Shown one piece after another: positions 1 to 64,000 of a stretch of 64,000 nucleotides of DNA. This DNA is from a candidate division BRC1 bacterium HGW-BRC1-1. GTDB lineage: Bacteria > Sumerlaeota > Sumerlaeia > Sumerlaeales > Sumerlaeaceae. A model generated the notes under the pieces. The model was not told the DNA's origin and ran no database searches. It was given only the letters and a program-made list of their open reading frames with translations. The stretch's first letter is position 1; each line of letters begins with the position of its first letter. The position numbers were made by a program, and so were the translations under genes. The stretch covers positions 186,001 through 250,000 of the forward strand of contig PHCB01000007.1 in the NCBI GenBank assembly GCA_002842095.1. Direction: 5' to 3'.

Positions 1-184
1 CGCTGCGCGCGAAAAGCTCGGTGGCTTCGAGGATCGGCGTGCGGATTTCTTGGTAGCCGTAGAGGGCGAACAGCTCGCGCGCTTTTTCTTCCACGTACTG
101 ATAATAGGGGGCGATATCGGGCAGCACGTCCTTGGTGCCTTTGACTGCCTGAAAAGTTTGTTTCGCTGGTGCGCCGTCGCTCAT
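1..184 (-). CDS. hisS: Histidine--tRNA ligase, N-terminal fragment
   Basis: Class II aminoacyl-tRNA synthetase that charges tRNA-His in the cytoplasm. Only the first 61 residues lie in the window; the gene runs off the left edge. The visible part contains KGTKDVLPD followed by an amphipathic helix and [12 protein letters not shown], which matches motif 1 of HisRS. The start is ATG at 184 on the minus strand (MSDGAPAKQ). It is divergent from maeB, so the 163-bp gap must hold promoters for both genes. Identity is clear from the motif even though the fragment is short. Confidence 0.9.
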
Positions 185-347
185 GGTCTCTCGCATGTCC
201 GCTGGATTTATGCCTGAGAAAACAGCGGGTTGGGCTTGGCGTCAATGGACAATAATAATGTCAGACAGGTGATTTGGACTCGAATCTTTTCTTGAGGATG
301 GCGTGAGGGGGCTATATCGGTTTCAACCGGAGGAATTATCGAACACC

Positions 348-2630
348 ATGTCCATCCGAAAAGAAACTCTGGCTTATCACGCCGCTAAACCTGCCGGCAA
401 ACTTGAGATTAACCCCACCAAACCTTGCAGCACGCAGCACGATCTTGCCCTGGCGTATACTCCCGGGGTGGCCGAGCCCTGCCTCGAAATTCAGCGCGAC
501 CCGGATGCGTCCTATCTTTATACGGCGCGGGGAAATCTTGTGGCGGTGGTCACCAATGGCACGGCGGTGCTTGGGCTGGGGGATATCGGGCCGCTGGCCG
601 CAAAACCGGTGATGGAAGGCAAGGCGCTGTTGTTCAAACGGTTTGCCGACATTGACGCCATCGACATTGAACTGGCAACGCACGATACCGACGAGATCAT
701 CCGCACGGTGGAGTTGATGGAGCCTTCTTTCGGGGGCATCAACCTGGAAGACATTAAGGCGCCGGAGTGCTTTATTATCGAGCAGGCTTTGCGCGCCAAA
801 ATGAACATCCCGGTTTTTCATGATGATCAACATGGCACGGCCATCATTTCGGGCGCGGCCTTGCTGAATGCGCTGGATCTGGCGGGCAAAAAAATAGGTG
901 ATGTGCGCGTCGTTTTCAGTGGTGCGGGGGCGGCGGCCATTGCGACGGCAAGATTTTACGTGGAACTCGGGGCGGATAAGAAAAAGATTCTCATCGTGGA
1001 CAGCAAGGGCGTCGTTTATGCCGGGCGCTCGGAGGGGATGAATCCCTGGAAAGCGGAATTCGCGTACGAAACAGAGGCTCGGTCGCTGGCCGACGCAATG
1101 GTTGGGGCGGATGTGTTTGTTGGATTGAGTCAGGCGGGGGTGCTCTCGAAAGAGATGGTTCGCACCATGGCGGAACGTCCCATTGTTTTCGCGCTCGCTA
1201 ATCCCGATCCGGAAATTTCGTATCCCGATGCGAAGGAGGCGCGGTCCGATGCTCTGGTGGCGACGGGTCGCAGCGATTTCCCGAATCAGGTTAACAACGT
1301 CCTCGGGTTTCCGTTTCTGTTCCGCGCCGCGTTGGATGTAAGGGCGACGAGCATCAACGAGGAAATGAAGATTGCCGCAGCGCACGCCCTGGCGGAACTG
1401 GCGCGGGAGGATGTTCCCGACAGCGTGGTGCGAGCTTATGGCGAGGAGCGGATTTCCTTTGGTGATGAGTATCTGATCCCCAAACCGTTCGATCCACGGG
1501 TGATGCTTTGGGTGACGCCGGCTGTGGCCAAGGCCGCAATGGATAGTGGTGTGGCGAGGGTCCTGCTGGACCTCGATCAATATCGCGACGAGTTGGAAGC
1601 CAGGCTGGGCAAGAGCCGCGAGATGATGCGCATCGTCTTCAACAAGGCGCGCAAGAACCCCAAACGAGTTGTGCTGGCCGAGGGCACCACGGACAAGGTC
1701 ATTCGCGCCGCGCATCTGTTGGTTGAGGAGGGAATCGCCCAGCCGCTTTTGTTGGGTGATGAAGCGAAGGTGCGGGCGCTGGCTGCGAAGTTGCAGTTGG
1801 ACATGGTTGGAGTGGAGGTTGAGGACCCGGAGAAATCTCCGCGTGTTGAGCGTTATGCGGAGCGCATTTATGAGCTGCGTTGTCGCCGTGGAGTGACCCA
1901 CCACGAGGCTCATGTATTGGCTCGTGACCCCAACTATTACGCCGCCGCCATGGTTGAAATGGGCGATGCCGACGCGATGATCTCAGGGCTTAACTTCCAC
2001 TACCCCGACGGGCTTCGTGCGCCATTGCAGCTTATCCGCACGGCACCCAATTGCAGAATTGCAGCGGGCGTTTATCTGGTCACAACCCGTCACCGGGTGG
2101 TGTTCTTTGCGGACTGCACGGTGAACGCGGAGATGGACCCGGACAAGCTGGCCGAGGTGGCCATGTTGACCGCCCGACTGGCGCGGGATTTCGACGTGGA
2201 ACCGCGTGTGGCATTGCTTACCTTTTCCAATTTCGGAAGCACCCGCCATCCGCGGGCCGAACGTGTGCGGCAGGCCGTTGAGATTATCCGGCGGCGCGAG
2301 CCGGAGTTGGTGGTGGATGGCGAGATGCAGGCCAACGTGGCTCTTAATCCCGAACTTCTGAACAGCGTGTACCCCTGCAATCTCCTGCGACAGGAAGCGA
2401 ACGTGCTGATCTTCCCGAATCTTGAATCCGGAAACATCGCTTATAAACTCATGCAGCGATTGGGAAATGCCGAGGTTGTCGGGCCGATTCTCGTTGGCAT
2501 GGCCAAACCGGTTCACATCCTTCAGCGGGGCGATGAGGTGAAGGATATCGTCAACCTGACGGCGATCGCGGTGGTGGAGGCACAAAAGCTTGCGGCGGAG
2601 GAATCTCGCAAAGCATTAGAGTGGTCATGA
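348..2630 (+). CDS. maeB: NADP-type malic enzyme fused to a phosphotransacetylase-like domain
   Basis: Oxidative decarboxylation of malate to pyruvate, linking the TCA cycle to pyruvate and NADPH. The 760-residue length equals the usual two-domain MaeB. Residues about 1-420 are the malic enzyme part: YTPGVAEPC with Tyr37, EDIKAPECF near 134, [18 protein letters not shown] near 157, and a Rossmann [12 protein letters not shown]. From about residue 425 ([13 protein letters not shown]) a phosphate acetyl/butyryltransferase-type domain follows, which in this family is generally regulatory. I chose ATG 348 over the upstream GTG 303 because GGAGGAA at 329-335 precedes it and [11 protein letters not shown] is the expected N-terminus. 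The stop overlaps the next start (ATGA). Confidence 0.95.
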
Positions 2631-3175
2631 GTGAAAACTACGCACTTCCTTCCATCGAAAATGCTCTGATTCTTCTGGCTGATTTCTCTCATCATGTCGG
2701 CGAGGGAATTCCTCCGTCTGTTGGCAAGGCGCTGGACGCAGCGGTGAAGCTGGAGGATCAGACGGTTTATCTTTTTTTCGAGCCGGCTGAAAGAGAGGAT
2801 GATGTGCTGCGCTGGTTGGAACCATGGGGCGACGATGTGGTGACGGCCGCTTTGCTGCCGGGGTCTGTGGCTGGTCATCTGCGTGCGGTGATGCGCCGGA
2901 TTTTCTCGCGCAACGAGACGCGAAAAGCGGTGGCCGCCTTCGTCGGCGATCAAACTCCCATATCGGAATCAACGTTGCGGGCGGCGTTCGCCGGGCTCGA
3001 CAGTGCCAATGTGGTGGTGTCTGCAGCGGAGCCCTTACTGGGACTGACGGCATTTCATGATTGGGTATTTGCGCCCGAGGTTTGGGAGGGCGGGGCATCA
3101 ACCAAAGTCCTCGGCTCAAAAGCTGCCGAGGCGGGCCTGCAATTTAAGGAATTGGTTCGTTCAAAGGAATCTTGA
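2627..3175 (+). CDS. Uncharacterised 182-residue protein, translationally coupled to maeB
   Basis: Unrecognised protein. Its ATG at 2627 overlaps the maeB stop as ATGA, so the two are very likely translated together and may share a metabolic setting. The sequence shows alternating hydrophobic and acidic segments (ENALILLADFSHHVGEG, VVVSAAEPLLGLTAF) and reads as a soluble alpha/beta protein. It has no signal peptide, membrane segment or cysteine cluster. An in-frame GTG at 2621 is a less attractive start. Coding is supported by the coupling and by codon use like its neighbours. Confidence 0.7.
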   Translation: MSENYALPSIENALILLADFSHHVGEGIPPSVGKALDAAVKLEDQTVYLFFEPAEREDDVLRWLEPWGDDVVTAALLPGSVAGHLRAVMRRIFSRNETRKAVAAFVGDQTPISESTLRAAFAGLDSANVVVSAAEPLLGLTAFHDWVFAPEVWEGGASTKVLGSKAAEAGLQFKELVRSKES

Positions 3176-3218
3176 CGTCACCGATTTTTTGGGTGGCTGA
3201 TGGTTCTCAGGGAATTGG

Positions 3219-6200
3219 ATGAAAATTATTGGGGGCATACCACACAACCCCGGCCCGTGCGCTCGCGACCTGGCCGACAGGCGGGTGCGCTGTGTTGTTT
3301 CCACTGAAAAAATTGAGGTAACCTCCGAACCCGGAGCGCTTCCGGTCGTTGCGGTTTATTCCGTTCATCGCGATGGGATGCATCCCCTCTTCCTTGGTCT
3401 GGCTGTTGTGCCGTCCCGGAAGCCAGACAGCGCCATGGTCTATGCTTCACTATTGCCAACCGATCCTGCTGCCGCCGTGGCTCCTCACACTCCTGTCACG
3501 GTGCTGCCCGATCTGTTTGCGCGTCAACCCTCACAACCCTGGAGGGCCGTGGTGGATGGCGCGGGGAAGTGTCTCGGGGTTATTGATCTTCACACTGTGG
3601 CCTTGGCTTTGAAGGACGAGTTGGTCAAAACCCGCATGGAAGATCTGGATCAGTTGCACATGCAGTACCAGGCGATCTTGCGGGCTACGCCCAACGGGCT
3701 ACTATTTCTGGGGCGGGATTGGCGCATCCTTTTTGCGAACCATGCAGCCCGCATGATTTTGCACCCGCAGGCATCTTCCGATGAAGTCATTGTGGGGATG
3801 CCGTTCGGAGAATTTTTCCCCACCGTGGAGGAGTTCCGGACCTACCGGGCTGGTTTAGTTCTGTCGGGGGCTTCAGAAGAATCCCGCTCTTCCGAAATTT
3901 CGATGAAGCGCTTTTCCAACGAATCCTTCTGGGCCGTGTTGTCGGTCATTCGGATGGATCAGACCCAGACGGCTTCGGGATATGTGGCAACCCTTGCGGA
4001 CATAACGCTTCGGCGTCGCGCGCTGCTGGAGGGGCACCGGGCGGAATCGCGCTTCCATACCCTGGTACATGAGTCGATCGCGGGCTTCTTCGTTCTGTAT
4101 CAAGGTCGGGTCGCGTACATCAACCGGCGCTGCTGTGAAATTGCGGGGTTCGGTCATCGGGATGAGATGCTGCGGCGACCCCTGCCCAGACGAATTGTGG
4201 CGCATCAGGATGCGGCCTTTGCTCGCCGGATGAAAGAGGATCTCACGCGTGGATCGCGCTTCATCACGCGCGGGGAGTTGCGGATTGTGAACCATCGTTC
4301 TGGTCGGCAGGGCGTTGTTTTTCTCCAGATGCGACGCGTGATGGAAGATGACCGTGGAACCGTGGTGGGGATGGTTCTCGACGTCACTTCCCAACGGGAA
4401 GCCGAAAAGCAACGCGAGGGGCTGGCGAAACTCGGATTCCAACTCGCGGGTGCGTCGAAAATGGAGGATGTGGCCAATGCGGTGCGAGATGCCACGGCGA
4501 GTTTCTTTCGATGGGATTCCTTCTCCTTCCATGTTCGCCTGAAGGAGACGGAAGATCAGTTCGTGTGTGTTTCAGCTTCGCGTGTTGATATTCGGGGGGA
4601 GATGCATCATTTCCCTGCGAGTTTAACGGGGATGTCCAGTGCTCCAGAACTATTGAGCAGGAAATCAGAAACCGTCATCGTGGAATTGACCAAAGACAAT
4701 GTGTCCATTCTGCAGACTTTGCATCATCAGTTTCCCGACACCGAGGTTTTGGCGGTGTCACCCATCAAAGCACGGGAGGAAACAACCGGTTTCATTTGTG
4801 TCGGCTCCAATAACCCCGCTTCTTACACTGCTGAAGACTGTCATTATCTCGACCTGATTTCACAATCGCTGGCGCAAACGTTGGAGCGTTTCCGGGCCGA
4901 GCTTCAGATGGAAAGGCTCGCCAATGCCATGGAGCAAAGCAGCGAGGGAGTGGTGATTGCTTTTTCGGACTGGTCCATTGTGTACGTTAATGCGGCCTTT
5001 GAGCGTTTGATCGGCCAGTTGCGCGCAGAAGTTGTGGGGTTGGACGCCCGCCGGGTTCCGGAAATCATCGACAATGCGGCTTCGTTGCGCCGCGCCATGG
5101 AAGCGGTTGTTTCCCGTGGGGATGTCTGGACGGGGAGAGTTAAAAGCAGGGGCGCGGGAGGTCGTGTGTTTGAAGAAGATGTGCGTATCACCCCCATGCG
5201 CAATGAGGCCGGCGACATCATGCATTACGTGTTTGTGCGCCGCGACATTACCCACGAGATGGCGCTCGAAAACCGCCTTCGTCAGGCTACCAAGATGGAG
5301 GCATTGGGAATGCTGGCCGGCGGTGTCGCCCATGATTTTAATAACCTTCTCGGTCTCGCACAGCAACATACCCACGCACTTCTCAAGCGTCTTCCTCACA
5401 ACGATCCTTCGCGGCATGATGTGGAGGGAATCGAGAAGATGACAGGGCGGGGCATCGAATTGACTTCGCAGCTGTTGAGCCTGGCGCGACGCAGACAGAT
5501 GAAGCCGGTGCTTACCGACATCAACGAAGTCGTGAACTCTGTGGTCGGTATGATCGAAACTTTCCGCCATCAGGGTATCGATGTGGAGATGCAGTTGGAG
5601 CGCGATCTGCCGAAGGTGTACGTGGATCCCATGCAACTGGAGCAGGTGCTGCTCAATCTCGCCCGCAATGCTCAGGATGCCATGCCCGAGGGCGGCAACC
5701 TTACCTTCATCACGCAGCATTTGCAGAGCCAGGACCTCTCCGCGAGGGGCGTGGTGGGATTGAAAGAGGGCGGGCATGTTTGTGTTCTCGTGCTCGATAA
5801 TGGTGTGGGCATGAGTGCGGAAACGCTGGAACGAATCTATGAGCCATTCTTCACCACAAAGGAAGCGGGCAAGGGCACGGGTCTGGGGCTGGCTTCCGCA
5901 TACGGAACCATCACCCAGAGCGGCGGACAGGTACATGCCGAGAGCAAACCGGGGAAGGGAAGTTCGTTCACAGTCTGTCTGCCGGTGAGCCCGGAGGCAG
6001 AGCAACGCTTCCAGGTTGATATAGTTCGCGAAGATTCCGACGGAACGGCGGCGAGGCATGTGTTGGACTTGGGGGGCGATCCTGCTGCCACAGGGCGCCG
6101 TATGGGAAGAGGCAAGGAAACGATTCTTCTGGTGGAGAATGAGCCTGATCTGCGTCGTCTATGGGCTTCGGCCCTTATCGAAGACGGATACGAAGTCATT

Positions 6201-6527
6201 CAGTCTCGCAATTCCATGGATGCTGGCATGCTGTTTACGAATGTTGAGATCCCCATTCATCTCCTGGTCACCGATCTTGTTCTACAGGATAAGAGCGGTA
6301 GCGAACTGGCGGCGTCAGTCCGGCAATATCATCCAGAGGTGGCAGTCTTGTATGTTTGCAACAGCGGTGATCTTCCCAAGGCCATCCCGGAGGCTTTGAT
6401 GCCTTACACCGCTCATGCCCGGAAACCCCTGACACCGGGTATGCTTTGCATGGCGGTTCGCGAGTTGCTTGATTTTGTATCAGGGGATTCACTACGCTTG
6501 TCTCAAAAGTATCAAAAAGGGAAATAA
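3219..6527 (+). CDS. Soluble hybrid histidine kinase (PAS-PAS-GAF-PAS-HisKA-HATPase-REC)
   Basis: Large 1102-residue signalling kinase without an evident membrane segment, so probably cytoplasmic. Order: unassigned N-terminal 140 residues; PAS near 145-260 (ILRATPNGLLFLGRDW); PAS near 275-390 (GRVAYINRRCCEIAGF); GAF-like region near 400-560; PAS near 565-685; HisKA with GGVAHDFNN, phosphoacceptor His705; HATPase with NLARNAQDAMPEGG, DNGVGM at 860 and GTGLGLA; C-terminal REC with acceptor Asp1019 (VTDLVLQDKSG) and Lys in ARKPL. No output regulator lies nearby. It overlaps the next gene by one base (TAATG), linking it to a serine hydrolase. The N-terminal start is uncertain because the ribosome-binding site is weak. 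Confidence 0.9.
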   Translation: MKIIGGIPHNPGPCARDLADRRVRCVVSTEKIEVTSEPGALPVVAVYSVHRDGMHPLFLGLAVVPSRKPDSAMVYASLLPTDPAAAVAPHTPVTVLPDLFARQPSQPWRAVVDGAGKCLGVIDLHTVALALKDELVKTRMEDLDQLHMQYQAILRATPNGLLFLGRDWRILFANHAARMILHPQASSDEVIVGMPFGEFFPTVEEFRTYRAGLVLSGASEESRSSEISMKRFSNESFWAVLSVIRMDQTQTASGYVATLADITLRRRALLEGHRAESRFHTLVHESIAGFFVLYQGRVAYINRRCCEIAGFGHRDEMLRRPLPRRIVAHQDAAFARRMKEDLTRGSRFITRGELRIVNHRSGRQGVVFLQMRRVMEDDRGTVVGMVLDVTSQREAEKQREGLAKLGFQLAGASKMEDVANAVRDATASFFRWDSFSFHVRLKETEDQFVCVSASRVDIRGEMHHFPASLTGMSSAPELLSRKSETVIVELTKDNVSILQTLHHQFPDTEVLAVSPIKAREETTGFICVGSNNPASYTAEDCHYLDLISQSLAQTLERFRAELQMERLANAMEQSSEGVVIAFSDWSIVYVNAAFERLIGQLRAEVVGLDARRVPEIIDNAASLRRAMEAVVSRGDVWTGRVKSRGAGGRVFEEDVRITPMRNEAGDIMHYVFVRRDITHEMALENRLRQATKMEALGMLAGGVAHDFNNLLGLAQQHTHALLKRLPHNDPSRHDVEGIEKMTGRGIELTSQLLSLARRRQMKPVLTDINEVVNSVVGMIETFRHQGIDVEMQLERDLPKVYVDPMQLEQVLLNLARNAQDAMPEGGNLTFITQHLQSQDLSARGVVGLKEGGHVCVLVLDNGVGMSAETLERIYEPFFTTKEAGKGTGLGLASAYGTITQSGGQVHAESKPGKGSSFTVCLPVSPEAEQRFQVDIVREDSDGTAARHVLDLGGDPAATGRRMGRGKETILLVENEPDLRRLWASALIEDGYEVIQSRNSMDAGMLFTNVEIPIHLLVTDLVLQDKSGSELAASVRQYHPEVAVLYVCNSGDLPKAIPEALMPYTAHARKPLTPGMLCMAVRELLDFVSGDSLRLSQKYQKGK

Positions 6528-7771
6528 TGATGGGAAAAGCTTTGGTTTCCGGATTATTAAATGTCTGTGCTTTTGCAGCGGTTCTGGGTGTATCGCAGCC
6601 CATGGCTGCCGCTCCGGACGCGTCTGAAACAAAACAACTTTCCGCGACTCTTGACGGGATTTTAGAGTCCGGTGTTAAGGATCACGTCTACCCCGGCGCC
6701 GCGCTGATTGTGGGGCGTCCCGGCCAGCGTCTTTACGAAAAGGCTGTTGGACATTTGACTTATGAAACGACCTCCCCGGCAGTTACGCTGCATACCCTTT
6801 GGGACCTGGCATCTGTTTCCAAGGTAGCGGGCACGGCCACCGCGGCCATGTTGGCGATAGAAGATGGCAAGCTGAAGGTGACGGCCCCGGTCTCCTCGCA
6901 CATTCCCGGTTTTGGGGTGAACGGTAAGGAAAAGGCGACGGTTCTGAATCTGATGACACATACGTCCGGCCTGCCACCTTACGTTCCGGCGGCCTCGGCA
7001 GAGAAAGAACGGCGTCCCGAGCAAACCACGTCCGATGCGCTGATCAGCTACTATGCCTCGCTGAAGGCGCGCTCGGAACCGGGCACGACGATTACCTATA
7101 GTTGCCTGAATATGCAAACGACGGCTCGCATCGTGGAGCAAGTGATGGACAAGCGGCTGGAGGATCTACTGCGGGCGCGGGTTTGGGAACCATTGGGGAT
7201 GAAAGATTCTGCCTATTTGCTCTCGCAAGATCAACTGAAGCGCACCGCGCCCACGCTGGAAACCAAAGGCAAGCTGCTGGTGGGGAAGGTACATGATCCG
7301 CTGGCGTCGTATCATCAGTCCACCATTCACTGCCCGGGCAACGCAGGGCTTTTTAGTTCGGCGGATGATCTGGCGCGCTACTGCGAAATGATCGCTAACG
7401 GCGGGAAGTCACCCGATGGCAAAACGATCCTCAAGCCCGAAACCGTATCGCTTATGACCTCGGTGCAAACCCCGGCTGATTGGAAGAGCGCCCGCGGTTT
7501 GGGATGGGACGTGGATCGGAACCTTCCGTGGGCCACGCCCTTGAACAACTCCACCGATACGCTCGTGGTTTCTCACACGGGTTATACGGGCACTCTCATT
7601 TGGGTGGACAAGAAAACGAAAACGTATTTCGTTTATCTCACAAACCGCGTCTTCCCCGATGATGCCTCCAAAAAGGGGCCGAGCATCGCTAAATTGCGCC
7701 GCGCCGTGGCCGAGGCGGTTTTGAAAGCGCAACCCGAATACACACAGGTATTCGCAAACCAGAAACCCTGA
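6527..7771 (+). CDS. Exported serine hydrolase, beta-lactamase/class C PBP family
   Basis: Member of the serine beta-lactamase-related superfamily (PF00144), which includes DD-peptidases, esterases and class C beta-lactamases. An N-terminal signal peptide (hydrophobic LLNVCAFAAVLGVSQP, cleavage near AAA) suggests periplasmic or extracytoplasmic action. The catalytic SxxK is SVSK with Ser96 and Lys99; the second motif is YSC at Tyr191; the third element is HTGYTG at 350-355. The Cys in place of Asn in the YxN motif, and HTG rather than KTG, point to an esterase or peptidase-like member rather than a true beta-lactamase. It directly overlaps the hybrid kinase gene, so the two are probably co-transcribed. 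ATG 6530 is an alternative start. Confidence 0.88.
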   Translation: MMGKALVSGLLNVCAFAAVLGVSQPMAAAPDASETKQLSATLDGILESGVKDHVYPGAALIVGRPGQRLYEKAVGHLTYETTSPAVTLHTLWDLASVSKVAGTATAAMLAIEDGKLKVTAPVSSHIPGFGVNGKEKATVLNLMTHTSGLPPYVPAASAEKERRPEQTTSDALISYYASLKARSEPGTTITYSCLNMQTTARIVEQVMDKRLEDLLRARVWEPLGMKDSAYLLSQDQLKRTAPTLETKGKLLVGKVHDPLASYHQSTIHCPGNAGLFSSADDLARYCEMIANGGKSPDGKTILKPETVSLMTSVQTPADWKSARGLGWDVDRNLPWATPLNNSTDTLVVSHTGYTGTLIWVDKKTKTYFVYLTNRVFPDDASKKGPSIAKLRRAVAEAVLKAQPEYTQVFANQKP

Positions 7772-7781
7772 CAGGTGAGGA

Positions 7782-7810
7782 GGCGGGGGGAGACTTGGTC
7801 TCGCCCCGCC
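7782..7810. terminator. Strong hairpin between convergent genes
   Basis: Arms 7782-7794 and 7798-7810 form a 13-bp stem with one mismatch and a TTG loop. It sits between the serine hydrolase stop and the 3' end of the convergent EutN-type gene. It lacks a clear T-run on either strand, so intrinsic termination is plausible rather than certain. Confidence 0.5.
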
Positions 7811-7865
7811 GTCTCACAGCAAAGCCAATGGTTCGGTTCAGGTAACGCTGTTGCCGAAGGGGCTT

Positions 7866-8138
7866 CTACCCTGCGACGTGCGCCCTGTCCGCGATGCCCA
7901 TGATGAGTTCGCGAATGGGTGCTTTGGGGGTGTTGAACACCGTCGAGGCCAGACCTGGTGCGGCCCCCACTAATACGGTATCCCCGGTTCCTGCGCCCAC
8001 GTAATCTATGGCGATAGTTGAGATGCCTGTGGGGTTTTTATACAGATCGAGCTTTTGAACCACGAGAAGCTTTTTGTCTGCATATGCGTCGTATTTATCA
8101 GTAGAAACGATGTTCCCGATGACCTTTGCGAGGTACAT
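7866..8138 (-). CDS. EutN/CcmL-type bacterial microcompartment vertex protein (BMC-P), orphan
   Basis: 90-residue protein of the EutN/CcmL family (PF03319), whose pentamers cap the vertices of microcompartment shells. It begins MYLAKVIGNIVSTDK, continues KKLLVVQKLDL, then IDYVGAGTGDTVLVG and a C-terminal IVGI-like strand (LIMGIADRAHV), the classic order for the fold. ATG at 8138 is chosen because GGAGG lies five bases upstream and this start gives the family N-terminus; a longer frame upstream to 8267 is not supported. No BMC-H or BMC-T shell gene and no encapsulated enzyme is visible anywhere in the window, so it is either a satellite of a distant locus or has another role. Confidence 0.88.
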   Translation of the reverse strand: MYLAKVIGNIVSTDKYDAYADKKLLVVQKLDLYKNPTGISTIAIDYVGAGTGDTVLVGAAPGLASTVFNTPKAPIRELIMGIADRAHVAG

Positions 8139-8346
8139 GGCAGCCTCCGATACACTGAGATGCTTTGATAGCTGGTGGGAGCGGAGGTCGGTAGTAAAGT
8201 TTAATCGGACGGGTTTTGTTGATTGGCTTTTATCGGGGGCTTGGTCAAATGTCAAAGTAATCAACAAGACGAGAAATATCTTTTGAAGAAATCTTAACTA
8301 ATTAACTAAGAGATTTTTGTAATCACCCTCAAGCGGAGGAATCCCC

Positions 8347-8655
8347 ATGGCGCGCAAGAAGGCAAGTCGTTCGGCATCAGCACAGGAAGTTGGTGGTAAA
8401 CCCGAAAGAATTCTGGTTGGTGTCCGCCTGGAAGAGCGTTTGGTGAAGGTGATGAAGGGGGTTTCCGAAATGCGCGATGCGACTCTCGGCGAACTTCTTG
8501 AGGAGATTTTCATTTCTGCGATCGAAGGCGGCAATGCTTTCGCTGATCGCAACGGTCGGCTCACGCCCGAGACGCGACAAGCCTTCAACAGCCTGAAGTT
8601 GGTGTATGGGGTCGATTACACTCTCGAAGAATTGCATCAATATCGCGAGAAGTAG
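8347..8655 (+). CDS. Small basic protein, possibly ribbon-helix-helix-like
   Basis: 102-residue protein of unknown function. A Lys/Arg/Ser-rich N-terminus is followed by RILVGVRLEERLVKVMKG (a predicted strand then helix) and a second helix, LGELLEEIFISAIEG. This strand-helix-helix order resembles ribbon-helix-helix DNA-binding proteins, but no diagnostic residue confirms it. The start ATG 8347 is well supported by GCGGAGGAA just upstream. It precedes rarA by 44 bp on the same strand, so co-transcription is possible. Confidence 0.7.
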   Translation: MARKKASRSASAQEVGGKPERILVGVRLEERLVKVMKGVSEMRDATLGELLEEIFISAIEGGNAFADRNGRLTPETRQAFNSLKLVYGVDYTLEELHQYREK

Positions 8656-8699
8656 CAGCCCGCGCCGGCATCGTTCGCGCTACGGAAGGTTGTGTGTCC

Positions 8700-10055
8700 A
8701 TGGACCTTTTTGATACTCCCGCCGAGGAGCGCCCTCGCGGTGAGCAGACCTCCATTCCCCTTGCCGAGCGAATGCGTCCGGAGACTCTCGATGAGTTTGT
8801 CGGTCAGGAAAAGCTGGTGGCACCCGGCGCAGCTCTACGCCAACTGATTGAGAGCGACGCGCTCGTTTCCATAATATTGTGGGGGCCGCCGGGGAGCGGT
8901 AAAACGACGCTGGCGTCGATCATTGCGCGAATGACCCGCTGCCGTTTTTCATCCATGAGCGCCGTGACAACGTCGATTAAAGACGTGAAGGTTCTCATGG
9001 AAGCCGCGCGCATGGCGCTCGATCGCTTGAGCCAGCGCACGATTCTTTTCATCGACGAAATCCACCGGTTTAACAAAGCCCAACAGGACGCCTTCCTTCC
9101 ATTTGTAGAGGAGGGCGCGGTTGTTTTGGTGGGTGCGACGACGGAGAATCCGTCGTTCTCGCTTATCTCGGCGTTGCTATCGCGGTGCCGGATTTTTGTG
9201 CTGGAAGCGCTCGATGAAGATGCGTTGGTGCGCATCATGCGCTCAGCCATTGCCGACGACCGGCGAGGGTTGGGTGCTCAGCGCGTGGATGCGCCGGATG
9301 ATGTTCTGCGCCGCATTGCCGAGTTGAGCGATGGTGACGCGCGGCGCGCGTTGAACCTGCTGGGTCTGGCGGTGCAGACCACGGAGCCGGACGCCGACGG
9401 CGCTCTGGTGCTGAGCCAGGAGGTTATGGGTCAGGTCTTACAGCGCCAGCATCTGGTGTACGACAAAACCGGTGAAGAGCATTTTAACCTGATCAGCGCA
9501 TTCCATAAATCGATGCGCAGCAGCGACGCTCAAGCGGCGGCTTATTGGGCGATGCGCATGCTGGCTTCGGGGGAGGACCCGCTTTACGTGGCGCGGCGGA
9601 TGATCCGGTTTGCCAGCGAGGATGTGGGCAATGCCGATCCGCAGGCGCTGTCCATCGCACTGGCCGCGCGGGAATCATTCACGATTCTGGGGTCACCGGA
9701 GGGAGAACTGGCGCTGCTGCAGTGCGCGGTTTATCTGGCCACGGCCCCCAAGAGCAATGCCCTGTATGCGGCCCAGGGCAAGCTCCGGGACGAAATTCGC
9801 AAGTCGGGGTCGCTGCCCGTGCCCATGCACATTCGCAATGCACCAACGCGACTGATGAAGGACCTCGGTTATGGCAAGGGGTATCAATACGACCACGACC
9901 ACGAGGGCGGTTTTGCCGGGCAGGATTGTCTTCCGGATGGACTGAGCGGGAAAGAGTTTTACAAGCCCATCGAGGTCGGCTTCGAGCGCGAAATTGCCCG
10001 TCGCATGGAATGGTGGGAGAAGCAGCGCAAGCGGCGGGGCGACGGGGAAAAGTAG
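8700..10055 (+). CDS. rarA: Replication-associated recombination protein A (AAA+ ATPase)
   Basis: RarA/MgsA is a clamp-loader-like AAA+ ATPase that acts at stalled replication forks with SSB and RecA. The 451-residue chain starts MDLFDTP, then LAERMRPETLDEFVGQE, Walker A GPPGSGKTT near residue 62, Walker B FIDEIHRFNK near 117, sensor 1 VGATTENPSFSL, and the conserved C-terminal YATAPKSN-like segment (VYLATAPKSNALY) and HIRNAPTRLMK. ATG 8700 is preferred over the in-frame GTG 8694 because GGAAGG at 8684-8689 is about ten bases upstream and MDLF is the usual N-terminus. Confidence 0.95.
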   Translation: MDLFDTPAEERPRGEQTSIPLAERMRPETLDEFVGQEKLVAPGAALRQLIESDALVSIILWGPPGSGKTTLASIIARMTRCRFSSMSAVTTSIKDVKVLMEAARMALDRLSQRTILFIDEIHRFNKAQQDAFLPFVEEGAVVLVGATTENPSFSLISALLSRCRIFVLEALDEDALVRIMRSAIADDRRGLGAQRVDAPDDVLRRIAELSDGDARRALNLLGLAVQTTEPDADGALVLSQEVMGQVLQRQHLVYDKTGEEHFNLISAFHKSMRSSDAQAAAYWAMRMLASGEDPLYVARRMIRFASEDVGNADPQALSIALAARESFTILGSPEGELALLQCAVYLATAPKSNALYAAQGKLRDEIRKSGSLPVPMHIRNAPTRLMKDLGYGKGYQYDHDHEGGFAGQDCLPDGLSGKEFYKPIEVGFEREIARRMEWWEKQRKRRGDGEK

Positions 10056-10080
10056 CGACGCAAGCGAACTCCATTAAAAA

Positions 10081-10125
10081 AACCGGGCGGTGCCAGAGGT
10101 AAAGCCCTCCGATACCGCCCGGGTT
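10081..10125 (-). terminator. Intrinsic terminator of the GHL10 gene
   Basis: Arms AACCGGGCGGT (10081-10091) and ACCGCCCGGGTT (10114-10125) pair over 11 bp with one bulged base. Read on the minus strand the stem is followed by a run of six to seven Ts, as expected for a terminator of the gene ending at 10149. It may also stop transcription from rarA. Confidence 0.8.
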
Positions 10126-10148
10126 ACTACATCTTGCAACGGTGGTCG

Positions 10149-11708
10149 CTATTCTTTGGCAGGTTCTTCCGTTGTGGCCTCGGCGGGGTCACTGGCGTTT
10201 CCGAGACGATCCACGGCGGTTAGCACCACTTTTTCAAAGTGAGCGTCGTCGTCTGTGGCGGGGACTTCCAGCGAGCGGTCCTGTGCGGGGAGGATGGTGG
10301 TCTTCCAGCTTTTGCCGGTCTTCACCTGCACGGCCCACACGAAAGCGGGTTTGGGCGTTTCGGTGGCGGGTTCCCAGGCGATGGTCACCTTGTCGCCGTC
10401 GAGCTTTGCCTTTACGCTGGGCTCGGCAGGAGCCTCGGTGCCCAACCACGGCGTGGGGGGAACCAGTGCCGGTTGGCTGTAGACCGAGGTCGTCAGTTCA
10501 TCGTTAATACCGGCGGTGTTTTTCAGGAATGCCTTCATGCTGAAGTGTACCTGACCGGGCTCTTCGGTGAGAATCCGGGTCCATGCAATCTGAAAGCGGA
10601 TTTCTTTCGGATCCCATTTCTTCATCATGTCGGGTTTCTCCGACACCAGGCCTGTGAACATCCCGGGCCATACGTGGCGGCTGTGATTGTTTTCCTCGGT
10701 CCACCATTTCAGAAGCACGGAAAAGCTCTGGTCGGGGTTTGCGATGGTCCAATAAAGTTGGGGGGTCCAGTAATCCACCCAGCCTTCGTTCAGCCATTTC
10801 TTGGCGTCGGCATAGAGTTCCTCATACTGGTTGAAACCTTTGATCTGCTCGGGGAAGCCGGGCTTCCAGATGCCGAAGGGGCTGATGCCGACCTTCACGT
10901 GGGGCTTGGCGTCTTTGACTTCCTTGTACATGCGCTCCACGAATTTGTCCACATTCTCACGGCGCCAATCGTCCTTCTTCAGTTGTCCGCCGGCGTCCTT
11001 GTAAATCTTGTAGGAGGCTTCATCGGGGAAATCCAGGATTGGGCTCTTGGGGTCCTTGGGGTCCGTCTTTTCTTTGTACGGATAGAAGTAATCGTCGATG
11101 TGGATTCCGTCCACGTCGTAACGGTTCACCACGTCGAGGATCACGTTCATGCTCAGGTCCTGAACTTCCTTCAGACCCGGATCGAGCCAGAGGTAGCTGC
11201 CGTAGTCGCGCACCATCTCGGGGTTGGTTTTGCTGATGTGTTTGTCGGAGATTGCGTCCTTGGACTTCAGCCCGGCGCGGTAGGGGTTAAACCATGTGTG
11301 AAGTTCCAGACCGCGTTTGTGAGCTTCTTCCACGGCGAAGGTGAGGGGGTCGTAGTAAGGCTCGGGGGCCTTGCCTTGCTCACCGGTCAGGTAGGCGCTC
11401 CAGGGTTCGATCTTCGAGTCGTACATGGCATCGCACGCGGGACGAACCTGAAATACCACGGCGTTCAAGTTGATTTCTTTGCACTTGTCGAGGATAGTGA
11501 TCAGTTCCTCTTTTTGCTTTTCGGTGCTCAGCGATTTGCTGGAGGGCCAGTCGATGTTAGCGACGGTGGCAACCCAAACGGCGCGGAATTCTCTCATAAC
11601 CTCCGGAGTTTTCGGTTCTTCTTTGGTCTCGTTGTCTTGAGCAGAAACCATTGCGTTGCCTCCCATCAGCAAGCTGAGCCCGCACGCCAGCGTTAATACC
11701 CGTTTCAT
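10149..11708 (-). CDS. Secreted GHL10 (DUF187) glycosyl hydrolase-like protein, copy 1
   Basis: 519-residue exported protein of the glycosyl hydrolase-like 10 family (PF02638), the family of E. coli DigH/YddW, which cleaves peptide-free peptidoglycan strands, and Bacillus YngK. A signal peptide (LTLACGLSLLMGGNAMVSAQ) is followed by the TIM-barrel hallmarks FRAVWVATVANIDWPS, VVFQVRPACDAMY, LHTWFNPYRAG and the acidic VDGIHIDDYFYPY. The C-terminal 100 residues look like a fibronectin III-type beta domain (KLDGDKVTIAWEPATE). GGGAG precedes ATG 11708. A paralogue lies at 25547. Substrate is not known from sequence. Confidence 0.9.
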   Translation of the reverse strand: MKRVLTLACGLSLLMGGNAMVSAQDNETKEEPKTPEVMREFRAVWVATVANIDWPSSKSLSTEKQKEELITILDKCKEINLNAVVFQVRPACDAMYDSKIEPWSAYLTGEQGKAPEPYYDPLTFAVEEAHKRGLELHTWFNPYRAGLKSKDAISDKHISKTNPEMVRDYGSYLWLDPGLKEVQDLSMNVILDVVNRYDVDGIHIDDYFYPYKEKTDPKDPKSPILDFPDEASYKIYKDAGGQLKKDDWRRENVDKFVERMYKEVKDAKPHVKVGISPFGIWKPGFPEQIKGFNQYEELYADAKKWLNEGWVDYWTPQLYWTIANPDQSFSVLLKWWTEENNHSRHVWPGMFTGLVSEKPDMMKKWDPKEIRFQIAWTRILTEEPGQVHFSMKAFLKNTAGINDELTTSVYSQPALVPPTPWLGTEAPAEPSVKAKLDGDKVTIAWEPATETPKPAFVWAVQVKTGKSWKTTILPAQDRSLEVPATDDDAHFEKVVLTAVDRLGNASDPAEATTEEPAKE

Positions 11709-11860
11709 GTGATTTCTCCCGTTCAGATTGTGGGTTTTGGTGTCTCAAGATGAAGGAAGAGAAACGGACGGGTCAAAGTCAATTGGCTATGATCTGGACA
11801 TTCTCGATTTGTGGCATATCCTATAATCAGCGAAGCAGTGCCAAAAGGAGGAAACATTTC

Positions 11861-12055
11861 ATGCAGACGTCAGGACGTTATATATGCGCATATTGCGGTC
11901 AGGAAAACGTGATTCCTCTCGATCCGGATGGGGGGCAGAAGCAGGAATACGTCGAGGATTGTCAGACGTGTTGCCGACCAAACGTCATTCGCGTAACTTT
12001 CAGCCATAACGCTGATGAAGCCCAGGTGGAAGCCGAGCAGGAGAATGAATGGTAA
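11861..12055 (+). CDS. CPXCG-type cysteine-rich mini-protein
   Basis: 64-residue protein matching the Cys-rich CPXCG family (PF14255). It has a CAYCG pair near the N-terminus and a CQTCC pair about 25 residues later, a likely zinc ribbon, then VIRVTF and an acidic tail. Function is unknown in all members I know. ATG 11861 has a strong AAAGGAGGA ribosome-binding site; the longer frame from 11750 is not needed. A perfect TATAAT at 11822-11827 lies 34 bp upstream of the start, but I cannot identify a convincing -35 box. Confidence 0.85.
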   Translation: MQTSGRYICAYCGQENVIPLDPDGGQKQEYVEDCQTCCRPNVIRVTFSHNADEAQVEAEQENEW

Positions 12056-12096
12056 GTGTGGGCCCGACGAGGTTGGTCGGAAAAGTCCCCTGCGGC

Positions 12097-12133
12097 GGGC
12101 GCATCATCCCAAATAATTCAGGTTGATGCACCC
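12097..12133. terminator. Hairpin between convergent CPXCG gene and cimA
   Basis: Arms GGGCGCATCA (12097-12106) and TGATGCACCC (12124-12133) pair over 10 bp, with one G-T pair. It lies between the 3' ends of two convergent genes and is a reasonable termination structure, though it lacks a long T-run. Confidence 0.4.
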
Positions 12134-12153
12134 ACCGTTAAGGGTGTGTCAGG

Positions 12154-13749
12154 TCAGGCTTTGGCCGTGGCGGCAGCTTCTTCTTCAGCTTTCAGAAGCT
12201 GGTAGTCGATGGAGTCTACGAGGGCGCGCCAGCTTGCTTCGATGATGTTTTCGGAAACCCCGACGGTGGTCCAGGTGCGCTCGCCGTCGCTGGATTCGAT
12301 CAGCACGCGGACCTTGGCCGCGGTGCCGCTGCGGGCGTCGAGCACGCGCACTTTGAAGTCTGTCAGATGGACGCGTTTCACCAGCGGGTAATCATGTTCG
12401 AGGGCTTTGCGCAGCGCGCGGTCCAGTGCGTTCACGGGGCCGTCGCCGTCGGCTACGGTGTGGCGGTCTTCGCCGTTTACGTTCAGTCGCACGATGGCCT
12501 CGGCTGTCCAGCTTCCCGTGGTTTGTCCATAGGTGATGGCGCGGAAGCTTTTCAATTGGAAGAACGTGCGGTGGTGGCCGAGGGCCTTCTTGATGAGCAG
12601 TTCGAAGCTGGCTTCGGCGCCCTCGAACTGATAGCCGTCGGCTTCGAGGTCCTTCATGGTACGCACGACATTCTTGGCTTCTTCGCCGGCCTTGGTCAGG
12701 TCGATGCCCAGTTCCTCGGCTTTGCTGTACACGTTACTCTGGCCGCTGAGTTCGCTCACCAGAACCCGGCGCACGTTGCCCACCTCTTCCGGGCCGATGT
12801 GCTCGTAGGTGTGGGGGTTGCGGCGCACCGCGCTCACGTGGATGCCGCCCTTGTGAGCGAACACCGTCTGGCCAACATAGGGCTGGCGGGGGTCGGGGGG
12901 GATGTTGGCGATCTCGGCGACGAAGTGGCTGACGCTGGTCAGTTCCTTCAATTTGCCGGGTGCCAACATCCGCTTGTTTTGTTTGATCTCCACGTTGGGG
13001 ATGATCTGGATCAGGTCTGCGTTGCCGCAGCGCTCGCCGTAACCGTTCATCACGCCCTGCACCTGCACGGCACCTTCGGCCACTGCGATGAAGCTGTTGG
13101 CCACGGCCATGCCGGCATCGTTATGGGCGTGGATCCCCAGAGGGGATTTTACGGCCTTCTTAACTTCGGCCATGATGGCGGGGATTTCCGTGGGCATGGT
13201 GCCGCCGTTGGTGTCGCACAGGACGATGAAGTCGGCCCCGGCATCGGCGGCCGCCTTTATTGTTTCCAGCGCATAAGCGGGGTTGGCTTTGTAGCCGTCG
13301 AAGAAGTGTTCGGCGTCGTACACGACCTCGCGTCCGTGGCTCTTGAGGAACGCCACCGAGTCGCGGATCATGGCGACGTTTTCCTCTTCGCTCACGCGGA
13401 GCGCCTCACGCACGTGGAGATCCCAGCTTTTGCCGAAGATGGCCACGACGGGCGTGCCGGCTTCGATGAGGGTGAGAAGTTGCGTGTCCTCGGCGGCGGT
13501 GATATTCTTGCGCCGGGTGCTGCCGAAAGCGGAGAGCTTGGCGTGGTTGAAAGTGTGACCCTTCATCCGCTCGAAGAAGCCCATGGCTTTCGGGTTCGAG
13601 CCGGGCCATCCGCCTTCGATGTAATCGACGCCGAAGTCGTCCAGGCGCTGGGCGATGCGCACCTTGTCTTCAAGGGAGAAGCTGATGAATTCGCCCTGCT
13701 CGCCGTCTCGCAGGGTGGTGTCGTAGATCAGAACGTCTTTTGATTCCAT
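12154..13749 (-). CDS. cimA: (R)-citramalate synthase
   Basis: Condenses pyruvate and acetyl-CoA to citramalate, the entry to isoleucine synthesis that bypasses threonine deaminase. The 531-residue protein belongs to the CimA-type branch of the isopropylmalate synthase family. It has IYDTTLRDGEQGEF at the N-terminus, IEGGWPGSNPK, DAEHFFDGYKANP, CDTNGGTMP, the metal-binding GIHAHNDAGMAVANS, and a C-terminal allosteric LeuA dimer-type region (YQLLKAEEEA at the end). ATG 13749 is chosen because MESKDVLIYD aligns with the family start. An alternative assignment as 2-isopropylmalate or homocitrate synthase is less likely given EGGWPGSNPKA. Confidence 0.92.
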   Translation of the reverse strand: MESKDVLIYDTTLRDGEQGEFISFSLEDKVRIAQRLDDFGVDYIEGGWPGSNPKAMGFFERMKGHTFNHAKLSAFGSTRRKNITAAEDTQLLTLIEAGTPVVAIFGKSWDLHVREALRVSEEENVAMIRDSVAFLKSHGREVVYDAEHFFDGYKANPAYALETIKAAADAGADFIVLCDTNGGTMPTEIPAIMAEVKKAVKSPLGIHAHNDAGMAVANSFIAVAEGAVQVQGVMNGYGERCGNADLIQIIPNVEIKQNKRMLAPGKLKELTSVSHFVAEIANIPPDPRQPYVGQTVFAHKGGIHVSAVRRNPHTYEHIGPEEVGNVRRVLVSELSGQSNVYSKAEELGIDLTKAGEEAKNVVRTMKDLEADGYQFEGAEASFELLIKKALGHHRTFFQLKSFRAITYGQTTGSWTAEAIVRLNVNGEDRHTVADGDGPVNALDRALRKALEHDYPLVKRVHLTDFKVRVLDARSGTAAKVRVLIESSDGERTWTTVGVSENIIEASWRALVDSIDYQLLKAEEEAAATAKA

Positions 13750-13920
13750 GGTGTGTTTGCCTTTTGCCAGGTTGCGCGCTTTGCGTGAATTTGAGTTCGA
13801 CGAAAAAGGCTCATCGGAAACAAAGCCAAGTGTCACGCACGGAGTGATAGTTTGAAACAGGGGAGGAGCCCCGAAGGAAACCGGGGGAGGGGATGACTAT
13901 GGGAAGGTGTGGAAAGAAAC

Positions 13921-13950
13921 TATTATCGGACCTGGGGGGGTCCAATAATA
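13921..13950 (-). terminator. Terminator-like hairpin downstream of the ABC exporter operon
   Basis: Inverted repeat TATTATCGGACC (13921-13932) and GGTCCAATAATA (13939-13950), 11 of 12 pairs, with a six-base loop. It lies 119 bp past the last minus-strand permease gene and upstream of cimA, so it would separate the two transcription units. The T-run after it on the minus strand is modest. Confidence 0.5.
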
Positions 13951-14068
13951 ATGCCGCAGGAAATGAAAATGCTGTATGCGGTAAGCCCGGTCATCGTGGA
14001 GGTACTTAACGGAGAGGCGGCGGCCTATTCGCGGGATTTTGCCACAAAAGTTGCCGGGGTCGGATGTC

Positions 14069-14842
14069 TCAGCTTTTGACGTACTCGCGTTTGTTGAGCA
14101 TGACGGCGCCGGCGATCAAGGCCGTGAGGGCGATAGCGGCGAGGCTAATGGCGGCGGTTTCTGGCGTTGTCTGGTTCTCCGCGAGGAACTTGAAAAAGCC
14201 CTCTGGAGAATCGGTCATGGGATTGCTGCTCATGGCGAGCTGGTAGTGTCGCACGAAAAGGAGCTTCAGAAAACCCGGCATGAACTGCACCCCGTTGTCG
14301 GCGGCGATGTAGACGATCATGATGGTCAGCGGGCTTTTCAGAAACGTGGAAAGCAGGAAGGCGATGGCAGCATAGGCGGCACCACCGGAAGCGAGAGCTA
14401 TCATGTCCCACATGGCCATGCGCAGGTTGCTGCCAATGCCTTGAACATCGAGGGCGGAGTATAGCAGGAGAAAAGTAAGTGCCACGGCGACAGCCGCAAC
14501 AAGGGCTATCCAGATAGCCACAAACAGATATTCCCAAAGGAAGATGGTGTGGCGTCCGTGGGGGCGGGTCCAGAGATAGACCAACGTGCGACCTTCGATT
14601 TCATCGCCCACGATGGAACTGCCCAGAAAAGCCGCAAGATAGGGGATCAGAATTCCGCCGATCATGAGGAAGACGATCCATGTGTAAATCTCTCCGCGCT
14701 CCTGGGGGATGCGACGGCTTGCCATGAATGCCAGTATGGCGGGAATGATGATGATCGCAACCGCCACCACCCAGCGCCGGCGGCTGATGATGTGGCGGCG
14801 GGCGAGTCGCATGGATGCGGCGATGGTGTTGAGGAGCATCAT
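14069..14842 (-). CDS. ABC-2 type permease, exporter operon gene 4
   Basis: 257-residue integral membrane protein with about six hydrophobic segments (VVAVAIIIIPAILAF, WIVFLMIGGILIPYLAAFL, LVAAVAVALTFLLLY, AYAAIAFLLSTFL, ISLAAIALTALIAGAVML). It matches ABC-2/NatB-like permeases by length, topology and position after an ATPase gene. The start ATG 14842 overlaps the upstream ATPase stop as ATGA, so the two products are coupled and probably form one transporter. Substrate cannot be inferred. Confidence 0.82.
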   Translation of the reverse strand: MMLLNTIAASMRLARRHIISRRRWVVAVAIIIIPAILAFMASRRIPQERGEIYTWIVFLMIGGILIPYLAAFLGSSIVGDEIEGRTLVYLWTRPHGRHTIFLWEYLFVAIWIALVAAVAVALTFLLLYSALDVQGIGSNLRMAMWDMIALASGGAAYAAIAFLLSTFLKSPLTIMIVYIAADNGVQFMPGFLKLLFVRHYQLAMSSNPMTDSPEGFFKFLAENQTTPETAAISLAAIALTALIAGAVMLNKREYVKS

Positions 14843-15696
14843 TTCTTCACCAGATAAGAGAAGATGGCGTCGAGGTTGTCGTCGAGGGCCGTGAGCGCGG
14901 TTACGGTGTAGCGGTTGTCCAGCACGGCCTGTTGCAGGACATCATAGATAACCTCGGGGGTGCTTGTGCGGGCGATCAATTCATGACCGTTGTCGGCATA
15001 GGTGAGCGAGACAAGGCAATCGAGGCCGGCAAGGTGGGAGCCCACTTCGCGAACTTGCGGGGACGCGATTTGGAGCGTGAGCGGCTGGTTTTCGATGAGC
15101 GCGCGAATCTCTGAGATGTGACCCTCGGCGAGAATGCGTCCGTGATGAATGAGGGCGATGGAGCGCGTGAGGCTTTCTATCTCGTGGAGAATGTGGCTGG
15201 AGACCAGCACGGTTTTTCCCTCGGCACCAAGTTCGCGGAAAAGTCGCAGCATTTCCATGCGGCCGCTTGGGTCGAGGCCGTTCAGGGGTTCATCCAGAAC
15301 GATCACGCGGGGGTCGTGCATCAGCGCGGCGGCCAGCTTGGTGCGTTGGCGCATTCCTTTGCTGTAACCTTTGATGCGGCGGGAGGCGCCGGACATCTCG
15401 TCGTAAAACGATTCCGAGTCGGGGCAAAATCCGACTTCGCGAAAGATGGTGCGGTCGGTCCACGGATCGCGTCCGAGGACTCGGATGTCTCCTGCTCCGG
15501 GACGTAACTGCCCGGTGATGAGTTTGAGCAGTGTGCTCTTACCGGCTCCGTTTGGGCCAAGCAGCCCTGTGATGCCCGGTGCGATACCGGCTGTGACCTG
15601 ATTTACGCCGATAACCTCACCGTACCATTTGCTCACGTCGCGGAGAGAAATGGGGTATTCCATTGGTAACTTGGGAGGTTGTGGGGCGGAGGTCAT
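14839..15696 (-). CDS. ABC transporter ATPase with a shortened helical subdomain
   Basis: 285-residue ABC ATPase. Walker A is GPNGAGKST, the signature region is YSKGMRQRTKLA, Walker B is VIVLDEPLNGLDP and the switch is SSHILHE. Between the Q-loop region (DSESF) and the signature there are only 13 residues (YDEMSGASRRIKG), while the paralogue at 16600 has 47. About 34 residues of the helical subdomain are thus missing in frame, at a junction near 15388-15393. All catalytic motifs remain. Start ATG 15696 overlaps the preceding permease stop (ATGA). Whether the shortened protein works, or the gap is an assembly fault, is open. Confidence 0.85.
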   Translation of the reverse strand: MTSAPQPPKLPMEYPISLRDVSKWYGEVIGVNQVTAGIAPGITGLLGPNGAGKSTLLKLITGQLRPGAGDIRVLGRDPWTDRTIFREVGFCPDSESFYDEMSGASRRIKGYSKGMRQRTKLAAALMHDPRVIVLDEPLNGLDPSGRMEMLRLFRELGAEGKTVLVSSHILHEIESLTRSIALIHHGRILAEGHISEIRALIENQPLTLQIASPQVREVGSHLAGLDCLVSLTYADNGHELIARTSTPEVIYDVLQQAVLDNRYTVTALTALDDNLDAIFSYLVKK

Positions 15697-16613
15697 TTCA
15701 CTACCTCAACCACCTTCAGATTGCGTCGCGTGATATAAAGAAACAGCAGGATATAAAGGACTATGGAGATGGTGGCGGCAGTCGTGCTGATTTCGAGGAA
15801 GTCGGAACTGCGGCCAAACCTCTGGGTTTCGGCTCCCATAATATCCTGCGCGAAATTGCGCCACGCCATGCGGGGAGAGAACGCGCCCCAAGACGCCTGC
15901 CCCGTGCTTTGCCTTAACATTCCTGCAACTGTCCCGGACAGCATCCAGAATGCGATGAAGAGACCGTTGGCCGTCCGAGCCGTTTTTGCCATGGAAGAGA
16001 AGGCCGCCATGCTGACCGACGCCAACAGGCAGGCGCTGAACAACGCCACGACGCTGGTTACTAAAAGGGGTATTTGTTCAAGGGCCTGAGGCAGCGAGTA
16101 AAAGTATGCTGCGGCCTGGATGAAAATAATGAAGATGGCAGCCGTTCCGAAGCCCAGGGGAATGAGGATAATTCCCGTGATTTTTCCGAGGATGTAATCG
16201 GTAACGCCGAGGGGCCGCGAAAAATAAAGGGGCAGCGCCATGTTCTGGCGGTCGCTGCTGATGCAACTCCCCACGGTGGCCAGCACCAGTAGCAGCATTA
16301 TGAAGAAACTTACATCGAGATAGACATAGAGAAGAGTGGCGAGTGAGAGGTTGGTTCCGAAGATCGGAACCTCAACGGCCTGAGCCACTTTCGTGGCTGC
16401 TTCAATTTGCTCGGGGGCGATTTCTTTCAGCTTGGCGGTAACGAAGAACGACACGCTGACCACAACCAGAAAAATCAAATGGGCCGAACCAAACAGCCAC
16501 AGCGGTTTGGGTTTGAGCATGGGTCGCATGGTCTGCCACGCGACCGGCCACCACATGCGGCGGATGGAGCGGGGACCATCGTAGTGCCGGAAGGATTGCT
16601 CATAGATGGGCAT
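15693..16613 (-). CDS. ABC-2 type permease, exporter operon gene 2
   Basis: 306-residue membrane protein with about six transmembrane segments (LWLFGSAHLIFLVVVSVSFF, LDVSFFIMLLLVLATVGSCI, IILIPLGFGTAAIFIIFIQA, IPLLVTSVVALFSACLLA and a C-terminal IVLYILLFLYI). The internal motif RQNMALPLYFSRPLGVTDYILGK-like region is typical of ABC-2 permeases that exchange with NosY/NatB types. MPIYEQSFRHYDG is the likely N-terminus, from ATG 16613, with GGGAG upstream; the ORF extends further but overlaps the previous gene. It overlaps the upstream ATPase end by 14 bp and the downstream ATPase start by 4 bp. Confidence 0.82.
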   Translation of the reverse strand: MPIYEQSFRHYDGPRSIRRMWWPVAWQTMRPMLKPKPLWLFGSAHLIFLVVVSVSFFVTAKLKEIAPEQIEAATKVAQAVEVPIFGTNLSLATLLYVYLDVSFFIMLLLVLATVGSCISSDRQNMALPLYFSRPLGVTDYILGKITGIILIPLGFGTAAIFIIFIQAAAYFYSLPQALEQIPLLVTSVVALFSACLLASVSMAAFSSMAKTARTANGLFIAFWMLSGTVAGMLRQSTGQASWGAFSPRMAWRNFAQDIMGAETQRFGRSSDFLEISTTAATISIVLYILLFLYITRRNLKVVEVVK

Positions 16614-17574
16614 TGCCGAGTTCTCCCATGGCCTGTTGGTAAAGGTCCTCCAGATGCTCCATGCGCGGTTCGAGCCGCTGCACCACGCAATCCACGCTGG
16701 CGGCGGTTTGATACAACGCGCGTTCATCGTGGCTACCGGAAAGCGAAACGAGAATATCGGTCCCCTCGGGGGCGTCGGCGGTTACGAAACCGGTGTCGCG
16801 AAGCTCGCGGGCGAACCGCAGATGGTCGCCCCGCACCCGGACGCGGAAAACTCGTTCGTCGGTGGTGAGGGCGCGTTCGCCGAGTTTTTTGTACAGCACG
16901 CGGCCGTTGCCGAGCACGATGATTTCGTTGGCGACGCTTTCCACGTCTTTCAGCAGATGGCTGCACAGGACGACGCTCATCCCTTTCACGCGGGCGAGGT
17001 CGTCGACCAACTCAAGCATCTCAAGACGTCCCTGCGGGTCCATACCGTTGGTCGGTTCATCGAGCAGGAGGAGCGCGGGATCGTGGACGATGGCCTGCGC
17101 GAGTTTCGCCCGTTGCTTCATGCCCATGCTGTAGGTCTCAAGGTTGCGGTAGCGTTCCTCGCCGATGCCGACATATTGCAGCACCTCGTGCGAGCGCTCC
17201 ATGGCGGCCGCCCGCGGCAGGCCGGAGAGGGAGCCCATGTAAGCAACAAACTGAACGGCGTTGATGCCGGGGATAAAACTCTCGGTTTCGGGCATATAGC
17301 CGATGCGTGAGCGAACCTCGCGGGCGCGTTGCGGTACGGGTAGCCCCAACACCCGGGCACTGCCGGAAACCGGTGGCAGGAAGCCGAGCAGGGTTTTCAG
17401 CAGCGTGCTCTTGCCGGCGCCATTGGGGCCCAGCAGGCCCACGGCACCGCTTTGGAAGTGGAAGGAGACATCCTGCAACACGACTTTCTTTCCGTATCCG
17501 GCTTCGAGGGATTCGGTGTAAATCAGTGGTTCGCCGGGGGGGAGGTCAGTGTCGATGAGTGGAGTAGGAGTCAT
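16600..17574 (-). CDS. ABC transporter ATPase, exporter operon gene 1
   Basis: 324-residue ATPase, the first gene of a four-gene overlapping operon (ATPase, permease, ATPase, permease). Walker A is GPNGAGKST near residue 50, Q-loop region YMPETESF, signature YSMGMKQRAKLA, Walker B LLLLDEPTNGMDP, switch CSHLLKDVE. Residues after about 225 form a C-terminal regulatory domain of the kind found in CcmA/DrrA-like exporters. The helical subdomain is full length, in contrast to the paralogue at 14839. The operon could encode two transporters or one assembly with two different ATPases. Confidence 0.88.
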   Translation of the reverse strand: MTPTPLIDTDLPPGEPLIYTESLEAGYGKKVVLQDVSFHFQSGAVGLLGPNGAGKSTLLKTLLGFLPPVSGSARVLGLPVPQRAREVRSRIGYMPETESFIPGINAVQFVAYMGSLSGLPRAAAMERSHEVLQYVGIGEERYRNLETYSMGMKQRAKLAQAIVHDPALLLLDEPTNGMDPQGRLEMLELVDDLARVKGMSVVLCSHLLKDVESVANEIIVLGNGRVLYKKLGERALTTDERVFRVRVRGDHLRFARELRDTGFVTADAPEGTDILVSLSGSHDERALYQTAASVDCVVQRLEPRMEHLEDLYQQAMGELGNAHL

Positions 17575-17657
17575 GGATGTTAAATGGATACGGGTGGGAC
17601 CAAAATAACTTTTGTTAGTTCCAGAGATTCGTGCCCGCGCCGAAAATCAATCTTTCA

Positions 17658-18521
17658 TCACGCAGAGATATTTAAAAAGGGTGCTGAGAGGAGAAGCGTG
17701 AAATTGAAGGCGTAATGGAGGAACACGCTGGCCTCGGTTCCGAGCCGCCATTGGCACCAGCCCAGCGAGGCGCCCAACACGATGATCTGTGCGTACTTGA
17801 GCCAGTCGTTGGTGAGGATGTTGGTGTGGGAGAATGCGAATAATAATGTGGCAATGGTGATGCCGCACGCAATGGCCAGAGGGGTGACGGTGGTTTGCGC
17901 ACGGGGGAGGAGTCGGCGGAAAAGTGCGATGAGGCGTGTTTGCAGATAATGACGGAAGAGGATTTCTTCCGCCAGCGGGGCGGCCACGAGCAGGTTGAGA
18001 ACCAACAGGATCGTTGCAAGGGAAGGAGTCTCTCCCAGCTTCAGTGTTTCTGCAGTCTGATCCGACATTGCGGGTGGCACGAGGGTGAAGAGGATCAGGG
18101 AAATAATTACGGGCGTAAGGTAAAGAATCGCCAGAAGTTGAAGCGGTTTTTTTACACCGATGCGGCGGGCAACACCGGCGATGCGCCCGCCCGCTGGGCG
18201 CTTGCGTAACGCCCAAAGCCAGGGAAGCGAGGGCACGCCCAAACGGTTCTTCCAGTTCATGCCGGCAACTACGAGGGGGATGAAAAAAAGGCCGTTAACG
18301 ATCTGGCCCATGCTGAAAGATTTCAGGCGGGCATCGGAGAGCAACAGGCCTATGATGAGCATGACGATATAGACCGAAACCCAAAACGCTGCGAGGGGAG
18401 TGACAATGCGAACGCGGGGCTGACCACGATTGAAACCGGAGTTGGTTCGGGAAATGGGGAAGAAATCAAACAGGGCGGCAAGGTAGACGACAAACATGCC
18501 GACCTGAAAATACCCGGTCAT
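17658..18521 (-). CDS. CPBP-family intramembrane metalloprotease
   Basis: 287-residue polytopic membrane protein of the CPBP (Abi/CAAX-like protease) family, relatives of Rce1. The family motif EExxxR appears as AEEILFRHYL near residue 184, followed by the metal-binding FSHTN near 229 and a third motif, LHYAFNF, near the C-terminus. Roughly eight hydrophobic segments are visible. The substrate is unknown; members process peptides, modify signalling or give phage or bacteriocin immunity. Its ATG at 18521 overlaps the uvrA stop at 18518, implying co-transcription with uvrA. Confidence 0.85.
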   Translation of the reverse strand: MTGYFQVGMFVVYLAALFDFFPISRTNSGFNRGQPRVRIVTPLAAFWVSVYIVMLIIGLLLSDARLKSFSMGQIVNGLFFIPLVVAGMNWKNRLGVPSLPWLWALRKRPAGGRIAGVARRIGVKKPLQLLAILYLTPVIISLILFTLVPPAMSDQTAETLKLGETPSLATILLVLNLLVAAPLAEEILFRHYLQTRLIALFRRLLPRAQTTVTPLAIACGITIATLLFAFSHTNILTNDWLKYAQIIVLGASLGWCQWRLGTEASVFLHYAFNFTLLLSAPFLNISA

Positions 18522-21445
18522 GACACTTTTTTGGACGAGCGAGGTTTGCGGGGTGTGGATGTACGCTTGGGCTTTTTGGGCACCGGGGTAGGGGCAGATT
18601 CGCCATCGAGCCCACGCAAATACCGCCCCGTTTCCGAGGCGTCGCAGGCTGCGACTTCGGCGGGAGTGCCCTCGGCGACCACGAGTCCGCCGGCTTCTCC
18701 GCCTTCGGGGCCGAGGTCGATTATGTGATCGGCGTTTTTGATCACATCGAGATTATGTTCGATCACGATGACGGTGTTGCCCTGATTGACCAGTGCCTGC
18801 AGCACATCCAGCAATTTGCGAATGTCCTCGAAATGCAGTCCGGTCGTCGGCTCGTCGAGGATGTAAACCGTGCGTCCGGTTCCGCGCCGCGATAGTTCCT
18901 TGGCCAGCTTCACGCGCTGGGCTTCCCCACCGCTGAGGGTGGTCGCGCTCTGCCCCAGTGTGATGTAGCCCAGCCCCACCTCGCGAAGCGTGGTTAGCTT
19001 GCGTGCGATTGACGGGACGGCGCTGAAAAACTCGGCGGCTTCCTCCACGGTCATTTCCAACACATCGGCGATGGAACGGCCCTTGTAGAGGATTTCGAGG
19101 GTCTCTCGGTTATAGCGGCGGCCTCCACAAATCTGGCACTCGACGTAAACGTTGGGGAGGAAGTGCATCTCGACCTTGCAAAGTCCGTCGCCGCCGCAGG
19201 CTTCGCATCGTCCGCTCTTCACGTTGAAACTGAAACGCCCGGGTTTGTAGCCCCGCACTTGCGACTCTGGCAACATCGCGAACAGGTCGCGGATCGCGCC
19301 GAACACACCCACATAAGTGGCCGGATTACTGCGCGGTGTACGACCGATGGGAGCCTGGTCCACATCTACGACTTTGTCGATGAGTTCGATTCCCTCGATG
19401 CCGGCGTGGGCTCCGGGGCGGTATGCGCTGCGGAAAATTTGGTTACTGAGGGCGCGAAAAAGAATGTCGTTCACCAGCGTGCTTTTGCCGCTACCGCTGA
19501 CGCCCGTCACGCAGGTGAACAGGCCGAGAGGGAAAGCCACGTCGAGGTTGTGCAGGTTGTGTTCGGTCGCGCCGCGCACAACCAACTGGCGGGCGGTGTC
19601 GCGCGGCCGCAAAGACGCGGGCGGCTCGATGCGTTCGGCGCCGCTGAGATAGCGACCGGTGATAGATTCGGGATTGGCGGCCAGTTCCTCGGGGCGACCT
19701 TCCGCAACCACATGCCCCCCGTGGACGCCGGCCCCAGGGCCGAGGTCGACCACGTAGTCGGCGTTGCGGATGGTGGCCTCGTCGTGCTCCACCACGATGA
19801 CGGTGTTGCCGAGATCGCGCAGCTTGCGCAACGTTGCCAGCAGGCGGTGGTTGTCGCGCTGGTGCAGGCCGATGCTCGGTTCGTCGAGCACGTACAGGAC
19901 GCCGGTCAACTGGCTGCCGATCTGCGTGGCCAGGCGGATGCGCTGCGCTTCGCCACCGCTGAGTGTGCCCGCGTGACGGTTGAGGGTGAGGTAGCCGAGC
20001 CCCACGTCGTTGAGAAATCCGAGGCGGTCGCGCACTTCCTTCATGAGCTGCGCGGAGATTTGTTTTTCACGCTCGGTCAGTTGCCAATGGTCCATCTCGC
20101 GCAACATGCCCTCGGCGGTGTCAGCGCATAATTCGCTGATGTTTTTCTCGCCGATGCGAACCGCCCGCGCGGCGGGTTTTAAGCGCTGGCCGTTGCAGTC
20201 CGGACATGGCAGTTCGCGTACAAACTGTTCGAGGTCCTGCGCCTCGTCCTCCGCCAGTCGCCTGCGCACCCGTGGTGCCATTCCCTCCCACGGCATGGAG
20301 TTGGCCCATTCATTTCCGCTTTTTGTTTTTAGCTTCGTGGAAAATTTCTCCGCGCCGCTGCCGTGGATGACCAGCTTTCGGGCGGCGGCGGGAAGTTTGC
20401 TGAAGGGCGTGTCGAGGCTGAACTTGTGCTTCTTCGCCATGGCTTCCAGCAGCAGGCGTTCGGCGTTGCCGTGGGAGGCCGAGTGATCGCCGTGCAGTTC
20501 GGTGGCCTCGGTCCATTTGAGCAACGCACCTTCTTTGATACTGAGGGAGGGGTCGGGGATCAGCTTGCTCTCGTCCACTTCCAGACTCGTTCCCAAGCCC
20601 TCGCACGTCTGGCACCAGCCATAGCGCGAGTTGAAGCTGAAGAGGCGGTGGGTGATTTCCTCGATGGAAATGCCGCAGGAGGGACAGGCAAATTTCTGGC
20701 TGAAGAGGCGCACGACTCCATCCGCCGGGGTTTCAACTTCCACAAGTCCGTCCGCTTTTTGGAGGGCCAGTTCCACGCTGTCGAGAAGGCGTCCGCGCAG
20801 GTTTTCGTTGGCGGTGAGTCGATCGATGACAATGGAAATATCGTGCTTGTGGGACTTGAGAAGTTTCGGCGGATTGTCGAGCTCGACAATCTCGCCGTCC
20901 ACGCGGGCGCGAACGAAACCCTGCCGCAGCGCATCGTCGAATTCCTTTTGGTACGTGCCCTTGCGACCGCGCACGATGGGTGCCATGACGTGGAACCGGG
21001 TTCCGGCGGGCCACGAGAGGATGGTATCCACGATTTTCTGTACGCTCTGTTTTTCCACAGGCTGGTCGCAACGGGGGCAGTGGGGGTGACCGATGTTGGC
21101 GTACATCACACGGAGGAAGTCGTAAATTTCTGTGACGGTGCCGACGGTGCTTCGTGGGTTGCGGCTGACGGTTTTCTGCTCGATGGAAATAGCGGGGGAC
21201 AGGCCGTCGATCAGTTCCACCTTGGGCTTGTGGAGCTGCTCAAGAAACTGGCGCGCGTAGGACGACAGCGACTCCACGTAACGGCGCTGACCCTCGGCGT
21301 AAATCGTGTCGAAGGCCAGCGATGACTTGCCGCTGCCGCTCAGGCCGGTGATGACGGTGAGGCTATCGCGCGGGATGGTCACATCAACATGGCGCAAATT
21401 GTGTTCTGATGCGCCGCGTACGGTGATGAAGTTGATGGTCGCCAT
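18518..21445 (-). CDS. uvrA: Excinuclease ABC subunit A
   Basis: Damage-sensing ATPase of nucleotide excision repair, 975 residues. Two ABC modules are seen: N-terminal Walker A GLSGSGKSSLAFDT near residue 35, and C-terminal GVSGSGKSTLVND. Signatures LSGGEAQRIRLA and LSGGEAQRVKLA and Walker B VLDEPSIGLH and ILDEPTTGLH are present. Zinc-binding cysteines occur in CPSCGISIEE with CQTCEGLG, and CEACGGDG with CQICGGRRYN. ATG 21445 (MATINFITVRGA) is the family start; the ORF's upstream extension is not conserved-looking. A Lys/Pro/Ser-rich tail ends the protein. It overlaps the CPBP protease gene. Confidence 0.96.
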   Translation of the reverse strand: MATINFITVRGASEHNLRHVDVTIPRDSLTVITGLSGSGKSSLAFDTIYAEGQRRYVESLSSYARQFLEQLHKPKVELIDGLSPAISIEQKTVSRNPRSTVGTVTEIYDFLRVMYANIGHPHCPRCDQPVEKQSVQKIVDTILSWPAGTRFHVMAPIVRGRKGTYQKEFDDALRQGFVRARVDGEIVELDNPPKLLKSHKHDISIVIDRLTANENLRGRLLDSVELALQKADGLVEVETPADGVVRLFSQKFACPSCGISIEEITHRLFSFNSRYGWCQTCEGLGTSLEVDESKLIPDPSLSIKEGALLKWTEATELHGDHSASHGNAERLLLEAMAKKHKFSLDTPFSKLPAAARKLVIHGSGAEKFSTKLKTKSGNEWANSMPWEGMAPRVRRRLAEDEAQDLEQFVRELPCPDCNGQRLKPAARAVRIGEKNISELCADTAEGMLREMDHWQLTEREKQISAQLMKEVRDRLGFLNDVGLGYLTLNRHAGTLSGGEAQRIRLATQIGSQLTGVLYVLDEPSIGLHQRDNHRLLATLRKLRDLGNTVIVVEHDEATIRNADYVVDLGPGAGVHGGHVVAEGRPEELAANPESITGRYLSGAERIEPPASLRPRDTARQLVVRGATEHNLHNLDVAFPLGLFTCVTGVSGSGKSTLVNDILFRALSNQIFRSAYRPGAHAGIEGIELIDKVVDVDQAPIGRTPRSNPATYVGVFGAIRDLFAMLPESQVRGYKPGRFSFNVKSGRCEACGGDGLCKVEMHFLPNVYVECQICGGRRYNRETLEILYKGRSIADVLEMTVEEAAEFFSAVPSIARKLTTLREVGLGYITLGQSATTLSGGEAQRVKLAKELSRRGTGRTVYILDEPTTGLHFEDIRKLLDVLQALVNQGNTVIVIEHNLDVIKNADHIIDLGPEGGEAGGLVVAEGTPAEVAACDASETGRYLRGLDGESAPTPVPKKPKRTSTPRKPRSSKKVS

Positions 21446-21551
21446 GGGAATCAGGGTGCAATTACATCGCGCGGGGCGGATATTTGATGTCGCGCGGCAT
21501 GATGGCGAGCGAAGGCGCAGGCATTCTGTTCGCACTTGCAGTCGCGCCGCT

Positions 21552-22370
21552 ATGGCCCTCATTTATCGCGTCATGGCCATCTCACCCCAAGTTCGCAAAT
21601 TGCTCGTACAAGCCCTCGCTATTCGCAAGTCTGAGGTCCCGATCCATCGCGTGGTGGATATCCTCGCCACGCCCGATGGCGACGTGAGCGAAGCGCTGAA
21701 TCGGTTCCATGACATCACCGAGCCGGAGCTTCGCCGCTCGCTGCATTTCACCGCCGAGCTTTTGCGCGAACTGGAGCGAGAGGCCGGACTGACGCCAGCG
21801 TGGGAGCCGGACTGCGGCAAGGCACCCACGGATGGGGCTGCGCCTAAATCAGGCAGCAAAACTTCGACCGCTGCAAAGCCTGCGAAGCGCAAAAGCAAAT
21901 TCTCGCCCGAGGATCTGAAACCCTTTGAGGATGACGCCTCACGGGGGATGGTTGAAACCGCGAAGGCGTTCGTCGACGGCGCCAGCAAAGGCAACCCCGG
22001 TCCGGCTGGAATCGGCGCGGTCCTGTTCACCATGGACGAACGCAAGATCGCGCAACTGTCGGCCTCCATCGGCGTGGCCACCAACAACATTGCCGAGTAC
22101 ACGGCCCTCATCGAGTGCCTGAAAATGGCGCGGCGCATGGAAGTTCAGGCGCTCTTCGTGCTCAGCGATAGCGAGTTGATGGTGAAGCAGATGAACGGCA
22201 TTTATAAGATCAAGAATGTCGATATCCTGATAAAAGTTCGTGAGGCAAAGGAACTGACCCGCAGTTTCAAGCGATTCACCATCAGTCACATCGGACGCGA
22301 ACACAACGTGCTGGCCGATGCGCTGAGCACGGAAAAGATTCCTGTTCCATCAAAAGACACAACATACTGA
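21552..22370 (+). CDS. RNase H-like protein with an uncharacterised N-terminal domain
   Basis: The C-terminal 130 residues form an RNase HI fold of the RVT_3/ribonuclease HI-like type: VDGASKGNPGPAGIGAV near residue 140, NIAEYTALIECL, LSDSELMVKQMNG and HIGREHNVLADALS, keeping the four acidic positions. The first 110 residues (MAISPQVRKLLVQALAIRK, a helical segment with TPDGDVSEALNRF) are not recognised and are joined by a Lys/Ala-rich linker. It probably hydrolyses RNA in RNA-DNA hybrids. The start could be ATG 21552 or 21573; neither has a clear ribosome-binding site. It is divergent from uvrA. Confidence 0.85.
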   Translation: MALIYRVMAISPQVRKLLVQALAIRKSEVPIHRVVDILATPDGDVSEALNRFHDITEPELRRSLHFTAELLRELEREAGLTPAWEPDCGKAPTDGAAPKSGSKTSTAAKPAKRKSKFSPEDLKPFEDDASRGMVETAKAFVDGASKGNPGPAGIGAVLFTMDERKIAQLSASIGVATNNIAEYTALIECLKMARRMEVQALFVLSDSELMVKQMNGIYKIKNVDILIKVREAKELTRSFKRFTISHIGREHNVLADALSTEKIPVPSKDTTY

Positions 22371-22383
22371 GGTTTTTTCTATC

Positions 22384-23478
22384 ATGAGTTCATTTGCAGA
22401 TCTGCTTGGCGGCCTTGCTACTCCGCGCAATTATCGCAGTCGCCGGTTTTCGAGTTACGACACCACGGGGGCCAACCGCGATTGGGTGGTGGTGCCCGCC
22501 GGCGAGAAGAAGGCGCTGGCTCAAATCGACGGGCCGGGTATCATCAAACACATCTGGATGACGGTCAACTGCACCGATCCCCTGTGGCCCCGCGCGCTGG
22601 TGCTGCGGGCCTATTGGGACGGCGAAGAATCGCCCAGCATCGAGGCGCCCATCGGCGATTTTTTTGGTGTGGGCCACGGCAAGGTTGCCAACTACATGTC
22701 GCTGCCCATGAACATGGTTTCCGGTGGCGCCACGCTTGACCGCAATCAGGCCGCCATGAACTGCTTCCTGCCCATGCCGTTTCGCAAAGGTGCGCGCATC
22801 GAGGTTGAGAACCAGTCGGGCAGCGAAGTGCAGGCGTTGTATTACTACATCGATTACGAAGAGCACGACTCGTTGCCCGAGGACACCCTGACGCTGCACG
22901 CCTGGTGGAATCGTGAAAATCTGACGCAGGGCATGACCCGCTTCGATCAGGATTATGACGAGTTGTTTGTGAAGACATGCAACATCACGGGCGAGGGTAA
23001 TTACGATGTGGTGAAGGCGACGGGGCGCGGGCATTACATCGGGTGCACACTTCACATCCGCAACGTGCAGTATAACAACACCGTGCACACGTGGTTCGGC
23101 GAGGGCGACGACATGATCTTCGTGGACGGCGAGGCGTGGCCGCCGGCACTGCATGGCACGGGCACCGAAGATTATTTCTGCGCTGCATGGGGATTTCCGT
23201 CGGGTGCCTACGACGGACCATTCCATGGAATCTCGCTGGCCGGAAACAAGGAAGACTGGAGCGGCGAGTGGAGCATGTATCGCTGGCATCTGGAAAGCCC
23301 GGTGACTTTTACCAAGTCGATCCGCGTGACATTGGAGCATGGGCATGCGAACACGCGCTGGGATGATTGGAGCAGTGTGGGCTACTGGTATCAGGCCGAA
23401 CCGCACGCAGCTTTCGATTCGTTGCTACCCGAAGAAAAGCGGCGACCGCGCCCGAAGGGGCACTGGGAAAAACCGTGA
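22384..23478 (+). CDS. GH172 (DUF2961) family glycoside hydrolase
   Basis: 364-residue protein matching DUF2961, now CAZy family GH172, whose known members act on fructofuranosides and D-arabinofuranosides (for example difructose anhydride synthase and D-arabinanases). Visible family stretches are RSRRFSSYDTTGANRDW at the start, IDGPGIIKHIWMTV, LRAYWDGEE, IGDFFGVGHG, and GTGTEDYFCAAWGFP. It has no signal peptide, so it would act inside the cell on imported sugars. It starts 13 bp after the RNase H-like gene. The precise substrate is not deducible. Confidence 0.88.
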   Translation: MSSFADLLGGLATPRNYRSRRFSSYDTTGANRDWVVVPAGEKKALAQIDGPGIIKHIWMTVNCTDPLWPRALVLRAYWDGEESPSIEAPIGDFFGVGHGKVANYMSLPMNMVSGGATLDRNQAAMNCFLPMPFRKGARIEVENQSGSEVQALYYYIDYEEHDSLPEDTLTLHAWWNRENLTQGMTRFDQDYDELFVKTCNITGEGNYDVVKATGRGHYIGCTLHIRNVQYNNTVHTWFGEGDDMIFVDGEAWPPALHGTGTEDYFCAAWGFPSGAYDGPFHGISLAGNKEDWSGEWSMYRWHLESPVTFTKSIRVTLEHGHANTRWDDWSSVGYWYQAEPHAAFDSLLPEEKRRPRPKGHWEKP

Positions 23479-23515
23479 GAGGGCGGAGTCTCGAAACGTT
23501 GCAGAGGCCTGAGCG

Positions 23516-24472
23516 ATGATTCTTTCCTTGGGGCCGCTGCTGGTGGTGTGTCCATCGCCGGCGTTGCAGCGGCGCGTGGTAGTTGGTGAGTTTGTTTTGG
23601 GCGGTGTTAATCGTGCCGAACAGATCAGCACTTTCGCTTCGGGCAAGGGAGTGAATGCCGCGCGAGCCGTTGCGCGACTTGGCGGGAATGTGGAAACGTT
23701 GTTGGTATTGGGCGGTGTTACCGGTAGCCTGCTTCAGCAGGAGATGGAGGGCGAGGGGCTTGCAGTCATGGTGGCCCACTCGAATACCGCCACACGAATC
23801 TGTATGACGTTGATCGACTCGGCGACGGGCACCGCAACGGAGATTGTGGAAAACGTGGGTGGGGTTGAGCCGCAAACCGTAGAGGATTTCTTTAGTCTGA
23901 TCGAACAACGCATCTCGTCGGCGGGAGCAATACTTTGCACGGGCACCTTGCCGCAGGGATTTCCCACCGACACCTACGCACGTGTGGTGGCGATGGCGCG
24001 GCGGGCCGGGGATATCCCCGTGGTGGTGGATGCTCAGGGCGCGGTGATGCGCGAGGCGTGCCGGGCCGGGTGCGATGTAGCCAAGCCGAACTTGAGGGAA
24101 GCTTCAGCCATGCTGGGTCGGGATGTGAGTGGGACCGAAGCCTGCGAGGCTCTCATGCAATTGGGAGCGCGTGCCGCCGTGGTAACTAACGAAGCCGCTG
24201 AAGTGTTCGTCAGTGACTCGGACGGGGTGCGCGTATGCCGTCCGCCGTCGGTCGTTGTGAAAAATCCGGTGGGTGCGGGCGACACATTGGCGGGGGTTTT
24301 GACGGCGAACCTTGCGCACAAAATACTTCTGGACTCAGCGCTTGTGCTGGCCATTGGTGCGGCCGCTGCTGGCGTGGCGGGAGATGGTTATGGTCGCATC
24401 AACGCAGAAACCGCCCGCGACCTGGCCGAGGGCATTGATGCACCAAAAACCATTGAGACACAAAGCCTGTGA
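23516..24472 (+). CDS. PfkB-family hexose-phosphate kinase (1-phosphofructokinase-like)
   Basis: 318-residue ribokinase-fold enzyme. PfkB signature 1 is FASGKGVNAARAVARLGG; signature 2 is NPVGAGDTLAGVL with the catalytic Asp; KPNLREASAML is the tagatose/fructose-phosphate kinase-type element before it. The N-terminus (LLVVCPSPALQRRV) fits the FruK/LacC/PfkB subgroup rather than ribokinase or adenosine kinase. It probably phosphorylates a hexose phosphate with ATP. Its stop overlaps the start of the Rsm22-like gene (GTGA). Neighbouring GH172 makes fructose metabolism attractive, but this is inference. Confidence 0.85.
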   Translation: MILSLGPLLVVCPSPALQRRVVVGEFVLGGVNRAEQISTFASGKGVNAARAVARLGGNVETLLVLGGVTGSLLQQEMEGEGLAVMVAHSNTATRICMTLIDSATGTATEIVENVGGVEPQTVEDFFSLIEQRISSAGAILCTGTLPQGFPTDTYARVVAMARRAGDIPVVVDAQGAVMREACRAGCDVAKPNLREASAMLGRDVSGTEACEALMQLGARAAVVTNEAAEVFVSDSDGVRVCRPPSVVVKNPVGAGDTLAGVLTANLAHKILLDSALVLAIGAAAAGVAGDGYGRINAETARDLAEGIDAPKTIETQSL

Positions 24473-25527
24473 GCCTTCAAGACCTCGAAGCTGTCCTTGC
24501 CGCAGAGGCCGAATTATTTCCCACGAATGAATTGGCGCGTGCATCGCGTGAGGTGACCGAATCCTATCGTGAGGGATTACCCCTCGGGCGTGCGCCGCAG
24601 TTTTCGCCACTACACCTGACCGCCTATGCACAGGTGCGCATGCCCGCAACGGCCGCAGTGGGAGCGGCAGTGCTTCGGCGGTTTTTGGGTTCAATCGGTT
24701 CATCGACCGTGCGCTCCCATCTGGATCTTTTCTCCGGCCCGGGCACCATGCATTGGGCCGCAGCCAGCGTCCTGCCTCAGCCGCCGGAGCGAACAACTTT
24801 ACTGGAACAGGACGTGCGTTTCATCGCGCTGGGGAAACGTTTGTTCGAGGAAGGCGGAACGGCAACGTCCTCAAATATAACCTGGCAGCAAGCTCGCCTT
24901 CCCTCCGTTTCAACGTCTCTCGCCCCTCACGATCTGGTCACGCTTTCGTACGGACTGGGCGAACTGCCTCCGGCGGATCTTGATCCTGTAGTTCGCGCTG
25001 CGTGGCAACTCACGCATCACGCGCTTGTGCTCATCGAACCGGGGACGCCTCGCGGGTTCGGACTCATCGCGCGCGCGCGCGACCTGCTCATTGCCACTGG
25101 AGCGATTATTGTTGCGCCATGTCCGCATCAACAGAGTTGTCCCATGCTTGCCGCGCAGGGTGAGGGAGGGCAGAAATGGTGTCATTTTGCAGAGCGTCTC
25201 TCCCGCACGCGAAACCACCGGCGAATCAAGGGGGGGGCTGTCGGATTTGAAGACGAGAAGTACAGCTATCTGATTGCTTGCCGCCCGGTTTCGCCCAAGG
25301 AGTCTCTGCCCCCCGTGCAAGACCAGGGCGATATGCCCGCACCAGTTGCCCGCCTGGTGGGTCGCCCTCGTGTGCGCAATGCCGGAGTCGATCTTCCGCT
25401 ATGTATGCCGGATGGCACATTGGTCGATATGCTGGCGCTTCGCCGTGACAAGTCATTATTCCGACTTGCCAAATCCCTGCAATGGGGTGACGAAGTGCCT
25501 ATCATAAACCTCGACCATAAAAAGTGA
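24469..25527 (+). CDS. Rsm22/METTL17-like small ribosomal subunit methyltransferase family protein
   Basis: 352-residue protein of the Rsm22 family (PF09243), linked to small ribosomal subunit assembly in mitochondria and bacteria. A SAM-binding LDLFSGPGTMHWAAA segment is near residue 85. The diagnostic C-terminal block follows: VLIEPGTPRGFGLIARARD, APCPHQQSCPM, KWCHFAERLSRTR and GFEDEKYSYL. The cysteines in this block resemble those that bind an iron-sulfur cluster in METTL17. The start is GTG 24469, overlapping the kinase stop. Membership is clear; methylation activity is not proven for the family. Confidence 0.88.
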   Translation: MSLQDLEAVLAAEAELFPTNELARASREVTESYREGLPLGRAPQFSPLHLTAYAQVRMPATAAVGAAVLRRFLGSIGSSTVRSHLDLFSGPGTMHWAAASVLPQPPERTTLLEQDVRFIALGKRLFEEGGTATSSNITWQQARLPSVSTSLAPHDLVTLSYGLGELPPADLDPVVRAAWQLTHHALVLIEPGTPRGFGLIARARDLLIATGAIIVAPCPHQQSCPMLAAQGEGGQKWCHFAERLSRTRNHRRIKGGAVGFEDEKYSYLIACRPVSPKESLPPVQDQGDMPAPVARLVGRPRVRNAGVDLPLCMPDGTLVDMLALRRDKSLFRLAKSLQWGDEVPIINLDHKK

Positions 25528-25546
25528 GGCGGAGAGAGGCGCAGTC

Positions 25547-27019
25547 ATGAGGGGAATAGGCACAGCCGGACTTTTGTTTCTGGCGATTGCTTTAACGGGG
25601 TTGTGCGGCAATGCGACTGCGCAGACGGAAACCACATCCGGCGCGCGCTTGCGGGCCGTGTGGGCAAGCACGATGGGGCCCGGGATGGATTCGCCGCAGC
25701 AGATCCGGGCTCTCGTGGCATCTGCCCGCAAGGCTCATCTCAACACAATTGTGGCTCAGGTTCGTCATCGGGGCATAACCTATTTTAAATCCGACCTGGA
25801 ACCCCTGGCACCGTCGGTGCGCATTTTGCCCGATTTCGATCCCCTAGAATCTCTCCTGAAAGAAGCGCATGAGACCAGCAATCCGGCCGAACGTCTGAAG
25901 GTGTATGCGTGGTTCAACGTCTTCAGTATCGGAGGAATGCGCGAATCGGATCCCGAACTGAATGCCTCTGTCCGAAAATTATTTGATGAGGCTCGAACCC
26001 TTAACACCTCGGGTTCAAAGGTGGCCTTTCTCGATCCCGCCCTGCCAGAAGTGCAGGATCACCTTGTGGCGATGGTGGCGGAGTGTGTTGGTGGCTACGA
26101 TGTGGACGGCATCAATCTCGACTATGTGCGTTATCCCGATTACAGCGGTGGCTGGCATCCCCGGGCGATCGCGCGGTTCAACAAGCTGTATAAGCGCAGC
26201 GGGGTGCCTTCGCAAATAGACAAAGAATGGAACGAGTTTCGCCGCGACCAGATAACGTCCTTCGTGCGGCGATGCGCTGCTGTTGTGTGGGGCAAAAGAC
26301 CCGAGGCTTTGTTCACTATTAACGCTGTTGGTTATGGTGGACCCGGGGCGACTTGGGAGAAATCTGCACCGTACACGCAGGTCAACCAGGACTGGGCCGG
26401 TTGGGCGAAAGAGGGTTGTCTGGACGGGGTTTTGCGCATGGGTTATAAGCGCGATCACATGCCGGCCCACGCCAAACAATATCGTGATTGGGCCGACTTC
26501 TCCCTCGCGCTTCAACAGAGCGCTGACGGGCCCTTCGTGTCGCTGGGCATCGGCGGATATTTCAATGAACTGCCTGGGGTTCTGGCTCAGTACCGCGAGG
26601 CTGAGAATCGCGGGCTAGGCACGTCGATTTTCAGCTACAATCGCCCATTGGCTAATGCTGAGAAGGCCCATGAAACCTCCGAAGATTCGCCTTTGTGGGA
26701 ACAGCTCGGTCGCACGGTATTTGCACGGCGCGTTGCTGCCCCCGATAGCCGGTGGCGGGACAGGTTTGGTGTGGCGGCGGTGCGGGCGTTGCTTCCTGAC
26801 GGATCGCCTGCCGACGGGGTTGAGGTGAAACTTACAAACGCAGGTGGGTCGGCGACTTCCGTTGCTCGATCGCTGAAGGCGGATGTTTGCGGCTATGCGA
26901 TATTTTTCCGTCTTTCGCCGGGAGATTATCGCATCAGCGCGCCGGGCACCGATGCCGACGGCAAGACGGTGAAAGTTACCGCGCAGAAGGTGGCCTGCGT
27001 CGGCTGGCGGATCGAATAA
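25547..27019 (+). CDS. Secreted GHL10 (DUF187) glycosyl hydrolase-like protein, copy 2
   Basis: 490-residue exported protein with signal peptide (LLFLAIALTGLCGNATAQ). The barrel shows LRAVWASTMGPGM, HLNTIVAQVRHRG, VYAWFNVFSIGG, and VDGINLDYVRYPDYSGG, the equivalent of the acidic motif in the paralogue at 10149. Residues from about 400 form a small beta domain resembling a carboxypeptidase regulatory-like fold (LLPDGSPADGVEVKLTNAGG). The two paralogues are clearly diverged, so they probably have different glycan substrates. A GAGAG element lies upstream of ATG 25547. Confidence 0.87.
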   Translation: MRGIGTAGLLFLAIALTGLCGNATAQTETTSGARLRAVWASTMGPGMDSPQQIRALVASARKAHLNTIVAQVRHRGITYFKSDLEPLAPSVRILPDFDPLESLLKEAHETSNPAERLKVYAWFNVFSIGGMRESDPELNASVRKLFDEARTLNTSGSKVAFLDPALPEVQDHLVAMVAECVGGYDVDGINLDYVRYPDYSGGWHPRAIARFNKLYKRSGVPSQIDKEWNEFRRDQITSFVRRCAAVVWGKRPEALFTINAVGYGGPGATWEKSAPYTQVNQDWAGWAKEGCLDGVLRMGYKRDHMPAHAKQYRDWADFSLALQQSADGPFVSLGIGGYFNELPGVLAQYREAENRGLGTSIFSYNRPLANAEKAHETSEDSPLWEQLGRTVFARRVAAPDSRWRDRFGVAAVRALLPDGSPADGVEVKLTNAGGSATSVARSLKADVCGYAIFFRLSPGDYRISAPGTDADGKTVKVTAQKVACVGWRIE

Positions 27020-27052
27020 TCCAGCCGGATTCACATATTCCGCTGTGAGAAT

Positions 27053-27421
27053 ATGGGCCCTTCAAAGAAAATTCTGTTGGAGAACAACGCTGAACTGCTG
27101 GAGCGGGTGGCCAGTCGGTTTCGCGCGCTATCCGATCAGAATCGCCTGCGCATCATGCTGCGATTGAAAGCGGGCGAGTGCAGCGTGGGCCGCCTGGCCG
27201 ATGAGCTCGGCGTCCGCCAGCCGTCGGTCAGCAAGCATCTCTCCGTGTTGCGCCAGGCGGGCCTGGTGGATGTGCGCCACGAAGGTGCCGCCTCCATTTT
27301 CTTCGCCCGCGATGGCAGCATTTACGACATGTGCGAAATCGTCTGCGGCGGAGTCATGCGTCAGTTGGAGCAGGAGATGATCGCTCTGGGGATGGTGCCG
27401 GCAGGCAAAAGCCTTAACTGA
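27053..27421 (+). CDS. ArsR-family winged-helix transcriptional regulator
   Basis: 122-residue regulator with the ArsR/SmtB fold: LSDQNRLRIMLRLKAGECSVGRLADEL, recognition helix RQPSVSKHLSVLRQAGLV, and a wing with VRHEGAASIFF. It lacks the ELCVC metal site of arsenic ArsR proteins and has other isolated Cys residues (YDMCEIVCGG near 100), so the signal is unknown. Its stop codon directly abuts a copy of an interspersed repeat (27422-27452). It may regulate itself; the flanking genes point to no clear target. Confidence 0.88.
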   Translation: MGPSKKILLENNAELLERVASRFRALSDQNRLRIMLRLKAGECSVGRLADELGVRQPSVSKHLSVLRQAGLVDVRHEGAASIFFARDGSIYDMCEIVCGGVMRQLEQEMIALGMVPAGKSLN

Positions 27422-27452
27422 TCCGCAGATGGCGCAGATGGGCGCAGATTTT
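27422..27452. repeat. Interspersed GCAGAT-rich repeat, copy R1
   Basis: Tandem GCAGATG units that end in a T-run, directly after the ArsR-type stop codon. It resembles the 32-bp family near 39.3-40.1 kb (shared CCGCAGATGGCG start) but is more degenerate. In RNA it may also act as an exit signal because of its T-run. Confidence 0.55.
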
Positions 27453-27519
27453 TTTTCTAAATCCATATAGAAGGGGCAGACCTGTGTGCCTGCCCAACGC
27501 GCGGATATATTTTGTCGTT

Positions 27520-28386
27520 TTATTGCCCCTCTTGCTTTGCCGCCCATGCCGCGCGGACTTGGGCCGCCGTGGAGGTTGTCTCAATGTCGATCTTGCCCAA
27601 CGCAGCTACCGCCTTGCGGACTGCGTCTTCCGTGCGGTTTTTTAGATATTGTTCCTCGCTGGCCTCGACACGCTCCATCGCAGCAATGAGCAGCGGTATA
27701 TCGGAGGCGGGATCGCCTAAGTCGCCCAGGCGTTCCGCAGCTTGGGCAGCGTCTAGGCTTGGTTTTGCCGCAATCAATTTCCGATATTCCCCGGTGGACT
27801 CCGGCTCCTCCTTCTTCAGTCGAGCCATCAAGGAGCGCGCCAGACCGGTATCGTCCCACATCAAAATTTTGTCTGCGGGCGACATACGCGCCGCGCGGTG
27901 GAAGGCAACTGCGGACCCAACCACGAGACAGGCCACGGCAATCGCACCGACGATCATCACAAGTCGCCGTCCTCGGAGGTGAGCCGGATTATCGGCTGTC
28001 GCCCTCAAAGCGCTAAGCGATCCCACGACGCAGCATGGGAGAAATGCCAGATTTAAAAACGGGCCAAAGGGCCACGCGCTTGCAATTAATACGACCAGCA
28101 CAAACATGACGGATGCAACCGGGCCGGGAATCCACTTCGACGGAATATGTGTTGCCCGCTTAACCCACGACAGCGCCACAAACCACACGCTGCCCACAAT
28201 GCACCACGTGAACACGGGCGGAAAGACGTTCCACATAAACGCATAGGCGCAAACGCCGCAGGCGGCAGCCGCCGACGGAAGCGAAAGCAGGAGGGCGCAC
28301 GCCGCAGCCCGGGCAAGCACGGTTTTCGCCGCGTTAAAACTTGGGGATGGTTGACGTTTCCCCCAATTCCATTGTCGCCTTTTCAT
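27520..28386 (-). CDS. Uncharacterised membrane protein with C-terminal soluble domain
   Basis: 288 residues, unrecognised. After a charged N-terminus there is a signal-like segment (AACALLLSLPSAAAACGVC), then about four hydrophobic helices (FPPVFTWCIVGSVWFVAL, VASVMFVLVVLIASAWPF, LNLAFLPCCVVGSLSAL, LVMIVGAIAVACLVVG). A soluble helical domain of some 110 residues follows (AQAAERLGDLGDPASD, VRKAVAALGKID), reminiscent of HEAT/ARM-like repeats. The start ATG 28386 has GGAAG nine bases upstream; the ORF extends further without support. It is divergent from pstS and shares the intergenic Pho-box-like site. Confidence 0.7.
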   Translation of the reverse strand: MKRRQWNWGKRQPSPSFNAAKTVLARAAACALLLSLPSAAAACGVCAYAFMWNVFPPVFTWCIVGSVWFVALSWVKRATHIPSKWIPGPVASVMFVLVVLIASAWPFGPFLNLAFLPCCVVGSLSALRATADNPAHLRGRRLVMIVGAIAVACLVVGSAVAFHRAARMSPADKILMWDDTGLARSLMARLKKEEPESTGEYRKLIAAKPSLDAAQAAERLGDLGDPASDIPLLIAAMERVEASEEQYLKNRTEDAVRKAVAALGKIDIETTSTAAQVRAAWAAKQEGQ

Positions 28387-28530
28387 CACGTTAGCTTCCG
28401 ATAGTGTTCCATGGCACGAATGGCAAGGATTGTCGCATGAGCGAAGAAGCAGGAGTCGCCCTCGCAACCGCCGATCTGTTCACTTTGAAATAATTAGGCG
28501 AAAACGTCAACCGCCCCTGAAATGCCAATT

Positions 28531-28548
28531 GTGACAGATCCATGACAA
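28531..28548. promoter_or_regulatory. Candidate Pho box upstream of pstS
   Basis: On the plus strand the site is GTGACAG, a 4-bp spacer, and ATGACAA; its complement reads TTGTCAT-N4-CTGTCAC. That is two 7-bp half-sites at an 11-bp period, one base off the enterobacterial PhoB consensus CTGTCAT in the first half and matching in the second. It lies 82 bp upstream of the pstS ATG and in reversed orientation to it, and 145 bp upstream of the divergent membrane protein gene. A PhoB is encoded downstream in this locus. Confidence 0.7.
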
Positions 28549-28629
28549 ATTTCACTCATCCGACATGCCACTTGCTTGCACAGGTATGGGCTTTTCAATG
28601 CCCTCAGAATCCTGGAAGGAATAACATCA

Positions 28630-29688
28630 ATGCAATCGTCTCAGAATCGTATCAGTGCAGTGGTTGGAATTCTGCTGCTTGCATCTTTGGTAGCAGCGCA
28701 AGTTCCCGTGAATCCAAACGCTTCCCCCGCGAAGGCTGGTGCAAACAGGCTTACGGGTGGGGGATCCACTTTCGTTTATCCTCTTATGAGCAAGTGGGCT
28801 TCAGTCTATCACCAGAAGACTAAGGTGCAGGTGAACTACCAGTCGATCGGCTCCGGTGGTGGGATCAAACAATTCAGCGCGGGCACCCTCGATTTCGGCG
28901 CAACGGACGGTCCCATGACAGAGGACGAACTCAAGCTGGCCAATAGTCCTGTTCTTCACATCCCGGTGACCATGGGCGCAGTTGTGGTGACGTATAATAT
29001 CCCTGGGCTGGAGAAGCCTCTGAACCTCAGCGGCCCGACCATTTCGAAGTTGTTCCTGGGCGAAGTGAAAAAATGGAATGATGCGGTGGTCGCTGCTGAA
29101 AATCCGGGCGTCACGCTGCCGGATAAAGGTGTCGTCATCGTTCATCGCTCGGACGGTTCAGGTACGACTTACATCTTCTCTGAGTACCTTTCAAAGACAA
29201 GTCCCGACTGGCAACCGAAGGTTGGAGTTGGGAAAAGCCTCAACTGGCCCGCTGGTATTGGCGCCAAGGGCAACGAGGGAGTCGCGGCGCAGGTAATGCG
29301 CACGCCGGGCGCGATTGGATACGTCGAATTGCTGTACGCCCAGCAGTCAAAAATGCATGTTGCATCGGTGAAGAATCAGGCCGGCGAATTTGTCGCTCCC
29401 GTCCCGGACGCGGTGACTTCCGCTGCCGAAGGACTGAAGGAAATACCTGATGATCTCCGCATGAGCATTACGGATTCACCTGGCAAAGGTGCGTATCCGG
29501 TGTCGGGTATTGTGTGGGTGCTTGCGCGACCGGAGATGAAGGATCGGGCAACGGCCTCCGCCGTGAAAGCTTTTCTCACGTGGGTACTGAGCGACGAAGG
29601 CCAGGCTTACGCGGTTCCGATGAATTACTCCAAACTTCCCGCTTCGCTTCTGGATAAGGCCAGAGCCAAGGTTGCGTTGATCAAGTAG
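28630..29688 (+). CDS. pstS: Periplasmic phosphate-binding protein
   Basis: Binds inorganic phosphate for the Pst ABC importer. The 352-residue product has a signal peptide (ISAVVGILLLASLVAAQ) and the PstS hallmarks GGGSTFVYPLMSKW, VNYQSIGSGGGIKQF, LDFGATDGPM, IVHRSDGSGTTYIF and GAIGYVELLYA. ATG 28630 is chosen because AAGGAA precedes it and it places the signal peptide at the N-terminus; the frame extends upstream to 28576. It leads a seven-gene regulon. Confidence 0.95.
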   Translation: MQSSQNRISAVVGILLLASLVAAQVPVNPNASPAKAGANRLTGGGSTFVYPLMSKWASVYHQKTKVQVNYQSIGSGGGIKQFSAGTLDFGATDGPMTEDELKLANSPVLHIPVTMGAVVVTYNIPGLEKPLNLSGPTISKLFLGEVKKWNDAVVAAENPGVTLPDKGVVIVHRSDGSGTTYIFSEYLSKTSPDWQPKVGVGKSLNWPAGIGAKGNEGVAAQVMRTPGAIGYVELLYAQQSKMHVASVKNQAGEFVAPVPDAVTSAAEGLKEIPDDLRMSITDSPGKGAYPVSGIVWVLARPEMKDRATASAVKAFLTWVLSDEGQAYAVPMNYSKLPASLLDKARAKVALIK

Positions 29689-29700
29689 CCTCTACCTGAG

Positions 29701-30672
29701 ATGACCAACACACCAACATATACTCATCCGCCGCACATAAGGGCGCAGTGCCGTTCGGCACGGATGAGGCTGACGGACAAGATGACACATGCTGCCACTC
29801 TTGCCGCCGGCATGTTAATCCTTCTGTTCCTGGTTTTGATCGCGTCGCAGTTATTGCGCCTGTCGTTGCCTGCGTTGCGAACATTCGGAGGACGTTTTTT
29901 TGTCAGTTCGGTGTGGGACCCCGTCGGCGAACAGTACGGCATTCTGCCGTTCTTGTACGGGACAATCGTATCGAGCGTGATTGCGTTGCTGATCGCGATC
30001 CCTTTTGGGGTGGGCACGGCGATCTTCCTGACGGAGGTTGCGCCCCGCCGCATCCGTGGACCGATTGCGTTCATGGTGGACATGCTTGCGGCAATCCCAA
30101 GCGTCGTGTACGGGCTTTGGGGCATTTTCGTACTGGCCCCCCTCGTATCGCAACATGCGGCTCCGTGGTTGGAAAAGTATCTTGGTTTTCTGCCCCTCTT
30201 TCGGGGGCCGTCCTATGGCGTGAGTATGCTGACAGCCAGTCTCATTCTGTCAGTCATGATTGTTCCGTACATCACGGCAATTTCGCGCGAAATCCTGCTC
30301 ACGGTTCCCGATGATATCAAAGCGGCTTCTTTTGCGCTGGGTGCAACGCATTGGGAGACGATCTGGAAAATTGTGTTGCCGTACACCCGCGCGGGCATTG
30401 GTGCGGGCATCGTGCTGGCCCTCGGGCGTGCCCTGGGTGAAACCATGGCGGTCACGATGCTCATCGGGAATCAGCCCCAAATCAATGTCTCTGTTTTGCA
30501 GCCGGGATATTCGATGGCTGCTGTAATCGCCAATGAGTTTACGGAGGCAACCACACCGGTCTATCTGTCAGCGATCGTTGCGGTTGGCCTGGCGCTGTTC
30601 GCGGTGACTCTCCTGGTAAATCTCGCGGCCCGACTGCTGCTCTGGAGGATGCGTGTCCGTCCAATTCGATAA
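29701..30672 (+). CDS. pstC: Phosphate ABC transporter permease PstC
   Basis: Inner membrane subunit of the phosphate importer, 323 residues, with about six transmembrane helices (AAGMLILLFLVLIASQLL, LYGTIVSSVIALLIAIPFG, IAFMVDMLAAIPSVVYGLWG and others). The EAA-type cytoplasmic loop is present as KAASFALGATHWETIWKIVLP, followed by LGRALGETMAVTMLIG. It lies 12 bp after pstS and overlaps pstA by 20 bp. The N-terminal start (ATG 29701) lacks a strong ribosome-binding site; the inner ATG at MRLTDK would also be possible. Confidence 0.94.
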   Translation: MTNTPTYTHPPHIRAQCRSARMRLTDKMTHAATLAAGMLILLFLVLIASQLLRLSLPALRTFGGRFFVSSVWDPVGEQYGILPFLYGTIVSSVIALLIAIPFGVGTAIFLTEVAPRRIRGPIAFMVDMLAAIPSVVYGLWGIFVLAPLVSQHAAPWLEKYLGFLPLFRGPSYGVSMLTASLILSVMIVPYITAISREILLTVPDDIKAASFALGATHWETIWKIVLPYTRAGIGAGIVLALGRALGETMAVTMLIGNQPQINVSVLQPGYSMAAVIANEFTEATTPVYLSAIVAVGLALFAVTLLVNLAARLLLWRMRVRPIR

Positions 30673-31522
30673 AGCAATCATCCCGCTGGGTGCACGCAAG
30701 CCACTGCGCAAGGCGCAGAATCTGGTTTTTGTCTGGCTCACCGGATTGTTTGCATTTCTGCTGATCCTGCCATTGGTCATTCTGCTTTGGTATCTCCTTT
30801 CTCGCGGCGTTCAATCGCTCTCTTGGGATTTCTTTACCCAGATTCCAAAGCCTGTCGGCGAGACTGGTGGAGGTGTGGCCAACGCGATCGTCGGCTCGGT
30901 AATCATACTTGGGCTCGCGTCCGTTTTTGCTGTTCCGGTGGGAATTCTGGCGGCGGTTTATATGAGCGATTTCGGACGCGGTAATCGCATCAGCAGCACC
31001 ATCCGGTTTGCATGTGACATGCTGAATGCCACACCAAGCATCATACTCGGCATTTTTTCCTACAGCATCATCGTCTTGACGATGGGACGCTTTTCCGCGC
31101 TCGCCGGTTCATTTGCACTTTTTGTCATGATGGCCCCAGTTGTCGTTCGCGGCACGGAAGAGATTCTACAGCTGGTGCCAGACTCTTTCCGCGAGGCTTC
31201 CCTTGCGCTCGGCGCATCCCGCTCGCAGACGATCTGGCGGGTAGTGCTCCCGGCCGCTCGCGGCGGCATTACCACTACCGTGGCGCTATCACTGGCACGC
31301 ATCAGCGGCGAGACAGCACCGCTCCTTTTCACCGCACTCGGCAACGAGTTCTGGAACTTTCACATCGACCGCCCCATGAACACATTACCCGTGCAGATTT
31401 ACAAGTTCGCTACCTCGCCTTATGAGGACTGGCATCGCCAGGCCTGGGCGGCTGCACTGGTCCTGATTCTGTTGATCAGCGTTACCAACGCCGTGGCGCG
31501 TTTTGCCACACGGCGCAGGTAA
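30653..31522 (+). CDS. pstA: Phosphate ABC transporter permease PstA
   Basis: Second permease, 289 residues. Six helices are visible (LTGLFAFLLILPLVILLWYL, IVGSVIILGLASVFAVPVGI, etc.), and the EAA loop is REASLALGASRSQTIWRVVLP. The element LARISGETAPLLFTALG mirrors pstC. The start is GTG 30653 with CTGGAGG immediately upstream, inside the end of pstC, so the two are coupled. Confidence 0.94.
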   Translation: MSVQFDKAIIPLGARKPLRKAQNLVFVWLTGLFAFLLILPLVILLWYLLSRGVQSLSWDFFTQIPKPVGETGGGVANAIVGSVIILGLASVFAVPVGILAAVYMSDFGRGNRISSTIRFACDMLNATPSIILGIFSYSIIVLTMGRFSALAGSFALFVMMAPVVVRGTEEILQLVPDSFREASLALGASRSQTIWRVVLPAARGGITTTVALSLARISGETAPLLFTALGNEFWNFHIDRPMNTLPVQIYKFATSPYEDWHRQAWAAALVLILLISVTNAVARFATRRR

Positions 31523-31621
31523 TCCGATGATACAAGTTGCATATCCATCGATCTGCGTTGAAATCCAGCGGCGATGTTGTATTGCGAAGATATCCGAATC
31601 CACTGTGGGTGACTGCTGACC

Positions 31622-32284
31622 ATGGGCCGCTATTATGATGAAAACTACGACCAGCTGAAACAGAAACTGCGTCACATGGTTTCCGCCGTTCAGCAGATGA
31701 TAGGCGACACGATTCGGGCGTTGACCGATGACAATGTCGCACTTGCCAAAGAGATAATTCAGAAGGACGAGGAAATCGACCATCTCGAAGTTGAGATAGA
31801 TGAACTTGTCATCAAGCTGCTTGCGCTCCAGCAGCCAATGGCCGTTGATCTTCGGTTTCTTGTGACAGCACTGAAGGTCAACGGTGATCTGGAGCGGATG
31901 GGTGATCAGGCCGTCAACATAGCCCAGGCGGTCCTCATGCTCCATGACAAGCCAGGCGGGCAGATCGTGGATTTCTCCCTGATGGAAGACGTGGTTCAGT
32001 TCATGGTTGAAGGGTGCATCAACGCCTTCGATTCCGCGGATACGGCGCTGGCACAGGTCATTTGCGACCGTGACGACGAGGTGGATGAGATGAACAGGTC
32101 AATCATACATCAGCTTGCCGTTTACGCCCGCGAGCATCCGGACCATGCCGATCGCTGCATCTCCCTGTTGCTCGTGTCACGCAACCTGGAACGTATTGCC
32201 GATCTCTCCACCAACATCGCGGAAGATGTGGTTTATTATATCCAGGGCAGATTCATCAAACACTCGGGCAAGGAGCAACATTGA
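31622..32284 (+). CDS. phoU: Phosphate-signalling complex protein PhoU
   Basis: Cytoplasmic negative regulator linking PstB to PhoR. The 220-residue protein consists of two three-helix repeats with the family motifs [17 protein letters not shown] and [16 protein letters not shown], and [19 protein letters not shown] paired with [18 protein letters not shown]. It lies before pstB instead of after it, the reverse of the common pstSCAB-phoU order. Its stop overlaps the pstB start. Ninety-nine bp separate it from pstA. Confidence 0.94.
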
Positions 32285-33078
32285 TAGATATGGTTTCCGG
32301 CGAGCCTGCACAGGCGGAAATGCTCGACAGCAAGATGTCCACCCGTGATCTGAATATCTATTACGGTCCGCGCCGTGCGATCAATGCCATCTCACTGTCG
32401 ATGCGGCGCAACCATGTCACTGCACTGATCGGCCCTTCCGGTTGCGGCAAATCCACATTTCTCCGGGCGCTCAACCGCATGAACGAGCTGATCCCGAGTG
32501 TGCGCACCGAGGGGGATGTGTTGCTGGACGGCAACTCCATCTACGATCGCAGCATGGATGTCATTGATGTGCGGCGCCGCGTTGGAATGGTATTTCAAAA
32601 GTCCAATCCGTTTCCGAAGAGTATCTTTGAGAACGTGGCGTATGGGCTGCGCATCAACGGCCTTTCCGATAAGCGTGTCATTGCTGAGCAAGTCGAGAAA
32701 AGCCTTCGAAACGCGGCGCTGTGGGATGAGATCAAGGATAGGCTGTACACGCCGGCGCTGGATCTTTCAGGTGGGCAGCAGCAACGGCTCTGCATTGCCC
32801 GCGCGCTGGCGGTTGAGCCCGAGGTGTTACTGATGGATGAACCGGCATCAGCCCTGGATCCCATTGCGACTCAGAAGATTGAAGAGCTCATCCATGACCT
32901 GAAAAAGCAGTACACGATCGTGATCGTCACCCACAACATGCAGCAGGCAGCCCGGGTTTCTGACTACACCGCGTTCTTCTATATGGGTGACCTGATCGAA
33001 GTTGATGAGACGGAACGCCTTTTCACCAAGCCTTCGCGCAAACAGACGGAGGATTATATCACGGGACGTTTCGGATAA
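32281..33078 (+). CDS. pstB: Phosphate ABC transporter ATPase PstB
   Basis: ATPase subunit of the importer, 265 residues. [16 protein letters not shown] opens the domain; Walker A is [16 protein letters not shown], the Q-loop region [19 protein letters not shown] is diagnostic of PstB, signature [15 protein letters not shown], Walker [14 protein letters not shown]. The start is probably TTG 32281, overlapping phoU by four bases and five bases after AGGAG; ATG 32290 is possible but 14 bases away. Confidence 0.94.
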
Positions 33079-33193
33079 AGTGGCTCACAAGAGAGTTGGG
33101 CATCGGATTTGCAGTTCCCGGCCTTTATCAGTGCCATCCATCTGCCGCCATGGAACGGGTCTTCTGAAAGAAGATTTAGTGACATGGCGGAAT

Positions 33194-33210
33194 GCGTGCC
33201 ACGGGCACGC
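33194..33210. promoter_or_regulatory. Short hairpin in the phoB leader
   Basis: Perfect 7-bp inverted repeat GCGTGCC/GGCACGC with an ACG loop, 16 bp before the phoB start and just upstream of its AAGG element. It could affect translation of phoB or mark a processing site in the 148-bp pstB-phoB gap. Function is inferred only from position. Confidence 0.35.
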
Positions 33211-33226
33211 GGCAAGGTAACCGAAC

Positions 33227-33937
33227 ATGCCAGGCATCAAGACCATACTTGTTGTTGAAGATGAACCGGCCATTGCGAATCTGGTGGCTCTGCACGTGCG
33301 TCAACACGGCTATGAGGCGGTCGTGTGTAACGATGGAACGCGCGCCTTGGAGCTGTTGCGCAAGGCTCTTCCTGCACTCATCGTTTTGGATCTTATGCTG
33401 CCCGACATGGATGGCATCGATATCCTGAAAAAGATTCGATCCCATGATGATTCCACCCACGTGCCTGTGATTCTACTTACGGCACGGGCGGAAGAAGCAG
33501 ACCGCGTGCTGGGTCTTGAAATGGGGGCGGATGATTACGTTGTGAAGCCGTTCTCTCCGAGAGAGCTTGTCCTGCGCATAAACAAGCTCCTGGATAAGAG
33601 ATCAAGCCAGGAATCGGCAAGCATGCCTACCGTGTTCGGGTGCCTGGAGGTGGACGAAGAAAGATTTCGCGTTGCAGTGGATGGCAAACAGATTGATGTC
33701 AGCGCCACCGAGATGCGGTTGCTCTGTGAACTGATGCGATGCCGGGGACGCGTCCTTTCGCGATCCCAGCTTTTGCAGAATGCCTGGGGATACCTGCCAA
33801 GTGTGACGGACCGCACGGTGGACACACATGTTAAAAGGCTGCGACAGAAACTCGGTAACGCCGCCGATTACCTGCAGACTGTACGCGGCGTTGGCTATCG
33901 CTGGCTGCAAAACCCGGAGGAGGTGGAAGGTCCATGA
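33227..33937 (+). CDS. phoB: Phosphate regulon response regulator PhoB
   Basis: OmpR/PhoB-family regulator, 236 residues. The receiver domain begins ILVVEDEPAIANLV, with acceptor Asp55 in VLDLMLPDMDG, the Thr in LLTARAEE and Lys in YVVKPFSPREL. The C-terminal winged helix has SATEMRLLCELMRCRGRVLSRSQLLQNAWG and TVDTHVKRLRQKLG. Context within pst-pho genes supports PhoB. It overlaps phoR by 4 bp (ATGA). Confidence 0.93.
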   Translation: MPGIKTILVVEDEPAIANLVALHVRQHGYEAVVCNDGTRALELLRKALPALIVLDLMLPDMDGIDILKKIRSHDDSTHVPVILLTARAEEADRVLGLEMGADDYVVKPFSPRELVLRINKLLDKRSSQESASMPTVFGCLEVDEERFRVAVDGKQIDVSATEMRLLCELMRCRGRVLSRSQLLQNAWGYLPSVTDRTVDTHVKRLRQKLGNAADYLQTVRGVGYRWLQNPEEVEGP

Positions 33938-34962
33938 GCCATTCTTCCATACTGCAATCTCCCGTTTCGTTCGCATGCGAGCTTCTCGATTCGCTACCAC
34001 AACCAATCTGTCTTTTTGTCGAGGTCTCCGACCTGGTGGTTCCCAACCGCGCATGGCGATCCGAAGTTGCCAATTCGTCCAGACTTGCTGATATAGAGGA
34101 CCTCATGCCGGGGGACTCACCGCTGCGGTCGAAGTTGAAGGCTCTTCAGTCCGGAGAATCGATCTGTCTGCCCATTGACAATTCCGGGATGCGGAAGCTC
34201 AACGTAACCGCGGTGCCCCGCTACTCCGGCTTGTTTCTCCTGGTGATTCGGGATGAGACGGAAATCCGGCGGGTCGAGCAGATGCGGAAAGATTTCATCG
34301 CGAACGTATCCCATGAGCTGAGAACCCCGCTGACGGCTGTGCGCGGATACATTGAGACACTCATGGACCCTCAGTTCATGACGCTTGAGCATGTGCAGCA
34401 ATTCATGCCGGTGATTTTTGAACACACCGAGCGTCTGCACAATCTGATGCTGGATTTGCTCAGCTTTTCACGGTTAGAAAGCCCGGGCACGCATATTAAT
34501 TTGCAGCCGCTGTCGCTCAGCGAGGAGTTGCAGGATGCGGTCAGTGCAACGGAACCGCTTGCCCGCATGAAAAAAATCCAGATTGATCTTCAACCTCCCC
34601 CGGACAGTCTCCGCGTTCTGGCAAATTCCGAGCACCTCGAGCGGGTTCTGGTGAATCTGCTCGATAACGCGATCAAGTACAGCTCGCCGGAAGGACGGGT
34701 GAAGATCTGGACGAAAGAATCCGACGGGACCATTTGGACCCACGTTCGCGACCAGGGGGCGGGAATTGCGCCGGAGGAACTGCCGCGTGTCTTTGAACGG
34801 TTCTATCGCACCAAGGGGGCGGTCAGCGGTAGCGCCCGCGGCTCCGGTCTGGGGTTGGCAATCGTAAAGCATATTGTGCAGCAACTTGGTGGAAACATCG
34901 GCGTGGAGAGCGTGCTCGGTGAAGGTTCTGAGTTCTACTTCAGTCTTAAGATTGCACGATAA
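33934..34962 (+). CDS. phoR: Sensor histidine kinase PhoR, without membrane segments
   Basis: 342-residue kinase. HisKA box FIANVSHELRTPLTAVRGYIETL has phosphoacceptor His127; the N box is NLLDNAIKYSS, then DQGAGIAPEELPRVFERFYR and GSGLGLAIVKHIVQQLGG. These are all typical of PhoR. The first 120 residues form a small PAS-like segment with no hydrophobic helix, unlike the membrane-anchored enterobacterial PhoR. It probably senses through a Pst-PhoU complex from the cytoplasm. Coupled to phoB by overlap. Confidence 0.92.
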   Translation: MSHSSILQSPVSFACELLDSLPQPICLFVEVSDLVVPNRAWRSEVANSSRLADIEDLMPGDSPLRSKLKALQSGESICLPIDNSGMRKLNVTAVPRYSGLFLLVIRDETEIRRVEQMRKDFIANVSHELRTPLTAVRGYIETLMDPQFMTLEHVQQFMPVIFEHTERLHNLMLDLLSFSRLESPGTHINLQPLSLSEELQDAVSATEPLARMKKIQIDLQPPPDSLRVLANSEHLERVLVNLLDNAIKYSSPEGRVKIWTKESDGTIWTHVRDQGAGIAPEELPRVFERFYRTKGAVSGSARGSGLGLAIVKHIVQQLGGNIGVESVLGEGSEFYFSLKIAR

Positions 34963-34968
34963 AGGCGA

Positions 34969-34986
34969 CCCCGGCGTGAGCCGGGG
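34969..34986. terminator. GC-rich hairpin after phoR
   Basis: CCCCGGC (34969-34975) pairs with GCCGGGG (34980-34986) around a GTGA loop of the stable GNRA type. It lies seven bases past the phoR stop and just beyond the 3' end of a convergent gene. No T-run follows on the plus strand, so it may be a 3'-end-stabilising structure rather than a full terminator. Confidence 0.5.
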
Positions 34987-35009
34987 CAGCCTCTCAGCCA
35001 CTTCGTCAC

Positions 35010-35747
35010 TTAGTACTGTTCCGGACCGTGAGGTCCCGCATTTACGGCGTTCCTATCCCAGTTACCAGACATGAACTGGCCTCCAAAACGGTAAACATCG
35101 CCACCGCTGAGAGTGCCGTTGGTTGGATCGTAATCTTCGAAGAACGCAGGCAAACCGGGCTTGGCATCGCTTGAACCGCCATCCATTGGTTTCCATGGGA
35201 AACACTTATAGCTATTTCGGGCGCGATTCTTGTCAGGCCCCGGGCTGAACGTAACATACGCCATGACTCTTCCCCGCCCCTGCATCGTCGCAAAGGAATT
35301 CTGCGAGTCAGCCGGGGCTTCAGACGCAGGTCCACCGTAACTGCTGCCATAGCTCCACATTCCCGAACCAATGCGGTATCCGACTGCAGTACCTCCGGTA
35401 AACTGTTGCGCCTGGCCAATTGAAAATGGATCTGACAACAGGCTACTGATGTACGCGATCGGAGTTGTCAGCTGTGTCGCTCCGTTTGCCTTGTCCTCGT
35501 TGCGGAGCCCACTGAGTGCTGGCTCCCGGTCGAGATCGGAATCACTGTCGCGCGGCAGAGAGTTCCAGTCCACTGTGTACGCCTCGATAGCTGTTGCCTG
35601 TGCGCGAAGGTCACTTTTGACTTTCGCCACCTTCGAGCGCGTCTGCGCCTCCAGAAAATTTGGAACCGCGATCGCAGCTAACACAGCAATGATCGCAACA
35701 ACGATTAACAGTTCGATCAACGTGAACCCCACCATCTTCTTCATCAT
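35010..35747 (-). CDS. Prepilin-type protein (type IV pilin/pseudopilin N-terminus)
   Basis: 245-residue secreted or surface protein. The N-terminus MMKKMVGFTLIELLIVVAII is a class III signal: cleavage before the Phe after Gly and methylation by a prepilin peptidase, then a long hydrophobic helix ending NFLEAQTRSKVAKVKSDLRA. The C-terminal region is rich in Gly/Ser/Asp and ends with FGGQFMSGNWDRNAVNAGPHGPEQY. No pilus assembly genes are nearby, so it is a solitary pilin-like protein. The start has AGGAGG; ATG 35744 has slightly better spacing than ATG 35747. Confidence 0.85.
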   Translation of the reverse strand: MMKKMVGFTLIELLIVVAIIAVLAAIAVPNFLEAQTRSKVAKVKSDLRAQATAIEAYTVDWNSLPRDSDSDLDREPALSGLRNEDKANGATQLTTPIAYISSLLSDPFSIGQAQQFTGGTAVGYRIGSGMWSYGSSYGGPASEAPADSQNSFATMQGRGRVMAYVTFSPGPDKNRARNSYKCFPWKPMDGGSSDAKPGLPAFFEDYDPTNGTLSGGDVYRFGGQFMSGNWDRNAVNAGPHGPEQY

Positions 35748-35912
35748 AAATCCTCCTTGATTTGCCCGGATTTATTAGCATCGCCGGACATCTGCAAAAA
35801 GGGCTATCAGGGCATTATGCCACCATGATGTCGGGAAAATGTCATTTTAGTGAAACTGCGCGTAAGTGCCAGTCAGTCCAAAAATCACCTGCACCCCTGA
35901 CCGAGCCCAAAG

Positions 35913-36953
35913 TCACGAAATCGAGATGACTGCAAGCAGCAGTGCCACGAGGGCCAGCCACAGGATGATGGCGCGTCCCATCATTTTTTTGGCTATTTGG
36001 TCCTCCCAATACCGGCGGGGTCGCACTTTGCGAATGTTGAAGGTGAGCACAGCGGCAAGATTTATGGTGATGATGTTGGCCATCGTGAGCAGGAGCGCAG
36101 AATAGGCATGCAGCCAGTGCCCGGAGCCGAGCAGTAACCCGCCTGCCACCAACGGAGGGATGAGGGCCACGGCCACCATAACCCCCACCAGCGAGCTTGC
36201 GGTCCCGCTGGTAAAAGATAGCGCGCCAGCCGCCCCCGCGGCAAAAGCCAGGAGAAGATCACTGTAAGTAACCGCCGTGCGAGCGGCGATTTGCGGCCCG
36301 TTGGGGTCGACGTTCATAACAAGCCCGATGACGATCGAAAAGATAAGCGCAAGCGTCAGGCCGAAAACGTTGGTTTTCAGCGCGCGCAGGATCAGGTCCC
36401 ACTTGCCCAGTGTTGTACCCAGCGCCAGCGCGATGTTCGGCCCCAGAAGGGGAGCGATCACCATGGCCCCGATGACCACGGGCGTGTTGTCGCGGATCAA
36501 ACCGATGGCCGCCACGATGGCGGAGAGGATAACCATCGCCATGAACTGACCATCGAAGGCGATGCTGGGGCGTATATCCTCCAGCAGTTCTTCGATGATT
36601 ACGCGGCCGGGGTTTTCTTCGTCTTCGTCCTCATCGCCATTTTCAGGCTCATTGTTTTCGTCCCCGTTTGCATCTTCATCTTTTTTCTCATCCTCATCCA
36701 TGGGAATGGGTGGGAAAGAAGCGACTGCTTCCGAAAGCACCATGCGCAGCCGTTCGCCCTGGCCAAAACGCTCCTCGAATTTGCCGACAATTTTTTCCGC
36801 CTTGAAGGCATCAAACGCGAGGATCAGCATCAGCCCCGTCCCCTCTTTGTCGTGCCCCTTCCAAAGCTGTTTCAGGTCCAGTTCGTTGAGGAGCTCTTCA
36901 ACTTCTTCCTCACAATCAGCCGGCAAAAACACCCGCAACTCGCGTAATGCCAC
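35913..36953 (-). CDS. DUF389/TIGR00341-type membrane protein
   Basis: 346-residue protein. Residues 1-80 form a soluble ferredoxin-like domain (LRELRVFLPADCEEEVEELL); residues 86-115 are an acidic linker of Asp/Glu/Asn; after that comes the DUF389 core with about six helices: DGQFMAMVILSAIVAAIGL, PVVIGAMVIAPLLGPNIALALG and SFTSGTASSLVGVMVAVALIPP-like segment. No biochemical role is known for this family. It is divergent from the membrane protein at 37197. Confidence 0.85.
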   Translation of the reverse strand: MALRELRVFLPADCEEEVEELLNELDLKQLWKGHDKEGTGLMLILAFDAFKAEKIVGKFEERFGQGERLRMVLSEAVASFPPIPMDEDEKKDEDANGDENNEPENGDEDEDEENPGRVIIEELLEDIRPSIAFDGQFMAMVILSAIVAAIGLIRDNTPVVIGAMVIAPLLGPNIALALGTTLGKWDLILRALKTNVFGLTLALIFSIVIGLVMNVDPNGPQIAARTAVTYSDLLLAFAAGAAGALSFTSGTASSLVGVMVAVALIPPLVAGGLLLGSGHWLHAYSALLLTMANIITINLAAVLTFNIRKVRPRRYWEDQIAKKMMGRAIILWLALVALLLAVISIS

Positions 36954-37196
36954 AACGCACCTCGATTCCGATGGAAGCCATTCAGGCTGTGGCGAGAGTT
37001 AATGGTGGCCGGCTAAAAGGGCAATAAAAATGCAGAGTAATCACCCTGACCATCCCGGCATTATTATGCCTTGATTACGTTGAATCCCAATTGAAGCCAA
37101 AACTTCTTCAACCACGAATTTGAACGGTCGGTTCTCTGAAAGTAAGTCAGACCTACTGCCACATCGAGCATTCTGATTCTGGAAGGAACCCGTCTT

Positions 37197-37949
37197 TTGT
37201 CCCTGAACCTCGTCCGCAACCGTGTCCCTCACATCATATTTATTTATTGGGTGATAAAAATCGCCTCGACCACCCTGGGCGAAACAGGTGCTGACATGGT
37301 TTCCATGACATTCAACTGGGGCTATGGTTCGGCTATCGTATTGTTCCTTTCGATGTTCGCCATTTTACTCGGTGTCAAGATGGCTCTTCAGAGATATGAG
37401 CCCATCTCTTACTGGCTCACCTTTACAGCATCAGCTATCCTCGGGACCGCAGTCTCTGATTATATTGATCGAACCATGGGGCTGGGGTATTTATGGGGTT
37501 CTCTGTTGTTAATCAGCCTACTTCTGATTGTACTCGCTGTCTGGTGGGTGAAAGAAAAATCCCTTTCTGTGGAGATGATCACAACCCCGGGAGCCGAAGC
37601 CTTTTATTGGGTGGCATTCCTGATCGCCAACACCCTCGGCACGGCCGCCGGCGATTATCTGGCGGACGACCTTGGATTGGGTTTCATGGTGAGTTCGCTG
37701 TTTATATTTGGGCTCTTGCTCATAACCGCCCTCCTTCACTATTACACCAAAGTATCCGGAATCCTCTTGTTCTGGATAGCCTTCGTGCTAACGCGTCCAT
37801 TCGGCGCAGCATTCGGTGATCTTATGACAAAATCCACAGAGGCGGGCGGAGTTAATCTGGGAACCATCTGGACCTCATTACTCTTCACAGTTATACTTGT
37901 CATTGCCCTTTCTCTGGAAGTGCGCCTGGAAAAGAAACGGGACTGCTGA
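37197..37949 (+). CDS. COG4705-type membrane protein with four internal repeats
   Basis: 250-residue polytopic protein with at least seven hydrophobic segments. A repeated motif of the form T.G...D.. is seen four times: ASTTLGETGADMVS near 25, ILGTAVSDYIDRTMGLGY near 82, NTLGTAAGDYLADDLGLGF near 145 and PFGAAFGDLMTKSTEAGG near 202. These lie between helices and suggest a fourfold duplication with conserved Gly and Asp residues in the membrane. The start is TTG 37197, nine bases after GGAAGGA, with no suitable ATG nearby. Function is unknown. Confidence 0.78.
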   Translation: MSLNLVRNRVPHIIFIYWVIKIASTTLGETGADMVSMTFNWGYGSAIVLFLSMFAILLGVKMALQRYEPISYWLTFTASAILGTAVSDYIDRTMGLGYLWGSLLLISLLLIVLAVWWVKEKSLSVEMITTPGAEAFYWVAFLIANTLGTAAGDYLADDLGLGFMVSSLFIFGLLLITALLHYYTKVSGILLFWIAFVLTRPFGAAFGDLMTKSTEAGGVNLGTIWTSLLFTVILVIALSLEVRLEKKRDC

Positions 37950-38671
37950 ATTTTATGTTTCCACAACGGGATGCGTCCTGTTGACAGTATTTTCAAGTGC
38001 AAGCAGGGGGGTATGCGCTGCTTTGGGAAGGGGATCGGGATCCATGCAAGGCGTCCTATGAGGATACTGTGTGGGGAGAAAGTGCTCGAAGCAGTGGTGG
38101 ATTCTTCAGCAGTCCCTTCTCTTCTCCAAGTCGGCGCTTCGTCCCACTTTTTCGTCGAAGTGCAACCGGAGTCCGACCGGTGTGCAACCGGTGTGCAAGC
38201 CCCCAAAACACCCGGCCTGATATTGAATTCCCCGAGGCATCTGTATCGCATTGATGAGATGTGCTTTTCGCTTTTGCCTCCCTCCGACCCTGCATTTTCA
38301 GTCCCCATCTTACTTTTTACCTCGCTCATGGGCTATGTCGCCAGAAAACTCGCGAAATGATAGGGATACCAAGTGCACGACTTGCGGGCCATTGGGAACC
38401 TTTCGCCCCATGAGGAGACAACTAACAAGCCACACAAACACCGAGGTGGGGGGGGATTCTTCATCAGTCCCGAAACGTTTTAACGAAATCTTAGTTTGAG
38501 CCCTTCTCGGCAACACCGCCCTCACAGACCAAGCAAGAATGTCCTAAGATGGCTTTTGTAGGGGCGATTCACGAATCGCCCTTACGGCGGTAACAGCGAA
38601 CAGTATTCTTTACTTGCATTTTGCAGGGTGAGAGATACTGGCTTGCCATAGGAAGGAATATTCTTTTAATC
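37950..38671. other. 722-bp stretch without a convincing gene
   Basis: Only short overlapping frames on both strands are found here, with no recognisable motif. The region contains a near-identical 18-base pair of direct repeats (38099-38116 and 38454-38471, 17 of 18 matching), a small repeated GTGCAACCGG element near 38160-38200 and a palindrome at 38562-38581. It looks like decayed or accessory DNA leading into the low-GC gene that follows. Confidence 0.6.
38562..38581. repeat. REP-like palindrome
   Basis: Perfect 9-bp inverted repeat GGGCGATTC/GAATCGCCC around an AC loop, within TAGGGGCGATTC...CTTACGG. Such elements are commonly dispersed through large bacterial genomes. Only one copy is visible in this window. 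Confidence 0.6.
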
Positions 38672-39220
38672 ATGAGCCGAAAGCCCACGCCAACACCCAA
38701 GATATCTAATTCTTGTTATGAGTGGGGCTACCTGTTTATACTGATATTTTCGTTCTGCGCGCTTTTCTACTTCGGAGTGAGAACTAAAATATGGGGGCTG
38801 TTAATAGGTTGTCTTCCCGCTGTTTTTATTTTCGGGTGGTGGTTGTATGGGAGGATTCTCTTACTGATTTGCATAGTAAGAATGCGTCGCACCGGAATTC
38901 GCGGAGTGATGGTGACGTCGGACTCTCCGAATTGGAGCGACTATACCCAAAAAAATTGGATGCCACGCATTGGCCGGGAATTCTACATATTGAATTGGTC
39001 AGATCGCAAAAAGTGGGAAAAGAATTTACCGGTGAGAGTGTTTCGCCATTTCTGTGGGACACGTGAAAACTATTGCCCCTCAATCATTCTTTTTCAGGGA
39101 TTGCGCCATCCGCTGGTTTATCGCTTTTTCTACGCCTTCCGAGACTACAAGCACGGGGATGAGGAAGCGCTTAGGCGTTTAGAAAACGATCTGTTTGAAA
39201 AGATGTCTAAACAGGATTAA
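38672..39220 (+). CDS. Hypothetical protein with two N-terminal membrane helices
   Basis: 182 residues, unrecognised. Two adjacent hydrophobic helices (YLFILIFSFCALFYFGV and LLIGCLPAVFIFGWWLYGRILL) are followed by a soluble domain rich in Trp, Tyr and Arg (NWSDYTQKNWMPRIGREFY). Its base composition is visibly richer in A+T than neighbouring genes, hinting at recent transfer. ATG 38672 follows a GGAAGGA element at 14 bases; the upstream in-frame ATG 38621 is another option. Coding is likely because the frame is long and membrane-like, but there is no known family to support it. Confidence 0.55.
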   Translation: MSRKPTPTPKISNSCYEWGYLFILIFSFCALFYFGVRTKIWGLLIGCLPAVFIFGWWLYGRILLLICIVRMRRTGIRGVMVTSDSPNWSDYTQKNWMPRIGREFYILNWSDRKKWEKNLPVRVFRHFCGTRENYCPSIILFQGLRHPLVYRFFYAFRDYKHGDEEALRRLENDLFEKMSKQD

Positions 39221-39251
39221 GCAACTGCACCACTTAATCTAACTGCTCAAA

Positions 39252-39280
39252 CCGCAGATGGCGGAGATTTACACAGATGA
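39252..39280. repeat. 32-bp family repeat, copy R2
   Basis: Begins CCGCAGATGGCGGAGATTTA and ends ACAGATGA. Same orientation as copies at 39790 and 39831 and inverted relative to 39339 and 40033. With 39339 it bounds a 58-bp segment. Confidence 0.75.
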
Positions 39281-39338
39281 GCTATGCGGCGAAACCAGGT
39301 GTCGCCAACACGGAGGATTGTGGTTTGCCTTTGTTGGG

Positions 39339-39370
39339 TTTTTATCTGCGTAAATCTGCGTCATCTGTGG
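39339..39370. repeat. 32-bp family repeat, copy R3 (left end of the GxxExxY element)
   Basis: Core TTTTTATCTGCGTAAATCTG followed by CGTCATCTGTGG. Its complement matches 39790-39821 at 27 of 32 positions and 39831-39862 at 28 of 32. It ends 28 bp before the GxxExxY start codon. Confidence 0.85.
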
Positions 39371-39398
39371 TGAAAAAAATGAACGGAGAAGTTTGGAG

Positions 39399-39815
39399 AT
39401 GACGCAGGCGGATGGTAAGGCACAAGACCCGGAGACTTATGCGGTTATCGGGGCGGCTATGGCGGTGCATTCGGAACTGGGGTGTGGGTTTGTGGAGGCG
39501 GTTTATCAGGAGGCGCTGGAGGTCGAGTGTCGGGCGCGGGCGATACCTTACGAGCGCGAGGTGAGGATGCCTATTTCATATAAGGGTGTGGTTTTGAACA
39601 CGATCTATAAGGCGGATTTCGTGTGTTATGGGGGAGTGATTGTGGAGTTGAAGGCGTTGAAACAACTTACGGGGTTGGAGGAGGCACAGGTTATTAACTA
39701 CATGAAGGCGTCCGGGAAGAACAAGTCGCTGCTGATAAACTTCGGTGCACAACGGCTTGAGTACAAACGCATGGTTTATGGTGGGCTATTCGCAGAAGAC
39801 GCAGATTCACGCTGA
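39399..39815 (+). CDS. GxxExxY protein (PD-(D/E)XK-like family)
   Basis: 138-residue protein of the GxxExxY family (PF13366), distantly related to PD-(D/E)XK nucleases. The name motif appears as GCGFVEAVYQEAL; then comes YKADFVCYGGVIVELKAL, giving D-x(n)-E-x-K, and the C-terminal NYMKASGKNKSLLINFG and LEYKRMVYG. The last residues (AEDADSR) and the stop lie inside a repeat copy at 39790-39821. ATG 39399 is chosen over the TTG at 39393. Activity is unproven; genes of this family are often scattered and flanked by such repeats. Confidence 0.85.
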   Translation: MTQADGKAQDPETYAVIGAAMAVHSELGCGFVEAVYQEALEVECRARAIPYEREVRMPISYKGVVLNTIYKADFVCYGGVIVELKALKQLTGLEEAQVINYMKASGKNKSLLINFGAQRLEYKRMVYGGLFAEDADSR

Positions 39816-39821
39816 TAAAAA
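39790..39821. repeat. 32-bp family repeat, right end of the GxxExxY element
   Basis: Starts TCGCAGAAGACGCAGATTCA and ends CGCTGATAAAAA. It is the inverse of R3 and overlaps the last codons and stop of the GxxExxY gene, so the repeat contributes the protein's C-terminus. Confidence 0.75.
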
Positions 39822-39830
39822 CTGGGTGGT

Positions 39831-39862
39831 CCGCAGATTACGCAGATTTACACAGATGAAAA
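39831..39862. repeat. 32-bp family repeat, copy R4
   Basis: Starts CCGCAGATTACGCAGATTTA and ends CACAGATGAAAA, nine bases after the previous copy. It pairs as an inverted repeat with 40033-40064 and bounds a 170-bp gene-free segment. Confidence 0.85.
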
Positions 39863-40032
39863 GCAAAGGGGGTGGGGGGATTGCTTCGGCGTTATGTTGC
39901 ATAAAAATTTGTTAATTTAATGAAATGTTGAGGAGAGAGTTGCCGATACTCGGTAGCGATGAAACTTTGCGGTTCGAGATTTATTTAAATCATGACCTGA
40001 TGATGGGTGAGGAAGGGTTTCAGTGGCGGGGG

Positions 40033-40064
40033 TTTTTATCTGCGTAAATCTGCGAAATCTGCGG
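40033..40064. repeat. 32-bp family repeat, copy R5, next to the acr3 stop
   Basis: Starts TTTTTATCTGCGTAAATCTG and ends CGAAATCTGCGG; 29 of 32 positions equal R3. It ends one base short of the acr3 stop codon (40066-40068). Confidence 0.85.
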
Positions 40065-40065
40065 A

Positions 40066-41142
40066 TTAAACGAACAGCTTTCTCTGCAACCACAACGACA
40101 CGCTTACCAGTCCGATCAGTACCGGCACTTCGACGAGGGGCCCGATTACGGCTGCGAAGGCGGCTCCCGAGCCAATGCCGAAGACGGCGATGGCGACGGC
40201 TATTGCCAGTTCAAAGTTGTTGCTGGCGGCGGTGAAGGAGAGCGTTGCGCTCTTCGAGTAGTCCGCGCCCATCTTCCAGGCGATCAGGAAACTGACGAGG
40301 AACATCGCGACGAAGTAGATCAGCAGCGGGATGGCGATCCGCACGACGTCCAGCGGAAGTTCCACGATGTTGTGCCCCTGGAAGCTGAACATGACGACGA
40401 TGGTGAAGAGCAGGGCGATGAGCGTAAGCGGGCTGATCCGCGGGACAAATTTGGTTTCGTACCAGGTCTTGCCTTTTGCCCTCAGCAAAAGAAACCGCGT
40501 TGCCATGCCGCCAAAGAACGGGATGCCGAGGTAGATGAGGACGCTTTTCGCGATCTCCCAGATAGTGACGTTGACGATGGCTCCCTCGAGTCCAAGCAGC
40601 GGGGGCAGCCAGGTAATGAAGAACCAGGCGTAGACGCTGAAGAACAGCACCTGAAACACGGAGTTGAACGCGACGAGTCCGGCACAGTATTCGGTGTCGC
40701 CCTTCGCGAGGTCGTTCCATACGATCACCATGGCAATGCACCGCGCCAGGCCGATCATGATCAGCCCCACCATGTATTCCGGGTAATCGCGCAGAAAGAT
40801 CACGGCGAGCGCGAACATGAGCACCGGGCCGATCACCCAGTTTTGCACGAGCGAAAGCCCGAGCACCTTCCAGTCGCGGAAGGCTTTGCCCAGTTCCTCG
40901 TACTTCACCTTTGCCAGCGGCGGGTACATCATCACGATCAGGCCGATGGCGATGGGCAGGTTTGTCGTGCCGACGCTGAAGGACTCGATGAAGCCCTGAA
41001 CGCCCGGGATGAAGTATCCGATGGCGACGCCGATGGCCATCGCTGTGAAGATCCAGATCGTCAGAAAACGATCGAGGAACGACAGGCGACCCCTGGTTAC
41101 GGTGGGGCAGCCGAGGTCGCCGGGGGCGTTAACTTCGGACAT
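40066..41142 (-). CDS. acr3: ACR3-type arsenite efflux permease
   Basis: Exports arsenite across the inner membrane. The 358-residue protein has about ten helices and clear ACR3 elements: [36 protein letters not shown], the motif with the essential Cys ([18 protein letters not shown]), [15 protein letters not shown] and a second conserved [17 protein letters not shown]. It is the last gene of an ars operon, seven bases after arsM. The repeat copy R5 touches its stop. Confidence 0.94.
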
Positions 41143-41148
41143 TACAGA

Positions 41149-42018
41149 TCAGACCTTTCGTGCTGAGACGTTCAGGCTTGTCACGTAGTCGGAGATTTTC
41201 GCGCCGCCGGGCAGGGCGGCGGCGATCTTGGCGTACAGCGGATCGTTCCACGAGGTCATGGCGTCGACGTAGTCGCCTTTTCGTTCAAGGACGATTTCCG
41301 TCAGCCCGGCTTCTTTCGCCATGCGTTCTGTTTCCGAGATCAGGACGGCCCCGGCGACGCAGCCGACGAGGGCTTCGACCATGGACGAGATCTCTTCGGG
41401 AAGCGGTTGCACGAGTGCAAGGTCACTGACGGCGACACGTCCGCCCGGCTTCAGTACGCGGGCGATCTCGCGCCACACCTGGTCCTTGTCGGGCGACAGA
41501 TTGATCACGCAGTTGCTGATGATGACGTCCGCGCTGTTGTCGGGCAGGGGAAGGTGCTCGATTTCGCCGAGACGGAATTCGACATTGTCGATGCCGGTGC
41601 GTTCGCGGTAGGTGGCGGCGTTGCGGCGGGCCTTGCTCAGCATTTCGGGGGTCATGTCGACACCGATGGCGCGACCCGTGGGACCAACCCTTCCACCCGC
41701 GATGAAGACGTCGAAGCCTCCGCCGGAGCCGAGATCGACGACGACTTCGCCTTCAGTGAGGCCCGCCAAAGCTGTGGGGTTTCCGCAGGAGAGGCCCATG
41801 TTTGCGCCGTCGGGCAGCGACGCGAGGTCCTGGGAGGCGTAACCGATTGCAGAAGCAAGTGCAGTGGCATCGTCGGCGGAGTCGGCCCCGCAGCATGATG
41901 TCCCCGAGCAGCAACCGGAGTCATTGACCTGGGGCTTCGCGACGGCGATGGAGGCGTATCCGGCACGAACCTTCTCGCGCACTTCCTGATTCTTGTTTTG
42001 TTCGTCGTTTCGTGACAT
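41149..42018 (-). CDS. arsM: Arsenite S-adenosylmethionine methyltransferase
   Basis: Methylates arsenite to volatile or less harmful methylarsenicals. The 289-residue protein has a Cys-rich N-terminal segment ([14 protein letters not shown]), [25 protein letters not shown]-binding [28 protein letters not shown], and the [15 protein letters not shown] motif with a key Cys. A further Cys lies in [12 protein letters not shown] 42018 is chosen: GAGGAG is ten bases upstream, and the TTG at 42036 would overlap this site. Confidence 0.93.
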
Positions 42019-42049
42019 AATGAAGTGACTCCTCAAAAAAGAGATATTG

Positions 42050-42481
42050 TTACAGGGTTTCTATCCATGTGCGAATCTCGTCGCGCACCCGGCGGTAGTG
42101 GCTGAGCGCTTCCTCCTCGGTCTTGGCATTCTTTGCTAGCTTCGGCGGATCGTCAAATCCGTGATGGACGATCTTCGTCTTGCCGGGAAAGACCGGGCAG
42201 TTATCGTCGGCATGACCACAGACGGTATAAACGATATCGAAGGAGACGCCTGCATCGAGGAGAGACCGGAGCGTTTTCGACTGTTGTGTCGTGATATCGA
42301 CGCCGTCCTCGGCCATCACTTTGATGGCGCTCGGGTTCTGCCCGTGGGCCACGATCCCGGCGCTATAGGCATCGATAGTGTCGCCCTTCAACGTGCGAGC
42401 GTATCCTTCCGCGATCTGGCTGCGGCATGAGTTTCCGGTGCAGAGGAACAGCACCTTTGTCCGTTGGTTAGTCGCTGACAT
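42050..42481 (-). CDS. arsC: Thioredoxin-type arsenate reductase (low-MW phosphatase fold)
   Basis: Reduces arsenate to arsenite with thioredoxin. The 143-residue protein starts with the P-loop FLCTGNSCRSQIAEGYAR containing the nucleophilic Cys and the second family Cys pair in YTVCGHADDNCPVFPG. This is the ArsC type from the Staphylococcus pI258 lineage rather than the glutaredoxin type. The ATG 42481 has a strong GGAGGAG site. Its first 94 bp overlap the 3' end of arsR in another frame. Confidence 0.93.
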   Translation of the reverse strand: MSATNQRTKVLFLCTGNSCRSQIAEGYARTLKGDTIDAYSAGIVAHGQNPSAIKVMAEDGVDITTQQSKTLRSLLDAGVSFDIVYTVCGHADDNCPVFPGKTKIVHHGFDDPPKLAKNAKTEEEALSHYRRVRDEIRTWIETL

Positions 42482-42828
42482 AGCTCCTCCGGGGAGTAAG
42501 ATAGGATTTCTTTAAGTCGGGTGCGGTCTTGCTGGATCGCCTTCTTCTTTGCCGCCTGAGAAGTGATCCATGCCACCACCTGCACGGCGTCTTCAGGAAT
42601 TTCCGCCCCCTCTACCACAGAGTAGTATGCCCAGCGGCCTTCCTTGCGAACGGACAAGAGTCCTGCACTGGCGAGGATGCTGAGGTGTTTTGACGTGGAG
42701 GACGGCGCAAGGGAAAGAAGTTCCTGCAATTGGCAGACACAGAGTTCTCCACGCTCTGAAAGGGCGCAGAGGATACGGACGCGGTTTAGATCCGAGAGGG
42801 CTTTGGTGATGGCGAGGATGTTTCGCAT
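42388..42828 (-). CDS. arsR: Arsenic-responsive ArsR repressor
   Basis: First gene of the ars operon. The 146-residue winged-helix regulator shows ALSDLNRVRILCALSER, the arsenite-binding pair in ELCVCQLQELL, recognition helix APSSTSKHLSILASAGLL and wing VRKEGRWAYYSV. The C-terminal 31 residues, rich in Ser, Ala, Cys and Arg (RCCSSAPETHAAARSRK), overlap arsC and may be a non-conserved extension caused by loss of an earlier stop. GGAGG lies ten bases before ATG 42828. Confidence 0.92.
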   Translation of the reverse strand: MRNILAITKALSDLNRVRILCALSERGELCVCQLQELLSLAPSSTSKHLSILASAGLLSVRKEGRWAYYSVVEGAEIPEDAVQVVAWITSQAAKKKAIQQDRTRLKEILSYSPEELCQRLTNGQRCCSSAPETHAAARSRKDTLAR

Positions 42829-42842
42829 AGTTTCTCAACCTC

Positions 42843-42862
42843 CGTCATTTCGCCAAATGACG
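42843..42862. promoter_or_regulatory. Candidate ArsR operator
   Basis: Perfect 8-bp inverted repeat CGTCATTT-CGCC-AAATGACG immediately upstream of arsR. A second nested repeat, TCATTTCG (42845-42852) with CGAAATGA (42861-42868), overlaps it. The operator edge shares a base with the arsR ribosome-binding site (42839-42843), so bound repressor could also block translation start. No clear promoter boxes are seen between 42870 and 42950. Confidence 0.7.
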
Positions 42863-43114
42863 AAATGATCTTGGAGTGAACACTTACCCGTCGACGAGAA
42901 TTTTTATTTTGGGAAGTTGATGGCTTTTTCCCGTCTAAGTATTCAGATTCGTACAAGGATTCCGTATCCCGTAAATGTGTGGGAGAAGCTCGATGGATGA
43001 AAGGAAGAGCGAGCCTACTTTTTTGAATCCCTTTGAACTGCTTGCAGATATAAATAAAAAGACCGCCACATTGGTGGCGGTCGGAACTGGTTTTATCGTT
43101 AGGATTTCGAAATT

Positions 43115-43190
<76 letters not shown>

Positions 43191-43294
43191 GCGCGGGGGG
43201 TTTCTCGGTGCCTGATGGTGCGGGGCGGGCGAGTAACGTCATGTGTTTTACCCGGATTGCCGGAGCGATATTCAGGCGCCCATTCAGAGTTTTT

Positions 43295-45235
<1,941 letters not shown>

Positions 45236-45423
45236 GGGTTACTGTTCCTTGGTTGAAAGGGGCAATTGCGAGAAAGATTTTTAGGGGCCGCGCCAGGGGA
45301 AACGTAGGCGGGTAGGAACGTAGCCTATCGTTCTTGCATGTTGCCATGCGAATGTCGAAGATGCATAGACACTTTTGTCCAATTTTCTCGGGCTGTGTTA
45401 TATGCGCAAGGAGTCGTAAGAAG

Positions 45424-45972
45424 ATGAAAATTTTGCTGATAGCGGGAAGCATACGGAAGGATTCATACAACCGACGCCTGATAAAGTGGGCGGCCAACTC
45501 TCTCGAAACCAAGGGTTGCGAGGTTCGGGTGGCAGACATCGGGGCGTTGCCCTTGATGAACGAGGACCTGGAAGTGGATGGCACGCGTCCGGCGGAAGTG
45601 GAGGCGTTTCGCGACGATTTGAAATGGGCCGAGGGGCTGGTGATCTCAACCCCGGAGTACAATGGTTCCATGCCCGGGGTTTTGAAAAACGCGATTGATT
45701 GGGGATCGCGCCCACCGAACCTGTTTGCCAGTCGGGTGGGCGTGGTGATGGGTGCCACCATTGGCATCTGGGGCACGGTGCAGTCTCAGCGCGACTTGAA
45801 CGCAGTGCTCCATGCGCTGAATGTGTTGCTGATCCCATCGCCGTTTGTGCGCCTGGCCCGGGTGAGCGAGAGCTTCGATGCCGAGGGCAATCTGACCGAT
45901 GTTATCGGGCTGCGCAATATCGACTTGCTGCTCGATCGACTCATTGATGAGGGCGGCCGTTTGTTGGGTTAA
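45424..45972 (+). CDS. NADPH-dependent FMN reductase
   Basis: 182-residue flavodoxin-like protein of the SsuE/YieF/ChrR-type family: ILLIAGSIRKDSYNRRL at the N-terminus binds the FMN phosphate, and ISTPEYNGSMPGVLKNAIDW is the characteristic flavin-binding block. It reduces FMN, quinones or oxidised metals with NAD(P)H. ATG 45424 is chosen because the frame upstream (to 45334) lacks similarity and AAGGAG sits about ten bases before it. Confidence 0.9.
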   Translation: MKILLIAGSIRKDSYNRRLIKWAANSLETKGCEVRVADIGALPLMNEDLEVDGTRPAEVEAFRDDLKWAEGLVISTPEYNGSMPGVLKNAIDWGSRPPNLFASRVGVVMGATIGIWGTVQSQRDLNAVLHALNVLLIPSPFVRLARVSESFDAEGNLTDVIGLRNIDLLLDRLIDEGGRLLG

Positions 45973-46211
45973 AGACGAAACGGCGGCGGGTTTTTGGCTT
46001 GCAATATTGCCACCCTTTACCCCATGGATTTTAGCAACGCTGAGCAAGGAGGTGGTCTTATTTGAGTTACGCAAACAGACACAGCGAGGTGGCTGAGGTT
46101 TAGCCTCTGGCAGGTCTCCTACGCGGCGGTTCAGTTGACCGGCCTTTCGGCTGGCCAATTCACCCAGTCCACCGTCCTGCGCCGTCAGCAGATTTCCGGC
46201 GAAACGGTGCT

Positions 46212-46859
46212 GTGAAAAGTCAGGACTTTCATCCCCCGGGGCAGCCGCAGTCTCGGGGGATTCTTTTGCGCTGTAGCTATGGCGTGCGCGCCCCGCGTGA
46301 GGATTTGCGCCGGGTCGTACATCTGGCCTGCGGCGCGCCAGCTTTATTGTTGCGCGATTTTCCTGCGGTGCTGGTGGTGGGGCTGGTCGCATTTCTTTTG
46401 TGCGGGTATTGGCTGACGGTGGCCATGCGCATACAATTGCCCATCATGCGCACCGGTGAGCGCTGGGTGAGCGGTGCGGTCACGTACTGGATTGGAGTGA
46501 TCATCGCCCTGGCTCTTTTGCCTGCGGAGGCAGTGGCTGTCGGTTGGGTGGTCATGGCAGTGGGCGATCCGATGGCTGCATGGGTCGGGCAGCGGTTTCC
46601 TCTCCGGATGTTGCGCGACCAAAGAAGTCTTGGTGGAACCCTGGCGTTCATATTGTTCGCTGCCCTGGGCGCGGCGGGAGTGGTCGCCTTCGGGTTTGGC
46701 CCCGTTTTGAAGCCGGTGCAATTCGCCGGAATTCTGGCCGCCGCTCTGGCCGGAGCAGTGGTCGAATTTATCTGCATGCGTTGGGATGATAACCTTTTTA
46801 TCCCCGTGTTTGCAGGTGGCGCATATCTATTAGTTGCGTGGGCCATGGCAGGCGTGTAG
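46212..46859 (+). CDS. Dolichol kinase/phytol kinase-type membrane protein
   Basis: 215-residue integral membrane protein of the SEC59/VTE5/DGK1-type CTP-dependent kinase and cytidylyltransferase-like family. Visible: REDLRRVVHLACGAPALLL at the N-terminus, then VMAVGDPMAAWVGQRFP, SLGGTLAFILF, and the closing motif MRWDDNLFIPVFAGG. About six helices are evident. It probably phosphorylates a lipid alcohol. Start is GTG 46212, without a strong ribosome-binding site; the exact N-terminus is uncertain. It lies upstream of cardiolipin synthase, so a lipid role is coherent. Confidence 0.78.
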   Translation: MKSQDFHPPGQPQSRGILLRCSYGVRAPREDLRRVVHLACGAPALLLRDFPAVLVVGLVAFLLCGYWLTVAMRIQLPIMRTGERWVSGAVTYWIGVIIALALLPAEAVAVGWVVMAVGDPMAAWVGQRFPLRMLRDQRSLGGTLAFILFAALGAAGVVAFGFGPVLKPVQFAGILAAALAGAVVEFICMRWDDNLFIPVFAGGAYLLVAWAMAGV

Positions 46860-46932
46860 ACTCTGCGCGGGTTCAAAGCATTCGGATTATGGGTATATTC
46901 GGCGGCCGATTACCATCTGAGGGAGATGAATC

Positions 46933-48414
46933 ATGGAAGACGAGAAAGAACCGGAAAAGAAGCGGCGCTTTCATATTTTGCCACGACGTCATCGCAAGAA
47001 GATCATTGCGGCAATCGTCATCATCGTCCAAATTCTCGGCACTCTGACCAGTGTTCGTGCGATTATGGAAACGCGCACACCGCAGGGTGCCATGGCGTGG
47101 GCGATCTCTCTTAACACCATCCCCTATGTGGCGCTGCCTGCTTATTGGATCTTTGGACAGAGCAAATTCGAAAATTACAAAACCGGTCGCCAACGTGCCT
47201 ACACCGCTACGAATCCTCTTGCGCGAGCCATCAAAGAGAAATTTGTCGATCGCGGTCTTACGTCGACGGTCGACACACAATCCGCAGAACTGCTGGAACG
47301 GATCGCCCGTCTGCCTTATACCGACTTCAACCACGTGGAGTTGCTGATCAATGGCAAGGCAACCTTCGATGCGATGTTCGAGGCCATAGACAATGCGAAG
47401 GATTACATCCTCGTTCAGTTCTATATCGTGCGGGACGACGGTATAGGGCGGGAGTTTCGCGATCGTCTTGTAGCCCGGGCCCGGGAGGGTATCCCTGTTT
47501 ACTTTTTGTACGATGGCATTGGGAGCCACGGCTTGGACGAGTCCTACATGAAACCGCTACGCGACGCGGGGGGGCAGATGATCGCGTTCAGTGGCTCGGG
47601 GGAGGAAGCCCATCGGTTCCAGTTAAATTTCCGCAATCACCGCAAGGTCATGGTGATAGACGGACGCGAGGCTTTTCTTGGGGGACTGAACCTTGGTGAC
47701 GAATACATGGGGCGCGTTGAGAAGTACGGCGACTGGCGCGACACTCATGTAAAGGTAACCGGCCCGGCGGCTCTGTTCGTTCAGATGAGTTTCGTGGAAG
47801 ATTGGAGCTGGGCTACGGGCCTGATCCCCTCACTCAGTTGGGATGCCACCGTTGCAACGTCCCACACGCAGACAGCACTGTGTTTGCCCTTCGGTCCGGC
47901 CGATGGCCTGGAAACCGGTACCTTGTTTTACCTCAAGATGATCAATGCCGCCCGCGAGCGGTTGTGGATCGCCAGTCCGTATTTTGTCCCCGACCAACAG
48001 ATGATGAGCGCCCTGCAACTTGCAGCCCTGCGAGGGGTTGATGTGCGTGTGCTGGTACCGCACAAATCAGACAGTTTCATTGTCGGCCTTGCGATGAAAT
48101 CTTTCATTCCTGCCTGCGAGGAAGCCGGAATCAAAGTGTTCTGGTACAAGGAAGACTTTATGCACCAAAAGGTGATTCTGGCAGACCATGACCTTGCGTC
48201 GGTGGGCACGGCAAACTTTGACAACCGGTCATTCCGATTGAATTTCGAAATTATGCTGGTGGTGAAGGATGCCCTTTTTAATACGCAAGTGGCCGAGATG
48301 CTGGAAAAAGATTTCGCGCGTTCGACGCGTATTGAAGGTGCTGAAATTAAAGAAGACTCATTCCCCCAGCGCTTTATGGTCAACCTGACCAGGCTTTTCG
48401 CTCCCGTTTTGTGA
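46933..48414 (+). CDS. cls: Cardiolipin synthase, phospholipase D family
   Basis: 493-residue membrane enzyme that condenses phosphatidylglycerol or similar phospholipids. After a charged N-terminus there are two hydrophobic helices (KIIAAIVIIVQILGTL and ISLNTIPYVALPAYWIFG). Two HKD motifs follow: NHRKVMVIDGREAFLGGLNLG and MHQKVILADHDLASVGTANFDNRSF, with QFYIVRDDGIG between. These are standard for ClsA. It follows the dolichol kinase-type gene after 73 bp. Confidence 0.93.
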   Translation: MEDEKEPEKKRRFHILPRRHRKKIIAAIVIIVQILGTLTSVRAIMETRTPQGAMAWAISLNTIPYVALPAYWIFGQSKFENYKTGRQRAYTATNPLARAIKEKFVDRGLTSTVDTQSAELLERIARLPYTDFNHVELLINGKATFDAMFEAIDNAKDYILVQFYIVRDDGIGREFRDRLVARAREGIPVYFLYDGIGSHGLDESYMKPLRDAGGQMIAFSGSGEEAHRFQLNFRNHRKVMVIDGREAFLGGLNLGDEYMGRVEKYGDWRDTHVKVTGPAALFVQMSFVEDWSWATGLIPSLSWDATVATSHTQTALCLPFGPADGLETGTLFYLKMINAARERLWIASPYFVPDQQMMSALQLAALRGVDVRVLVPHKSDSFIVGLAMKSFIPACEEAGIKVFWYKEDFMHQKVILADHDLASVGTANFDNRSFRLNFEIMLVVKDALFNTQVAEMLEKDFARSTRIEGAEIKEDSFPQRFMVNLTRLFAPVL

Positions 48415-48525
48415 TGCGCATTGCACTTGCATGAACTGGGGCGGGGCAAGGTACTTATCATTAATACGCTGATATTCGTGGGTTTTCAGCACCCTTGTGG
48501 TTCCCAATAAGAAGAAAGGTTTTCT

Positions 48526-49362
48526 GTGACGAAATCGCCACTGCTAACCATTATTATTCCCGCTCGTAACGAAGGAGCAACGCTTCCCACGCTGCTGCGG
48601 TCGTTGGCGCGTCAGAACCGGATTTCCGATTGTGAGGTTCTGGTGGTTGACGGTGCGAGCACCGACAACACGGTGGCCGTGGCCGAGAGTTTTCCCTATG
48701 CGCGGGCTGTCAAGTCGACCCGGGGTCGCGCCGTGCAGATGAACAGCGGCGCACAAGCCGCCCGCGCCAAGGCACTCTGGTTCCTTCATGCAGACACAAC
48801 GCTGCCCGATCACAGTTGTGTGGATGCACTGCTGTCGGCCCTGGCCCAGCCCGGGGTGAACTCCGGTGCCTTCCAGTTTCACCTCCGGGGAACCAACCTC
48901 TGGTTTCAATTTGTGAACAAGATGGTCAACCTGCGGGCGAAGGCTTTTCAACGCCCCTTCGGCGATCAGGGCATCTTTGTGGACGCTGCCGCTTTCCGCG
49001 AGGTGGGGGGCTACCGCGAACTGGAAGTTTGTGAAGATGTAGACCTCGTGCTGCGCCTCCGCAAAACGGGACGTTTCTGCCTGTTGCCTCAGACGGTGGA
49101 AACGAGCGCGCGCACCTGGCAGGCCCACGGTCCGGCAAAGATTACATTCTGGCATCTGGCTGTTCTGGCCCGTTATCAATGGCAACGCATGACCGGGAAA
49201 TTGCCTCCTGTTGCAGCCTTATCCCCAGCAAAAATCGAGGAGCCCAAGGCGGTTTCGTCGAAGCTTGAGGCCCCCGCATCATCCCAAATTTCGGTTCAAT
49301 CAACTCCGGCGGAGGGTGTTTCAACGTCCGCCTCTGGCGATGTGGCCGAACAGTCATCTTAA
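48526..49362 (+). CDS. Family 2 glycosyltransferase, TIGR04283-like
   Basis: 278-residue GT2 enzyme. The N-terminus LTIIIPARNEGATLPTLLRSL and DCEVLVVDGASTDNT give the nucleotide-sugar site, then STRGRAVQMNSGAQAA, ALWFLHADTTLP (DxD-like HAD) and FGDQGIFVDAAAFREVGGY with CEDVDLVLRLRKTG. This pattern fits the TIGR04283 (rSAM/selenodomain-associated) glycosyltransferases. The last 60 residues are Ala/Pro/Ser-rich and probably disordered. Start is GTG 48526 after AAAGG. Acceptor is unknown. Confidence 0.88.
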   Translation: MTKSPLLTIIIPARNEGATLPTLLRSLARQNRISDCEVLVVDGASTDNTVAVAESFPYARAVKSTRGRAVQMNSGAQAARAKALWFLHADTTLPDHSCVDALLSALAQPGVNSGAFQFHLRGTNLWFQFVNKMVNLRAKAFQRPFGDQGIFVDAAAFREVGGYRELEVCEDVDLVLRLRKTGRFCLLPQTVETSARTWQAHGPAKITFWHLAVLARYQWQRMTGKLPPVAALSPAKIEEPKAVSSKLEAPASSQISVQSTPAEGVSTSASGDVAEQSS

Positions 49363-49404
49363 TTATCTTTTAAGTCGTTTAAAATCAGCGTTCTATAAAC
49401 AAAT

Positions 49405-49453
49405 AAAACCGCACGACAGGGGTATACCTATTGGTTGTCTGTCGCGCGGTTTT
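49405..49453 (+). terminator. Intrinsic terminator after the glycosyltransferase
   Basis: AAAACCGCACGACA (49405-49418) pairs with TGTCGCGCGGTTTT (49440-49453), one A-C mismatch, followed by a T-run to 49455. It separates the glycosyltransferase from gyrB. Confidence 0.8.
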
Positions 49454-49567
49454 TTCATGCGGGCGGGGGTCCTTTTTGATCTGAGCGGATCGGGATTGGC
49501 CTGCCTTGATGAAATGCGCTGGTTCGGACGACCTAACATGCTCAGAGAAAGATTGATCTAATCCACA

Positions 49568-52153
49568 ATGTCTCAAATCGACGAGAAACAAACCAAGCAA
49601 GGTGAGTACGGAGTTTCCAACATTCGGGTCCTCCAGGGGCTGGAGGGTGTGCGCATGCGCCCCGCCATGTACATCGGATCGCAAGGCCCTCAGGGACTAC
49701 ATCATCTGGTATACGAGGTGGTTGACAACTCCATCGATGAGGCATTGGCCGGATATGCTCGCAATGTGGACGTAACCATCCATCTCGATAATTCGGTGAC
49801 GGTGACCGACGACGGCCGTGGCATCCCCGTAGATCCCCACCCCTCGGTGCCGGGCAAACGCACCGTGGAAGTCGTGCTCACCATGCTTCACGCCGGCGGT
49901 AAGTTTGAGAACGATGCGTACAAGTTCTCCGGTGGACTTCACGGCGTGGGTGTTTCCGTGGTGAACGCGCTGAGTGAATGGCTGGAGATCGAGGTCAAGC
50001 GCGGTGGCAAGGTTTATCGCCAGCGCTTCGAGCGCGGCATCGCTGTCAGCGAGTTGGAAGAAATCGGTACGTCGCGCAAGACGGGAACCTCGGTTCGCTT
50101 CCTTGCAGACACGAAGATTTTCGAAACCATCGAATGCAACTATGATACATTGGCCAGTCGCCTGCGTGAAATGGCCTTTCTCAACCGCGGCGTCAGTGTA
50201 ACCATTCGCGACGAACGGGGCGATGGGCGCAGTCACAAATTCTGCTACGCGGGCGGCATCGAGGAATTTGTGACATCACTCAACTCCGGCAAGAACGTCA
50301 TCAACCCCCAGCCGGTCTATTTCCAAAAGGCGCGACAGATCACCAAGGCAGCCATGGACGGTGGCGAGGTCATTGAGGATGTGGAGGTTGAGGTCTGCAT
50401 CCAGTATAACGACTCTTATGCCGAAAACGTTTACTCCTTCGTGAACAACATCAACACGCTGGAGGGCGGAACCCACATGACGGGATTCCGCAAGGCCCTC
50501 ACGAGCACGATCAACAAGTACGCCGAGAAGAACGACCTGAAGAAGAAGCTGAAGGAAAACATTTCGGGCGACGATTTGAAGGAAGGCCTTACGGCGGTGC
50601 TGTCGCTTAAGATCAGCGACCCGCAATTCGAGAGCCAGACGAAGATCAAACTGGGCAACACGGAAGTGGCGGGCATCGTCGAGACGATCGTGAACGACGG
50701 CCTGGAGGAGTTCCTCGAAGAGAACCCCAAGATTGCTCGCAAGATTTTGGAGAAGTGCGTGGCTGCCGCTCTTGGTCGCGTGGAGGCTCGTAAGGCTCGC
50801 GAGATCGTGCGCAAGGGGGCCCTCGAAATCGGCTCGTTGCCCGGCAAGCTGGCGGATTGTTCGGAGAAGGAACCCGACCGCTGTGAGCTTTACATCGTCG
50901 AGGGTGACTCGGCCGGTGGCAGCGCCAAGCAGGGCCGTGACCGTCACTACCAGGCTATCCTGCCCTTGCGCGGAAAAATCCTGAATGTGGAGCGGGCGCG
51001 CATCGACAAAATTTTGTCGAACAACGAAATCCGTAACATGATTACCGCCCTCGGCACCGGTATCAGGGAATCCTTCGATATCGGAAAACTGCGCTACGGC
51101 AAGACCATCATCATGACTGACGCCGACGTGGACGGTGCGCATATCCGCACGCTTCTGCTGACGTTCTTCTTTCGCCAGATGCAGCCGCTCATTCGCGAGG
51201 GTAAAGTTTTCATTGCCCAGCCGCCGCTTTACAAAATCAAGAAGGGGCGCATGGAGCGTTACATGCAGAAGGACGAGGATAAGGACCGCTTTCTGCTGGA
51301 GCAGGGTGTTGAGGATACAACCGTAACGCCGCGGGAAGGCTTCGGTAAGACCGACCCCATTCGGCGCGCCGAACTTCGCCAGTTGCTCGATTCCATCATG
51401 GCCATGCAGGCGTTGGACCGCTCGCTTCAGCGGAAGGGAACTTCTCTGCGCGAGTGTCTGCTCGAACGCGCAAAAACCGGAACAAAGCAATTTCCCATCG
51501 GCATCTTCACCGAGGAGGAGGTGCGCCACTTCGCTTACACGGAAAAAGAATATTCCGAGTTTGAGAGCGAGGAGGAGGAGATGGAAGAGGCCGAGCAAAA
51601 TCTCAGCTCCGCCGCACCGGTTCTGAAAAAAGAAGAACAGCAGGTATTGTCTCTGGATGCTGACGTGGAAGTGGAACAGGATGCTGAGGAACCCGCCCGG
51701 CGCCGGTATGAAAGCCAGAGCCTGCGCGCGGAAGCCGGCCAGATGGTCGAATTCCTGCGCCGTCTTGAGAAACTCGGCGTCGACCCGATTCTTTATCAGA
51801 TCGACCCGGCAGATTCTTACCGGCTCATAAACGATGAAGCGCCCTTTGTCGTTTCCACAGAGAAGCAAACCTTCTACGCGCACTCCCTGGTGGATATGTT
51901 GGAGATGGTGCTGGATATTGGTAAGAAGGGCATTACCGTTCAGCGCTACAAGGGCTTGGGTGAAATGAACGCCCAGCAATTGTGGGAGACGACAATGAAC
52001 CCGCAAACACGAACGTTGATCCGTGTTACTCTGGACATGGCGGGCGACTACGAGGCCGAGAACGTCTTCACAACCCTCATGGGCGACGACGTGGATAAAC
52101 GACGCAAGTTCATCCAGAAGCATGCCCCCGAGGTTCGCAATCTGGACATCTGA
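49568..52153 (+). CDS. gyrB: DNA gyrase subunit B, with an acidic insert
   Basis: ATPase subunit of gyrase, 861 residues. GHKL motifs: VVDNSIDEALAGY, VTDDGRGIPVD, HAGGKFENDAYKFSGGLHGVG; TOPRIM: LYIVEGDSAGGSAKQGRDR, LRGKILNVERAR, MTDADVDGAHIRTLLLTFF; C-terminal RYKGLGEMNAQQLWETTM. Between about 655 and 720 lies a Glu-rich insert (EFESEEEEMEEAEQ, then VEVEQDAEEPARRR), making the protein longer than the 640-residue short form. It is close to the long gammaproteobacterial form in position of the insert. No gyrA is near. MSQIDEK at ATG 49568 is the likely start. Confidence 0.96.
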   Translation: MSQIDEKQTKQGEYGVSNIRVLQGLEGVRMRPAMYIGSQGPQGLHHLVYEVVDNSIDEALAGYARNVDVTIHLDNSVTVTDDGRGIPVDPHPSVPGKRTVEVVLTMLHAGGKFENDAYKFSGGLHGVGVSVVNALSEWLEIEVKRGGKVYRQRFERGIAVSELEEIGTSRKTGTSVRFLADTKIFETIECNYDTLASRLREMAFLNRGVSVTIRDERGDGRSHKFCYAGGIEEFVTSLNSGKNVINPQPVYFQKARQITKAAMDGGEVIEDVEVEVCIQYNDSYAENVYSFVNNINTLEGGTHMTGFRKALTSTINKYAEKNDLKKKLKENISGDDLKEGLTAVLSLKISDPQFESQTKIKLGNTEVAGIVETIVNDGLEEFLEENPKIARKILEKCVAAALGRVEARKAREIVRKGALEIGSLPGKLADCSEKEPDRCELYIVEGDSAGGSAKQGRDRHYQAILPLRGKILNVERARIDKILSNNEIRNMITALGTGIRESFDIGKLRYGKTIIMTDADVDGAHIRTLLLTFFFRQMQPLIREGKVFIAQPPLYKIKKGRMERYMQKDEDKDRFLLEQGVEDTTVTPREGFGKTDPIRRAELRQLLDSIMAMQALDRSLQRKGTSLRECLLERAKTGTKQFPIGIFTEEEVRHFAYTEKEYSEFESEEEEMEEAEQNLSSAAPVLKKEEQQVLSLDADVEVEQDAEEPARRRYESQSLRAEAGQMVEFLRRLEKLGVDPILYQIDPADSYRLINDEAPFVVSTEKQTFYAHSLVDMLEMVLDIGKKGITVQRYKGLGEMNAQQLWETTMNPQTRTLIRVTLDMAGDYEAENVFTTLMGDDVDKRRKFIQKHAPEVRNLDI

Positions 52154-52162
52154 TGCGGTGGA

Positions 52163-52187
52163 TGGCCGCCCTTAACCCGGGCGGCCA
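52163..52187 (+). terminator. Terminator-like hairpin after gyrB
   Basis: TGGCCGCCC (52163-52171) pairs perfectly with GGGCGGCCA (52179-52187); a run of six Ts begins 10 bases later. It lies between gyrB and a convergent gene. Confidence 0.65.
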
Positions 52188-52192
52188 CACCG

Positions 52193-53005
52193 TCATTTTT
52201 TCGGGGCGAGCGTTTTCCACAGAAAGTCCCTCATGGCCTGCCACGATTTGTAAGATGCTTCGGAGTTGTAAGCTGCGCCCTTCGACGGATCATTTCCGGC
52301 TTTCGGGTTGGTGAAACTATGCACAGCGCCGGGGTAGGCGACGAATTCCATGTCGGCTTTTGCGCCTTTCATTTCGGACTTGAAAGCATCCACCTGCGCG
52401 GGGGGTACATGGGGGTCGTCGGCACCGTGGAGCACGAGGATTTTCGCTGATACGGGAGAGGTTGTTTTAACGTCTGCGCCTGCATCCAGGCCGCCGTGGA
52501 AGCTGACCACGCTGCGCACATCGGCTCCGTCTCGGGCAAGTTCGAGGACGGTTGTGCCGCCGAAGCAGAACCCGATTGCGCCGATGCACTGGGGATCAAC
52601 CTGGGGCAGGCTGCGGGCGAATTTTACCGCAGCGTCAATGCGTCGCCGCATTTCTGCACGATCCTTCTTCAACGCGCCAGACCACTTGCCTGCTTCCTGC
52701 GAACTCGTCGCAACCTTCGCATCGCCATACATATCCCACGCGATTCCCACATATCCGAGGTCGGCGACGTCACGGGCTTTCTTCAGCGCAAATTCGTTTC
52801 GTCCATACCACTCAGGAACCACAATAACTGCCGCCCTACTGTGCGGGTCGGGGGGTATGTAGGATTTGGACGGCGCGGGCGGGAATACCATCGGCATGAG
52901 GGTCAGCCCCTGCCCCAGATCCACTGTATGGGTGGTGCCTGGCTGGGCCATGGCGCCGGCTGCGAGTGACGTTGCAATCGCTGCGGCTAAAATCGTTTTC
53001 ATCAT
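52193..53005 (-). CDS. Exported dienelactone hydrolase-family protein
   Basis: 270-residue alpha/beta hydrolase with a signal peptide (TILAAAIATSLAAGAMAQ). Dienelactone hydrolase features: AAVIVVPEWYGRNEF, ARDVADLGYVGIAWDMYG, the nucleophile in IGAIGFCFGGTTVLELA (Cys, as in DLH), ILVLHGADDPHVPP with Asp and AYPGAVHSFTNP with His. It hydrolyses an unknown ester or lactone outside the cytoplasm. ATG 53005 is chosen because GGAGG is ten bases upstream and the signal peptide begins there. Confidence 0.9.
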   Translation of the reverse strand: MMKTILAAAIATSLAAGAMAQPGTTHTVDLGQGLTLMPMVFPPAPSKSYIPPDPHSRAAVIVVPEWYGRNEFALKKARDVADLGYVGIAWDMYGDAKVATSSQEAGKWSGALKKDRAEMRRRIDAAVKFARSLPQVDPQCIGAIGFCFGGTTVLELARDGADVRSVVSFHGGLDAGADVKTTSPVSAKILVLHGADDPHVPPAQVDAFKSEMKGAKADMEFVAYPGAVHSFTNPKAGNDPSKGAAYNSEASYKSWQAMRDFLWKTLAPKK

Positions 53006-53162
53006 GTTGAAAAATCCTCCGTGCAGTTTATCCATGGTTGGACAACAGTCAGACGCCACTGGATCTAAGCCCCGAAGGTTTTTCTGCGATAGAATGAAAC
53101 CCGAAGGGTACCTTTAATTTGCTCCAAACTGCATCCTGCGTTGAGGAGATAAGGCCGGTCTG

Positions 53163-54113
53163 ATGACAACCGCTGTCGTTTCGAAATCAGAGCTTACCAC
53201 TCAGATTCATGAACTTGCCCGCCGCAAGAACGCTGTCATTCTTGCGCACAATTATCAGTGGCCCGAGGTTCAGGACGTCGCGCACCATGTGGGCGATTCG
53301 CTGGGGTTGAGCATCATCGCGGAAAAATCTGACGCGGACATTATCGTGTTTTGCGGTGTGCATTTCATGGCCGAATCCGCCAAGGTGCTTAGTCCAAACA
53401 AAAAAGTGTTACTGCCCAACCTCGCCGCAGGGTGTTCCCTGGCCGATTCCATCACGCCTGAAAGTCTGACCGAGTGGAAGGAACGTTACCCCGGCCACAC
53501 GGTGGTTACCTACGTCAACTCCTCTGCCGAGGTTAAGGCACTCAGCGATATTTGCTGCACGTCGGCCAATGCGGTGTCGGTGGTGCGCAGCCTGCCTACA
53601 GACAAGATCCTCTTCACACCCGATCGCAATCTGGGGCGTTGGGTTGCCGATCAGTTGCCCGAGAAGGACGTTGTTATTTACGATGGTTGTTGTCCCATCC
53701 ACGATGTTCTGCGCGGCGCCAATGTGGAACAAGTTCATCGGACAACACCTGACAGCGTGGTCATCGCCCACCCCGAGTGCCGCGAGGACATCATTGCCAT
53801 GGCCGATATGGTATGCTCCACGACGGGTATGTTGAAGGCTGTGGAGCAATTCCCCGACGCCAAAACGTACATCATCGCTACGGAAAACGGGATGATCCAT
53901 CAGTTGAAAAAGCAGTACCCGGACAAGGAATTCGTCCTGGCCGACGGCTGCATCGGGTGCCGCCTTAATTGCCCCTATATGAAGGCCATCACGCTTGAGG
54001 ACGTGGAACGTTCCCTGCGCGAGGAAGTCTTCGAAGTGGATGTGCCACCGGATGTCATCATTGGTGCGCGTCGTTCACTGGAGCGCATGATCGCGGTTCC
54101 CCGCGACAACTGA
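53163..54113 (+). CDS. nadA: Quinolinate synthase A
   Basis: Condenses iminoaspartate with dihydroxyacetone phosphate for NAD synthesis, using a [4Fe-4S] cluster. The 316-residue product shows VILAHNYQWPEVQDVAHHVGDS, FCGVHFMAESAKVLSP, LPNLAAGCSLAD with the first Cys, YVNSSAEVKALSDICCTSANA, CPIHDVLRG, HPECR and DMVCSTTGM with the second, and GCIGCRLNCPYMKAI carrying the third. The gene stands alone; nadB and nadC are not in the window. Confidence 0.96.
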   Translation: MTTAVVSKSELTTQIHELARRKNAVILAHNYQWPEVQDVAHHVGDSLGLSIIAEKSDADIIVFCGVHFMAESAKVLSPNKKVLLPNLAAGCSLADSITPESLTEWKERYPGHTVVTYVNSSAEVKALSDICCTSANAVSVVRSLPTDKILFTPDRNLGRWVADQLPEKDVVIYDGCCPIHDVLRGANVEQVHRTTPDSVVIAHPECREDIIAMADMVCSTTGMLKAVEQFPDAKTYIIATENGMIHQLKKQYPDKEFVLADGCIGCRLNCPYMKAITLEDVERSLREEVFEVDVPPDVIIGARRSLERMIAVPRDN

Positions 54114-54122
54114 TCTTTGAGA

Positions 54123-54794
54123 TCAACCGGCGTCGGGCAGAAGTCGGTCGAGAATGTCGATGGCTGCTTGTGGGTCCTCACCGTAATGGGCGTTAATTTC
54201 TGATGCGAAAGCGTGGCTGAGGGGTGCGCCGCCTACGAGCACCGGCACGTTAACCTCTGCATCGCGCAATTGTTTCACCACATCACGCATCGTTTCCATG
54301 GTCGTGGTCAGAAGCGCGGAAAGGCCGATGGCGTCGGGTTTATGTTCCAGGGCCGAAGCCACAAAATTTGCAGAGGGGACGTTGGCTCCGAGATCGACGA
54401 TTTTCCAGCCCACCCCTTCGAGAAGCATCTTCACCAGATTCTTTCCGATGTCGTGAATGTCGCCCTGCACCGTGCCGAGCAGTACCGTGCCGCGGGTTTT
54501 GATGTCACCGGCCTGCAGGTGTGGCATTACTTCTTCCACGCCCGCTTTCATGGCCTTGGCGGCTAACAGCAATTCCGGCACGAAGACGGTTCCCTCACTA
54601 AACTTTTTTCCCAACGCCCGAATGCCCGGGGTCAGGGCCTCGTTCAAAATGCGCAACGGATCCATCCCCTCGGCGATCAGTTCACGCACACATTCGCGCA
54701 CGCCCGGCTGGCCGATCAGGCCGCGGGGGTATTTGGATGCGGCATCGGTTTTGCCTTGTTCGACAAGCGAGGCTATTTGTTCGAGAGTGGCCAT
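54123..54794 (-). CDS. Corrinoid (B12-binding) methyltransferase protein, solitary
   Basis: 223-residue protein of the MtaC/MtbC/MttC-type corrinoid proteins. Residues 1-90 form the helical cap (EALTPGIRALGKKFSEGTVFVPELLLAAKAM) and residues 100-220 the Rossmann B12 domain with GTVQGDIHDIGKNLV, where His114 is the lower axial cobalt ligand. The middle LGANVPSANFV and LSALLTTTMETM are typical. No methyltransferase or corrinoid-activating gene is near. It carries methyl groups between a donor and a thiol or folate; partners are unknown. Confidence 0.92.
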   Translation of the reverse strand: MATLEQIASLVEQGKTDAASKYPRGLIGQPGVRECVRELIAEGMDPLRILNEALTPGIRALGKKFSEGTVFVPELLLAAKAMKAGVEEVMPHLQAGDIKTRGTVLLGTVQGDIHDIGKNLVKMLLEGVGWKIVDLGANVPSANFVASALEHKPDAIGLSALLTTTMETMRDVVKQLRDAEVNVPVLVGGAPLSHAFASEINAHYGEDPQAAIDILDRLLPDAG

Positions 54795-55069
54795 TTTCGT
54801 TCGAGAACTCCTCGGTGCTGAGAGGTAACTGGAAACATGCTAAAGCGCGGTTGAGGTGTGTCTGTCAATTGCGACCTTACAACGCGTTGATCAGGATGCT
54901 CTTCGAGAGAACAAAATTGAAAAATTGCTGTCCAAGAGATGTTCGGCAGTCATGGGGTTGCCGATTTCGATAGAACTGTTTTCTTATTTCGCCCTGCCAC
55001 TACAAGGTTGTGGGTGAAGACAGATGCATTGCGCGGCCATTGGATATGGGGTGCGCGCATGGGAGAGTG

Positions 55070-56044
55070 ATGCAAAAAGGCAGTCCAGGGATGCATGATT
55101 TGCTGCACGGCGGGGAGCGGTCGCGTTCAAAAAAAGTTCTGGTTTGTCTTGTGTCGCTGCATTTGTGCATCTCCCCGTTCGGTTTGATGGGCGAGCCTTC
55201 CGCGTTGCCGGAGCCCGACAATCTCAATATTCGCATCATCGGCACGGCCTGCTTTCAAGGTCGCTGGTCTGCCTTCATTGAAGACGTGAACACCCTCTCC
55301 GACAGTTTCTATGATGTTGGTGATCCCATTTATGGTTATAAGATCAGCGCCATTGCGACTACGGGGATCAGCTTGGAGAAGGGGACAAAGAAGTACTTCG
55401 TCCCGATCAAATCATCATCCGCACCGGCGCTCCCGGAACCGGAACCTCGGGCCATGGCCGAGAACATGTATTTGCCGTCGTCCGCGCTGCCTTCGGTAAC
55501 GCCAAATTTTTATGTGGATTCGGGCAAGCCCACCCAGTGGGACTACTATATTCCCCTTTCGGAGATTCCCGCACAGAGCAAGACGGGTTTGAAGTTAACC
55601 GAGCCCGCGAGAGAAGCTGCGGCGCTGAAACAAACCAGCCGTGCGGGCCGCTTTTTCTTTCCGCTGGCGAGTTACAAGCGCCTGAGCAGCAAGTTCGGTT
55701 ATCGTAAACACCCCATCGGTGGCGGCACGAAGATGCACAACGGACTCGATCTTTCCGCTAAATCTGGAACTAAAATCTTCGCCGCAGATGCCGGGACGGT
55801 GACCTCCAGCGGCTGGCGCGGCGGATATGGATATTGCGTGGTTATCGACCATCACAACGGCTACACCACCACCTATGGCCACTGTTCGAAGCTGATTGCG
55901 GATACGGGCGACAATGTCCGCCGCGGTGAGTACATCGCCAACGTAGGGTCAACAGGGGCGTCAACAGGACCGCACCTGCATTTCGAGGTGCGCAAAGAGA
56001 AGAAGCCCATCGACCCCATGCCCTTCTTCAAGGGCGTTCTCTAA
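55070..56044 (+). CDS. M23-family (LysM-less) peptidoglycan endopeptidase
   Basis: 324-residue exported protein. An N-terminal signal-like helix (KKVLVCLVSLHLCISPFG) is followed by a mid-region of unknown type, then a Gly-Gly endopeptidase or lytic-transglycosylase-like M23 domain in the last 120 residues: KFGYRKHPIGGGTKMHNGLDLSA with H and D zinc ligands, VVIDHHNGYTTTYGHCS, and GPHLHFEVR with HxH. It cuts peptide bonds in the wall. ATG 55070 has GGGAG at four bases; GTG 55010 and ATG 55091 are alternatives. Confidence 0.87.
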   Translation: MQKGSPGMHDLLHGGERSRSKKVLVCLVSLHLCISPFGLMGEPSALPEPDNLNIRIIGTACFQGRWSAFIEDVNTLSDSFYDVGDPIYGYKISAIATTGISLEKGTKKYFVPIKSSSAPALPEPEPRAMAENMYLPSSALPSVTPNFYVDSGKPTQWDYYIPLSEIPAQSKTGLKLTEPAREAAALKQTSRAGRFFFPLASYKRLSSKFGYRKHPIGGGTKMHNGLDLSAKSGTKIFAADAGTVTSSGWRGGYGYCVVIDHHNGYTTTYGHCSKLIADTGDNVRRGEYIANVGSTGASTGPHLHFEVRKEKKPIDPMPFFKGVL

Positions 56045-56067
56045 AGTTCCTGACACTCGCTGCTGAA

Positions 56068-56400
56068 TCAGAGGGGTCCTTTTTCCGGGTTGTCGAAAGC
56101 GGACGGTGGCGTTTCGGGCTTCGGAGCAAACGCAATGTTGGCGGCATAGACTAACGCTCCCACGAGGGCCGCCCAGGCTATCCATGTAAGGGCAGTGGGC
56201 GCCGTGCGAGGTCCGCCAAAAGCTTTCAAATAGGCCATGACAGCGAGCACGACAATCATCAGGGCCATCCCGAGAAACGTGTTGATGCGGTTTTTCATGC
56301 GAGTCTGGACTTCAGGCTTTTTCATGCCGGGGGCGGCAAGATACAGGGAGAGAAGAACTCCAAGATAAATGAATGGCGTGAGCCACACATAATGGTTCAT
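56068..56400 (-). CDS. Small membrane protein with three helices
   Basis: 110 residues, unrecognised. Three hydrophobic segments are seen (VWLTPFIYLGVLLSLYLAA, FLGMALMIVVLAVMAYL and LTWIAWAALVGALVYAANIA), and the C-terminus is a Pro-rich tail. AAGGAGG lies upstream of ATG 56400. It is convergent with the M23 gene and divergent from acpP. No function can be assigned. Confidence 0.7.
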   Translation of the reverse strand: MNHYVWLTPFIYLGVLLSLYLAAPGMKKPEVQTRMKNRINTFLGMALMIVVLAVMAYLKAFGGPRTAPTALTWIAWAALVGALVYAANIAFAPKPETPPSAFDNPEKGPL

Positions 56401-56720
56401 GGCCGGTAAGCCTCCTTACGGTCGGTTCGATAACTGGAATTGAAAGTCGATGGTAGCACCCCGGCATTTGATGTCAACCTTGCGGTGCAGAGCTGTAGAC
56501 ACAGAGCGAAGAAAAACACCCGATTGGTGGTAAGGTTGCGTCCGAACGACAATGAAACGGTTTGTTTGTGGTTGGGATGAGATGAATCACGACGAAGTTA
56601 CGTGGTTTTTTCATTGACGCTATCGGACAATCCGATGGTTGTTGTTTCATGGAATCAGGTAACATTGCCCCTTTGTGGGCTGGAATAAGAATACTCACCG
56701 ATGTGGTGGAGGCTATTTAG
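56401..56720. promoter_or_regulatory. 320-bp intergenic region upstream of acpP
   Basis: No gene is found. It must hold promoters for acpP and, on the other strand, the small membrane protein. A TTGACG hexamer (56614-56619) is followed by a short palindrome ATCGGA-CAA-TCCGAT (56622-56636), which could be an operator, but no clean -10 box follows at the usual distance. The acpP ribosome-binding site GGAGG lies about ten bases before its ATG. Confidence 0.4.
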
Positions 56721-56957
56721 ATGGCAGTTGAGCAGAAGGTGAAAGAGATCGTCGTTCAGCAACTGGGCGTTGATGAGGATCAGGTGACGATGGAGGCTTC
56801 TTTCATCGAAGATTTGGGCGCCGATTCTTTGGATACGGTCGAGTTGGTCATGGCTTTCGAAGAAGAATTCAATGTAGAGATCCCCGACGAAGATGCGGAG
56901 AAAATCACCACCGTATCGCAGGCCGTGGAGTACATTAAGAGCAAGTTGAATGCGTGA
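56721..56957 (+). CDS. acpP: Acyl carrier protein
   Basis: 78-residue ACP of fatty acid synthesis. The phosphopantetheine site is [15 protein letters not shown] with Ser36; the fold is helical and acidic ([30 protein letters not shown]). GGAGG precedes ATG 56721. It is followed by fabF after 107 bp with a terminator-like hairpin between. Compare the ACP-like domain fused to the PLP enzyme at 59797. Confidence 0.95.
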
Positions 56958-56994
56958 GTGACCGCACCTTGCGGGCTGTTTGACCAGTAGTTTT

Positions 56995-57046
56995 CAGCGT
57001 CGGTTTTCGTCCCCAAGCCGGGGCGGTGCCGACGCTGATTTTTTTT
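56995..57046 (+). terminator. Terminator or attenuator between acpP and fabF
   Basis: CAGCGTCGG (56995-57003) pairs with CCGACGCTG (57029-57037), and a T-run of eight follows. A second small hairpin (CCCC-AAG-CCGGGG) sits inside the loop. It would end part of the acpP transcripts and let only some proceed into fabF, giving higher ACP levels. Confidence 0.8.
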
Positions 57047-57064
57047 GAGAGAGAGCCTTTAATT

Positions 57065-58309
57065 ATGACGAAAAACAGAGTGGTGGTAACCGGCCTCGGA
57101 GCCCTTACGCCCATTGGTAACACAGTTCCGGAATTCTGGGATGGATTGGTCGCCGGCAAGACGGGCGCCGGTCTTATCACCCGGTTTGATACGGAAGCGT
57201 TCGATGTAAAGTTTGCGTGCGAGATCAAAGGTTTCAACGCTGAAGACCATTTCGAGAAGAAGGAAGTCCGCAAGATGGACTCCTTCGTGCGTTATGCCGT
57301 GGTGGCCGCACGCGAGGCTGTTGCGGATGCAGGTTTGAAGATCGATGAATCAAACTCGGACCGCATCGGTGTGGTAATAGGTGTAGGCATGGGTGGGGTT
57401 ACCACCATCGAGGAACAGATGGCCGTCCTTCTCACCAAGGGACCCAATCGGGTAACTCCTTTCCTTGTCCCCAAGATGATTCCGAACATGGCTGCGGGCC
57501 TGGTTTCCATTTACCTTGGTGCGCGGGGCCCCAACACCTGCATCACGACAGCCTGTGCCAGCAGCACCAACGCTGTGGGCGAGGCTTACCGCATGATCCA
57601 ACGCGGCGATGCCACTGCTATGATTTGCGGCGGTGCAGAAGCGACAATCACGCCGCTCTCAATCGCGGGCTTCAGTAACATTCAGGCCCTCAGCAAGCGT
57701 AACGATGAATACCTGAGTGCAAGTCGCCCGTTCGATGGGACTCGCGACGGATTTGTGATGGGCGAGGGTGCGGGCATTCTTATATTGGAGAGCCTTGAAA
57801 GCGCCATGGCACGCGGTGCGCGGATTTACGCTGAATTGGCAGGGTATGGTTTGTCCGGCGATGCCTTCCACATGACCGCTCCCGGCCCCAACGGCGAGGG
57901 TGGTGCGAGGGCCATGAAGATGGCTGTCGATAGTACGGGCATGGCGCTCACGGATGTGGACTATATCAACGCCCACGGAACCAGCACACCGCTCAATGAC
58001 AAACTGGAAACGCAGGGGATCAAAGCGCTGTTTGGCGACCATGCGCGGAAGCTCATGATCAGCTCGAACAAAAGCATGATCGGCCATCTCATCGGTGCGG
58101 CCGGTGGTGTGGAAGCCGTGGCGACTGTCAAAACGGTGAGCGAAGGGATAGTGCCTCCGACCATCAACTATCAGACCCCCGACCCCGAGTGCGATCTGGA
58201 CTACGTGCCGAACACCGCGCGCAAGGCCGAGGTCAATCTGGCTCTGAGCAACTCACTCGGCTTTGGCGGGCACAACGCGACCATCGCTGTTCGTAAATTC
58301 GAGAAGTAA
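57065..58309 (+). CDS. fabF: 3-oxoacyl-ACP synthase II
   Basis: Condensing enzyme of fatty acid elongation, 414 residues. The catalytic triad is Cys164 in TTACASSTNAVG, His in YINAHGTSTPLND near 304, and His in NKSMIGHLIGAAG near 341; LSNSLGFGGHNATI closes the domain. The start MTKNRVVVTGLG at ATG 57065 matches the family; an upstream in-frame ATG at 57026 lies inside the terminator. It works with AcpP. Confidence 0.95.
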   Translation: MTKNRVVVTGLGALTPIGNTVPEFWDGLVAGKTGAGLITRFDTEAFDVKFACEIKGFNAEDHFEKKEVRKMDSFVRYAVVAAREAVADAGLKIDESNSDRIGVVIGVGMGGVTTIEEQMAVLLTKGPNRVTPFLVPKMIPNMAAGLVSIYLGARGPNTCITTACASSTNAVGEAYRMIQRGDATAMICGGAEATITPLSIAGFSNIQALSKRNDEYLSASRPFDGTRDGFVMGEGAGILILESLESAMARGARIYAELAGYGLSGDAFHMTAPGPNGEGGARAMKMAVDSTGMALTDVDYINAHGTSTPLNDKLETQGIKALFGDHARKLMISSNKSMIGHLIGAAGGVEAVATVKTVSEGIVPPTINYQTPDPECDLDYVPNTARKAEVNLALSNSLGFGGHNATIAVRKFEK

Positions 58310-58371
58310 CAAATAGTTCGACGCCTGCGCTCTTTTGCAGCGGGTGAATTGCAAAGACGAAGATCATCATG

Positions 58372-58405
58372 CGCCGGACAGTCCTTCACTGTCCGGCGTG
58401 TTTTC
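58372..58405 (+). terminator. Intrinsic terminator after fabF
   Basis: Perfect 11-bp stem CGCCGGACAGT (58372-58382) and ACTGTCCGGCG (58388-58398) with loop CCTTC, then TG and TTTTCTTTT. It separates acpP-fabF from the operon that follows. Confidence 0.9.
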
Positions 58406-58519
58406 TTTTAGAGTCGGCATTAATGGTTGTGCCTCTCTAAAACTCCGTTTAGCTTAAAGAGGAACAACTACATTTCTGACTCGATTAGTCCCACGGGGCG
58501 ACAGAGGGAGGTTGCTTTT

Positions 58520-59788
58520 TTGCGGGTAACATATGGATCCGAGTGGTTGGAAGTTGGGGTTCCGGGCGAGGTGGTGGTGCTGTGCCCTCCGGAGACGAAA
58601 CCATCTTTGTCCCTGGCCGCGATTATCCAGTCCGCTTTGGATCAGCCCGTGGGGGGGCGATCACTTGCGGAATTAGCAATGCAGGCGGACTCGGCACTTA
58701 TTATGATCGCGTGCCGGACACGGCGTACCGGGAGCGAAGTGTTCATTCCCGAGATCGTGCGCGTCCTGAACGAAGGGGGGATCGCTGATGGCGCCATCAC
58801 GGTGTGTACCGCCACGGGGACTCACGATAATTTCCGAGCGGAGGATGCCGAACTTCTGGCCGGGTCCGACTGCGCGCGACGGTTAAACTTCACGGGGCAC
58901 GACTGCCGAACCCCGGAAATGCTCGCAGAGGTGGGTACCACGACGCGCGGGAATCGGGTGCGTCTGGCTCGCCGTTACCTTGATTCGCCTTTGCGCATCA
59001 CGACCGGACGGGTGACGTACCATTATTTCGCCGGATTTTCCGCCGGGCGTAAGGGAGTGCTGCCGGGGGTGGCGGCGCTGGATACCATCCTTACGAATCA
59101 CGCGCTGGCGGTGTCGAAAGAGGGGAGGCAGGTCCGCCTCAATCCCCATGCCTGCAATGGTAATCTCGCCACGAATCCCGTGCATCTGGATATGCTGGAA
59201 GCGGCTCGTATGGCACCTCCACATTTCACGCTGTGCACCGTTCTTAATACGAACGACGAACTTGTGTCGGCCTATGGCGGCGAGATGGAGGCGGCCCACG
59301 CAGCGGGAGTCGCGCAGGTTCGGGCGAGCGACCGCGTGGAAATCGAGGAGCCATTCGATTGGATGGTTGTTAGCTGTGGCGGAGCCCACTGCGACGTGAA
59401 CGTCATTCAAGCCATCAAAGCGTTGTTGAACAATTATCAAGCGGTGCGCCGGGGCGGGGCCATTATTTTCGTGGCTGAATGCCCCGAGGGATCACCCGAC
59501 TGGTTGCTGGAGGCTTGCGCCCTTCGGGGCGAGGGCGAACTGGAGGCGAAAATCCTGAAGGGTGAGGTGCGCCAAGCGCATAATCCCCTGTGGATTCGCG
59601 ACGCCCGCGAGCACGCCCATGTCATCATGGTTACGAAGTTGGCGCCCGCTGCGGTCAGCGCCTTGGGGTTTCATCACGCCTCAAGCATCTCTGAGGCTGT
59701 GCAAATGGCAGGGGTTCTAGCGGGGTCACCACGCCGCACCGCCGTTGTGCCTTATGGAAATATTACTGTAGTGGAATTAAAGGAGTAA
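58520..59788 (+). CDS. LarA-family (nickel-pincer lactate racemase-like) protein
   Basis: 422-residue homologue of LarA, which racemises or epimerises 2-hydroxy acids with a nickel-pincer nucleotide cofactor. In Lactobacillus LarA, the key residues are His108, His174, Lys184 (cofactor tether) and His200. Here, counting from TTG 58520, the equivalents are His102 (TATGTHDNF), His168 (VTYHYFAGFS), Lys178 (AGRKGVLPG) and His194 (LTNHALAV), all with the same offset of six. The TTG start is eight bases after GGGAGG and gives the family length. It is first in a four-gene operon. LarB, LarC and LarE are not in the window. The substrate need not be lactate. Confidence 0.88.
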   Translation: MRVTYGSEWLEVGVPGEVVVLCPPETKPSLSLAAIIQSALDQPVGGRSLAELAMQADSALIMIACRTRRTGSEVFIPEIVRVLNEGGIADGAITVCTATGTHDNFRAEDAELLAGSDCARRLNFTGHDCRTPEMLAEVGTTTRGNRVRLARRYLDSPLRITTGRVTYHYFAGFSAGRKGVLPGVAALDTILTNHALAVSKEGRQVRLNPHACNGNLATNPVHLDMLEAARMAPPHFTLCTVLNTNDELVSAYGGEMEAAHAAGVAQVRASDRVEIEEPFDWMVVSCGGAHCDVNVIQAIKALLNNYQAVRRGGAIIFVAECPEGSPDWLLEACALRGEGELEAKILKGEVRQAHNPLWIRDAREHAHVIMVTKLAPAAVSALGFHHASSISEAVQMAGVLAGSPRRTAVVPYGNITVVELKE

Positions 59789-59796
59789 TTTTTATC

Positions 59797-61293
59797 ATGC
59801 CTGATCAAAGTCGAATTACACTCAAATGCGTGAAGTGCGGGAAGGTCTACCCGTGGTCGTTCAGCGTCCAATGCGCCGACTGTAACAACGCGCTCATCGA
59901 TATAGACTACGATCTGTCGAAGGCTCGCATCGGCCGCGAGGGACCGATGATGGAGCGATATTTCGATTTCCTTCCGCTGACCCGGCGCGAATTTATGATC
60001 GATGGTGGCGAGGGGAACACGCCCTGTGTTCATTCCAGGGAGTTGGGAAAGGCTCTGGGGTTTTCGAACCTTTACTCGAAGATGGAAACAGCCAACCCCA
60101 CGCGAACCACCAAAGACCGGCAGGGCACGATGGCCGTGGCGGCCTTGCGTGATCTGGGCATTTCGCGGTTCATCACTTCTTCAACGGGCAATTCCTGCAC
60201 TTCTCTTGCGCGCATTGTGTCGCGCTTCCCGGACATGCACATGAGCATCTTCGTCGGGGATGAATTCTTGAAGCGGGTGAACTGGGTGGATGCTCCCAAC
60301 GTGGATGTCTACTGGTTGAAAAACGGCACGTTTGTGGAAGCGCACCAGGCGGCGCGTTGGTGGAGCAACAAAACCGGCGACAGCTCCGAGCGTGGATTCT
60401 TTTTCTTCGGCAAGCGCGAGGCATTGAAGATCGCTTACATGGAAGCGGTGGAGCAGGTGCCGAAACCCATCGAGTATTACGTGCAGGGGATCAGCAGCGC
60501 CATGGGAGTTTACTCCACCTGGAAGGCATCGTATCAGATGAAGGAGATCGGTCTGGTGGAACGGATCCCCGGGATGATCTGTGTGCAGGAAGAGACGTGC
60601 AATCCGATGGTGCGGGGCTGGGAACGGGGACAGGAGCAGATGTCGCCGGAAGATGTTATCCGTTATCCCCGCGGGTTGTCGAAGAGCACCCTGCGAGGCG
60701 ACCCCAGCATGGTGTTCACTTATGTGCGCCATGCGGTGGCGGATAGCGGAGGCACCATGTTGACGGCCTCGCAGGATGATATGCGCGAAATGAAGAAGCT
60801 GGCGATGGATACGGAAGGCATGGACATCTGCCACACGGCTGCCATGACGCTGGCCGGAATTCGCACGCTTCTCAAACAGGGGTGGCTCAAGCCCGACGCG
60901 GTTCTGTTGTTAAACATGACCGGCGCTGACCGCGTGGGTGCCGCCCATGCGATGCCCAAATTTGTGGTGGAGCGCGATGAGGTTGACGAATGGCGCGTTA
61001 CCCCCTTCGAGGGAGGAAGCGTGGAGGGCGCGCTGGATCGCGTGGAGCGTGTTCTTGTGGAATCCCAAAAGCTACCCGGCGATGTTGAATTGGACACCGA
61101 AACATGGTTGCTCGGAAAGGGTCTGGCACTTGATTCCGTCGCACTTCTCGAGTTTTCGCTGGCGCTGGAAAAGGAGTTTGAGTTCGAGGTGACCGAAGAA
61201 GAACTAAACTATGAGAATTTCCGTACGGTGGGATCCGTGGCTGATCTGTTCCGCTCGAAAATGGCAGACCACGCTTTGAAACGTAATGGGTGA
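59797..61293 (+). CDS. Threonine synthase-type PLP enzyme fused to an acyl carrier domain
   Basis: 498 residues in three parts. Residues 1-40 form a zinc ribbon (Cys11, Cys14, Cys26, Cys29). Residues about 70-415 are a fold-type II PLP domain of the threonine/cysteate synthase family: PTRTTKDRQ with Lys106 as PLP lysine, SSTGNSCTSLA as phosphate-binding loop, VQGISSAMGVYSTWKAS, and LLLNMTGADR near the end. Residues about 425-490 are an acyl carrier domain with GLALDSVALLEF, whose Ser447 would carry phosphopantetheine. The fusion suggests the substrate or product is tethered to the enzyme. It is eight bases after larA and overlaps the ligase gene by eight. Product unknown; a cysteate synthase-like reaction is one possibility. 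Confidence 0.88.
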   Translation: MPDQSRITLKCVKCGKVYPWSFSVQCADCNNALIDIDYDLSKARIGREGPMMERYFDFLPLTRREFMIDGGEGNTPCVHSRELGKALGFSNLYSKMETANPTRTTKDRQGTMAVAALRDLGISRFITSSTGNSCTSLARIVSRFPDMHMSIFVGDEFLKRVNWVDAPNVDVYWLKNGTFVEAHQAARWWSNKTGDSSERGFFFFGKREALKIAYMEAVEQVPKPIEYYVQGISSAMGVYSTWKASYQMKEIGLVERIPGMICVQEETCNPMVRGWERGQEQMSPEDVIRYPRGLSKSTLRGDPSMVFTYVRHAVADSGGTMLTASQDDMREMKKLAMDTEGMDICHTAAMTLAGIRTLLKQGWLKPDAVLLLNMTGADRVGAAHAMPKFVVERDEVDEWRVTPFEGGSVEGALDRVERVLVESQKLPGDVELDTETWLLGKGLALDSVALLEFSLALEKEFEFEVTEEELNYENFRTVGSVADLFRSKMADHALKRNG

Positions 61294-62704
61294 ACCATTG
61301 ATCACGGGTCATGGTATAAACAAAATTGTGATCTGGGAGCCGCAGCGTCAGTTTTCGAAAGCAGAGGTCCTGGCAGCCGTCGCCACGCGGCGCGTGGATT
61401 TTTCGAGCGCGGGACTGCTGCCGGGTGCACGCGTGTTGATTGTCTGCCACTCGCAGGCAGAAACAGTGTTTGATGCGTTGGCCTTGCGCGATTGTTCTGT
61501 CGTGCCTGTATCGTCCAGCCTGACGGTGGGGGAGAGGCAGGCACTGGCGCAGAGGTTCGGTCTGGAAGCCATCGTGGAACTCGGAAATGTAACCGCCACG
61601 GGTGAACCCGGGCCGGAGTCCGTTATAGCTGAGAATGCTGATAATTGCGAAACCCCGATGCTTGGTTTGCTTTCAAGTGGCAGTACTGGAAGCCCGAAAT
61701 TCGTATGGCGAAATGCGCAGCAGGTGCGGGCAGCGGGTTCTATTTTTCGGAAGTCCCTTGGGTTGACGGGCGATGATTGCATCATGGCTGTCATCCCGCT
61801 GGAGCATAGCTATGGTTATCAGAACCTGATGCTGGCGGCGCTGGGCGCGATTGAAGAGAGCGGCAACGATTCTTCCACTGATGATGAGTTGGTGCGGTTA
61901 GCGTTTCCCCGCACACAGCATCCGCGCTCCGTTGCGCGTTGCGCGGAGCCCTCGGGCACGACCATTTTCCCCGGAGCGCCCGCTTTCCTGGACATGATGA
62001 CACGCATGGTTGAGCCGGAAGGGTTGGCCAAATCCGTGCGCATTTGTTTGTCGGTGGGAACGGCCCTGTCGACGCGGATTCATCGCGATTTCAGCCAGCA
62101 CTTTGGCGTGCCGCTATGGCAAAGTTACGGCGCCAGCGAGGCGGGGCCTGTGTGTTTGAATCGCGACGGTGGCTCGTCCGGTGACCTCATGGATCTGGGC
62201 GCTGTGTGCGATGGAGTTGTGGTGCGAATCGTGGACAGGGATGGAACCGATCTGCCCGACGGTGAGGAGGGCGAACTCGTTATAGAATCTCCGGCGGTGG
62301 GGATGCGGTATGAGGGAAATCACGATGGCGCGTCTCGAATTTTGCCCGGCGTTTTTCACTCGGGTGATTTGGGGATTCGTGAAGGGGGCCGACTTCGTTT
62401 CTCCGGGCGGCGCAAACTGCTAATCTCCGTGGCTGGAAATAAGGTGGACCCTCTGGAGGTGGAGGAAGTCCTGCGCCTTCATCCCGACGTGGCGGACGTT
62501 GCGGTGGTGGCGGCCTCGGGCGAGGATGCTCGTGAGTGGGTAAAAGCGCTTGTGGTGTCACGCAAGCAACTGAGTGCATTAACGTTGATGGACTTTTGCG
62601 CGCAAAAACTCGCTGCATATAAAGTGCCGCGAGTGATTGAGTTTCGAAGTGAGCTGCCTCGAAATTCCATGGGGAAGTTACAGAGGGATAAACTGAAACC
62701 ATGA
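61286..62704 (+). CDS. AMP-forming acyl/aminoacyl ligase
   Basis: 472-residue ANL-superfamily enzyme. The ATP-binding loop is LLSSGSTGSPKFV near 130, the aromatic motif PLEHSYGYQNL, then QSYGASEAGPV, HSGDLGIREGGRLRFSGRRK and the catalytic Lys464 in RNSMGKLQRDKL. The N-terminal part is shorter than in standard acyl-CoA ligases. The overlap with the PLP-ACP gene suggests it loads that carrier domain, as DltA does for DltC or an A domain for its carrier. Substrate-binding residues cannot be read reliably by eye. Confidence 0.88.
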   Translation: MGEPLITGHGINKIVIWEPQRQFSKAEVLAAVATRRVDFSSAGLLPGARVLIVCHSQAETVFDALALRDCSVVPVSSSLTVGERQALAQRFGLEAIVELGNVTATGEPGPESVIAENADNCETPMLGLLSSGSTGSPKFVWRNAQQVRAAGSIFRKSLGLTGDDCIMAVIPLEHSYGYQNLMLAALGAIEESGNDSSTDDELVRLAFPRTQHPRSVARCAEPSGTTIFPGAPAFLDMMTRMVEPEGLAKSVRICLSVGTALSTRIHRDFSQHFGVPLWQSYGASEAGPVCLNRDGGSSGDLMDLGAVCDGVVVRIVDRDGTDLPDGEEGELVIESPAVGMRYEGNHDGASRILPGVFHSGDLGIREGGRLRFSGRRKLLISVAGNKVDPLEVEEVLRLHPDVADVAVVAASGEDAREWVKALVVSRKQLSALTLMDFCAQKLAAYKVPRVIEFRSELPRNSMGKLQRDKLKP

Positions 62705-63609
62705 AATTGAACCGGGTCCTGATATCTACTCCTGCATGGGCGAAGGTAATGCAGTGGCTTCCAGCGGGTATGTTGCCTTCACTTATTGGCGTCCAATCCC
62801 GACTGGCATTGTTGAGTATGGGACGGAGTCGTCGCAGGAAGCTGAGGGCGTTTTTCGAACAGGTTCGCCTACGCACAGGGACGCATAAACCTGCCAAGGA
62901 CTTATTGCTGGGGCATCTAAAGGCGGAAGGGTTAGGCCGCGCAGCCTTGGCCCGCGCTGTCCGTGCCCAGGGCACCGGCGACGATCCTCTGCTTCAGGTG
63001 GAGGGGATGGATCATGTGGCGTCATGTTTACTGCAAGGCAGGGGGTGCGTTCTGGGAGGATTGCATCTTGGCGCTGGTGCCCTGCCGGCGGCATATCTGG
63101 TTCGCCAGGGGATTCCAGTGGTCACGTTGCGGCGTCTCGAACTGAAGGACAAGTATGACCCTGATGAAGTGGAACCTCGTTTCTATGGAGCTGAACCACG
63201 GTGGATTTCAAACGATGAAAATCCCGCAGCACTCATGAAGGGCTGCCTCAAGGAGCTGTCAGCAGGCAAGATTGTTTCGTACCTTGTTGATGGTTCAATC
63301 GGCGAGCGGGGGGTGGTGGTCGATATTTTCAACACGCCGGTTTTCATGAGATCAGGAGCGCTGGACCTCGCGCGCCTGGCGAAGGTGCCCTTCTTTCCGG
63401 CCTTCGGATGTGTGGGCAAGGACAGGGTCACCATCAAATTTCATGAACCGATCAATCTTTCAGGTCCAGAAGACGTGAACGAAGCCATGGCCTTGGTCGG
63501 CAACCTTTACGAGGAATTCGTGCGAGAATATCCCACGAATTGTTCGCGTCGTCATGTTGATCAATACATCTTCGAAGGTCGCAAGGCCGCCATCCACGGC
63601 CCCCGATAA
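62701..63609 (+). CDS. LpxL/HtrB-like acyltransferase with a degenerate catalytic motif
   Basis: 302-residue protein of the lipid A biosynthesis acyltransferase-like family. The N-terminal helix (LPAGMLPSLIGVQSRLALL) anchors it to the membrane. The expected H-x4-D/E site falls at GLHLGAGAL: His122 is there but residue 127 is Ala where an acidic residue should be. The rest fits: VDGSIGERGVVVDIFNTPVFM, GALDLARLAKVPFFPAFG. It overlaps the ligase stop by four bases (ATGA). It may transfer a carrier-bound product to a lipid, or be inactive as an acyltransferase. No acidic residue in the near neighbourhood obviously replaces the missing one. Confidence 0.8.
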   Translation: MKLNRVLISTPAWAKVMQWLPAGMLPSLIGVQSRLALLSMGRSRRRKLRAFFEQVRLRTGTHKPAKDLLLGHLKAEGLGRAALARAVRAQGTGDDPLLQVEGMDHVASCLLQGRGCVLGGLHLGAGALPAAYLVRQGIPVVTLRRLELKDKYDPDEVEPRFYGAEPRWISNDENPAALMKGCLKELSAGKIVSYLVDGSIGERGVVVDIFNTPVFMRSGALDLARLAKVPFFPAFGCVGKDRVTIKFHEPINLSGPEDVNEAMALVGNLYEEFVREYPTNCSRRHVDQYIFEGRKAAIHGPR

Positions 63610-63645
63610 AAGCGGCCTATTCCGGAGCCTGTGCCTGCGGAGAGA

Positions 63646-64000
63646 TCAAAAGCCTTCTTCTTCCTGTTCGGCCAGTTGGGCGAGATATTCCTCGGGGTCC
63701 ACGAGGATGTCGCGCACCTTGCTGCCGATGCTCGGCCCCACGATGCCCGCTTCCTCCACCATGTCCATCACGCGACCGGCGCGTGCGAAGCCAATTTTCA
63801 AGCGCCGCTGCAACATACTGACGCTGGCCTTCTTGTGGGTGAGGATGAGCTTGATGGCCTGCATGAGCAGTTGCTGATCGATGGCCTCGCCGTCTTCCAG
63901 AGCGGCCTGCGCCAGAGTGGTTTCTTCCGTCGTGCGCCGTTGCTGGACGAAGCTGTAATCTGAACTGTCGCCATCTTCATCCGACATCGCGACCAGCGAA
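63646..64000 (-). CDS. ftsK: DNA translocase FtsK, C-terminal fragment
   Basis: Chromosome-dimer resolution and segregation motor; only the last ~118 residues are in the window, and the gene runs off the right edge. The visible part is the gamma winged helix: EAIDQQLLMQAIKLILTHKK, ASVSMLQRRLKIGFARAGR (recognition of KOPS sites) and VMDMVEEAGIVGPSIGSKVRDIL. The tail is Glu-rich. The fragment is convergent with the acyltransferase gene. Confidence 0.9.
   Translation of the reverse strand, partial: SLVAMSDEDGDSSDYSFVQQRRTTEETTLAQAALEDGEAIDQQLLMQAIKLILTHKKASVSMLQRRLKIGFARAGRVMDMVEEAGIVGPSIGSKVRDILVDPEEYLAQLAEQEEEGF

Follow-up and report, generated by a model that had tools for sequence, protein, structure and literature searches.

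The four tightly packed genes described in this study, located between positions 58520 and 63609 on the plus strand of a window of 64,000 nucleotides (the whole stretch of DNA that was analysed), look like a dedicated and apparently undescribed carrier-protein-dependent biosynthetic operon of a single family within Sumerlaeota, an uncultured phylum of bacteria. They encode a LarA-family protein (58520..59788, +), a PLP enzyme of 498 residues fused to a C-terminal acyl carrier domain (59797..61293, +), an ANL (AMP-forming) ligase of 472 residues (61286..62704, +) and an LpxL/PatA-type acyltransferase of 302 residues (62701..63609, +). An 8-bp gap separates larA from the fusion gene, which overlaps by 8 bp with the ligase gene, the latter in turn overlapping by 4 bp with that of the acyltransferase; all three junctions are exact. 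The positions, spacings and domain content proposed in an earlier sequence-only reading were thus confirmed, with the Pfam matches of all four proteins exceeding the curated cut-offs. The same reading had viewed the upstream genes acpP (56721-56957) and fabF (57026-58309) as a coupled source of fatty acyl groups, a proposal that we reject, since a strong intrinsic terminator with a 14-pair stem containing 8 GC pairs and the T-rich tail TTTCTTTT is located between fabF and larA (58369..58401, +) and since acpP and fabF were absent beside the operon from every relative's locus looked at, which assigns them to a separate unit. A search of the literature on LarA and carrier-protein clusters, which covered few subscription journals, yielded no title or abstract describing such a pathway.

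The relationship between the four genes is reflected in their conservation. Co-conservation in related genomes, which had been set beforehand as a check, was borne out by an identical gene order with the same near-overlaps in five further genomes of the family (G001, G002, G004, G005 and G007, in the last of which the operon is split across two contigs), and the genes flanking the operon differ between these genomes. Since this order was kept in the five genomes with synonymous sites of the operon genes near saturation and pN/pS values between 0.34 and 0.77, the arrangement is not a product of chance. Judged by these comparisons, the four genes are a conserved unit which moves together between genera. 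Within 40 Sumerlaeota genomes, the PLP-carrier fusion scores above 700 bits in the family carrying the operon (as two halves in G007) compared to at most 156 bits for other PLP enzymes, and it was seen only in this one family of the phylum. Similarly, the operon LarA proteins score 750-785 bits, as opposed to at most 261 bits for other LarA proteins of the phylum. The best matches to the PLP protein in plasmid sequences were ordinary threonine synthases of less than 30% identity, and a distant match in G766 (208 bits) was dropped, with no recognisable LarA, carrier or ligase in its surroundings.

The features of the LarA protein suggest a predicted racemase or epimerase that depends on the nickel-pincer cofactor (NPN) and acts on a polar 2-hydroxy acid. 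Its reading frame is open from 58427, and a TTG codon at 58520, preceded by GGGAGG, would as start place the sequence MRVTYGS at the N-terminus, matching MRVEMPYGS of its relatives. Besides a strong Lar_N match (161.8 bits, cut-off 23.3) and a LarA_C domain, the protein contains the catalytic His 108 and His 174 and the NPN ligands R75, K184 and H200, all of which are kept in the six operon proteins and in the L050/L081 homologues from another lineage. The pocket residues Y,F,H,N are found in eight of eight proteins and are nearest to the pattern Y,F,H/Q,T of 2-hydroxyglutarate racemases (PMC11770544), which points to a polar 2-hydroxy acid as substrate. Neither of the malate racemase equivalog cut-offs was reached (LarAH6, 293.7 against 500; LarAH10, 280.1 against 540), and an assignment as LarAH10-like racemase of hydrophobic 2-hydroxy acids is weakened by a His instead of Phe/Tyr at position 358. 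In G000, where a search for a second full-length LarA found none, LarB (271.9 bits, cut-off 175) and LarC (over its cut-offs) are encoded by adjacent genes away from the operon, and LarC is present in eight of eight genomes.

The PLP domain shows a type II fold with a Zn-ribbon-like N-terminus, Lys106 as PLP-binding residue and a PALP score of 103.1 bits (cut-off 35). The best-scoring family models for this subfamily are those of threonine synthases. By its phylogeny and fold, the domain is closer to cysteate synthase than to threonine synthase: it is placed in a clade with the cysteate synthase CapA2 (SH-aLRT 99), whose branch is long, and apart from threonine synthases, and among the folds compared, the closest is that of the CapA2 from Alistipes finegoldii (9k3c; Z 40.5 over 391 residues). 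The earlier description as threonine synthase-type does not withstand this comparison, as a grouping with threonine synthases is rejected (AU p 0.003), the respective profile scores 137 against a cut-off of 303 and the NSxNPxR motif is absent. The cysteate synthase model TIGR03844 likewise scores 125.6 against a cut-off of 324.9, and where CapA2, L050 and the Streptomyces relatives have a common GGxxNxARRxG-like substrate motif, the operon protein has ERGFFFFGKREAL; the N and first R of the motif are changed in each of the five operon proteins aligned.

The carrier domain at the end of this protein (61021..61290, +) is defined by a PP-binding match (PF00550, 23.3 bits, cut-off 20.8), by helices at 447-461 and 481-496 in a structure model of low confidence and by the putative phosphopantetheine attachment site Ser447, which is part of a LALDSV motif that is invariant among operon proteins; its best NCBIfam match is AsbD. 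With an AcpS-type phosphopantetheinyl transferase (70.7 bits) encoded in the genome, the serine should, as far as can be judged from sequence, be modifiable, as the initial model demanded. The adjacent ligase is recognised by its AMP-binding (105.3, cut-off 29.9) and AMP-binding_C domains, the latter also over its cut-off, and it contains the P-loop SSGSTGxPK and the C-terminal Lys of GKL. Domains that activate alpha-amino acids carry an Asp in the A4 motif (Asp235 of PheA), at a position which we take to be equivalent to His174 in the motif PLEHSYG of the ligase, a residue that is invariant in the six operon proteins. This replacement disfavours the loading of an alpha-amino acid, so that of the two substrate classes originally proposed, amino and hydroxy acids, a 2-hydroxy acid is retained as preferred model only. 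The acyltransferase (Lip_A_acyltrans, PF03279, 50.9, cut-off 22.3) is the least conserved of the operon proteins (22-31% identity). It resembles PatA (Z 20.4) and LpxM (Z 18.6) in its fold, and its invariant His122 and Asp197 correspond to the positions of His126 and Glu200 of PatA. In alignments of the operon acyltransferases, the acidic residue of the HX4D/E motif is not kept and is instead A, G or H, which renders their activity uncertain. With this exception, the operon enzymes as aligned keep their predicted cofactor-binding and catalytic residues.

The nearest relatives of both the LarA protein (400 bits, sister support 97) and the PLP enzyme (sister support 97) are found in another lineage, that of L050/L081, where they are encoded by adjacent genes, followed by asnB, an MBOAT, a stand-alone carrier and an ANL ligase. 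The L050 cluster also contains asparagine synthetases, an Sfp-type phosphopantetheinyl transferase and ANL ligases. For the L050 carrier and ligase, orthology to the operon counterparts is not clear. The adjacency of LarA and PLP genes together with carrier, ligase and MBOAT provides independent support for their association in the operon. Relatives of the PLP enzyme are also present in 9 of 393 Streptomyces genomes, several next to NRPS, PKS or ATP-grasp ligase genes and some near a cysteine-dioxygenase-like gene; LarA is absent from two Streptomyces genomes that carry such relatives.

As already proposed from sequence, these data are still best read as a carrier-based pathway with an acyltransferase at its last step, for which we infer product and order of steps. 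We assign a probability of roughly one in three to a version where the carrier receives a 2-hydroxy acid that is coupled to a beta-substituted alanine. In this pathway, LarA would set the C2 configuration of a polar 2-hydroxy acid and the ligase would adenylate a carboxylic acid devoid of an alpha-amino group, most likely that same kind of acid, and attach it to Ser447 of the carrier domain. A beta-replacement on a phosphoserine-like substrate would be the task of the PLP domain, although the phosphoserine part may also be wrong in light of the altered substrate motif, and the acyltransferase could move the carrier-bound acid either to a lipid or to the amino acid that the fusion protein itself has produced, to generate an acylated amino acid or a small aminolipid.

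Among other explanations, the product might be a small specialised metabolite instead of a membrane lipid, with the PLP enzyme supplying an unusual amino acid and the acyltransferase releasing the product to a small acceptor. Such a role, which is consistent with the biosynthetic neighbourhoods of the Streptomyces relatives and the composition of the L050 cluster, appears somewhat improbable since no condensation domain, PKS, exporter or resistance gene adjoins the operon and since the acyltransferase belongs to lipid-acylating families. We regard it as unlikely that the PLP domain forms cysteate from phosphoserine and sulfite, as a true cysteate synthase in a sulfonolipid-type pathway, where the ligase would charge the carrier with a fatty or 2-hydroxy fatty acid, LarA would set the configuration of the latter or act on sulfolactate and the product would be a capnine-like lipid or an acylated cysteate. 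The sulfonolipid-like product suggested initially gains some weight from the kinship to CapA2 in tree and fold, from the cysteine-dioxygenase-like gene near some Streptomyces relatives and from the fact that SulA, the condensing enzyme of the sulfonolipid pathway, accepts acyl-ACP (PMC9304779). It loses weight by the low TIGR03844 score and the changed substrate motif, by a LarA pocket that is unlike that of hydrophobic-acid racemases and by the absence from the operon of a SulA/Spt-like enzyme condensing cysteate with an acyl group, none having been recognised in the flanks looked at either.

The triad of ligase, carrier and acyltransferase, the rank of LpxM as the second closest fold to the latter and the presence in L050 of an MBOAT, the family of DltB, would also suit a Dlt-like decoration of the surface, where a small hydroxy acid, provided by LarA in its D- or L-form, is transferred via the carrier to a glycolipid or lipid A and where the PLP enzyme contributes to the pool of that acid, with beta-elimination as one example. 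This appears very unlikely, as a fused and co-conserved PLP enzyme is difficult to explain as mere supply and as cell-envelope genes were not recognised beside the operon in relatives. Finally, that four metabolic genes without functional connection lie side by side by chance or by ancestry, while compatible with the restriction to one family, is exceedingly improbable in view of the differing neighbours, the kept overlaps and the independent pairing of LarA and PLP genes in the L050/L081 lineage.

Returning to the preferred reading of a loaded 2-hydroxy acid, LarA might more specifically set or invert C2 of an anionic 2-hydroxy acid for the PLP-fused carrier in what would be the first carrier-protein pathway using NPN. 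We consider this distinctly unlikely, but if true, acids such as 3-sulfolactate or a 2-hydroxydicarboxylate could enter a new class of hydroxyacyl-amino-acid lipids or metabolites. What is known of LarA homologues comes largely from assays of racemisation, and for many of them a role in the cell has yet to be assigned. In two unrelated lineages, one LarA subfamily is linked to one PLP subfamily as well as to genes for a carrier, a ligase and an acyltransferase, which offers a testable functional setting. Since the fusion belongs to a subfamily shared with Streptomyces biosynthetic clusters, assaying one member would help to annotate others.

Collectively, each of the proteins resembles a known system from which it differs in defined features. 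The LarA protein shares the catalytic His pair, the NPN ligands and the pocket residues Y,F,H with 2-hydroxy-dicarboxylate racemases (malate LarAH5/6 and 2-hydroxyglutarate), which occupy a neighbouring branch of the tree, whereas it carries an Asn at the Thr/Lys specificity position, a Cys in place of D72 and basic residues at 73 and 76 and is encoded in a carrier-protein operon. The PLP domain agrees with CapA2 and TIGR03844 in its whole-length fold, its placement in one clade (99) and in FQAVxSGxG-type and LNxTG motifs, in contrast to its score far under the curated cut-off, its changed substrate motif, its fused carrier and its different partners. The acyltransferase shows the fold of PatA, LpxM and LpxL and the equivalents of His126/Glu200 at about 20% identity, but without a conserved acidic residue in HX4D/E. 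Finally, the organisation of a stand-alone ANL ligase next to a carrier and followed by an acyltransferase is reminiscent of DltA-DltC-DltB and AsbC-AsbD, from which the operon is distinguished by the fusion of the carrier to a PLP enzyme, by a His instead of an Asp at A4 and by the presence of LarA.

The operon at positions 58520-63609 on the plus strand of the window consists of four genes. The first encodes a protein of the LarA family and the second a PLP enzyme that has an acyl carrier domain at its C-terminus, and these are followed by the genes for an ANL ligase and an acyltransferase of the LpxL/PatA type. The tight packing described in the sequence-only reading, with an 8-bp gap followed by overlaps of 8 and 4 bp, is borne out by the coordinates of the genes, and larA most likely starts with the TTG at 58520, which is preceded by GGGAGG. 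The same reading had viewed acpP-fabF as a supplier of fatty acyl groups to the pathway. These genes are indeed located upstream, but their coupling to the operon is not upheld, as a strong terminator is found in between and as they do not reside beside the operon in the loci of relatives. In the wider surroundings, a stand-alone B12-binding (corrinoid) protein is encoded next to nadA on the minus strand (54123-54794), and about 4 kb downstream of the operon, following an ftsK-like gene on the minus strand, the locus L042 of the same genome contains the large subunit of a nickel-dependent hydrogenase together with its probable small subunit (L042:5034-7441).

The co-conservation of the four genes is evident in related genomes, with identical gene order in G001, G002, G004 and G005 and also in G007, where the operon is distributed over two contigs. 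Its neighbours vary between genomes and include a purA side, Dpy19-like, YicC-like and unnamed genes, with the names purA and YicC presumed from inspection of the sequence by eye. The fusion of PLP enzyme and carrier is absent from G003, and no match was detected in G006, a genome that is only 66% complete. A comparison across 40 genomes of the phylum Sumerlaeota gives the fusion >700 bits (as two halves in G007) and anything else ≤156 bits, and a score of >600 was reached by a single further lineage in a sample of 386 genomes. Similarly, the LarA proteins of the operon reach 750-785 bits, with the next LarA of the phylum at 261. Synonymous sites are near saturation and pN/pS ranges between 0.34 and 0.77 across the five domains, which indicates that all of them are under purifying selection, weakest in the acyltransferase.

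In an alignment, the LarA of the operon retains both catalytic histidines and the ligands of the nickel-pincer cofactor NPN, and the genes for LarB and LarC adjoin each other in the 3.77 Mb genome that holds the window. Full-length LarA-like proteins are also found in other Sumerlaeota families (L104-L115 in families f7 and f13), where almost none of R75, H108, H174, K184 and H200 is kept, so that neither NPN binding nor a histidine-based racemase mechanism seems possible in these proteins.

The association of LarA with the PLP enzyme has a counterpart in two genomes of another lineage (L050 and L081), where the nearest relatives of both proteins are encoded side by side and are sisters of their operon homologues with a support of 97 in the LarA tree and 97 in the PLP tree. 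This pairing is independent of that in the operon. The L050 genome harbors further LarA proteins, none of which is the close one. Upstream of the pair resides an Sfp-type phosphopantetheinyl transferase. The downstream genes encode an asparagine synthetase and an acyltransferase of the MBOAT family, together with a stand-alone carrier and an ANL ligase; orthology of the latter two with the carrier and ligase of the operon is not demonstrable.

The PLP domain, for which no curated model attains its cut-off, had been regarded as threonine synthase-type. It is closest in fold to CapA2 (Foldseek 3.7e-23, Z 40.5 over 391 residues), the cysteate synthase of sulfonolipid synthesis in Alistipes, with plant threonine synthase at a Z of 38.4. 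The tree places its family with CapA2 at a support of 99, and the AU test rejects a grouping with the short threonine synthases (p 0.003), which overturns the earlier assignment, although the long branch of CapA2 confers some risk to this placement. Members of the subfamily are found in 9 of 393 Streptomyces genomes, several of them adjoining genes for an NRPS, a PKS or an ATP-grasp ligase, and no LarA was detected in the two Streptomyces genomes tested. In the Streptomyces loci L051 and L074-L080, the cysteate-synthase-like PLP enzymes, which likely carry a threonine synthase annotation, are located next to genes for an NRPS, a PKS, an ATP-grasp ligase, a cysteine-dioxygenase-like protein or a TPP enzyme, and in Streptomyces diastatochromogenes the homologue (L052:8935-10124) spans two overlapping frames, reflecting a frameshift or an assembly error.

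In a model of the pathway, the ligase would charge the fused carrier, whose domain is predicted with low confidence in the structure of the fusion, with a polar 2-hydroxy acid, LarA would set the configuration at C2, the PLP domain would generate a beta-substituted alanine, and the acyltransferase would catalyze joining or transfer. The gene set, its conservation, the protein families and the cofactor residues constitute the established part of this model at the sequence level, and we infer each substrate, the order of the steps and the product. A serious rival is a sulfonolipid as product of the operon, owing to the kinship of the PLP domain with CapA2. The loading of an amino or hydroxy acid had been suggested previously. 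In the ligase, the invariant His174 within PLEHSYG occupies the position at which alpha-amino-acid-activating domains of the ANL family carry Asp, making an acid without an alpha-amino group the more likely substrate. This argues against the amino acid, and the hydroxy acid is retained in our model.

Following the ligase, the ACYLTRANSFERASE shares the fold of PatA/LpxM. Its residues His122 and Asp197 are invariant and correspond in an alignment to His126 and Glu200 of PatA, which are presumably catalytic. The acidic residue of the HX4D/E motif is not conserved, and the activity of the enzyme is thus not assured. In the PLP domain, a CapA2-like motif, GGxxNxARRxG, is retained with small variations in L050 and the Streptomyces relatives, whereas the operon proteins contain RGFFFFGKREAL or similar at this position, for which reason their substrate may differ. 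The eight LarA proteins from the operon and the L050 group uniformly have Y, F, H and N at the four selectivity positions (PMC11770544), with H and N located by alignment with the malate racemase Mar2 (HK) and by profile alignment. The nearest published pattern is the Y, F, H/Q, T of 2-hydroxyglutarate racemases (PMC11770544). Together with the unusual replacement of D72 by Cys in the operon and Gly in L050, and with unusual basic residues in its vicinity (Arg 73 and Arg 76 in the operon, Lys 73 and Arg 78 in L050), this pocket likely accommodates a polar or anionic 2-hydroxy acid.

Follow-up and report, generated by a model that had tools for sequence, protein, structure and literature searches.

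A predicted PLP enzyme with its own acyl carrier domain, and the four-gene operon that holds it in Candidatus Sumerlaeaceae

The fused protein and its occurrence

Within the window, by which is meant the whole 64,000-nucleotide stretch of DNA that was analysed, an open reading frame of 498 amino acids with an ATG start (59797-61293, + strand) joins a PLP domain to a carrier domain. In five genera of Ca. Sumerlaeaceae four genes are kept together, in the order larA, PLP-ACP fusion, AMP-forming ligase and LpxL-like acyltransferase, and this operon suggests that the family has an envelope or lipid pathway not described before. We know of no fold-type II PLP enzyme that has a phosphopantetheine carrier in the same chain, and a search of the literature found no description of such a fusion or of the four-gene operon.

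The PLP (PALP) domain (59797..60993, +) is recognised from Pfam (PF00291, E 2.3e-29, residues 69-375), from conservation among orthologues and from an AF2 model, and includes an N-terminal zinc-ribbon-like CxxC...CxxC segment (Cys11, 14, 26, 29). An earlier note on this DNA had seen an intact PLP site in Lys106, which lies in a TTKDR motif (codon 60112-60114, +), and in the loop SSTGNS; both are where it had placed them and, together with Ser447 of the carrier domain (LALDSVALLEF), are invariant in all five full-length orthologues, each of which also has the C-terminal domain. Both domains are under purifying selection (pN 0.24-0.30 and 0.33-0.38, against a near-saturated pS of 0.68-0.90). A loop of the SSTGNS type binds the free alpha-carboxylate in fold-type II PLP enzymes, which use free amino acids, and in the alignment it is retained across the whole clade to which this PLP domain belongs.

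Is the C-terminal domain (60994..61293, +), picked out by Pfam, by an AF2 model and by a PDB match, a carrier in the usual sense? It matches PF00550 at 23.3 bits, the gathering cut-off being 20.8 (residues 443-484), and its Asp-Ser motif is invariant in the orthologues. Modelled in isolation (AF2, six sequences) it is predicted to form an ACP-type helix bundle with pLDDT 85 and with Ser447, the predicted phosphopantetheine site (codon 61135-61137, +), starting helix II; within the full-length prediction the region is poorly modelled. The closest solved structure in the PDB is an ACP, and the top NCBIfam matches, at sub-threshold level, are the AsbD and AmcB carriers. Judged by profile score, motif and predicted helix bundle, it is a phosphopantetheine carrier domain, and the carrier serine proposed in the earlier note appears genuine.

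ACP-bearing orthologues, 55-63% identical, are present in six of the eight genomes of Ca. Sumerlaeaceae and in none of the 31 other genomes of the same class that were searched. The six span five genera, two of them sharing one genus, and in one of that pair (G007) the fusion gene is split across two contig ends. Recurrence in six genomes means that the fusion is neither chance nor an assembly error, and an assembly artefact as its source was ruled out on this ground. Five stretches of viral contigs matched a pattern, none of which encodes a relative, and on plasmids just ordinary threonine synthases were found among the matches listed, 25-29% identical over some 75% of the query.

The operon and what it may make

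In the window an 8-base gap separates larA from the fusion gene, and the junctions that follow are overlaps of 8 and 4 bases. The flanks of the operon differ among genomes, except between two close ones, and no RNA element was found near it. Upstream, between acpP-fabF and the operon, is a terminator-like hairpin with a 14-bp stem and a T-rich tail (58369..58401, +), found by a consensus scan; such sites as a class are no commoner than in shuffled sequence, and this stem is the longest found. A link of the operon to acpP-fabF was considered and set aside, with the hairpin lying between them and the pair not recurring beside the operon in relatives. The listed GTG start of fabF (window 57026-58309) is probably too early, the FabF-like sequence starting at MTKNRVVVTG. 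Further off in the window there is, by eye, an arsenic-resistance-like group (40066-42828, -) of a transporter, an arsenite methyltransferase-like protein, a low-molecular-weight phosphatase-like protein and an ArsR-like regulator. A corrinoid protein with both B12-binding Pfam domains (54123-54794, -) adjoins a quinolinate-synthase-like gene, and no neighbouring methyltransferase was noticed.

The first gene, larA (58520..59788, +; PF09861 161.8 bits, PF21113 48.6 bits), encodes a homologue of the nickel-pincer 2-hydroxyacid racemases; its mechanical open reading frame begins at 58427 and its likely start is the TTG at 58520. Conserved residues match Arg75, both catalytic histidines, Lys184, the nickel-ligand His, Gln295 and Lys298 of LarA. 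Among them are those that bind the carboxylate, the two histidines of catalysis, the lysine bound to the cofactor and the histidine that ligates nickel, roles taken in part from PMC11851776. The protein scores above the cut-offs of both Pfam domains and below that of each equivalog model. One close LarA accompanies the fusion in all six genomes that have it, G003 having only a distant one and the 66%-complete G006 none; LarC, which serves the nickel cofactor, is encoded in every one of the eight family genomes. From its domains, its residues and the LarC encoded in the genome, the operon protein is, on sequence criteria, a nickel-pincer racemase. In that family gene neighbourhood is often uninformative as to substrate (PMC7583248).

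The AMP-forming acyl ligase (61286..62704, +; PF00501 105.3 bits, PF13193 54.4 bits), which overlaps the end of the fusion gene by 8 bases, stop codon included, has the adenylation motifs. Where NRPS A domains have the Asp that binds the amino acid (Asp235), it has Ser175, as Ser stands there in all six of the ligases; by motif alignment with E. coli proteins the same position is Asp in EntF, Asn in EntE and Ile in FadD. The substrate class is read from this one pocket position, which speaks for a carboxylic acid that has no alpha-amino group. Loading of an amino acid, as in a strict AlmE or DltA analogy, was dropped after the pocket alignment.

The last gene (62701..63609, +; PF03279 50.9 bits), with a 4-base overlap with that of the ligase, encodes an LpxL-like (LPLAT) acyltransferase in which the HX4D/E motif is lost (His122-LGAG-Ala here; in all six proteins the acidic residue is replaced by A, G or H), whereas canonical LpxL paralogues in the same genomes retain HX4E. 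As a third, syntenic LPLAT paralogue is likewise without the acid, the loss is weak evidence of a new acceptor, and as the catalytic acid is missing, the transfer activity of the operon protein is assumed. In G004 the third paralogue (L094, 8597-9622) has an in-frame TAA break; it is intact in most of the relatives looked at. LpxC is present in seven of the eight genomes, which shows the family to have LPS and envelopes of the lipid A type.

Relatives of the PLP domain that have no carrier (35-40% identity) are present in a second bacterial lineage (G061, at L036, and G064) and in Streptomyces and its relatives. The gene order in G061 and G064 is larA, PLP gene, AsnB-like amidotransferase, MBOAT, standalone ACP, AMP ligase, DUF2889, AsnB-like and AMP ligase. 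The sole NCBIfam match of the MBOAT is DltB, at a sub-threshold 44 bits; the free ACP aligns with the fused carrier domain (E 1e-5, two-sequence comparison), and both have AmcB and AsbD among their best matches, below cut-off. Judged by gene content, this is the module of the Sumerlaeaceae operon, unfused. The Streptomyces members are without LarA and without a carrier domain. Members of the clade are near acid-activating or carrier genes, except in two named Streptomyces strains, and for the Streptomyces clusters that hold them no known product could be named.

Two clusters with a clade member are as follows. An actinobacterial one (L067, 8957-18922) has an A-PCP, a P450, two SDRs, a flavin halogenase, an AMP ligase and the clade PLP protein, and looks like an aminocoumarin-type beta-keto-amino-acid set to which a further PLP enzyme has been added. 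The other, from Streptomyces (L037, 7201-17518, and L038; names by eye), has a clade PLP protein, an enolase-superfamily gene, a two-part transketolase, an acetolactate-synthase-like TPP enzyme, a Gfo/Idh oxidoreductase and an MFS exporter; the PLP gene of L038 is split between two reading frames.

What, then, might the operon make? The best explanation of the whole, which we put forward tentatively, is that the PLP domain supplies an amino acid in free form, that Ser447 carries an acid of another kind, and that the acyltransferase transfers this acid. As a member of the clade next to the cysteate synthases, the PLP domain would catalyse beta-replacement (or elimination) and turn an O-activated serine, e.g., O-phosphoserine, into a substituted amino acid that is released free. 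The ligase, to judge from its pocket, would load the Ser447 arm with a 2-hydroxy, aryl or fatty acid and not with an alpha-amino acid, and LarA may fix the configuration at C2 of a 2-hydroxy acid, which is perhaps the one loaded. Against this explanation count that, to our knowledge, no reaction joins LarA and the PLP domain, and that the Streptomyces members of the clade do without LarA and without a carrier domain. Next, the LpxL-like acyltransferase would take the acyl group off the carrier and hand it to one of two acceptors, the new amino acid from the PLP domain or a lipid A-like lipid, giving an acylated amino-acid lipid or a decoration of the envelope. The most likely task of the carrier is to ferry a non-amino acid from ligase to acyltransferase, since the ligase is without the Asp and the free-carboxylate loop is kept.

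The same two features speak against the PLP substrate being bound to Ser447 as a thioester, which the earlier note had taken the fusion to imply. Action in cis of the PLP domain on an amino acid thioesterified to its own carrier, i.e., tethered beta-replacement, would suit the keeping of the fusion in all Sumerlaeaceae orthologues and the siting of relatives beside NRPS, PKS and A-PCP genes in Streptomyces-type clusters, but the loop for a free alpha-carboxylate is invariant across the clade, the closest sister genes have no fused carrier and the ligase of the operon is not of the amino-acid type. The implication is not supported, and we think such tethering unlikely. Might the carrier instead deliver the nucleophile, an acid or thiol bound to the arm attacking the aminoacrylate that a free O-activated serine gives rise to, by analogy with CysO and CysM? 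This would explain why the carrier is fused to the PLP enzyme and not to the ligase, and would fit both the kept loop and a ligase for non-amino acids. The free carrier of the unfused module, however, is encoded between acyltransferase and ligase and not next to the PLP gene, and we consider such delivery unlikely. Similarly improbable, in our estimate, is a self-contained acyl-amino-acid machine in which the protein's own arm would bring a 2-hydroxy or other acid, loaded by the ligase, up to either the aminoacrylate or the newly made amino acid. If true, it would mean a new class of ether- or amide-linked amino-acid lipids, with stereochemistry set by a nickel-pincer racemase.

Phylogenetic place of the PLP domain

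In a tree rooted with E. coli CysK/CysM/IlvA the PLP domain belongs to a clade of its own (99/99) within a group that also holds the cysteate synthases (100/98), and the threonine synthase clade excludes it (100/100 unrooted, 100/98 rooted). The clustering within threonine synthases that the earlier note had named as counting against its proposal is, in the phylogeny it had called for, absent. Members of the clade are the Sumerlaeaceae fusions, the carrier-free proteins of G061 and G064, and the proteins of Streptomyces-type clusters, the first two being sisters (99/97 unrooted, 96/96 rooted). That the clade as a whole is sister to the cysteate synthases, as it is in trees with and without the outgroup, is supported rather than settled, since no branch of the tree as displayed has the outgroup as one of its sides and the cysteate synthase side consists of two sequences on a long branch. 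That side is thin because, among 288 genomes searched, there was one cysteate synthase above cut-off.

Could the protein itself be a cysteate synthase that feeds sulfonolipid synthesis, as in Alistipes and Chryseobacterium? The cysteate synthase CapA2 (PDB 9k3c) is the top PDB match by sequence profile, by Foldseek and, with a Z of 41.6 across 388 residues of the AF2 model, by VIA-align, a lead that may come partly from the shared N-terminal region, and RR(E/D)G, FQAV(S/G)SGxG and LNITG are common to the PLP clade and the cysteate synthases. These, with the sister position, favour the idea, but the TIGR03844 score for cysteate synthase is 125.6 bits (126.3 by genome search), far under the cut-off of 324.9, the clade is separate, the PLP loop is TTKDR where cysteate synthases have CSFKET, and a cysteate fatty acyltransferase is absent from the operon. 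Of the relation to cysteate synthase suggested earlier, kinship stands and identity does not, and we rate a cysteate synthase as improbable. That the protein is a threonine synthase whose carrier domain is mere decoration is very improbable indeed: the fold is the same, and generic annotation would name the protein so, but the PLP domain lies outside the threonine synthase clade with full support, the motif NSVNP.RLEGQK, which binds substrate phosphate, is replaced, the model scores are well below their cut-offs (at best PRK08197, 137 bits against 303; TIGR00260, 56.7 against 167), and the same genome has better candidates (L002 and L004), both within threonine synthases in the tree.

Other long PLP proteins were met with. 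Two threonine synthases in other genomes of the class (L015, L020) are in open reading frames of 744 and 715 amino acids, with about 300 extra N-terminal residues, and a 616-amino-acid PLP protein of G061 (L050 / L071, 8240-10090), outside the clade of the fusion, has about 200 extra C-terminal residues.

Significance and comparison with known systems

Between threonine and cysteate synthases lies a clade without annotation, with members in two bacterial lineages as well as in Streptomyces-type clusters. For an uncultured phylum, the four-gene operon offers a short, testable route to a new envelope molecule, and it also opens a way to find what a nickel-pincer racemase does in biosynthesis.

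AlmE-AlmF-AlmG carry out lipid A glycylation in Vibrio (PMC3783018). Like them, the operon encodes together a ligase, a carrier and an LPLAT-family transferase, in an LPS-bearing cell; it differs in that its carrier is fused to a PLP enzyme, its ligase is without the amino-acid Asp, and larA and the PLP gene are extra. With DltA-DltC-DltB, of teichoic acid D-alanylation, it is G061 and G064 that compare, through an AMP ligase, a free ACP and a DltB-matching MBOAT, whereas the transferase of the window is an LPLAT and its ligase is not of the amino-acid type. In mycobacteria CysM is a PLP beta-replacement enzyme to which sulfur is delivered by the carrier CysO. The resemblance is that of a PLP beta-replacement enzyme working with a carrier protein, but CysO is a ubiquitin-like sulfur carrier, has no phosphopantetheine and is unfused. 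Threonine synthase (ThrC) shares the fold, the PLP lysine loop (T)KDR and, in some ThrC, a zinc-ribbon-like N-terminus; the fusion, in contrast, is outside its clade, under every threonine synthase model cut-off, and has another sequence in place of the substrate-phosphate motif. Finally, CapA2 of Alistipes finegoldii is the nearest in solved fold, in its probable sister clade and in shared motifs, while at 20% identity the fusion is set apart from it by the TTKDR loop, the kept CxxC cysteines, the fused carrier and the operon partners.
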